Virus record (IMG/VR): IMGVR_UViG_3300037041_000161
Coordinates: 1 to 26,007 of that record
Strand: one strand, 5' to 3'
Source: a virus
Length of the DNA: 26,007 nt
This document shows positions 1 to 26,007 of the stretch, one piece after another. How positions within the stretch are numbered: the stretch's first letter is position 1; the number at the start of each line of letters is the position of its first letter. The position numbers and the translations under genes are program-made. Below the pieces are notes generated by a model. That model did no database searches, had not been told where the DNA came from, and worked only from the letters and a program-made list of their open reading frames with translations.

Positions 1-214
1 TGTCTCTAATAATAACCTCCCATTGGTTTTTAATAACCATTTGGTCCTCGCTATTTTGACGCGTGCCGCTTTGGTTAGTTACCTTTGCCCAACAAGTATA
101 AGCCAAGCCAGAGGCGGAATAAAAACCGCCGTAACCGTCTGCGGTTAAATTTGAATTGTAAAACGAAATACGTTCGCGTAAATCGCCCGCTTTAAGTTCG
201 TTGTTAGTCCTCAC
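1..214 (-). CDS. Head-tail adaptor (head closure) protein, partial
   Basis: Partial gene: the 3' end lies beyond the left edge. Reading from a GTG at 212-214 gives about 71 residues with no stop, starting MRTNNELKAGDLRERISFYN and including DGYGG, WAKV and SGTRQ. An N-terminal LRxRI strand, a DGYGG turn and a W-A-x-V strand are typical of the Phage_H_T_join family (PF05521; SPP1 gp16 / HK97 gp7-like), which closes the connector after DNA packaging. The GTG overlaps the TGA of the upstream gp6-like connector by 4 bases (GTGA), suggesting coupled translation, and the order connector then adaptor is the usual one. Family assignment is by pattern recognition. Confidence 0.72.
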   Translation of the reverse strand, partial: MRTNNELKAGDLRERISFYNSNLTADGYGGFYSASGLAYTCWAKVTNQSGTRQNSEDQMVIKNQWEVIIRD

Positions 215-801
215 GCGCCAAACCAATTATAAGTTTTATAAGGCATCAACAAAGCCTTTACGCCTAACGGGAAATCGGCCACAATAGTACCAACAATTAC
301 GTCCTCGCGGCGTTCATAAAGCGTATTTACTAGCATTTTAATGGCGAGTTTTATGTCTTCAGGAACCGTGGTAAATCCAGCCGTATAAACTAGCTTAAAT
401 TTGTAGCTTTGGGCGCCGCCAAGAATAAATAATTTAGGAAAAAGACCCGCGTTTACTTGGTAATTTAATGGCGTTTCGACTCCGTTTTGGTCAATTGTTA
501 CACATTTAGAAATATTTAAAATGTTTGTTAGCGGTCCATAAGGCATTTGGAACTGATACGGGAACGTAAACGAATCAATTGTAACCGTCTTTGAAACAAT
601 ACATTTGCCAATATAAGACTCGCAATGTGTCCTAGCCATAGTTATTAGGCTAGTAATTAGCGTGTCCTCTGTAAACCCGTCAATTCTTGCGTAGTCTTTT
701 GCTTCTTGCAATGTTACTGGTTCAGTAATTCCGCCCGTTGTTAATTGGACAGAATAGCCAGTAAATGACCCGTTGCTAGGTGTAAATAGTAAATCACTCA
801 T
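211..801 (-). CDS. Head-tail connector, gp6-like
   Basis: About 196 residues. The start is taken at the ATG at 799-801 (MSDLLFTPS): the longer frame to 825 begins with TTG and would overlap the preceding glycosyltransferase more deeply, while an A-rich stretch lies just upstream of the ATG. The segment VTLQEAKDYARI followed by a helical region TLITSLITMARTHCESYIGK and a beta-rich middle is the pattern of the HK97 gp6 / Phage_connect_1 family, whose ring joins portal to head-closure protein. It sits between a glycosyltransferase and the head-tail adaptor, slightly overlapping both. The leading 20 or so residues are not part of the usual family core. Confidence 0.75.
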   Translation of the reverse strand: MSDLLFTPSNGSFTGYSVQLTTGGITEPVTLQEAKDYARIDGFTEDTLITSLITMARTHCESYIGKCIVSKTVTIDSFTFPYQFQMPYGPLTNILNISKCVTIDQNGVETPLNYQVNAGLFPKLFILGGAQSYKFKLVYTAGFTTVPEDIKLAIKMLVNTLYERREDVIVGTIVADFPLGVKALLMPYKTYNWFGA

Positions 802-1780
802 TGTATGTTCTTTTTGCTTTGTCAACGATAAAGGTATAAAACCTTTCCAATTCTTCTTCTTGGTATTTTAGCCGTTCGTCGGCTAGGTTGCGCATAATAT
901 TCTGGTGAAAATCGTACAAAATTTCGTCGTTCATTAATTCGTCGATTTTTTTGGCCATGCCGTCAATGTCGTCGCGGTCAAAGTAAAGACCAGCGGCCCC
1001 AAGACATTCCTTTAATCCGTCTGTCGGTGTGCAAATAACTGGCAACCGATTTATAGCCGCCTCCAATGCAACGCGCCCATAACTTTCGTAATCGCTTGGC
1101 ATTAAAACGATGTTTGATTTGCCGTAAATTAAATGAACGTCTGGCGTTTGTGGAACGTACTTTAAATTTTTATAAGTGTCGTCAATGATTTGCTCGCCGT
1201 AGCTACCTAGCACGCCAAGAAATTTAATCTTTGGCAATCGCTTGGCAAGTTCAACAAGAATATGGCCGCCCTTATTTTCGTTGCAATTTATCAACGTCAC
1301 GTTTTGCCCGTGCTTACGATTGTACTTTACGTCGTCAGCAAAGATTGGCGGTTTGCAAACAACTGACGCGTTAGGGTAAGGCCCGCCGCCTACGTTCTTT
1401 TCGTTTGCTTTGTTGTTATAAACGACGTGGATATTGTTAGCCTTAAACCTTACGTTTCTGTAATCGTGGTCGTTGTGGCTTAAAAAAATCAATTGCTTTT
1501 TAAACGTTCGAGACCAATTTATTGCTACGCCAGTACTGTCTAAATGGGTAAATATTACGTCGGCATTTTGTAAGGCTAAAAAGAAATCGTTAGAATAATA
1601 GCCAGTAATGAATTTTAGAAAAGCGAACTTTTCGCCGTCTGGGTAAATCTGATTCTCGGGTAAAATTACTTCAATATTGCACCCCTTTTGGTGCAAGAAT
1701 TTAGCGTAATGCTGAACGGTCCACTCGGCGCCCGAGTTATGCGTTCCCGCCCACGCGTGTACAAAAAAGACAACATTCAT
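794..1780 (-). CDS. Glycosyltransferase, GT-B fold, GT4-like
   Basis: 328 residues. The N-terminus MNVVFFVHAWAGTHNSGAEW is the first Rossmann strand and glycine loop of GT-B enzymes that act on nucleotide sugars. The C-terminal half has the retaining GT4 signature: LMPSDYE, then an E-x7-E pair (E232 and E240, in YESYGRVALEAA), then PVICTPTDGLKECL. There is no signal peptide or membrane segment, so it should act in the cytoplasm. It lies after the capsid terminator (1825-1854) and overlaps the connector start by 8 bases. Substrate and acceptor cannot be read from sequence; modification of virion proteins or of host surface sugars are both possible. It is one of two unrelated glycosyltransferases in the head operon. 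Confidence 0.85.
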   Translation of the reverse strand: MNVVFFVHAWAGTHNSGAEWTVQHYAKFLHQKGCNIEVILPENQIYPDGEKFAFLKFITGYYSNDFFLALQNADVIFTHLDSTGVAINWSRTFKKQLIFLSHNDHDYRNVRFKANNIHVVYNNKANEKNVGGGPYPNASVVCKPPIFADDVKYNRKHGQNVTLINCNENKGGHILVELAKRLPKIKFLGVLGSYGEQIIDDTYKNLKYVPQTPDVHLIYGKSNIVLMPSDYESYGRVALEAAINRLPVICTPTDGLKECLGAAGLYFDRDDIDGMAKKIDELMNDEILYDFHQNIMRNLADERLKYQEEELERFYTFIVDKAKRTYNE

Positions 1781-1824
1781 AAATTATTGGTTTGGTTTTG
1801 GTAAACCTATTGATTTTTAGATAA

Positions 1825-1854
1825 ATAAAAAAACCCGCACAACAATTGTGCGGG
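1825..1854 (-). terminator. Rho-independent terminator after the capsid gene
   Basis: A perfect 9-bp stem (CCCGCACAA at 1834-1842 pairing with TTGTGCGGG at 1846-1854) with a 3-base loop. On the minus strand it is followed by seven T (1827-1833). It starts about 30 bases after the capsid stop codon, so it would end the packaging/head transcript and let the glycosyltransferase and connector be read only by partial read-through or from another promoter. Confidence 0.9.
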
Positions 1855-1882
1855 AATTTTCAACTAAAACTAACCTATGAAA

Positions 1883-3085
1883 TTAGTTACCAGAGCCAGA
1901 GGCCAAAGCCGCGGCAAAGCTTCCGTAAACGATGGATTGAGATGTGTAAACCGCAAGCGCAATTCTTTCCTCAACTCGAACAGTTACAAAGTTTTTAGTA
2001 ACGTTGTCAGCATCTTGCTCGAAGAATTCAAGCGTAACGCCTTGACGTACGAACAACTGAGAACCAAGCGCCAAATCTCCAACGAAGAAATCGCCAGCAA
2101 CAACGCCATTGATTGCGTAAACTGGTACTCCCATGATAAACATTTGTCCAGCGCTCATTGAAACATAAGACGGCAACACATAAGCGCCAGCGGTTTCCTT
2201 AGTCGAAACTAGTCTAAGGTAATCCGTTGGGTTAATCATGATTGCATTTGGCGAATATTCGTTTTTAGTAGTTTGAACTACCGCAGCGGCTAAAACGTCA
2301 AATCTATTGATTGTAGTACCAAAAGCAACGTTGGTATATGCAGACCCGTCAGTTGCGAAACCGTGCAAGTTTTGACCAGAACCAGACCCGTAAAGAATTT
2401 GCGTGTCTTCGATGTTCAAAAGTTTGCTAGGCGCACGGCTAGAAAGGTAAGCGATAAGGCCTGGGGTATCGTCCAACATTTCTTTAGTCAATCTCATAAA
2501 AGTAGGGATTGTACGGATTGAACGGTCTACCGCAGTTAGGTCAAAATCAGACTGAGGCTTTGCAGAACCTTGAGCAGTTGGAACCGCAGCGTTGTCGTAA
2601 GCTGATTCGCGAACGAAACGGATTAGGTTGCTAGAGGTTTGACCAACTGGCAACAACTGACGAACGTTAACCTTACGGTTAGGCGTAAACTTCAAATCTG
2701 GAACTCTGTCAGCTGGGATAACTTCGCCAGTGTAAGCGTTTCCAACTGTCATGTCGGCGCCTTTCAATTCAAGGTCCAACTTTACTTTGTTAGCGTTTCC
2801 GCTTTTGTAATTTCCGAATGCGTCAGAGTTAAATGCCTTCTCTAGTTCGCTAGAAAAAGAATAACCTTTTTGAGCGCTTGCGAAACCCGCTTGCGTTCTT
2901 GCGTCTACTTGGTCCAACTGGCTTTGTAGCGCGGTTGCCTTTTCGTTTAGCTTTGCGGTTTCAGCACTAAGGTTTTTTCTGAATTCTTCGCCAGCTTCTT
3001 TCATTGCTTTAACGTCGGAAATCAACGCTTCGTTGCCTTCCAATTTCGCTAAAACAGAATCTAATTGTTTTGTGATTGCTTCCAT
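1883..3085 (-). CDS. Major capsid protein, HK97 fold
   Basis: 400 residues. Residues 1 to about 70 form a charged, heptad-rich coiled coil (MEAITKQLDSVLAKLEGNEA onwards), like the delta/scaffold domain of HK97-type capsids that the prohead protease removes. The rest resembles the Phage_capsid family (PF05065): a strongly conserved-looking core RTIPTFMRLTKEMLDDTPGL, then IMINPTDYLRLV, GVPVYAINGV, and a C-terminal strand region ending VRVEERIALAVYTSQSIVYG. It directly follows the protease gene (7 bases between) and is followed by a strong terminator, as expected for a highly expressed gene. A cleavage site near residues 70-110 is inferred, not seen. Confidence 0.92.
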   Translation of the reverse strand: MEAITKQLDSVLAKLEGNEALISDVKAMKEAGEEFRKNLSAETAKLNEKATALQSQLDQVDARTQAGFASAQKGYSFSSELEKAFNSDAFGNYKSGNANKVKLDLELKGADMTVGNAYTGEVIPADRVPDLKFTPNRKVNVRQLLPVGQTSSNLIRFVRESAYDNAAVPTAQGSAKPQSDFDLTAVDRSIRTIPTFMRLTKEMLDDTPGLIAYLSSRAPSKLLNIEDTQILYGSGSGQNLHGFATDGSAYTNVAFGTTINRFDVLAAAVVQTTKNEYSPNAIMINPTDYLRLVSTKETAGAYVLPSYVSMSAGQMFIMGVPVYAINGVVAGDFFVGDLALGSQLFVRQGVTLEFFEQDADNVTKNFVTVRVEERIALAVYTSQSIVYGSFAAALASGSGN

Positions 3086-3092
3086 TTTGTTG

Positions 3093-3806
3093 TTAAATAA
3101 ATTTTTTAAGTTTAGGTATATATTCGAACTCCAAAGCCATTGACAAAGTCGGGTCTTGTACGGTGGTGAATTGACTTGCGTCGGATTCTACGGCCAAAAC
3201 TGATTTAGTGTTCAATGCCTTTAAATGTTCTTGAATTTGCTTTAATCCGATTTCCAAAGTTATCATTGATTCGTCGGTAAGGTTGCCATTTCTAAGAATG
3301 CCGCAAAACTTTGCAATCATTTCCTCGCTCTTTGGCTTGTCCCAACTTTTCATTGACTCAATCGGGGTGTTTGGATTGGCTCCCCATGTAACTGTTGAAC
3401 CCTCCCAAAGTTTAATTTCTCTAATCTCGCGGTAACCCGCCTTATTGTCGCTTTTTACAATTTCAAAGCCTACGGAATGCTCGTTAAATACGCCCTCAGA
3501 GTAAAGCTTTATTACGTCTTTGCCGTAGCTGGTTTCGGTAATCTTAGAAACAAAACGCAAACCTTTAGCGTCCTCCATTAATTCGGTAGGCTTAGCCAAC
3601 GGCATTAACGGGTTATGCTGCAAAAGGTGCATTATTCGATTGCGGCCCATTGGTCCGTTTTCGCCTACGGTCTTTTTATAAGCGCCAGAAACGATAACGT
3701 CGCCGTCCGAATCAATGTTATTGAACGCGGAAAAGTAACCCGTTACGATGCCTTTAACGTCGTCTACGTCCTCAATTATTCCGCTGCTTATATTCTTGTA
3801 AATCAT
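3093..3806 (-). CDS. HK97-type prohead protease
   Basis: 237 residues. Matches the HK97 prohead protease family (PF04586): GIVTGYFSAFNNIDSDGDVI at the N-terminus, the catalytic histidine in LLQHNP (H64), the catalytic serine in NEHSVGFE (S111) and an acidic residue in KLWEGSTVT (E135). It would cleave the capsid scaffold domain during head maturation. The last 70 or so residues are probably self-removed or a linker. It lies between a GT25 gene and the capsid gene. Its start codon is preceded by a 19-base leader (3810-3828) that is repeated exactly before the portal gene. Confidence 0.92.
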   Translation of the reverse strand: MIYKNISSGIIEDVDDVKGIVTGYFSAFNNIDSDGDVIVSGAYKKTVGENGPMGRNRIMHLLQHNPLMPLAKPTELMEDAKGLRFVSKITETSYGKDVIKLYSEGVFNEHSVGFEIVKSDNKAGYREIREIKLWEGSTVTWGANPNTPIESMKSWDKPKSEEMIAKFCGILRNGNLTDESMITLEIGLKQIQEHLKALNTKSVLAVESDASQFTTVQDPTLSMALEFEYIPKLKKFI

Positions 3807-3809
3807 TGC

Positions 3810-3828
3810 TTCTTTTTTTGTAAAAATA
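3810..3828 (-). promoter_or_regulatory. Leader repeat copy 1, upstream of protease start
   Basis: The plus-strand string TTCTTTTTTTGTAAAAATA is identical to 6588-6606, just upstream of the portal start. On the minus strand both copies put an A7 tract a few bases before ATG. Bacteroidota genes lack strong Shine-Dalgarno sites and favour A-rich start regions, so a translation-enhancing leader is the simplest reading. Confidence 0.5.
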
Positions 3829-3859
3829 AAAGTCTAAATAAATAAACCAAACCAATAAA

Positions 3860-4438
3860 TTATTGATTGACAAAATCGCGCACTCTGTTTTCCGATTCTT
3901 GGAATAGGCTGGTATAATCTTTATAACCTCCCTCAATGTCTGAGTTGCTTGGGCGCTGGTAACTTAGGAACGGGTAAACAACGTAACTGTTCCCGCGTGG
4001 GTGGACAACTGTCCTAAAATATTCGTCAATTGGCACGGTTAAATCCAAGGTTGCCATCTCTTTGCATAGGCTATGCGAGTAGTAAATTGCGTGAGTTGTC
4101 CAAGCGCCGTAAGTACGGGCCAAGGTGTTGTTTATTCTGTCTAACCTTTGGTCTTTAATATTGGCCCCTAGCATTATCATTTCCCAACCCTCTGGTAAAT
4201 CCTTTATTGCGTTTTCTAAATTTGTCGCCCAACCTCGATAAGTTGCGTCGTCTTCAAAAATTAAAATGTCGCCGTCAGCTTGAGCAAATATCTTTTTAAA
4301 TGTTTGCCACAATCCAAGCCAACCCCAGTCGTTTTTAATAGCTGGCACGCGCTCAAGTTCAAAATGCGGGCCTAATTCCATTTCGCAAGCGCGCCATTTA
4401 TCGCGGCGCGAATCTAAGTTTATAACCTTTGCAATCAT
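3860..4438 (-). CDS. Glycosyltransferase family 25-like protein
   Basis: 192 residues. The N-terminus MIAKVINLDSRRDKW is the signature of GT25 (PF01755, LPS/LOS-type galactosyltransferases and collagen-type glycosyltransferases). ILIFEDDA (EDD at 62-64) is the metal and nucleotide-sugar binding motif, and WEMIMLGA follows as in the family. Length is typical for a short phage or bacterial member. Its ATG overlaps the stop of the MuF gene (ATGA), placing it inside the head operon between MuF and protease, where most related phages have no enzyme. Acceptor unknown; a virion protein or host surface glycan is possible. Confidence 0.82.
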   Translation of the reverse strand: MIAKVINLDSRRDKWRACEMELGPHFELERVPAIKNDWGWLGLWQTFKKIFAQADGDILIFEDDATYRGWATNLENAIKDLPEGWEMIMLGANIKDQRLDRINNTLARTYGAWTTHAIYYSHSLCKEMATLDLTVPIDEYFRTVVHPRGNSYVVYPFLSYQRPSNSDIEGGYKDYTSLFQESENRVRDFVNQ

Positions 4439-5220
4439 TTACGAATTGGTAAGCCGTCAACGTCTCGCATTAATCTAAATACAACTTTACAACGACAGTT
4501 GCAAACTTGCGACGCTGGCGCGCTTGGGTCCGCTGGTCGGTCCATTTCAATACCGCCAACAATAAATTTTGCGTTAAAAGGAATCCAATCCGAGTTAAGC
4601 ATTGCCAAATGGTCGGGCCGTGTCCGCTGGTCGCTTGCTGGTACCCATTTTTTTTCGTACATAAAATCGGACGTCGCAGCCGATTGCATGGCGGCGGTAT
4701 TGGTAGCCTTTACCATTTCAGTCCGAGCGATTAACTTGGCTCGGTTTATAAATATTGAGCCAACGGTTTGCTCTATGCTTCGCGCAATATCCAAAACGCC
4801 TTTTCCTTCTTGTAATCCAGCCGCAACAAGTCGCTCGATTAACGCAACCGACGTGCGGTTTATGTCTAGCAATAACCCCGTTAAATTAGTCACGGCAAAA
4901 CGCCGCATAAAGTCACGCCAACCAGCGCGTAACGTTTCTTTTGTGGCTTTGCTTGGCGGTTGTATTGCGTTATACATTGCCTCGGCATAGGCAACGCCAG
5001 CCGTAACGTAAAGGCTTTCTAAAACGTCAGCTAAAGGCGCGGGCGTAATTAGGTCGAATTGATTTATATTAGCTGGCGCTTGTTTAATTGCATCCAAGTA
5101 CGGTTGCAACTGCTTTTTTAAAGCCGCGTAAATTTGCTTTTCGTATCGCCTTTCGTAACGTCTTTGCAGCGCATCCAGTTGATTGGCTAGCGCTAACTCT
5201 TTACGCGTTGGTCGTGGCAT
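4435..5220 (-). CDS. Phage head morphogenesis protein, MuF / SPP1 gp7-like
   Basis: 261 residues. The C-terminal half carries the MuF domain (PF04233): IARTEMVKATNTAAMQSA, then KKWVPASDQRTRPDHLAML, and a closing cysteine/arginine motif CNCRCKVVFRL. The N-terminal half is basic and helical. Such minor head proteins bind the portal and are packaged in few copies. It overlaps the portal stop by 20 bases and is ATGA-coupled to the GT25 gene. No toxin or enzyme fusion is seen at the C-terminus. Confidence 0.88.
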   Translation of the reverse strand: MPRPTRKELALANQLDALQRRYERRYEKQIYAALKKQLQPYLDAIKQAPANINQFDLITPAPLADVLESLYVTAGVAYAEAMYNAIQPPSKATKETLRAGWRDFMRRFAVTNLTGLLLDINRTSVALIERLVAAGLQEGKGVLDIARSIEQTVGSIFINRAKLIARTEMVKATNTAAMQSAATSDFMYEKKWVPASDQRTRPDHLAMLNSDWIPFNAKFIVGGIEMDRPADPSAPASQVCNCRCKVVFRLMRDVDGLPIRK

Positions 5221-6580
5221 AATCCCCAGCGTTGTCTATGTTTTCGATTGGTTGCCCTCCAAATTCATCTAATACCATTAAGCCTTGAGGGATAAATGGT
5301 TTATTCATTAAGTCATTTTCGTACTCGCCGTAGTTCATTGCCGCGCGTTTCTCGTTTGGTGTTAACCAGTAAGCCGCCGAAAGTTGTTGCACCAACTTGT
5401 CCATGTCGTCTTGCATTTCTGGATAGGCCATGTAATCAAAATCGACAAAATAATTACTCTTGCCATAGCTTGGCAAAAGCCAATTGTTTAACACGTCTCT
5501 AATTTCAACGTGCAACGGTCTCACAACGTTATTAATTAGGGCCTTGTAAGCCGTCTCGGTGTTGTTAAATGTACTTGCCTCGGTGTCGCCAAGTAGCTTT
5601 GCATCGACGCCGTAAACGCGGCAAAGAGAACGTAAAATTACTTTTTGCGTGTCTATAATTGACATATCCACGGCGTTCATTCCCATCTGAACCCAACTTA
5701 ATTTGGCTGGCGTAATAATAACGTCGCCCGCTCTATTTGCACCTTGGTAGTTAGACGCGTAATCCTCTTTAAGGCCTTGCGCTTGCTCTCTGGTAATGTT
5801 AACAGTACCGTCGCCCGTTAGTATTCCACGCGCTCCCATGTTTTGCAGCATAGACAAAAGCGCTTGTTTTCCGTCGTTAGATGTTGTAAGGTCACGAACT
5901 GCGGACCGCAAAGGTGAGGCGCCGTAAAGATGGTTAGCCGTTCCAGCCGTGTAGCTTAAATTTATATTTTTTAAGTGTCCAACGTCTTTGGCATTGATTC
6001 GCTCGTAACCATTGTAGGTTAATCGGTATTCTTTAATCGGTTGGTTTAGACCTCCAGAAATAATCTCCATGAATTGAGACGGCAAGGAATAAAGCGCAAT
6101 TATTGGCGCATTTTCTTGACCGCCACGACGGGCGCCGTACATATAAGCGTTACCAGTAATCAAACGAAAGGCGGCAACTTCTTTTAGCCACATATCCCAA
6201 GTCTGGAACTCGTTAGGCTTCTTTAAAAGCTTGTCGAATTCTGGAATACTTACCTCTTCCATTGCTTTTGTGCGTAGCTTTTCAGCTGACCATTTGGCGC
6301 CAGAATTACCAGCGCCTCCGCTCATGGTCTTGTAATAATTAAAAGCTTTTTGGTCCTTAATTTCGTAGGTTATCAAAGGCGCCGACGAAAGTTTGTTAAT
6401 TATTAAATTGATAATGGAATAAAGGTCTGAGTTAAGGTAAAGACCTTTTTCTATAAAATTTTGCGTTGTCGGTGCGGTCCAAATTACGTTGTTACCCAAG
6501 TACGGGAAAACGGCGTTTAAATATGTGGCGTCTTTCTTGCTGATTCCAACTAGGGATTTTAGGCGGTCTATATAAGTCAT
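5201..6580 (-). CDS. Portal protein, HK97 family
   Basis: 459 residues. Features of the HK97 portal family (PF04860) include SDLYSIINLIINKLSSAPL near the N-terminus, ELLKKPNEFQTWDMW-type motif (here FDKLLKKPNEFQTWDMWLKE), GNAYMYGARRGG, and YGASPLRSAVRDL followed by LLSMLQNMGARGIL. The C-terminal part has YGVDAKLLGDTEASTFNN and WLTPNEKRAAMNYGE. It forms the dodecameric DNA entry ring at one head vertex. It is preceded by the 19-base A-rich leader repeat and overlaps the MuF gene. Confidence 0.93.
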   Translation of the reverse strand: MTYIDRLKSLVGISKKDATYLNAVFPYLGNNVIWTAPTTQNFIEKGLYLNSDLYSIINLIINKLSSAPLITYEIKDQKAFNYYKTMSGGAGNSGAKWSAEKLRTKAMEEVSIPEFDKLLKKPNEFQTWDMWLKEVAAFRLITGNAYMYGARRGGQENAPIIALYSLPSQFMEIISGGLNQPIKEYRLTYNGYERINAKDVGHLKNINLSYTAGTANHLYGASPLRSAVRDLTTSNDGKQALLSMLQNMGARGILTGDGTVNITREQAQGLKEDYASNYQGANRAGDVIITPAKLSWVQMGMNAVDMSIIDTQKVILRSLCRVYGVDAKLLGDTEASTFNNTETAYKALINNVVRPLHVEIRDVLNNWLLPSYGKSNYFVDFDYMAYPEMQDDMDKLVQQLSAAYWLTPNEKRAAMNYGEYENDLMNKPFIPQGLMVLDEFGGQPIENIDNAGDYATTNA

Positions 6581-6587
6581 TCCGTAA

Positions 6588-6606
6588 TTCTTTTTTTGTA
6601 AAAATA
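6588..6606 (-). promoter_or_regulatory. Leader repeat copy 2, upstream of portal start
   Basis: Exact 19-base match to 3810-3828. It begins 7 bases upstream of the portal ATG. See copy 1 for interpretation. Confidence 0.5.
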
Positions 6607-6637
6607 GGGGATTAATATAAAAAATTGATTTAATATT

Positions 6638-7849
6638 CTAAACGTGCCAAAATTTGGTAATTGATAGCTTATCGAATGCGTAACGTATAGCGTCGATTGT
6701 GTGGTTGTATTGGTCCCGCGGCGTATCGCTTCGCTTGTCGCTCCAAATATAGTTGTTCAATTCCTTTATAATTGCCTTACTTTCTGAGGTTACCACTATT
6801 TGGTAGTCTTGCATTTTCATAATGCCATACCTTACCGAATCGGGGCCTTTGGTGCATGGGATTATATTAAAACCCATGTTGTAAACCTCATTTATTAGCC
6901 TTGGCTCGGCGCTATCGGCTACAATCATTTCGTTAGGCTGGCAATGCTTACCAATGCGCTTGGCTATGTCGGTAGTTGTAAGGCCAACCTCGACAAAACA
7001 TTCCTCACAATAGATTATTCCGTTGTTTTCGTCTACGGCAACCTTAATTAATGTCGTTGGGTCGACTGAAAATCCAAAGTCCATGCCAAAACCAAAAGGT
7101 AAAGACGTATCTAAATCGCCAATTTTCCAATTTTCAAATATAACGCCCTCGGCTTTGTCCATCCAGTTGCCCATAACAATATGGTTGTACTTGGTTGGGT
7201 TGCGCTCGCGCATGACCTCAAAACGATTTATAACGGTTGGGTTTAGGTTGTCAACGTTATCTAGGTAAGTCGTATGGATGTAAGTACAATCGTTTTTAAC
7301 TCCGATAAATCCAGAGTTAACGGCATAATCCTCAAAAAAGCGCTTATATACCCAATGTTCTTTGGTTGCTGGGTTCATTACTAGCAACACTCGGTTTGGC
7401 TTGTCTACGGCCCTAACCGATAAGTCGATGCGGTCGAAAATGTCTTCGTCTACCAGTTCCTCAGCTTCATCTAATAGCCAAGTTGTTACGCCAGCGATTG
7501 ACTTTAGGTTAGCCGTTGCCGTGCCTTGGCTGGTTTTAATGCCTCGAAATAAGATTTTAGACCCCGTGACCTTGTTAATTATTTCGCTCTGGGTAATTTC
7601 AAAGTCGCCGTCTTTATTCATTAACTCTATTTTGTCGATAAATTCGGGAATAATTGAAATAAACGCAGAGGTCAAAGTCCAACGGGTAAAGAGAATAACG
7701 TGGCCCTCCTCGTAAGTAAGGTTAAGCAAAAACATAGACAAGGTCCACGACTTGCCAGACCCACGGCCGCCAGTAACTAAAAAATAACGCGTTTGCGGTA
7801 TGTCAAAAAAAAGAGGTTGGTATTTATCCAACAATTTAATTGAATTCAT
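6638..7849 (-). CDS. terL: Terminase large subunit, PBSX/Terminase_3-like
   Basis: 403 residues. Walker A is GGRGSGKS (27-34), the Walker B/catalytic acid is TWLLDE (123-128), and the RNase H-like nuclease acids are D257 in GMDFGFSVDPT, D312 in IVADSAEPRLI, and a late aspartate in HTIDAIRYAFDK. This arrangement fits the PBSX family (PF04466 and its C-terminal nuclease). It translocates DNA into the prohead and cuts it. The ATG overlaps the stop of the small subunit gene by one base (TAATG), and 57 bases separate it from the portal. Confidence 0.95.
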   Translation of the reverse strand: MNSIKLLDKYQPLFFDIPQTRYFLVTGGRGSGKSWTLSMFLLNLTYEEGHVILFTRWTLTSAFISIIPEFIDKIELMNKDGDFEITQSEIINKVTGSKILFRGIKTSQGTATANLKSIAGVTTWLLDEAEELVDEDIFDRIDLSVRAVDKPNRVLLVMNPATKEHWVYKRFFEDYAVNSGFIGVKNDCTYIHTTYLDNVDNLNPTVINRFEVMRERNPTKYNHIVMGNWMDKAEGVIFENWKIGDLDTSLPFGFGMDFGFSVDPTTLIKVAVDENNGIIYCEECFVEVGLTTTDIAKRIGKHCQPNEMIVADSAEPRLINEVYNMGFNIIPCTKGPDSVRYGIMKMQDYQIVVTSESKAIIKELNNYIWSDKRSDTPRDQYNHTIDAIRYAFDKLSITKFWHV

Positions 7850-8229
7850 TACTCGCTTTTAAGCCATTGAATTGGAGGGGTTACCTTATCGCCAAGACTT
7901 GTAACGTCTACCGATTGCTTATCAGTCCAATTAAATCGGTTTTTCATATTCATATACCAACCAGTATAACTAAAGTCTTTATTTTCCAAGTTTTTACGAC
8001 CCGATTTAGTCCACCAAGCTTCAGAAATTAGCTTACCCATTTTTATGGTTTCCGAAAATTGCTCCTCTTCTTTAATCCAACGGTCCCAAAGGTCATTTGA
8101 AAATGAGCCTCTCCATTGATAAATTAGCGCTTTAATTTCCACGTCTGAGGCGCCTTCTTTGTAAAGGTTTAAAACCTCATTATACCAATTTTCTGGTAAA
8201 TCAAATATTTCTTTAGGTCGTCCGCTCAT
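7849..8229 (-). CDS. terS: Terminase small subunit
   Basis: 126 residues. An N-terminal helical DNA-binding-like region (KEIFDLPENWYNEVLNLYKE) is followed by the motif GKLISEAWWTKSGRKNL and then NKDFSYTGWYMNMKNRF, a pattern I associate with terminase small subunits of Bacteroidota phages. Its position directly upstream of and overlapping terL supports the call. It should recognise the packaging start site. A -7-like box (8234-8241) lies only a few bases upstream, so its transcript may be almost leaderless. Confidence 0.82.
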   Translation of the reverse strand: MSGRPKEIFDLPENWYNEVLNLYKEGASDVEIKALIYQWRGSFSNDLWDRWIKEEEQFSETIKMGKLISEAWWTKSGRKNLENKDFSYTGWYMNMKNRFNWTDKQSVDVTSLGDKVTPPIQWLKSE

Positions 8230-8233
8230 ATTA

Positions 8234-8241
8234 CAAAGATA
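8234..8241 (-). promoter_or_regulatory. Possible -7 promoter box before terS
   Basis: Minus-strand TATCTTTG fits the Bacteroidota -7 consensus TAnnTTTG exactly. No TTG is found 17-23 bases upstream, and initiation would fall at or within a few bases of the terS ATG. It overlaps the T-tract of the preceding terminator, so it may be chance. If real, it starts the packaging/head operon with a leaderless mRNA. Confidence 0.3.
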
Positions 8242-8266
8242 AAAAAAAGTCCAGCCACCGCTAGAC
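8241..8266 (-). terminator. Rho-independent terminator after the methyltransferase
   Basis: On the minus strand GTCTAGC (8266-8260) pairs with GCTGGAC (8255-8249) around a 4-base loop, with one G-U pair, followed by eight T (8248-8241). The methyltransferase stop codon lies inside the stem. It separates that gene from the packaging operon. Confidence 0.8.
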
Positions 8267-8821
8267 CTTATTAAAAACCATCAAAGTGTATCCAAACCAC
8301 GACGCATTTGTTGCGGCTTCTCGTAAATGCTTGGTATGTTTCTCGTTATACTTAAATCCACGGTCGCAAATGTCTGCAATTATGTAATCGTTATTTCTAC
8401 AATTAACGTGTCCGCTCCCGCCTTGGCCTTCAATTGCCCACGAAATAATTAGCGTTTTTCTAACGTGCTTGGTTATGTTGGTAATAAATATGTCCTCAAA
8501 TTCTGATGGGATATGTTCGCCAACTTCCAGCGACAATACTGCGTCGAATTTCTTTTTTAAATAGAACGGCTTAGATAGGTCTAGGACGCTGCCAATACCT
8601 TCCGTTAGTGCTTCCGTATTCGGATTCCCATCGAACGCCTCCACGGTCAAATTTGATGCCTTAAACGCCTTCGCATAGTCTCCCATCCCGCACCCAAAAT
8701 CGACAACGGTTTTAATTTCGTTATCCAAAAGGTATTGCGTTAGCGCATTGGCTAGACTGCGGTCGTGAATGTGTCCAGTCCCGTCGGTAGTTTCCCAAAA
8801 TCCTAAATTATTTATTTGCAT
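8261..8821 (-). CDS. SAM-dependent methyltransferase, class I
   Basis: 186 residues from the ATG at 8819-8821. The longer frame to 8893 starts with TTG and would translate through the terminator at 8843-8869, so it is rejected. Motif I (SAM binding) is VVDFGCGMGDY (39-49), the acidic post-I strand is VEAFDGNP, and motif II is FDAVLSLEVGEHIP (92-105), as in Methyltransf_11/23-type enzymes. It lacks the DPPY/NPPY of adenine DNA methylases and the PC motif of cytosine ones, so a small-molecule, sugar or protein target is more likely than DNA. It stands alone between two terminators, like a moron gene. Confidence 0.82.
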   Translation of the reverse strand: MQINNLGFWETTDGTGHIHDRSLANALTQYLLDNEIKTVVDFGCGMGDYAKAFKASNLTVEAFDGNPNTEALTEGIGSVLDLSKPFYLKKKFDAVLSLEVGEHIPSEFEDIFITNITKHVRKTLIISWAIEGQGGSGHVNCRNNDYIIADICDRGFKYNEKHTKHLREAATNASWFGYTLMVFNKV

Positions 8822-8842
8822 ATTTTTTTTTTTTAAAGGTAG

Positions 8843-8869
8843 AAAAAAACCTCGGCCACGCGGCCAAGG
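8843..8869 (-). terminator. Rho-independent terminator upstream of the methyltransferase
   Basis: On the minus strand CCTTGGCC (8869-8862) pairs with GGCCGAGG (8857-8850) around loop GCGT, with one G-U pair, followed by seven T (8849-8843). The G-U pair is allowed only in minus-strand RNA, and only that strand has the T-tract, so direction is clear. It ends the transcript of the XRE/83-aa unit only 22 bases before the methyltransferase ATG. Confidence 0.85.
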
Positions 8870-8910
8870 CTTTTCAGTCAAACAAAAACCCAAAATAAAC
8901 CTATATTAAA

Positions 8911-9162
8911 CTATAATAACGTAATTACTTGATTGGTCACATTTCCAGAAAAGTCGCAAAGCTTTCCGTTTTTTTCAAACTTTACCTCTTTTTCTCTGCC
9001 TTGGTAAGCGCTGGCTAGTAGTCTAATCTGGCGCTGGACCATTTCAATGTTTACAAATATGCCTTGGCCTTTGTTACTCCATGCGGACCAGTTGCCGTCC
9101 CTTAATCGGTATCTAATTTCTAACGAGTAATCAAGCTTTAATTTCGGCAATCTTTGAGACAT
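8911..9162 (-). CDS. Hypothetical protein, 83 aa
   Basis: Not assigned to a family. It is a small basic protein, mostly beta/alpha, with LEIRYRLRDGNWSAWSNKG, an amphipathic helix NIEMVQRQIRLLASAYQGRE, and KEVKFEKNGKLCDFSGN. The charge pattern suggests a soluble protein; there are no membrane segments or cysteine clusters. It follows the XRE regulator, separated by a 69-base structured spacer (9176-9233), and is followed by a terminator. Position at the end of the regulator unit suggests an early or regulatory role; this is inference only. Confidence 0.7.
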   Translation of the reverse strand: MSQRLPKLKLDYSLEIRYRLRDGNWSAWSNKGQGIFVNIEMVQRQIRLLASAYQGREKEVKFEKNGKLCDFSGNVTNQVITLL

Positions 9163-9175
9163 ATTTTTAAATTTA

Positions 9176-9233
9176 GAGGTTACCCGTTAACAACTCACAC
9201 CAGAATTACGGGCGGGTCTGGTCGCCTAACCTC
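9176..9233 (-). other. Structured spacer between XRE gene and 83-aa gene
   Basis: A 58-base segment is closed by a perfect 7-bp inverted repeat, GAGGTTA (9176-9182) with TAACCTC (9227-9233). Inside, ACCAGA/TCTGGT (9199-9204 with 9217-9222) forms a 6-bp stem that competes with CCCGT/ACGGG (9183-9187 with 9208-9212). On the minus strand it lies in the leader of the 83-aa gene and overlaps the XRE stop. No T-tract follows on that strand, so it is not an ordinary minus-strand terminator; a T-rich run follows on the plus strand. Confidence 0.5.
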
Positions 9234-9432
9234 ATTTTTTTATTTTAATTATAATTTCTAACCCTAACGCGTCACAAATTTTACGCAAATTGTGAACGCT
9301 TATAGATTCAAAACCATTTTCAAATTGGTTAATAGGTTGGTGGCTTAATCCAATTTTTTGCGCCAAATCCAGCTGCGTAATGTTTAAATTTTTACGGATT
9401 TTTCTAATTAGTCGCCCTTCGTCTAAACTCAT
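9232..9432 (-). CDS. XRE-family transcriptional regulator (HTH_3)
   Basis: 66 residues, almost only the DNA-binding domain. A classical Cro/CI-type helix-turn-helix spans about residues 18-40 (ITQLDLAQKIGLSHQPINQF), followed by ISVHNLRKICDALGLEIIIK as in XRE proteins. There is no peptidase or oligomerisation domain. It is preceded by a tRNA-like structure and a good promoter and sits between the replication operon and the late packaging operon, a fitting place for an early/late switch regulator. Confidence 0.88.
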   Translation of the reverse strand: MSLDEGRLIRKIRKNLNITQLDLAQKIGLSHQPINQFENGFESISVHNLRKICDALGLEIIIKIKK

Positions 9433-9451
9433 TTTGGTTTCTTTTATTTTG

Positions 9452-9556
9452 TAGTTAGGGCAAGATTAAAACTTGCACGAATACCTAAGGTTATCTCAGT
9501 ATTCCATTACTTTTAACAAGCAGTTCCAATGCGCGTCTAATTCCGCCACCTAACTA
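9452..9556 (-). ncRNA. tRNA-Leu-like structured RNA, degenerate
   Basis: On the minus strand an acceptor-like stem AGTTAGG/CCTAACT (9555-9549 with 9459-9453; 7 bp perfect, extendable by one T-A pair) is followed by TG, a D-arm GCG-GAATTAGA-CGC as in class II tRNA-Leu, a 5-bp stem CATTG/TAATG, a long variable-arm hairpin (GAATAC...GTATTC), and a T-arm GCAAG-TTTTAAT-CTTGC. The base after the acceptor is A, as in tRNA-Leu. It departs from a working tRNA: the D-loop lacks the GG pair, the anticodon loop has 17 bases instead of 7, T-loop C56 is T, and no CCA is encoded. A promoter (9562-9594) would start transcription at its first base. Confidence 0.6.
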
Positions 9557-9561
9557 TATCA

Positions 9562-9594
9562 CAAATATAAGTTTTTAATTATTATCCAACCAAA
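9562..9594 (-). promoter_or_regulatory. Promoter for tRNA-like element and XRE regulator
   Basis: Minus-strand -7 box TATATTTG (9569-9562) fits TAnnTTTG exactly. A TTG lies 17 bases upstream (9589-9587) and a TTTTG 21 bases upstream. The string GTTGGATAAT precedes it, as at the 11881 promoter, with the same 17-base spacing. The expected start (about 6-7 bases downstream) is at about 9555, the first base of the tRNA-like element. Confidence 0.65.
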
Positions 9595-9608
9595 AGCAAA
9601 GATTTTGT

Positions 9609-9950
9609 TTAAAACGGCAATAGGTTGTAAATCCCCATTTGTATAAATTCGTCGCCCTTCTTTACAATGCATTTGCGCACGTTTAACTCAAAAACGTTTT
9701 TATCGTTAAAGCCGTATTTCTTTTGCGCAATATCCAAAAGCAATTTAACGGGGTTATCCAAGTCGCTTGCCTTGTTGCTAAAACCAAAGAAAAACTCAAT
9801 CCTTAGCATTTGCTCGGTTTCGATTTTTGCCTTTGGCATACTTAGCAAAATAAATTCCTCGTAAGATTTGTAAGCTGGAGTCTTAAATCTGCGACCTTGC
9901 CACGCCTCATTTACGCTTAGCGGTTTGTGGTTTAAATTAAAGATAATCAT
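9609..9950 (-). CDS. rusA: RusA-like Holliday junction resolvase
   Basis: 113 residues. Matches the RusA family (PF05866): PLSVNEAWQGRRFKTPAYKSY near the N-terminus, then the metal-binding aspartates in SDLDNPVKLLLD (D63, D65) and in YGFNDKNVFEL (D83). Length is close to E. coli RusA (120 aa). As a dimer it would cut four-way junctions made during phage recombination or replication, matching the ERF and Gp157 genes of the same phage. Its ATG overlaps the stop of the small membrane protein gene upstream (ATGA). Confidence 0.87.
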   Translation of the reverse strand: MIIFNLNHKPLSVNEAWQGRRFKTPAYKSYEEFILLSMPKAKIETEQMLRIEFFFGFSNKASDLDNPVKLLLDIAQKKYGFNDKNVFELNVRKCIVKKGDEFIQMGIYNLLPF

Positions 9951-10123
9951 TTACACCACTTAAAAACCAAGTCCATTGCAATGGTAAACAATGCAACCAA
10001 AACCATAAACAAAAGTCCAAATTCGACTTTGTAATGCATCAAAATAAAAATACCTAGCACCGTGTTAACGGCGCTAAATAGATTCTCTTGGCTAGGTTTA
10101 AAAAGGTAAAGTATCCTTTTCAT
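9947..10123 (-). CDS. Small membrane protein, 58 aa, two predicted TM helices
   Basis: An open frame from the ATG at 10121-10123 begins MKRILYLFKPSQENL and contains two hydrophobic stretches, about residues 17-29 (FSAVNTVLGIFIL) and 36-55 (FGLLFMVLVALFTIAMDLVF), ending KWCK. It overlaps the upstream gene by 26 bases and its TGA overlaps the RusA ATG by 4, filling an otherwise empty gap exactly. That packing argues for a real gene. Function unknown; it may be a superinfection-exclusion or membrane-anchoring protein, but nothing in the sequence proves this. Confidence 0.65.
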   Translation of the reverse strand: MKRILYLFKPSQENLFSAVNTVLGIFILMHYKVEFGLLFMVLVALFTIAMDLVFKWCK

Positions 10124-10403
10124 ATTTTTCGATTATTTCTTTTTTAGCTACAACTGGGACCCAGTCGTTTTTTTCCTTTGGCTTATTCTCTAAATTGTCC
10201 TTTTGGTAAAGTTCCAAATAATGCGTTGCCTTGCCTTCGACCTTTTGCGGCTTTTCCTTAATGTCTAGGTTGACCCATTCGGTATCGTTGTCATTCATGT
10301 ACTGCAATAACTTTTCTAAGTCGCTGCGGTTTTGGCTAACTTTCCACATTTCGCCATACTTTGTTGTAATTACTTTGGCATTACCGCCGAAAATCTTTCC
10401 CAT
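10098..10403 (-). CDS. Putative single-stranded DNA-binding-like protein
   Basis: 101 residues, no confident family. It starts MGKIFGGNAKVITTKYGEMW with alternating beta strands (KVSQNRSDLEKLL, WVNLDIKEK, THYLELYQ) that could form a small OB-like fold. The C-terminus KYEKDTLPF ends with the D-x-(L/I)-P-F signature of SSB tails that recruit replication and repair proteins. It lies between a replication gene and a resolvase, consistent with an SSB role. The tail is seen; the fold and function are inferred. Confidence 0.6.
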   Translation of the reverse strand: MGKIFGGNAKVITTKYGEMWKVSQNRSDLEKLLQYMNDNDTEWVNLDIKEKPQKVEGKATHYLELYQKDNLENKPKEKNDWVPVVAKKEIIEKYEKDTLPF

Positions 10404-10415
10404 TGTTTTAGTTGT

Positions 10416-11045
10416 TTAAATTAGTTTGTCTAAATTTTTATTTTCTTTAATCGATTCCAAAATAAATAGTTTCCAAATCTTATTCTTTGACTTGGCGCCG
10501 ACTGAGGATTCCTCGACCCAATGTTTAGTTAATCGCAATTCTTTGCGCACTTCTTTTTCAATTTCCTCTAGGTTGTAAAGCCAAGGTTTTAAAATTCCTT
10601 TTTCTTGAAACTTGTTAAACCAATTTACGCCCCACTCCGCAATATCTTTGCAATATCCCGTTTCTTTGGCGTGTTGGTAATTCTCTCGAAAAATTTTTTT
10701 ACCAATCTCTAGCCAGTACTCGATTTCCTCGGCGCTCGGCTCTTTGTCTTTGTTGTTTTGGTTTTGTATTTCCATTACAATTTGGCTTTGGTGATGCTGG
10801 TAATATTGGTTAATCCAGCCGTTTACTGTCTTTTCGTTGACGTGGTAAAAATCGCCGTACTGGCCCCTAAGTCCAGCGTGCAAAATGTAGTCTACGCGTT
10901 CGTCTGTCATCCAACCAAATTTTTTAAATAGGTCGTTTAGGCATTCGATTAATTCGGTCGCGTCTTGCTCTTTGTACTCTTTAAATTGTTTAAGACCGCA
11001 AACAAATTCCATTTTTTGCAAGTGTTTTAAAATTGTCTTTTTCAT
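10416..11045 (-). CDS. Hypothetical protein in replication operon, 209 aa
   Basis: Not recognised. It is a mostly helical, charged protein with a central segment MTDERVDYILHAGLRGQYGDFYHVNEKTVN-type region (around residues 46-75), a helical stretch EEIEYWLEIGKKIFRENYQ, and a basic C-terminus. No Walker motif, zinc ligands or membrane segment is visible. The ATG overlaps the DUF4373 initiator stop by 4 bases, so the two are translationally coupled. This placement suggests a helicase-loading or replication accessory protein, without direct evidence. Confidence 0.75.
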   Translation of the reverse strand: MKKTILKHLQKMEFVCGLKQFKEYKEQDATELIECLNDLFKKFGWMTDERVDYILHAGLRGQYGDFYHVNEKTVNGWINQYYQHHQSQIVMEIQNQNNKDKEPSAEEIEYWLEIGKKIFRENYQHAKETGYCKDIAEWGVNWFNKFQEKGILKPWLYNLEEIEKEVRKELRLTKHWVEESSVGAKSKNKIWKLFILESIKENKNLDKLI

Positions 11046-11782
11046 TGCTCTTTTTCTAATTCTTGTTTATAAAGTTTTGCAAATACGTTTTCTTTTAAGC
11101 TTTCTTTTTTTGGTATTGGGTTCCCTCTTTTTACCCAATTAAAAAAATGCTCCTTTGCAAGCTTTTCGTTTTCTTTAAAATCCGCTTTTAAAATGCATTC
11201 TTTTCTAAAGGTATTTAAATGGTCTTGAACTTCTTTTAAATCGGCTTTCCAATTTATTGCTAATCCTTCCAGCCAAAGTTTATTATTCCATAATTCACGA
11301 AAAATCGCATTATGTGAATCCTCATTTACTTTGTTTTCTTTTTCTTGATTTTCTTTAATTTCTTTTCCTTTACTTTCCTTTAATTGCATTGCATTCGCAT
11401 TGCGTTCGCTATGCGTTGGCATTGCGTTCGCATCGTTATCCTTATTCCAACGTTTCTTGGCCGATTCTCTGGCCTTTTCGGACCTTTCTTCTTTCAATTC
11501 CATGCGTTTTAAAAGGCTTTCGCTCCATAAATAATCATCTTCAATTTCAAATAAATTAAAATCGTTTATTAACTTTTTAATGCTATCCTCATGCGTTTGC
11601 AATGCGAATGCAATGCTTTTGTAATGCGTTCGCATACGGTGGTCGCTTTCGTTTCTAAGCAATTCAATTAAGGCCCAGAATAAGCCGTAACCCTCCCAAC
11701 CCATTTCCATCCGTAGTTGTAAAATCTTTGGGTCATCTTTCGCGTTTGAATCGTGCGAAAAGTAATAAGCTTCTTTTTTCAT
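11042..11782 (-). CDS. Replication initiator-like protein, DUF4373 (Lin1244/Lin1753-type N-terminus)
   Basis: 246 residues. The N-terminus YYFSHDSNAKDDPKILQLRM followed by GWEGYGLFWALIELLRN and a winged-helix-like region to about residue 95 is the Lin1244/Lin1753-type phage replisome-organiser domain (PF14297). A basic linker SEKARESAKKRWNKD follows, then a low-complexity stretch rich in N, A, M, K and E (about 110-155), and a helical C-terminal domain. It is the first gene of its operon, sits behind a leader with a terminator hairpin, and contains 11-bp repeats like those of a lambda O-type origin. Confidence 0.82.
   Translation of the reverse strand: MKKEAYYFSHDSNAKDDPKILQLRMEMGWEGYGLFWALIELLRNESDHRMRTHYKSIAFALQTHEDSIKKLINDFNLFEIEDDYLWSESLLKRMELKEERSEKARESAKKRWNKDNDANAMPTHSERNANAMQLKESKGKEIKENQEKENKVNEDSHNAIFRELWNNKLWLEGLAINWKADLKEVQDHLNTFRKECILKADFKENEKLAKEHFFNWVKRGNPIPKKESLKENVFAKLYKQELEKEQ
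11386..11433. repeat. 11-bp tandem repeats (origin candidate, cluster A)
   Basis: Units start at 11386 (GCATTGCATTC), 11397 (GCATTGCGTTC), 11408 (GCTATGCGTTG) and 11419 (GCATTGCGTTC), exactly 11 bases apart; a fifth at 11430 is weaker. An 11-base period is not a multiple of 3, so it is not simply a protein repeat, and it places each copy on the same face of the helix. Location inside the initiator gene matches lambdoid origins. Confidence 0.65.
11595..11631. repeat. 11-bp repeats (origin candidate, cluster B)
   Basis: Two inverted units lie side by side: GTTTGCAATGC at 11595-11605 and GAATGCAATGC at 11606-11616; the latter is the exact reverse complement of the unit at 11386. A forward unit GTAATGCGTTC (9 of 11 matches) lies at 11621-11631. 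With cluster A this gives a facing arrangement about 160 bases apart. Confidence 0.55.
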
Positions 11783-11789
11783 TGGAAAT

Positions 11790-11821
11790 AAAAAAGCCCA
11801 ACAGGTGAGAGACTGTCGGGC
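11790..11821 (-). terminator. Leader terminator before the replication initiator
   Basis: On the minus strand GCCCGACAG (11821-11813) pairs with CTGTTGGGC (11804-11796) around loop TCTCTCAC, with one G-U pair, followed by six T (11795-11790). It ends only 8 bases before the initiator ATG, so it must be regulated or leaky. Its loop is complementary to the loop of the upstream hairpin at 11841-11874. Confidence 0.85.
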
Positions 11822-11840
11822 GGTTAGGTATCAACCTAGG

Positions 11841-11874
11841 GAATTATTCTTGCCTCTCACCTCAAGAATAATTC
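11841..11874 (-). promoter_or_regulatory. Leader hairpin with loop complementary to terminator loop
   Basis: A perfect 12-bp stem, GAATTATTCTTG with CAAGAATAATTC, encloses loop AGGTGAGAGG (minus strand). GTGAGAG in this loop is complementary to CTCTCAC in the terminator loop, and nine bases (AGGTGAGAG with CTCTCACCT) match if the terminator stem opens. Between them a 5-bp hairpin TAGGT/ACCTA lies at 11825-11838. The predicted transcript start (about 11874) coincides with the first base of this stem. Confidence 0.65.
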
Positions 11875-11880
11875 AATACA

Positions 11881-11908
11881 CAAATATAATTCTTTTTGAA
11901 TTATCCAA
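11881..11908 (-). promoter_or_regulatory. Promoter of the replication operon
   Basis: Minus-strand -7 box TATATTTG (11888-11881) fits TAnnTTTG exactly. TTG (11908-11906) lies 17 bases upstream in the string GTTGGATAAT, which is shared with the 9562-9594 promoter at the same spacing. It overlaps the end of the 49-aa HTH gene. Confidence 0.7.
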
Positions 11909-12050
11909 CGAGGTAACGCTTCTTTAGTTGAAAATATACGCAAGCGTAACTAACCCCTAGTTCCAAAGCAATTACCTTGGTCGGAGTACGGTCTTGCCAT
12001 TTTTCAAAGATTAACTCTTTTTCGTATTCGGTTAGGTTGCGTCGTCTCAT
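11901..12050 (-). CDS. Small HTH protein, 49 aa
   Basis: An open frame from the ATG at 12048-12050 starts MRRRNLTEYEKELIFEKW and contains a helix-turn-helix-like segment TKVIALELGVSYACVYFQLK (about residues 25-44), resembling homeodomain-like HTH domains of small regulators and resolvases. Its ATG overlaps the stop of the HTH_39 gene upstream (ATGA). Its stop lies in the promoter of the replication operon. It may bind DNA locally, but the target is unknown. Confidence 0.7.
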   Translation of the reverse strand: MRRRNLTEYEKELIFEKWQDRTPTKVIALELGVSYACVYFQLKKRYLVG

Positions 12051-12256
12051 TTTTTCAAGAAATATCGTGCAACTCGTTTACCATTTTCCAACGTAACTAT
12101 TTCAGTTACCACGTTTAGACTCTGGTCTCTAAGGTCCGCAATTCTAGCGGCAAGCCTAAAGCAACCGAACTGGTTTAAAGCCTCTAGCTGGGTAATTGAA
12201 TATCCGTTTAATAACCAGCCTTTAATTAGCGCGTTTTGTGAGTCGGTAGCTTTCAT
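12047..12256 (-). CDS. HTH_39-like DNA-binding protein, 69 aa
   Basis: The pattern ALIKGWLLNGYSITQLEALN followed by QFGCFRLAARIADLRDQ matches the helix-turn-helix family HTH_39 (PF14090), common in phages and integrated elements, which combines a winged helix with the FG-x-x-RLAARI-x-DLR helix. The C-terminal strand TEIVTLENGKRVARYFL would be the wing. It starts 4 bases inside the stop of the previous gene and overlaps the next small HTH gene. A role in regulating the early operon is likely but not shown. Confidence 0.8.
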   Translation of the reverse strand: MKATDSQNALIKGWLLNGYSITQLEALNQFGCFRLAARIADLRDQSLNVVTEIVTLENGKRVARYFLKK

Positions 12257-12555
12257 ATTTCAGCGAGTTTTTCTATTAGATTTTTGGCTTGATAATAAGC
12301 GGTATAAAATTCTTCCTCTGTTATTTGCTTTAAACTCATAACGTCTAAGCCGTGCAATATGTCAATTGAATAAACCACGATTTTAGGGTATAAATATAAG
12401 CTATATTGTAAAACGTCCTCGCCGTAGTAAACCACATTTATGTAGGTTTTTTCGTCAATCAATTTATAGTAATCGCCGTTACTGCGTAGAAAGTAGCGCG
12501 GAATTATAACCGTGCTGGTTGTTGTTGTGCTGATTTTTAAAGTTAAATTTTCCAT
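12253..12555 (-). CDS. Hypothetical protein, 100 aa
   Basis: Not recognised. It begins with a threonine-rich beta segment (LTLKISTTTTSTVIIPRYFL), continues with several tyrosine-rich strands (NVVYYGEDVLQYSLYLYPKIVVYS) and ends with a helix (EEEFYTAYYQAKNLIEKLAE). There are no cysteines or membrane segments. Its start context ACCTATGGAAAA is shared with other genes of this operon. It is coupled by a 4-base overlap to the HTH_39 gene. Confidence 0.72.
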   Translation of the reverse strand: MENLTLKISTTTTSTVIIPRYFLRSNGDYYKLIDEKTYINVVYYGEDVLQYSLYLYPKIVVYSIDILHGLDVMSLKQITEEEFYTAYYQAKNLIEKLAEI

Positions 12556-12576
12556 AGGTGTGTTTTAGTTAAAATG

Positions 12577-12666
12577 TTAAAGTAATTTAAGGCCAAGCAT
12601 ATAGCCGAGCGCAAAGAATGGCGATAATGCCACAATAAAGTAAATAATTTTTCCAAGTGTTTTCAT
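12577..12666 (-). CDS. Very small membrane protein, 29 aa
   Basis: An open frame MKTLGKIIYFIVALSPFFAL followed by GYMLGLKLL. It is one hydrophobic helix with a basic N-terminus. Its ATG overlaps the stop of the 51-aa gene upstream by 4 bases (ATGA) and has the operon's CCTATG start context. These two facts are the support; length alone would not justify it. Function unknown. Confidence 0.5.
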   Translation of the reverse strand: MKTLGKIIYFIVALSPFFALGYMLGLKLL

Positions 12667-12818
12667 AGGTACATTTTATAAAAGTCCATCATTTTTTTAG
12701 CGGTTGGCCAGTCAATTGTACCAATTACCGCTTCAGCAGAATAAAAATCGTACATATACTTAGCGCCTTTTTTTGTCATTGGCCCATATTTAGGGCCGAA
12801 TTGGGTTACTTTTTCCAT
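12663..12818 (-). CDS. Hypothetical protein, 51 aa
   Basis: An open frame from the ATG at 12816-12818 begins MEKVTQFGPKYGPMTKKGAK and continues with a tyrosine-rich helical region ending in KMMDFYKMYL. It has the ACCTATGGAAAA start context seen at 12555 and 14551. It is soluble and basic with no recognised domain, and it fills an otherwise empty 320-base gap together with the 29-aa gene. Confidence 0.6.
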   Translation of the reverse strand: MEKVTQFGPKYGPMTKKGAKYMYDFYSAEAVIGTIDWPTAKKMMDFYKMYL

Positions 12819-12875
12819 AGGTGTTTGTTTAAATGTTTCGTAAAACTAATTAATAAATTATAAATGCCAATTTTT

Positions 12876-13208
12876 TTAAACCTTTTTCTCAATCATTTTT
12901 TTAGCCTCGGCCACGTCTAGCAACTTTCTAACCTTGCGAAATTCAAGCTTTTGGTCCTCTGCTATTTCTTTGCAGTCGTACCCGTAGGTCGCCAGCGTTA
13001 GAATTCTACTAATTTGGTGGTCCGTTAAAATGTTAAATATGTTTTCGTCCATTAATTTGCGCGGGTAAATTTCGTGTAGTTTCATTTTGGTATAAAGCAA
13101 ATAGCCTACTTTCTGGTCGTCTAGTCCAAGCGCCTTGGCTATCTTTTTGCGAGTTAACCCCTCTAAGTAAAGCGCCTTAATTTTGTCCATCATTTCATTA
13201 AGTTCCAT
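12876..13208 (-). CDS. Putative DNA-binding protein with two HTH segments, 110 aa
   Basis: Two helix-turn-helix-like segments are visible: ALYLEGLTRKKIAKALGLDD (about 12-31) followed by QKVGYLLYTKM, and LATYGYDCKEIAEDQKLEFR (about 72-91) followed by KVRKLLD. Both have the sigma-region-4/homeodomain-like helix spacing. A tandem HTH of this kind may bind direct repeats or act as a small transcription factor. It overlaps the 45-aa gene by 19 bases at its start. Confidence 0.7.
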   Translation of the reverse strand: MELNEMMDKIKALYLEGLTRKKIAKALGLDDQKVGYLLYTKMKLHEIYPRKLMDENIFNILTDHQISRILTLATYGYDCKEIAEDQKLEFRKVRKLLDVAEAKKMIEKKV

Positions 13209-13327
13209 AGCCTTTCGAATGTTTCGTTAAATGGTAATTTCTCTTTGTCGTATGTTGAGGCGACACCTTTTGGCGCCAAGTCTGCGGGCCGTTGTATAAA
13301 CTTGCCCAAGTATAAGTGTGGTTTCAT
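13190..13327 (-). CDS. Hypothetical protein, 45 aa
   Basis: An open frame from the ATG at 13325-13327 begins MKPHLYLGKFIQRPADLAPK and ends with a helix RLWNLMK. Its ATG overlaps the stop of the 63-aa gene by 4 bases (ATGA) and its end overlaps the next gene's start, so it fits the gap exactly. No domain recognised. Confidence 0.6.
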   Translation of the reverse strand: MKPHLYLGKFIQRPADLAPKGVASTYDKEKLPFNETFERLWNLMK

Positions 13328-13515
13328 TTTAGTATTTCTTTAAGTTGAGTATAAACTGATTCAGCGTTTTCACCCCAGTACATTTCACATTTGCCGTCCT
13401 TAATTGGAGCCTTAGTAAAATAGCTTTGGTAGTCGCTTGGCTTGGCCGTGTATCGGTAACAAGTTTCTTTGTGGGGACAATCCGTCCCCACGCACATCGT
13501 AATATCTGGACTCAT
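13324..13515 (-). CDS. Small cysteine-containing protein, 63 aa
   Basis: Contains C8, C13, C19 and C43 with a nearby histidine (MCVGTDCPHKETCYRY, then GKCEMYWG), a spacing that could bind zinc. Its N-terminus ITMCVGTDCPHKETCYR is a motif I associate with small proteins of Bacteroidota phages, but I cannot name a family. It is coupled to Gp157 by a 4-base overlap. Confidence 0.72.
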   Translation of the reverse strand: MSPDITMCVGTDCPHKETCYRYTAKPSDYQSYFTKAPIKDGKCEMYWGENAESVYTQLKEILK

Positions 13516-13994
13516 TTTATTTGTAAGTTAAAGTTTTCTATTAGTCTGGCGCCAATGACATTTTCGCCGCGTTTAATAGCCTCTTTAATCGCTACTTTGT
13601 CAGCGGTTACCACGTTTTTAATGTTCCTAAAATCGCTCGGTAATGCCTCCACCAAGTCAACTTCAACCGACTCGCTACGGCGCAAGGCAAGTTTAAATAA
13701 AGGCGATTCTATTTTGTCGATATTGCTTACCAACATGGCGTTTTTAACCGCGTCCTTTAGTCTGTCAATCGCTCGCTCTTTGCTTTCTTTCATTGCCTTT
13801 AACCGCTTTATTTCGGTGTCTATTGCGTCCGCATCGCTCTGGATGTTTGCGATTACCTTGGCATAGTTGCCCGCCTTGGCTTGCAACTGTTCTTGGTTAA
13901 TTACTAGGGCCGCCTCTAGTTCTGGCGTTAGTTCCTCGGTCTCAAGTAGGGAGGCTAACTCTAGCGCCTCCCGTGTTATTTCGTATAAGTTCAT
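13512..13994 (-). CDS. Gp157 family protein (Siphovirus Gp157)
   Basis: 160 residues. A long central coiled coil (about 35-90; AIDTEIKRLKAMKESKERAI, then DRLKDAVKNAML) is followed by the beta-rich segment FKLALRRSESVEV and VTADKVAIKEAIKRGENVIGA, matching the Siphovirus Gp157 family (PF05565). Members lie beside recombination genes in many phages; in Streptococcus thermophilus one has been linked to phage resistance. Here it is ATGA-coupled to ERF, so a recombination-partner role is likely. Confidence 0.85.
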   Translation of the reverse strand: MNLYEITREALELASLLETEELTPELEAALVINQEQLQAKAGNYAKVIANIQSDADAIDTEIKRLKAMKESKERAIDRLKDAVKNAMLVSNIDKIESPLFKLALRRSESVEVDLVEALPSDFRNIKNVVTADKVAIKEAIKRGENVIGARLIENFNLQIK

Positions 13995-14551
13995 ATTAAA
14001 CCGTCTAAAGTGTCTTGTTGGTCCTTGTTAAAATTGTATTTGGTAATCGCCTCGAGCGCTTGTTTACGTTGCGCGTCGGTCCCGTTTAAATACCGTACAA
14101 TGTAAGCGAACTGTTCCTCCGTTGGTGCAACCTTTACGGCTTGTTTAGCAGCTTGTTGTTGCCTTACTGGTCGTGTTGCCGCCTCTGCATCGTCGTCGCT
14201 TATTGCTAGGTTTAAAATGCTTGTAATGGCATAACGCCGCGCGTAACTAATTGCCGAGCCTTGCGCTTGCGGGTCGTTCTGTCTAACAACTTGCAACGTG
14301 TAGGTTGCCGAAATGTACTCGCCAGATTCCGCGTGTATTAGCATAGTCGTAAGGCCGTCGCCGTTTGGAAATTGGCTAAGGATTAAACCCGCTTTTTCTA
14401 GCGGCTCGCTGACCTCGGTTATAATATGCGGCAAGCTTGCGTAATTACTTTTAAAAAACGGGTTTTTTGCATCTTTTGAAATGCGCCCAACCATAGCGTG
14501 AAACTTGGCTAGGGACTGGGTAAGGTGTTGAATACTTTCTGATTTTTCCAT
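13991..14551 (-). CDS. erf: ERF-family single-strand annealing protein
   Basis: 186 residues. The ERF family (PF04404) is shown by NPFFKSNYASLPHIITEVSE near the N-terminus, QFPNGDGLTTMLIH, and the diagnostic GSAISYARRYAITSILNLAI (about 97-116), then an acidic DDDAEAA. Such proteins anneal homologous single strands for phage recombination and genome circularisation. The start uses the ACCTATGGAAAA context. It is followed immediately by Gp157, with RusA and an SSB-like protein further down the early region. Confidence 0.92.
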   Translation of the reverse strand: MEKSESIQHLTQSLAKFHAMVGRISKDAKNPFFKSNYASLPHIITEVSEPLEKAGLILSQFPNGDGLTTMLIHAESGEYISATYTLQVVRQNDPQAQGSAISYARRYAITSILNLAISDDDAEAATRPVRQQQAAKQAVKVAPTEEQFAYIVRYLNGTDAQRKQALEAITKYNFNKDQQDTLDGLI

Positions 14552-14565
14552 AGGTTTTGTTTTGT

Positions 14566-14832
14566 TTAAAGGTTGCGTTCTATTTTAATTTCTAAGATTG
14601 CCAATAAGCTTGGCGTTGGCTTTACTTCAAAAACCGACTCGGTGTCATCGTCGTAAAACGATAGGCTTGCGGTGTGGTCGATTGATACCTCAACCTCGCC
14701 GTATGATGGCGCGTACTCGCTTTCGTCTTCGCCCCAGTTGGTAACTGAGTAATCGCCTTGCCAAACGTATTCTTTACCCTCATAGGTAAATTCGACCTCT
14801 TGGTCGTAAAATTGTTCTTGGTCGTAATTCAT
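14566..14832 (-). CDS. Acidic hypothetical protein, 88 aa
   Basis: Strongly acidic and tyrosine-rich (MNYDQEQFYDQEVEFTYEGK; NWGEDESEYAPSYGEVEVS; SFYDDDTESVFEVK), mostly beta by pattern, no membrane segment. The net negative charge could fit a DNA mimic or anti-defence protein, but many small phage proteins are acidic and no family is recognised. It lies between the first operon gene and ERF, after a UUCG hairpin. Confidence 0.72.
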   Translation of the reverse strand: MNYDQEQFYDQEVEFTYEGKEYVWQGDYSVTNWGEDESEYAPSYGEVEVSIDHTASLSFYDDDTESVFEVKPTPSLLAILEIKIERNL

Positions 14833-14853
14833 GGGTTTTAAAGTTTAAGTAAA

Positions 14854-14867
14854 GGCCCCGAAGGGCC
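14854..14867 (-). promoter_or_regulatory. UUCG hairpin, possible weak terminator
   Basis: On the minus strand GGCCC-TTCG-GGGCC forms a very stable 5-bp stem with a UUCG tetraloop, followed by TTTACTT. The T-tract is poor, so partial termination or mRNA stabilisation between the first and second genes of the early operon is more likely than a full stop. Confidence 0.55.
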
Positions 14868-14874
14868 GTTTGAT

Positions 14875-15069
14875 TTATTTTTTGTTTTCTAGTTCTCTTT
14901 TGTATGCCGCTAAGCATTTTTTACAACATGACTGTTCGTATTTAGCAGAAAATGCAAATTCTGAAAAACCGTAAGTGTTGATTCCGCTTGTCCGTCTGTT
15001 ACAAGCCGTATTTGCTCCTTGTAATCTTAGATGGTCCTTAGTTGAAGATGAAAAACTTGTTAAATTCAT
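14875..15069 (-). CDS. Small zinc-ribbon-like protein, 64 aa
   Basis: First gene of the early operon. The start is set at the ATG at 15067-15069 (MNLTSFSSSTKDHLRLQ). A longer frame to 15114 begins with TTG and would lie inside the promoter, so it cannot be translated from that promoter. It has a cysteine in NTACNRRTSG and a CC-x-x-C cluster in SCCKKCLAAYKRELENKK, suggesting a small metal-binding fold. No family can be named. Confidence 0.68.
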   Translation of the reverse strand: MNLTSFSSSTKDHLRLQGANTACNRRTSGINTYGFSEFAFSAKYEQSCCKKCLAAYKRELENKK

Positions 15070-15111
15070 GGTGAGTTTGGTTAGATGTTCTTGTTTGATG
15101 AATAACTGATT

Positions 15112-15141
15112 CAAAGATATTACTTATTCCTTATATTCCAA
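15112..15141 (-). promoter_or_regulatory. Early operon promoter
   Basis: Minus-strand -7 box TATCTTTG (15119-15112) matches TAnnTTTG, with TTG (15141-15139) 19 bases upstream, the Bacteroidota spacing. The expected start is near 15105, about 36 bases before the ATG at 15069. It is divergent from the plus-strand pair at 15216-15813. Confidence 0.75.
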
Positions 15142-15215
15142 GCAATTACTAAAAATAAATTCAACAAAAAGCAATTTTTTTTTAAAGTCTCAATTTTTAT
15201 GCTTTTAACTTGCGT

Positions 15216-15464
15216 ATGCATGAGGACCAGATTTTAAACCCGTTCGGCTTTGGCAACGCGACCAAAGTAATTGACGAAAACCGCAAGCCGCCAGAGTACT
15301 GGCAAGAAATTTTTAGTTTACACGAAGTGTTTGCCGAAAATGAATTTTATGTTTTGTTTTCCGATGGTCTGCTAGTTAAAAAAGGACGGTCTAAATTCAG
15401 AACGTCCCAGTACATTAAAGGCGAAAAATTTACCTCATTCCAAAAAGTTTATGCTAGAGTTTAG
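15216..15464 (+). CDS. Hypothetical protein, 82 aa
   Basis: The frame extends two codons upstream to a TTG at 15210, but the ATG at 15216 (MHEDQILNPFGFGNATKVID) is preferred. It is soluble, with aromatic-rich strands (EYWQEIFSLHEVFAENEFYV, then LFSDGLLVKKGRSKF). No domain recognised. It is the first of two plus-strand genes, divergent from the early operon; no convincing promoter with a TTG box is visible upstream. It overlaps the next gene by 14 bases. Confidence 0.65.
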   Translation: MHEDQILNPFGFGNATKVIDENRKPPEYWQEIFSLHEVFAENEFYVLFSDGLLVKKGRSKFRTSQYIKGEKFTSFQKVYARV

Positions 15465-15813
15465 CGCCCAAGTATCCGACGTTTTATTAGAGATTAAAGA
15501 CCTACTAATTGCCAAAAATAAAAAGTACGGCAATAGCGCACTCGAGCCGCTCGGGGTGTTTAGTCAGTTGTCCGCAAAAGACGGACTACTCATTCGCATA
15601 GACGACAAATTAAAACGCATCAAAAACGGGTCATTAGACCACGACGACGAAGACGTTATAAACGACTTGATTGGTTACCTAGTTTTATTAAAAATTCATG
15701 CAATGGACGCCAGTAAATACGACGAGTTAGATGGCACCCACAACTGGAAAAGCGTAAAGGAGAAACAGAACATGATTAAGTTAATGCAAGCCAATTTAAA
15801 GGATAGTCTTTAA
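15451..15813 (+). CDS. MazG-like / NMAD1 (DUF1599)-like protein
   Basis: 120 residues, mostly helical. The order LLIAKNKKYGNSALEPL, then RIDDKLKRIKNG, then DEDVINDLIGYLVLLKI resembles the nucleotide-modification-associated NMAD1/DUF1599 group and all-alpha NTP pyrophosphohydrolases: a K-x-x-YG loop, a central helix with R-x-DDK, and an acidic DE-x-x-x-D helix that could bind magnesium. Possible roles are trimming of nucleotide pools or of (p)ppGpp during infection. The family call is by pattern. Confidence 0.65.
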   Translation: MLEFSAQVSDVLLEIKDLLIAKNKKYGNSALEPLGVFSQLSAKDGLLIRIDDKLKRIKNGSLDHDDEDVINDLIGYLVLLKIHAMDASKYDELDGTHNWKSVKEKQNMIKLMQANLKDSL

Positions 15814-15821
15814 ACTATATT

Positions 15822-15929
15822 GCGGCATTTTTGCGTCAGTTGCGCCAAATTATAGCGCATGAAAAACCATGCATTAACCTACTTTTTGCTTATTAATGTG
15901 CAATATAATGCACAAAAGATGCCGTTTTT
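15822..15929 (+). terminator. Branched structured terminator region after the plus-strand genes
   Basis: CGGCAT plus TTTT (15823-15832) pairs with AAA-G-ATGCCG (15915-15924) as a 10-bp stem with one G-U pair, directly followed by T5 (15925-15929). The enclosed 80 bases hold further hairpins: TGCGC/GCGCA (15841-15845 with 15855-15859), GCATG/CATGC competing with it, and TGTGCA/TGCACA (15897-15902 with 15909-15914). It starts 9 bases after the plus-strand stop codon. It may be a branched terminator or a small RNA. Confidence 0.5.
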
Positions 15930-16114
15930 GTAAAATATTTTTAACCTTATCGGAATTAATCCGAGTAACGCGGGTAAATTTTGCAGCTTTTTACCTTTGA
16001 AACGTCGCCAGTTTGTCGACAGTTGTAACAAATCATTCGCGTATTTGTTACAAAACCATTTAAAAAGGTAACAACCAACTCAGAGGTTTACAAATTGCAA
16101 ACTTTTGTTAACCT
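15930..16114. other. Non-coding convergent region with GTAACA/TGTTAC repeats
   Basis: No gene in either direction. It holds a small hairpin TCGGA/TCCGA near 15950, an 11-bp perfect inverted repeat at 16023-16053, a further GGTAACAACC at 16066-16075, and an imperfect 10-bp inverted repeat GGTTTACAAA/TTTGTTAACC at 16085-16113 just after the spanin-like stop codon. This lies between the plus-strand pair and the end of the minus-strand lysis operon. Operator cluster, terminator or origin are all possible. Confidence 0.55.
16023..16053. repeat. 11-bp perfect inverted repeat
   Basis: TTGTAACAAAT and ATTTGTTACAA flank the 9-base spacer CATTCGCGT. There is no T-tract directly after it on either strand, so it looks more like a dimeric protein-binding site than a terminator. 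The half-site TGTAACA resembles GGTAACAACC 12 bases further on. Confidence 0.6.
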
Positions 16115-16663
16115 TTAGAATAACTTTTTAGACACGCCTAAAGTGTGCGTTTTTGTCACGGGTTGGAATTGGTAACTAAACAAATATTTGTTGTCCACAT
16201 AAGAAACCTTTGCGCCCAATTCTAAATCTGAGTTAACCGCCGCGCCCAGATAAAAACCTTTGCTCTTCTTTATAATGGTTTCCGTTTTTGTCTCGATAAT
16301 TGTGTTGGTAACCACTGGCAATTTATAATCGTTTATAGCGGTCATTTTAAGCACCTCTCCCAAGACTTCACCGCTTACGCTTGTACTTCCATACTCAAAA
16401 GGAAACGACGCCGTAAACGCGCTAATTTTAGGCTTAAAATCTATTAGTACCGTATCCCGCAAAACTTCCGTTTTTATTTTAGTTTTAGGGATGTAAACCG
16501 TATCGCTGGACGTGATGTATAAAGTATCGGTTAATCGCTCAACGGTAGTTTTATAAACCGTTTCTAGTTCCCGTTTTGGGAATACAATAAAAGCTAAAAT
16601 TACGCCAGCAATAAAAGCTAAAAGCGCTATTCTAATTCGTTCGTCGTCTAGTAAATCCTTCAT
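16115..16663 (-). CDS. Membrane-anchored spanin-like protein, 182 aa
   Basis: One N-terminal transmembrane segment (about 11-28, RIALLAFIAGVILAFIVF) with DLLDDER before it, then a long periplasmic-type region with repeated T-x-T strands (YKTTVERLTDTLYITSSDTV), and a beta-rich C-terminus KGFYLGAAVNSDLELGAKVS ending LGVSKKLF. It is the last gene of the lysis block, where inner-membrane spanins or Rz-like proteins are expected. The C-terminal strands with a final F resemble an outer-membrane beta signal, but there are too few strands for a barrel. Function is inferred from topology and position. Confidence 0.55.
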   Translation of the reverse strand: MKDLLDDERIRIALLAFIAGVILAFIVFPKRELETVYKTTVERLTDTLYITSSDTVYIPKTKIKTEVLRDTVLIDFKPKISAFTASFPFEYGSTSVSGEVLGEVLKMTAINDYKLPVVTNTIIETKTETIIKKSKGFYLGAAVNSDLELGAKVSYVDNKYLFSYQFQPVTKTHTLGVSKKLF

Positions 16664-16881
16664 TTGTCTAAATCTATATTTTCCTCGATTAATAAGCTGC
16701 GTAAATGGTCCCGCGTCTCTTTAAATGCGTCGTATTGCCCGTCGGCTAGTTCCTCGTATTTCAACTTAGCGCGTAACCATTGGTCCACGTCCCATAAAAT
16801 TGATTTCATCTGAGCGCCTTGGGATGCGTTCAAATATTCGTGCGTTTCCTCTGGGAGGTTAAATTGTAAAATTGCTTTCAT
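16660..16881 (-). CDS. Hypothetical protein, 73 aa
   Basis: Not assigned. A small soluble, mostly helical protein beginning MKAILQFNLPEETHEYLNAS, with SILWDVDQWLRAKLKYEE in the middle and an acidic C-terminus. Similar small proteins (FNLPEE...E-x-x-HHLRALHG-type) occur in many phages with no known role. It is 4-base-overlapped with both neighbours in the lysis block. Confidence 0.7.
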   Translation of the reverse strand: MKAILQFNLPEETHEYLNASQGAQMKSILWDVDQWLRAKLKYEELADGQYDAFKETRDHLRSLLIEENIDLDK

Positions 16882-17759
16882 AACGGGAATTTATGTGAGT
16901 CTATTAAAACGTCGTAATTGTCGGCTTCTTTGCTTCTTTCGCATACGCCATGCAGCGTTAAAATACGGCCTCCGATTGGCTTAATTGGGGCGCCGCGTTC
17001 AACGTGCCAGCCTTGCGAGCCGTCGCCATATTCTTCTTTATAGGTGCCAGTAATTGCCAAGTGAATTTGCTTTTGTGTTAACTCATAAACGCGCTTTCCT
17101 TGGTTGTAATGTACAGCGTCCCTTACGTCGTTACGGCTTGAGTTTTCGTGAATGTGGCCCATTACAAAAATGTCCATGTTTTCGTACATTTCTAGCGCTC
17201 TAGTTAAGTTTATGGCCCCGCGTGTGACCAACCCCCCCCCACCAAAACCATGTCCGTACTTCATAGTCTTGCTCATTATTGTGTTGGTTCTTACTTGGTA
17301 TTTGATAATTAGCCAACCAGTATAACCGCCAGTATATACGCTCGATTTATTCTTGTAATTGAGCAAATCGACAAACCTTTGCAAAATGTCGGTTTCTTGA
17401 TATTTAATTATTGCGGTTTCGTGGTTACCGTAACCAATGACCGTTAAAATATGCGCGTAGGGACTGAACCAATCTACCGCCGTTTCTACAATTGAGTCTA
17501 AATATTTAGCGTTGTTATGCTCTGGTAAAATGTCGGACTTGTTGCCGCGCTTGTCGCCCTTGCCTTGCATTAAACAAAACAAATCCCCATTTATAAAAAC
17601 GGGGATATTTTGCTCTAGGCAGTAATCTAAATGGCGCTTTAGCATTTTGCGGTCACATTTAGGATTATCCCAATGCAAGTCGGACAATAATGCTATTCTG
17701 TTTTCCTCTTTGCTTAACGAAAGAGTATGCAGATTTTTAGCAACTTTGGTAAGTTCCAT
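16878..17759 (-). CDS. Calcineurin-like metallophosphoesterase
   Basis: 293 residues. The five-part metal-binding signature is visible: D27-x-H29 (LLSDLHWD), G58-D59 (INGDL), G111-NHE (YGNHET), H170 in KYGHGFGG, and GHIH at 201-204. This fits the calcineurin-like phosphoesterase superfamily (PF00149); the substrate could be a nucleotide, nucleic acid or phosphoester, and cannot be told from sequence. It sits inside the lysis block between endolysin and the spanin-like gene, overlapping both neighbours. Residues 173-176 (GGGG) are encoded across a run of nine G that could be slippage-prone. Confidence 0.88.
   Translation of the reverse strand: MELTKVAKNLHTLSLSKEENRIALLSDLHWDNPKCDRKMLKRHLDYCLEQNIPVFINGDLFCLMQGKGDKRGNKSDILPEHNNAKYLDSIVETAVDWFSPYAHILTVIGYGNHETAIIKYQETDILQRFVDLLNYKNKSSVYTGGYTGWLIIKYQVRTNTIMSKTMKYGHGFGGGGLVTRGAINLTRALEMYENMDIFVMGHIHENSSRNDVRDAVHYNQGKRVYELTQKQIHLAITGTYKEEYGDGSQGWHVERGAPIKPIGGRILTLHGVCERSKEADNYDVLIDSHKFPL
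17232..17240 (-). repeat. Poly-G tract (G9) inside the metallophosphoesterase gene
   Basis: Nine C on the plus strand, nine G on the coding strand, encoding part of GFGGGGLV. A one-base slip would truncate the protein before the GHIH motif. The run is in frame in this sequence. Confidence 0.7.
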
Positions 17760-18220
17760 TAAATAGGTAAGTAGGTTGTTTTGCCATTTGACCGAACGGC
17801 CTTTAGCTTTTGCTTTCTATTCCCAGTTTTTACGAATGAAACGTGGACCCAGTCGGGGTTGAAATCCGTTCCAAACTCCCATATTAGCTGGTCAAAATCC
17901 AGCTTGTTTTTAATGAAATCGAATACCATGCGATTTGTTACTTCGCCGTTGCTCCCGTCCATGTCAATGTCAATGGCTTGGCCCTTGCAATGCTGAGACG
18001 ATGCGCTACCTTTTATAAAAGCGTTTAAAGCTTTGGAACGGTACCCAGACGAAATAAAAATAGGCGTTTTAAAATGCTCACGGATTGGCTCAAATACTTT
18101 GTCCGCTAGTAACTTGAAATTTTCTAAATGCTCGGCGGTTGGCGTGTTGTCAATTCCATGACGTTTGGCCGTATCGCTTCGCGTAATTTCTGCTAGATTA
18201 AGATTCGGGCTTATTTTCAT
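17759..18220 (-). CDS. Endolysin, peptidase M15 family
   Basis: 153 residues. Matches M15 DD-peptidases (Peptidase_M15_3, PF08291): FISSGYRSKALN, then SSQHCKGQAIDID with metal ligands H77 and D84, and DWVHVSF with H126, the third zinc ligand. It would cut peptide cross-links of the host cell wall. There is no signal peptide, so release depends on a holin; the next gene upstream (18198-18428) encodes a two-TM protein that fits. Overlap with that gene is 23 bases. Confidence 0.9.
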   Translation of the reverse strand: MKISPNLNLAEITRSDTAKRHGIDNTPTAEHLENFKLLADKVFEPIREHFKTPIFISSGYRSKALNAFIKGSASSQHCKGQAIDIDMDGSNGEVTNRMVFDFIKNKLDFDQLIWEFGTDFNPDWVHVSFVKTGNRKQKLKAVRSNGKTTYLPI

Positions 18221-18428
18221 TATTGTTTTTTTTAAATATCTTTTCAGCTGCGGTAATTCCTAAAGCTGCTGCCGATAAAGCAGCAACAGAATAAACTAAC
18301 GGCTCGTTTTGATTTCTTATAAGAGTATAAGACAAGGCAATTGCGCTAATAACTCCAACTAGTCTTTTGCTAGAAGCTTCGCCGCTTTCGCTTAAAAATC
18401 CCTTTGCCCAGCTAAAAAATCGTTTCAT
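18198..18428 (-). CDS. Putative holin, two TM helices, 76 aa
   Basis: Basic N-terminus MKRFFSWAKGFLSESGEASS, then two hydrophobic helices at about 23-38 (LVGVISAIALSYTLIR) and 44-61 (LVYSVAALSAAALGITAA), and a charged tail KIFKKNNNENKPES. This size, topology and its overlap with the endolysin gene are typical of a class II holin. The family cannot be named from sequence alone. Confidence 0.75.
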   Translation of the reverse strand: MKRFFSWAKGFLSESGEASSKRLVGVISAIALSYTLIRNQNEPLVYSVAALSAAALGITAAEKIFKKNNNENKPES

Positions 18429-18550
18429 CGTCCTTGCCCTTTATAAGTTTTAGGTTTTTGCTCACTCTTGGAATAAGCCTTTTTAGCTTTGCCGTTTCTA
18501 CGCTTGCCAAAAGAGGTTGGCTTTAGATTTGAGTTACTTCCCTTTTTCAT
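18425..18550 (-). CDS. Very basic small protein, 41 aa
   Basis: An open frame from the ATG at 18548-18550 begins MKKGSNSNLKPTSFGKRRNG and ends KPKTYKGQGR, with many lysines and arginines and almost no acidic residues. It overlaps the holin ATG by 4 bases (ATGA) and its 5' end overlaps the previous gene by 17, so it fills the gap exactly. It is likely to bind nucleic acid or membranes; function unknown. Confidence 0.6.
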   Translation of the reverse strand: MKKGSNSNLKPTSFGKRRNGKAKKAYSKSEQKPKTYKGQGR

Positions 18551-18737
18551 CTTTGCGCTTTTCGAAAATTGCCTTTTCGTTTTTAATCTTGTAAACCAGA
18601 TAAACCATTGAAAGCACCGAAATAATCATGGTAAACACAAAGTTGATTAAATCTAAGCCAATTGCTTGCGTTACATTTGCCAGAATCGCCACTAATGTCG
18701 ATGGTACGCCTATTTCGTCTTTTTGCAATAAATTCAT
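18534..18737 (-). CDS. Small single-TM protein, possible second holin or antiholin
   Basis: 67 residues. An N-terminal amphipathic stretch (VPSTLVAILANVTQAIGLDL) is followed by one strong transmembrane helix at about 30-48 (INFVFTMIISVLSMVYLVYK) and a highly charged tail KNEKAIFEKRKDEKGK. It is the first gene of the lysis block and 240 bases upstream of the endolysin, so a holin-like or antiholin role is plausible. No promoter with both boxes is visible before it. Confidence 0.65.
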   Translation of the reverse strand: MNLLQKDEIGVPSTLVAILANVTQAIGLDLINFVFTMIISVLSMVYLVYKIKNEKAIFEKRKDEKGK

Positions 18738-18784
18738 TGGTTTAATCCATTTCGTTTAGTAAAAATAAGGCATTTATAGGCAAT

Positions 18785-18807
18785 AAAAAAAGCGCTATTT
18801 CTAGCGC
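18785..18807 (-). terminator. Rho-independent terminator after the tail operon
   Basis: On the minus strand GCGCTA (18807-18802), loop GAAA, TAGCGC (18797-18792), then seven T (18791-18785). A 6-bp GC-rich stem with a stable GNRA tetraloop. It separates the tail operon from the lysis block. Confidence 0.88.
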
Positions 18808-18811
18808 CTTA

Positions 18812-18876
18812 AATAGAGTATGACGTCTGCTAGTTTTATGGTTGTAAACATCCGCAAACTAACGGTTCTCTCTATT
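18812..18876 (-). other. Structured 3' element of the tail operon
   Basis: Closed by AATAGAG/CTCTATT (18812-18818 with 18870-18876, 7 bp perfect), with an inner 8-bp stem GTTAGTTT pairing with AAACTAGC (one G-U pair) and further pairing inside. It starts three bases after the stop codon of the 95-aa gene and is followed 5 bases later by the terminator stem. It could protect the mRNA 3' end or be a 3'-derived small RNA. Confidence 0.5.
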
Positions 18877-18879
18877 ACC

Positions 18880-19167
18880 TTACTTTTCTTTTAAAGCCTC
18901 GTAAAGCGGCCCTAAAACAAGCACAGTAAAGCCTTTGGCCTTCACCTTGTCTTTGATTAAATCAGCGTCCGATTTGCTTATTTCCATGTCGCCATCTGAA
19001 TAGTAAACTTTCTTAGCTAACTCGTAAAGTCTTATAGGGTCTTCTTTTTCCTCGGCTCCAAATAAGGCGTTTCCGACCATCTTAGACAAGTACATAAACT
19101 CGCCGCTCTCGTTTGTAATTTTGTTGCCCTCGATGTCAGTTAGGGCAATCGCTAGGTTTACAATCAT
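18880..19167 (-). CDS. Hypothetical tail-operon protein, 95 aa
   Basis: Not assigned. Starts MIVNLAIALTDIEGNKITNE, then SKMVGNALFGAEEKEDPIRL, ELAKKVYYSDGDMEISKSD and a C-terminal LVLGPLYEALKEK. The arrangement of a strand, then VGNALF, then LAKK and an acidic turn, then a final LL-type helix recurs in small proteins of Bacteroidota phages, but no function is known to me. It is the last gene of the tail operon, 4-base-overlapped with the 94-aa gene. Confidence 0.72.
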   Translation of the reverse strand: MIVNLAIALTDIEGNKITNESGEFMYLSKMVGNALFGAEEKEDPIRLYELAKKVYYSDGDMEISKSDADLIKDKVKAKGFTVLVLGPLYEALKEK

Positions 19168-19448
19168 GCTATTAGTGTTAAGTTTAATTTCTCTGCAATG
19201 TAAGAAAAGGCAAAATTATTGTCGCCGTCCCAAGCCAAATAAGTATCGCCGTCCATTGTTACGTTACCATCGGCTAAAGTTTGGCCGATAACCAAAGGCA
19301 TTGCTTCCGTACCTTCGCCACTTGCGTTTAGCGAATAGTAAAACGAGCAAAACGTTGCCAAGTTGTCGTTAATAATAATTGCATTTAGCAAATTAGCTTC
19401 TTGGCTTTCGCCGTTTTTCCAGATTGTAATCGGTTCGATTGGTTTCAT
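19164..19448 (-). CDS. Hypothetical tail-operon protein, 94 aa
   Basis: Not assigned. A mostly beta protein: PITIWKNGESQEANLLNAI, CSFYYSLNASGEGTEA, LADGNVTMDGDTYLAWDGDN and a final YIAEKLNLTLIA. The acidic, glycine-rich middle resembles small structural or decoration proteins. It is translationally coupled to both neighbours by 4-base overlaps. Confidence 0.7.
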   Translation of the reverse strand: MKPIEPITIWKNGESQEANLLNAIIINDNLATFCSFYYSLNASGEGTEAMPLVIGQTLADGNVTMDGDTYLAWDGDNNFAFSYIAEKLNLTLIA

Positions 19449-19690
19449 GAGTTTTTATTTTGTGATTGTAAATATTCAGTTATAATTTCTTCAGTCCAAA
19501 TTGCATTTGCTACCGCTTGCACCTTGGCATCTTCTCCGCTGATGTCATTGCTAGGATTAACAACATGGCGATGAAATGTACGGCTAATTTCTACCCCGTC
19601 CTTCTCGATTATGTTTGCAGTTCTTACTTGAATAAAGTTGTTTTCAAGTACCTCTATTTTGTCGATGATTGTTTTTTCTGTTAAAGCCAT
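19445..19690 (-). CDS. Hypothetical tail-operon protein, 81 aa
   Basis: Not assigned. MALTEKTIIDKIEVLENNFI, then QVRTANIIEKDGVEISRTFH, RHVVNPSNDISGEDAKVQAV and a C-terminal helix. The pattern of a beta strand pair followed by a conserved FHRHVV-P turn is common to small proteins next to tail fibres in this kind of phage. It follows the fibre stop by two bases and could be a fibre-assembly helper, which is inference. Confidence 0.7.
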   Translation of the reverse strand: MALTEKTIIDKIEVLENNFIQVRTANIIEKDGVEISRTFHRHVVNPSNDISGEDAKVQAVANAIWTEEIITEYLQSQNKNS

Positions 19691-19692
19691 TT

Positions 19693-22600
19693 TTATGTTA
19701 TATAAGTTATTGTACCTGTATTTGGTAAAGTAGCAGTAATTGGGTCACCTGTATTTTCGTAAATATATAATGAACTTGAATTTTGTGCTAAAACTATTTG
19801 ATTTGGGTTATTACTTGAATTTTGTATTCCTGAGCCTACATAAGTATCTCCACTAGAAGAACTTTTGCTTGCAAATGGAAGGCTTGATAAAATACAAGCA
19901 TTTGACCCTGTTCCTTTATTATTTACTTCAAAGTAATATGTTAGTGTTACCACCCTACCTATTTTTGTATAAGTGCCTCTTGGACTAAATATCGTTGTAT
20001 AACTACCACTTTCAGCCGTTACAGTCGGTGTCCAAGTCCCCTCCTCATAATCATCCAAGGTATTAGCATCTGCTGAAGCAACTTGAGTTGCAGGGAATTT
20101 TATCCCTGTGGTTTCAATTGTACTGCTAAAGGTCGCTGCGCCTGTGGAGGCTAGGGATAGAACTGAACCAGCCGTACCAACCCATTTATAGAAATTTAAA
20201 CTATCATTATCCCAATCGTTAAAAATCTGCCATTTTTGAGTTGCACCTTCTTTAAATTCTACAATTGGATATCCATCTGTATTAGCTTGCAATGTTAATA
20301 CGCTAAAATTATTTGAAGAATTATTTGTATTCTGAATTACTAATCCTGTTGAATATCCTCCTGCACTTGTTACAATAGATGTTCCTCTTAATATGCTGGT
20401 TCCATTTACATCAAGTTTGTAACCAGCATCCGTTGTCGTTCCAATCAAGACGTTGCCGCTTTGAGTTATTTTAATTAAAGAATTAGCATCTGTAATTTCC
20501 CCTACTGCACCATAAGCAAATCTCCAATCTTCTCCATCATCCATTCCAACCATCCAAGCATTAGAATTAGTAGTGCCGTTTTGATAGGTAATATATTGTT
20601 CTCCACTTGAAATACCTTGTGCAGCATTTCCTCCTATTATTATAGTGCTATCACCAGATGATGAAAATCGTGCAACAGTTTCCACGCTACTGCTGAAGGT
20701 AGCTGCGCCTGTGGAGGCTATTATAAGATGGTCAGTTGTACCACCTCCAGCTCTAAATGATATTGGTCTGCCAGTAGCTGCTGCTATAAATATTCCATCT
20801 ACACCACTACTAGTTCCAGCAAATATTCTATTGCTACCATTTGAAATTCCACCTAATCCAAGAGTAATGTAATTACTACCATAAGTTCCATCATTTGCTA
20901 AAAATATATTACCGTTAGCAGTTAAAGTACTTGAAATAGTAGCCGTCCCACTAACCTGCAACCTTGCTCCGTTGTCTGTTATCGTTCCAATCAAGACGTT
21001 GCCGCCTGAGGTGATTGTTAAATAATTTTCACCATTTGCTCTTATTATAGCTTTTCCACCATTTGCATCTATGTCTCCTAAATATACATCGTTAGTGGTT
21101 GCTTGTCTTGTTAATACTCTATCAGCATTTCCCGAACTATCCTTCATTTTAAGACTTATGTCTCCTGATGAATTCATAAGTGAAATATCTCCACCTGTTT
21201 GCACACTACTGCTAAAGGTCGCTGCTCCTGTGCCGTTAAAATATAAAATAGGAGAACCTGCACTTATAGGGTCTCCTCCACCTGCTGTACTTTGGTAAAT
21301 ACCAAAATCATTTGCAAGTAAATTTGTTGTTGCAAATCCCCAACTTTTAGTTCCACCTGTAGAACTCTTCATTTTAATTGTAGCCACATCATTGGTTACA
21401 ATTGTAATACCATTACCACTTGTTGAGGTAAATGTAGAAAGACCTGTTGCCCCATCTACTAATATTCTTACAAGAGAACTTGTAACGATATTAAAGTTTT
21501 GAGTGCCTGTATGACCTATAACTGAATCAAAAGCACCAACACTAATTAATGGATTACCTCCTGAACTACTACTTCGTCCTAAATAAAAACTTCCAGCACC
21601 TAGATTATCTAAATTTAAAATTGAAGCATTACTTGTTGTTGATGGTACAATAGATAATATTGGATTAGAAGTAGAACTTCCATTTTTTGTAATTACAATT
21701 GCAGTATTATCAACATCAGTAATAGAACTATTCCCAATCGTAGTACTTCCCGTAAACTTTGGCAAATAGTTAGTCGTACCCGTTCCCGTTACTGGGTTAG
21801 TCAAAGCGTTCTGCTTAGAGTTAAAGGTTGTCCAATCGGTACTTGATAACAAGCCATTTTGAGAGCCGCTAGCCGTTGCAATCGACAAGGTAATAGTTCC
21901 GCTTGTTGTTACTGGCGTTGAGCCAATAGTAACGCCGCTAGTCGCTGAGGATAAGCCGACAGAGGTAACCGTGCCAAGGTTAGATGTTTTATTGTTAAAG
22001 GTTGTCCAATCCGCCGAACTCAAAGCGCCTCGATTTGTCGCGCTTGCAGTCGGTAAGTTAAACGTATGAGTAGCCGTAGCGCTGGAAATTGCAAAGTCTG
22101 TTCCAGATGTACCAACCGCAAAGTTTTGGATTTGAGCCGTTAACCCATTAAGCGCAGTTAAACCAGTCGTAAACGTGGTAATTATCTGGCATAAATGGTT
22201 ATCCTCAGTATGTAGCGTAATTGTACGTCCCGAATGAATAACGTAATATCTAATCGCAAGCCTATCGGTTAAAGCTAGCGCCGTTGTCGGTACGGCAAGC
22301 GTTGAGAAATAAGAAATAACATTAGTTCCGAACGCAATTAACTCTGGAAACGTGCTATTGGATGCGATTAAGGTTGCAGTACCTCCCGAATTTACTTTGT
22401 ATAATTCAACGTAAAAAGTAGGTGAGCCGCCACCACTTGACGCGCTAAAGAAAGTTTCAAAGTTCCAGTTACCAGCTGGAATCTCCAATAAATTTGGGTC
22501 GCCAGCGTCCGTAATAAACGAAGCTATATAACCATTTGCATTAATTGTGAAATCCGTTCCAGCACCTAGAATTGGAACCTTGTTTAATTCCTTATAAGCA

Positions 22601-23301
22601 ACTCCGCCAATAGTACCTTGAGCAACCGAGCCGTTTAAGTAATAACTAACAGACGAACCGCCGCCGCTAGACTCTGGAAAATCCGCTAAACTGCCGTCGC
22701 CTCGAATGTATTGGCCAACTGTTCCCGCGCCAGTTACCGCAAGCGTTCCCGCCGTTGTTACTGGACTATTTGCAACGCTAAACGCCGACGGCATAGTTAA
22801 CGCAACCGAGGTGACGCTACCAGTCCCATAGGCCGTAGAATCAACCGAGCCGTTAGCCTTTAAGAATTGAGCCGATGTACCGCCAGCCTTTACAAAACTG
22901 CCCGCTTGGATTGTTTGCGCTCCTAAATTAACCGTAGTTACTGCGCCCGTGTAAGGGACATAACCGCCGCTAGAGTTTTCCCATCTACTAGTTGAGGAAT
23001 TATAGACTAAAACTTGGCCGTTACTAGGTGAAACAATCGAAACGTCGTTTAAATCGTTTAGGTCCAAGTTGCCTTGGTCTGTGTTTTCCCATTTGCCCGT
23101 AACCGAGTCATAACGCAATATTTGCCCGTTGGTTAAACCGCTAATTGCAACGTCGTTTAATTCGTCTAAATTCTCGGGTAAACCGCTTAAAAACGTGGCC
23201 TTTGTCGTCTGTTTATTCGCGCCGCTTTGCCAGATTAGGATAATATCTGAGTCGCCAACACTTGACGCAATTGGGAAATCTATATATCGTCTATTTGCCA
23301 T
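19693..23301 (-). CDS. Tail fibre / receptor-binding protein, 1202 aa
   Basis: N-terminal residues 1-110 include two copies of a motif of the type LNDV-x-I...NGQ-x-L-x-Y...WEN, probably for attachment. Then come repeats of the kind GTVTSVGLS, LLSSTDWTTFNSKQ and GAATFSS, several copies of NVLIGTTTDAGYKLDVNGT-like triple-strand repeats, and a C-terminal domain NTLDDYEEGTWTPTVTAESG...GTYTKIGRVV. A jelly-roll-like region lies around 240-370. There is no visible S74 autoprotease. DNA composition changes near 21740, and DNA repeats occur inside it, so the distal part has likely been exchanged. Confidence 0.87.
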   Translation of the reverse strand: MANRRYIDFPIASSVGDSDIILIWQSGANKQTTKATFLSGLPENLDELNDVAISGLTNGQILRYDSVTGKWENTDQGNLDLNDLNDVSIVSPSNGQVLVYNSSTSRWENSSGGYVPYTGAVTTVNLGAQTIQAGSFVKAGGTSAQFLKANGSVDSTAYGTGSVTSVALTMPSAFSVANSPVTTAGTLAVTGAGTVGQYIRGDGSLADFPESSGGGSSVSYYLNGSVAQGTIGGVAYKELNKVPILGAGTDFTINANGYIASFITDAGDPNLLEIPAGNWNFETFFSASSGGGSPTFYVELYKVNSGGTATLIASNSTFPELIAFGTNVISYFSTLAVPTTALALTDRLAIRYYVIHSGRTITLHTEDNHLCQIITTFTTGLTALNGLTAQIQNFAVGTSGTDFAISSATATHTFNLPTASATNRGALSSADWTTFNNKTSNLGTVTSVGLSSATSGVTIGSTPVTTSGTITLSIATASGSQNGLLSSTDWTTFNSKQNALTNPVTGTGTTNYLPKFTGSTTIGNSSITDVDNTAIVITKNGSSTSNPILSIVPSTTSNASILNLDNLGAGSFYLGRSSSSGGNPLISVGAFDSVIGHTGTQNFNIVTSSLVRILVDGATGLSTFTSTSGNGITIVTNDVATIKMKSSTGGTKSWGFATTNLLANDFGIYQSTAGGGDPISAGSPILYFNGTGAATFSSSVQTGGDISLMNSSGDISLKMKDSSGNADRVLTRQATTNDVYLGDIDANGGKAIIRANGENYLTITSGGNVLIGTITDNGARLQVSGTATISSTLTANGNIFLANDGTYGSNYITLGLGGISNGSNRIFAGTSSGVDGIFIAAATGRPISFRAGGGTTDHLIIASTGAATFSSSVETVARFSSSGDSTIIIGGNAAQGISSGEQYITYQNGTTNSNAWMVGMDDGEDWRFAYGAVGEITDANSLIKITQSGNVLIGTTTDAGYKLDVNGTSILRGTSIVTSAGGYSTGLVIQNTNNSSNNFSVLTLQANTDGYPIVEFKEGATQKWQIFNDWDNDSLNFYKWVGTAGSVLSLASTGAATFSSTIETTGIKFPATQVASADANTLDDYEEGTWTPTVTAESGSYTTIFSPRGTYTKIGRVVTLTYYFEVNNKGTGSNACILSSLPFASKSSSSGDTYVGSGIQNSSNNPNQIVLAQNSSSLYIYENTGDPITATLPNTGTITYIT
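20121..20153 (-). repeat. Tail fibre DNA repeat type 1, copy 1
   Basis: A 33-base segment starting TACTGCTAAAGGTCGCTGCG and ending CTGTGGAGGCT recurs at 20688-20720 with a few changes and in shorter form at 21207-21232. It encodes the AST-GAATFSS protein motif. Confidence 0.75.
20437..20459 (-). repeat. Tail fibre DNA repeat type 2, copy 1
   Basis: The 23 bases beginning CGTTCCAATCAAGACG and ending TTGCCGC are repeated exactly at 20983-21005. They encode the NVLIGT strand of the triple-strand repeat. Confidence 0.75.
20688..20720 (-). repeat. Tail fibre DNA repeat type 1, copy 2
   Basis: Near-identical to 20121-20153 (GAAGGTAGC in place of AAAGGTCGC). A shorter third copy lies at 21207-21232. 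High identity at DNA level suggests duplication or recent recombination. Confidence 0.75.
20983..21005 (-). repeat. Tail fibre DNA repeat type 2, copy 2
   Basis: Exact copy of 20437-20459, 546 bases further on. It is a natural site for unequal recombination within the fibre gene. Confidence 0.75.
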
Positions 23302-23303
23302 CT

Positions 23304-26007
23304 TTAGGAAATTGGGTAAACGTATGCGGTCGGTACTTGTCCAAAGGTAATGCGCGCCACGCGTGTGGCAAAATCATACTCCCAGCCAATTACTTGCATT
23401 CGCACCGTAGTGTAACCAGCGTAATTAAGCGAAACGGGTAAATAAGCGTTTCCAATTGTCGCGCCTTTGCGTCTAAACGACCCCTCTAAACGATAGCTGA
23501 GAGCGTTGTAAAGCGTCAACACATTACGCGCATAGCAGTCGCGCAAAGTAGGCGAATATCCGCCTAATAAGGCTTGGTTTTCAAACGTTATATTGGTTTG
23601 CGAGTAGGTAATTGACCCGTTGGCGTTGACTTGCAAAAGAAACGTCGATGTCTGGTAATTGTTATTATTAGAGTCCTTTAAAAAGACTTGAATTTGTACG
23701 TTTGCCTCGCCCGTGTAATCGTAATCGTCAAAGGTTACGGTTAGATTTCTTTGCGTGCTGGAAATTGTCGTAACTATTGGCAATACTTGCGAACCCGTTG
23801 GAATAGTTCCGCTTAAACTATTGACCAAAATAAAGGTGCTTGAAATAGTAAAGCCAGAGGCCGCAACATATTGCCGTTGATATTGACCGTTGACAACACC
23901 GCCCGTAAAGTCCAAAGTATTGGCCCCTAAAGTATCCGTTAATCGGTTTACTTGAGTAACCGCGCCGCTTGGCACTTGAATAATATTAGGCGTAGCCGCT
24001 AGGGATTTTTCTACAAACACAATGGCTGGCAATTCGCCAATCCTTAGCCAGTTTTTGGACGCCGTAATTACTAGGTCGCTAAAAACTAAATCGTCCTTTC
24101 GGATACTTGTATATGCGCGGGCCGTCTCGTAAACCTTTGCAACGCTGCTTGGATTTCTTTTCCCTTCAAAGGTTGGAATTATCTTTGCCGCAGTTACAAC
24201 CGCGTTGCCAGTCGGTCCGAAATATTTTAATTCGATTGACAAAAACCCAGCCGTCGGCAATACAAAAGACGAAAGTTTGAATTTACGCGTGTCGTCGTCC
24301 TTTGTCGAATAAAAAACGAAAGTATTGTAGGCTTCATCCCATGCCAAAAGATTTAAGCTTCCGACAATGGTAGTACCTAAATAACGGTCGGTCCCGCCAG
24401 AATCAACGTGCTTTATTGCAATTCCTAAACCGCTGGAAGACGTTGCATAGTTTATGTCTATTTCTAAATCTAAACTAAGGCCAGCAAAGTCCAAGAAAAC
24501 TGGTTTTGATGTAATCGGCTGGTCGGTTTCCTCGCCGTTAGGCATAAATCGAATGTCCCAGCTTACGCCTTGTTCGTCGTCATAACCAGTTTGGGACGGG
24601 ATGTTATTAGGAAAAATTTGGATTACCGCCGTATCTGGGTCTGGCGTAATTGTCCAGTCGTAAGGCTTGTAAGGCCCCTCCAAAAACCAAGATTGCTCAT
24701 TTAAGCTTTCGCCGTTTGCAATAACTGATTGCCCCAAGTCGCCTTGGGTTACGGTAAGTTTTTTAATCGGTCTTTGGTACTGCAAAAGCTGGTCACCTTG
24801 TACGGGTATCCAATCTGTTTCGGCATTGTCTTGGTCGCCTACAACTTCCAAAGTTTGGCCTTCATTGGAAAAGCTAACCATTAATCTGTTAGTGCCGTTA
24901 GATGACAACGCAACAAATTTTGAATCTGCATAGGTCAAAGCATTCCAAGTATTTAACGCTGGTATGGTTATTCTTTCCCATGTTATTGCGTCCGTACTAA
25001 TTGCAATACCATTGGAAGACGCCAAAATTAAACCAGTATAAATGCCGTTTCCAAATGCAAGTTGTGACGGTGAAACGCCTAAATCGGAAGCCGTCCAAGT
25101 AATGCCATCTGTTGAATAATTTCTACCAGTTGTAAATTTTCCGTTTGCAAAAATTACCTTAGTGCCATAAATTGTTCCAGTTCCAGTCCAATTAATTCCA
25201 TCTGTCGAGTACATAGTACGCTGGCCTCCAGTAGTTGCAACCGCAACAAATGTATTATTACCAAATGCAACAGAGTTCCAGCTATCGTCGTTACCTAAAA
25301 CGCTTCTTAAAGTCCACGAGATGCCGTCTGTCGAGGTCATTAATCTATTACTTCCACCATTGCCAACCACAACAAATAAGCCGTTACCGTAAGTAATTGC
25401 TTTTGGTGCAATACCGTTTGTAAATGGCGTGTAACGCGTCCAATTTATTCCATCTGTTGATACTTGAACATTTGTAATTAGGTCTAGTCCAGAGAATTCG
25501 GCTCCAACCGCTACAAATTTGTTATTGGCATAAATTACGTCAGATAAACCATAAGAGCCAATCGTTGTTGTGGTCCAAGTAATGCCATCGCTAGAATAAG
25601 GTAAGTTAAAAGAGCCATTAGAAACCGCTACAAATTTGCCATTACCGTAAGCAATTCCAGAATATGGATTCGCCGCAATTGTTTGTAAATACCAAGTTTC
25701 AGCCGAGCCAATAGCGCTATTTTCGTAACTTTCTTTTACTGCATAGGTATCCCAGTCATGTATATAAATAACAGTCGTATTGATATTTCGAGAAATAGCG
25801 CGCTGAATAATCCATCGGCCGTCCCTTTGAAACAAAACCCAACCCATTGTTTTACAAATTTCTAGCAAGAAATCGAATGCGTTTAAGCCTAATTCGTCAA
25901 ACGTAAACTCTTGCACCTTTAGATTTTCGCCAGCTGATTGCGCAAAAATAGACTTGGTATTGTCCATAACTAAACCCTCGTAAAGGTCGTTACAAACCTC
26001 AAAATCT
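23304..26007 (-). CDS. Tail tip/baseplate protein with inserted beta-propeller, 5' partial
   Basis: The frame stays open through the right edge (upstream codons read DFEVCNDLYEGLV before the internal ATG at 25967), so the true start lies outside the window. From that ATG there are 887 residues. The first 90 (FTFDELGLNAFDFLLEICKT, then MGWVLFQRDGRWIIQR) resemble a tail-associated structural domain. Residues 103-367 are seven repeats of the form AYGNGKFVAV...SSDGITWT, a seven-bladed propeller. The rest (from QTLEVVGDQDNAETDW to QVPTAYVYPIS) is beta-rich structural sequence. It precedes the fibre gene and is probably the baseplate or tip protein that holds it. Confidence 0.75.
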   Translation of the reverse strand, partial: DFEVCNDLYEGLVMDNTKSIFAQSAGENLKVQEFTFDELGLNAFDFLLEICKTMGWVLFQRDGRWIIQRAISRNINTTVIYIHDWDTYAVKESYENSAIGSAETWYLQTIAANPYSGIAYGNGKFVAVSNGSFNLPYSSDGITWTTTTIGSYGLSDVIYANNKFVAVGAEFSGLDLITNVQVSTDGINWTRYTPFTNGIAPKAITYGNGLFVVVGNGGSNRLMTSTDGISWTLRSVLGNDDSWNSVAFGNNTFVAVATTGGQRTMYSTDGINWTGTGTIYGTKVIFANGKFTTGRNYSTDGITWTASDLGVSPSQLAFGNGIYTGLILASSNGIAISTDAITWERITIPALNTWNALTYADSKFVALSSNGTNRLMVSFSNEGQTLEVVGDQDNAETDWIPVQGDQLLQYQRPIKKLTVTQGDLGQSVIANGESLNEQSWFLEGPYKPYDWTITPDPDTAVIQIFPNNIPSQTGYDDEQGVSWDIRFMPNGEETDQPITSKPVFLDFAGLSLDLEIDINYATSSSGLGIAIKHVDSGGTDRYLGTTIVGSLNLLAWDEAYNTFVFYSTKDDDTRKFKLSSFVLPTAGFLSIELKYFGPTGNAVVTAAKIIPTFEGKRNPSSVAKVYETARAYTSIRKDDLVFSDLVITASKNWLRIGELPAIVFVEKSLAATPNIIQVPSGAVTQVNRLTDTLGANTLDFTGGVVNGQYQRQYVAASGFTISSTFILVNSLSGTIPTGSQVLPIVTTISSTQRNLTVTFDDYDYTGEANVQIQVFLKDSNNNNYQTSTFLLQVNANGSITYSQTNITFENQALLGGYSPTLRDCYARNVLTLYNALSYRLEGSFRRKGATIGNAYLPVSLNYAGYTTVRMQVIGWEYDFATRVARITFGQVPTAYVYPIS
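24865..25665 (-). other. Seven-repeat beta-propeller region inside the tail protein
   Basis: Repeats begin at about residues 105, 144, 190, 233, 271, 303 and 344 (counted from the ATG at 25967). Each has a strand such as (I/V)-x-(Y/F)-(G/A)-N-(G/N)-K-F-V-A-V, followed in most by (S)-T-D-G-I-(T/N/S)-W-T. The spacing is 32-46 residues. The flanking sequence TWYLQT and SNEGQTLEVVGDQDN looks like the surrounding domain interrupted by the insert. Confidence 0.7.

Follow-up and report, generated by a model that had tools for sequence, protein, structure and literature searches.

To our knowledge, the systems in which RNA controls phage replication are few and enterobacterial. In the plasmid Rep attenuators of pT181 and pIP501, a terminator lies just before the initiator gene, an antisense RNA (countertranscript) is involved, and an alternative pairing forms or frees the terminator stem. 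The loops of RNAI and RNAII of ColE1 are about 7 nt long. Loop-loop pairing of these two RNAs acts in replication control, and loop differences set compatibility (PMC9458437); RNAI is an antisense RNA, transcribed on its own from the opposite strand, and its target is a replication primer. The nearest described phage systems to the element reported here are P4 CI RNA and P1/P7 c4 RNA. In satellite phage P4, CI is an RNA of the sense-strand leader that, by RNA pairing, causes premature termination before the replication genes (PMC4825925); processing releases CI from a longer untranslated leader, and the two sites that it targets in trans lie on either side of it. The loops of P1/P7 c4 RNA contain its complementary sequences, set the specificity between related phages and are tied to heteroimmunity (PMC12197685), and the gene controlled is that of an antirepressor, not of replication.

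We analyzed a leader in the window, by which we mean the whole stretch of 26,007 nucleotides examined (IMG/VR virus record IMGVR_UViG_3300037041_000161, positions 1 to 26,007). It shares with pT181 and pIP501 a terminator adjoining an initiator gene, but lacks their conserved alternative pairing on the terminator stem. In geometry it comes nearest to ColE1, since it has two fully complementary loops of about 7 nt like those of the ColE1 kissing complexes; here, in contrast, a single sense transcript ahead of a protein gene contains both loops. It resembles P4 CI RNA and its seqA and seqC in having complementary segments within the sense leader of a replication operon (PMC4825925), but it forms one unit of about 85 nt with both loops and the terminator, is found in Bacteroidota phages, and would act in trans only putatively. 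A search with the models of Rfam release 15 as a whole gave no match at gathering score in the window and 23 other loci; weak matches (the trpB motif, STnc310 and others) lay far below the gathering scores and were rejected. We found no description of the element in open-licence papers, which is weak evidence of absence. This kissing-loop terminator leader has the look of a genuine RNA switch, apparently one not described before.

Results

The leader before rep

On the minus strand, the leader runs from a Bacteroidota-type promoter through three hairpins (H1, H2 and H3) and a T-run to the ATG of rep. Its parts, in this order, are as follows.

11881 to 11908, minus strand: promoter TTGG-N16-TATATTTG, with TTGG at 11908-11905, a 16-nt spacer, and TATATTTG at 11888-11881
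11841 to 11874, minus strand: H1, a perfect 12-bp hairpin with arms GAATTATTCTTG and CAAGAATAATTC and the 10-nt loop AGGTGAGAGG, at the predicted 5' end of the RNA
11860 to 11854, minus strand: L1, GTGAGAG, within the H1 loop
11825 to 11838, minus strand: H2, a small middle hairpin with arms TAGGT and ACCTA and loop TGAT, present in the minimum free energy (MFE) fold
11796 to 11821, minus strand: H3, the terminator hairpin, with arms GCCCGACAG and CTGTTGGGC, 9 pairs, and the 8-nt loop TCTCTCAC
11811 to 11805, minus strand: L3, CTCTCAC, in the H3 loop, the full complement of L1
11786 to 11795, minus strand: T-tract of the terminator, TTTTTTATTT, just 5' of the start codon, with TTTTTT at 11795-11790
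11042 to 11782, minus strand: rep, replication initiation protein, 246 aa (Pfam Lin1244_N, E 1.1e-12; phrog_2562, E 9e-25)

An earlier sequence-only reading had placed a promoter at 11881-11908, and the site is indeed there: its box TATATTTG matches the Bacteroidetes -7 consensus TAnnTTTG (PMC7366714). Among the 36 distinct related leaders with a motif-scan site, the box is TATATTTG in 23 and TATATTCG in 7, and the gap between promoter and H1, 6 nt in the window, has its mode at 6 nt (24/36). A generic sigma-70 scan of the window, built on the E. coli consensus, missed this promoter; the same scan, which is blind to the leader promoter too, reported no promoter-like site on the plus strand of the leader. 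Two small helix-turn-helix genes on the minus strand (11901-12256), one of 49 aa resembling HTH_23 below its cutoff and one of 69 aa with an HTH_39 winged helix, end directly before the promoter, the upstream part of which overlaps their last codons.

The perfect 12-bp hairpin with its 10-base loop, the small third hairpin and the terminator hairpin of that reading were all verified, and H3 was also recovered by a simple terminator scan of the window. The T-tract had been said to end 8 bases before the ATG; there are 7 bases between the T-run and the ATG. The leader has a predicted MFE of -32.4 kcal/mol (z = -5.2), a value that none of 200 shuffles reached. Between the predicted RNA start and the rep ATG the window holds no other ATG and hence no leader-peptide ORF with an ATG start. 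The Lin1244_N and phrog_2562 matches bear out the assignment of the gene behind the leader as a replication initiator; the same phage encodes terminase, portal, head, Erf-like, Gam-like and endolysin genes.

Conservation and covariation of the loop pairing

Loci of the main family were picked among IMG/VR relatives of the initiator by protein similarity alone, and the window together with the 61 close loci that had enough upstream sequence made 62. The same leader was present in all of them, with the T-tract kept in all related leaders and a hairpin AGGTT..AACCT, or a variant of it, at the H2 position (also seen in several distant types). The sequence-only reading had claimed full complementarity of the two loops and had set its loss in homologues as a refutation. 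This comparison was run: L1 and L3 formed seven perfect Watson-Crick pairs in 62/62 loci, in five alternative sequences related by compensatory changes. As with P4 CI and P1 c4, the operon under control has complementary segments in its sense leader, here in all 62 loci. In the 37 distinct leaders, L1 follows the pattern GTnnnAG and L3 the pattern CTnnnAC, with perfect complementarity in 37/37; the L1 types are GTGAGAG (11 leaders), GTGGTAG (10), GTAGGAG (10), GTGGAAG (4) and GTCGGAG (2).

For a covariation test, H1, the loop pairing and H3 were encoded as a pseudoknotted structure over 21 distinct rows. Over the whole structure, 99.8% of the cells pair and ten pairs show both-sided changes. 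In the loop helix, 100% of the cells pair and no G-U occurs; three of its pairs show compensatory changes, all from Watson-Crick to Watson-Crick. In H1, compensatory changes occur at 3 of the 9 outer pairs. The covariation of the whole structure was 0.348, against 0.152 when shuffled and at most 0.095 with slid partners; such scores are inflated by relatedness, which the slid-partner controls preserve.

The sequence-only reading had also proposed that the first loop pairs over 9 bp with the opened terminator arm. In the window this pairing is present, AGGTGAGAG and CTCTCACCT forming 9 pairs of which two involve the terminator 3' arm; as a general feature it was not supported, since the two extra pairs reaching into the terminator stem occur in only 21 of the 37 distinct leaders. 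An antiterminator-type alternative pairing, with a reach of 2 bp into the stem, was therefore not found in every member. The H3 loop is of 8 nt, with 7 of them paired, in 35/37 distinct leaders. From these sequences, the conserved contact would be a kissing one, confined to the apical loop of H3 and compatible with an intact terminator. As a 7-bp contact does not disturb the terminator stem, no alternative antiterminator fold suggests itself. Pairing confined to the loop speaks against a classical attenuator, whose antiterminator would open that stem, and favours either modulation of termination by a kissing contact or pairing from one RNA molecule to another.

A second group chosen independently of pairing

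A second group was made of 80 loci from relatives of the L181 initiator, and 36 leaders were taken from it for having a TAnnTTTG-type promoter and a T-run right before rep, complementarity being ignored in the choice. The loop of the promoter-near hairpin had a downstream complement of at least 6 nt in 36/36 and of at least 7 nt in 33/36. When the letters of the loops were permuted in 50 trials, a mean of 2.1 of 36 leaders, and a maximum of 8, reached at least 7 nt. In a set picked by requiring pairing, many second-group leaders have two fully complementary loops of exactly 7 nt (such as GTAGGAT, GTCGCAT, GTCGTAT, GTTGCAG and GTACGAG). Covariation in this group was 0.903 against 0.193 when shuffled, over 16 distinct rows preselected for loop complementarity; because of this preselection, it is the permuted-loop comparison that provides the fair test. 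In part of the group (among L282-L299), a coding frame directly precedes rep and no leader adjoins it.

These results confirm that the observation in the window is beyond chance, the loop pairing being kept in 62 related loci and, compared with permuted loops, in an independent group. A plain terminator that shields rep from transcription arriving from upstream, with loops complementary by accident, would suit the genes upstream of the leader, which lie on the same strand as rep and end at 11901. It is contradicted by complementarity maintained through compensatory changes in 62/62 loci and found again in the second group, and we give it practically no weight.

The distance between L1 and L3 is 47-52 nt in the main family and 46 nt in 25/29 second-group leaders. 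Such a near-fixed spacing favours pairing in cis.

Distant members and cultured phages

The same layout, in unrelated letters, was found before distant initiators (about 45-60% identity) and before relatives of the primase-helicase, at L084/L085, L119, L121, L126, L181/L183, L206, L185, L175, L124, L127/L129 and L089. L084 and L085 differ by a compensatory change, their loop pairs being GGTCTCAC/GTGAGACC and CGTCTCAC/GTGAGACG. In the distant types the loop contact spans 6 to 10 bp. The usual operon order 3' of the element is an optional small gene, a rep-like gene and a primase-helicase gene; in L089, the element precedes the primase-helicase gene and rep comes next, and in both L089 and L174 it stands before the primase rather than rep. 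The element also occurs in cultured isolates, namely the Flavobacterium phages sniff9-2 and hattifnatt9-1, the Cellulophaga phages phi10:1 and phi19:1, and the Tenacibaculum phage JQ. The T-run typically ends a few bases from the start codon, and up to about 45 nt from it in isolates.

The covariance model R1, built from the main family without the loop pairing, matched L089 (E = 3e-7), L181 (3e-6), L206 (5e-6), L119 (7e-6) and L185 (1e-3). A second R1 match in G014 (25738-25820; L259) was rejected on inspection, as the layout was absent. A weak R1 match on the minus strand of the window itself (1820-1894; 17.6 bits, E 0.82), between the gene for the major head protein and the one that follows, is probably an ordinary terminator. 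Scans that did not require a start codon gave false hits (for example L089:4517 and L095), after which stricter scans with permuted-loop controls were used. When the other loci were scanned strictly, with the promoter as anchor, 17 distinct matches came up, against 0-5 with permuted loops. No convincing element was seen in Persicivirga phage P12024S or phage PJN03, and in Enterococcus EF62phi and a Porphyromonas phage only 44 and 61 nt of intergenic sequence lie upstream of rep, leaving no room for one. A covariance-model search of 395 genomes from the phylum of a Chitinophagaceae MAG gave no matches; with strict filters and no positive control, it is uninformative.

Several loop sequences recur in otherwise unrelated elements: GTGGTAG in the main family and L184, GTGGAAG in the main family and L124, ATTGCAG in L181 and L122, and GTACGAG in L185 and L345. 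The pair GTGAGACG/CGTCTCAC is found with its roles swapped between L256 and L092/L093 (L084/L085), GTGAGACG being the first loop in sniff9-2 (L256:3891-3988) and the terminator loop in L093. First loops lean purine-rich.

The distribution of the element bears on two further explanations. A stand-alone small RNA with other targets in host or phage, in which the kissing fold provides compactness or stability and rep merely lies behind its terminator, would account for a unit bounded by promoter and terminator that is of small-RNA size and has a good predicted fold. It would leave unexplained why the element stands constantly ahead of rep or primase operons in phages that are unrelated, and paired loops that vary freely while matching each other are unexpected with a fixed third target; we consider this explanation improbable. 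A role in DNA, as a hairpin-rich replication origin or an initiator binding site with pairing in single-stranded DNA, would be in keeping with a site adjoining the initiator gene, and same-strand pairing in single-stranded DNA would covary equally. The constant spacing from promoter to H1, the GC stem with its T-run ending beside the start codon, and the occurrence before primase in L089 and L174 instead point to RNA, which makes the DNA explanation very unlikely.

Swapping of the element among close relatives

In a tree built from 62 rows of rep DNA, with a bootstrap that is not fully settled, the five loop types are interspersed, requiring 16 changes where the minimum is 4 and shuffled labels require 31.5. 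The 150 nt upstream of the element are 95% identical between L021 and L037 and the start of rep 98%, whereas the element itself is 69% identical; for L001 and L004, the figures are 98% upstream, 92% at the start of rep and 74% in the element. In the alignments of both pairs, the differences begin at the RNA 5' end and stop at the terminator. The element behaves as an exchangeable cassette, swapped repeatedly between close relatives with the flanks kept. This exchange would fit selection on loop specificity between phages; without such selection, it may come from ordinary recombination in the conserved flanks, and the boundaries are clean in two locus pairs only. The predicted energy of cognate loop pairing is -8.9 to -10.7 kcal/mol, and that of non-cognate pairing is no stronger than -5.1. 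The notion that the five types were selected for mutual distinctness was dropped, as random sets were equally distinct.

Cassette exchange favours some role in trans. In a feedback modelled on P4 CI, P1 c4 or ColE1 RNAI/RNAII, which is the chief rival to an attenuator acting in cis, the terminated leader RNA would pair with nascent leaders of the same type and alter how these terminate. Gene dosage would thereby be controlled, and co-infecting phages would interfere with each other by type, as immunity or incompatibility. The interspersed loop types, the divergence of the element within far more similar flanks and the much stronger cognate pairing all speak for it. So does L175, which appears to carry two elements that differ in their loop pairs: GTAAGGAG/CTCCTTAC lies ahead of a 189-aa ORF and the primase (1826-1925), GTAGTGC/GCACTAC ahead of rep (4269-4359). 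A search of both strands of the window found no second exact copy of AGGTGAGAG, that is, no further perfect 9-nt target, which also agrees with feedback in trans. Against it, the near-fixed spacing of L1 and L3 is unnecessary for action in trans, random sets are as mutually distinct as the five types, and exchange may be ordinary recombination. We regard feedback in trans as possible, if somewhat doubtful.

Discussion

We lean slightly towards reading the element as an attenuator in which loop pairing, mainly in cis, governs the expression of the replication genes. Transcription would start at or beside the first base of H1, and the polymerase would make H1, H2 and then H3. A fraction of the transcripts would end at H3 as a compact RNA of about 85 nt, and those that read through would express rep and the genes behind it. 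L1 and L3 would form a 7-bp kissing contact, usually within one RNA, and this pairing would set the efficiency of the terminator and with it the amount of initiator. The expected direction is that pairing favours termination, so that initiator would be low by default. We infer the transcript ends, the effect of pairing on termination and its direction, and the predominance of pairing in cis. Several points count against a cis attenuator: the terminator stem is left intact by the 7-bp contact; the linker between H1 and H3 is short if H2 stays folded, which might hinder a 7-bp kissing contact in cis sterically; and a device working purely in cis would not lead one to expect that the element is exchanged repeatedly.

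A more far-reaching proposal is that the element is an undescribed RNA class, widespread in Bacteroidota phages, in which one sense transcript holds both kissing partners and so serves as a self-antisense attenuator of the replication operon, with an exchangeable loop type that decides interference in co-infection. We put it forward as a tentative and rather unlikely possibility.

The element is far more widespread than is visible from the window alone: a single compact layout stands before the replication operons of many Bacteroidota phage lineages, including those of cultured Flavobacterium, Cellulophaga and Tenacibaculum phages, and its loop pairing survives a complete turnover of its letters. 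The family thereby offers natural kissing pairs of differing sequence, and an experimental system for a loop-loop contact acting on an intrinsic terminator. It also gives rise to a testable idea, namely that the RNA types of these phages may determine their interference during co-infection.
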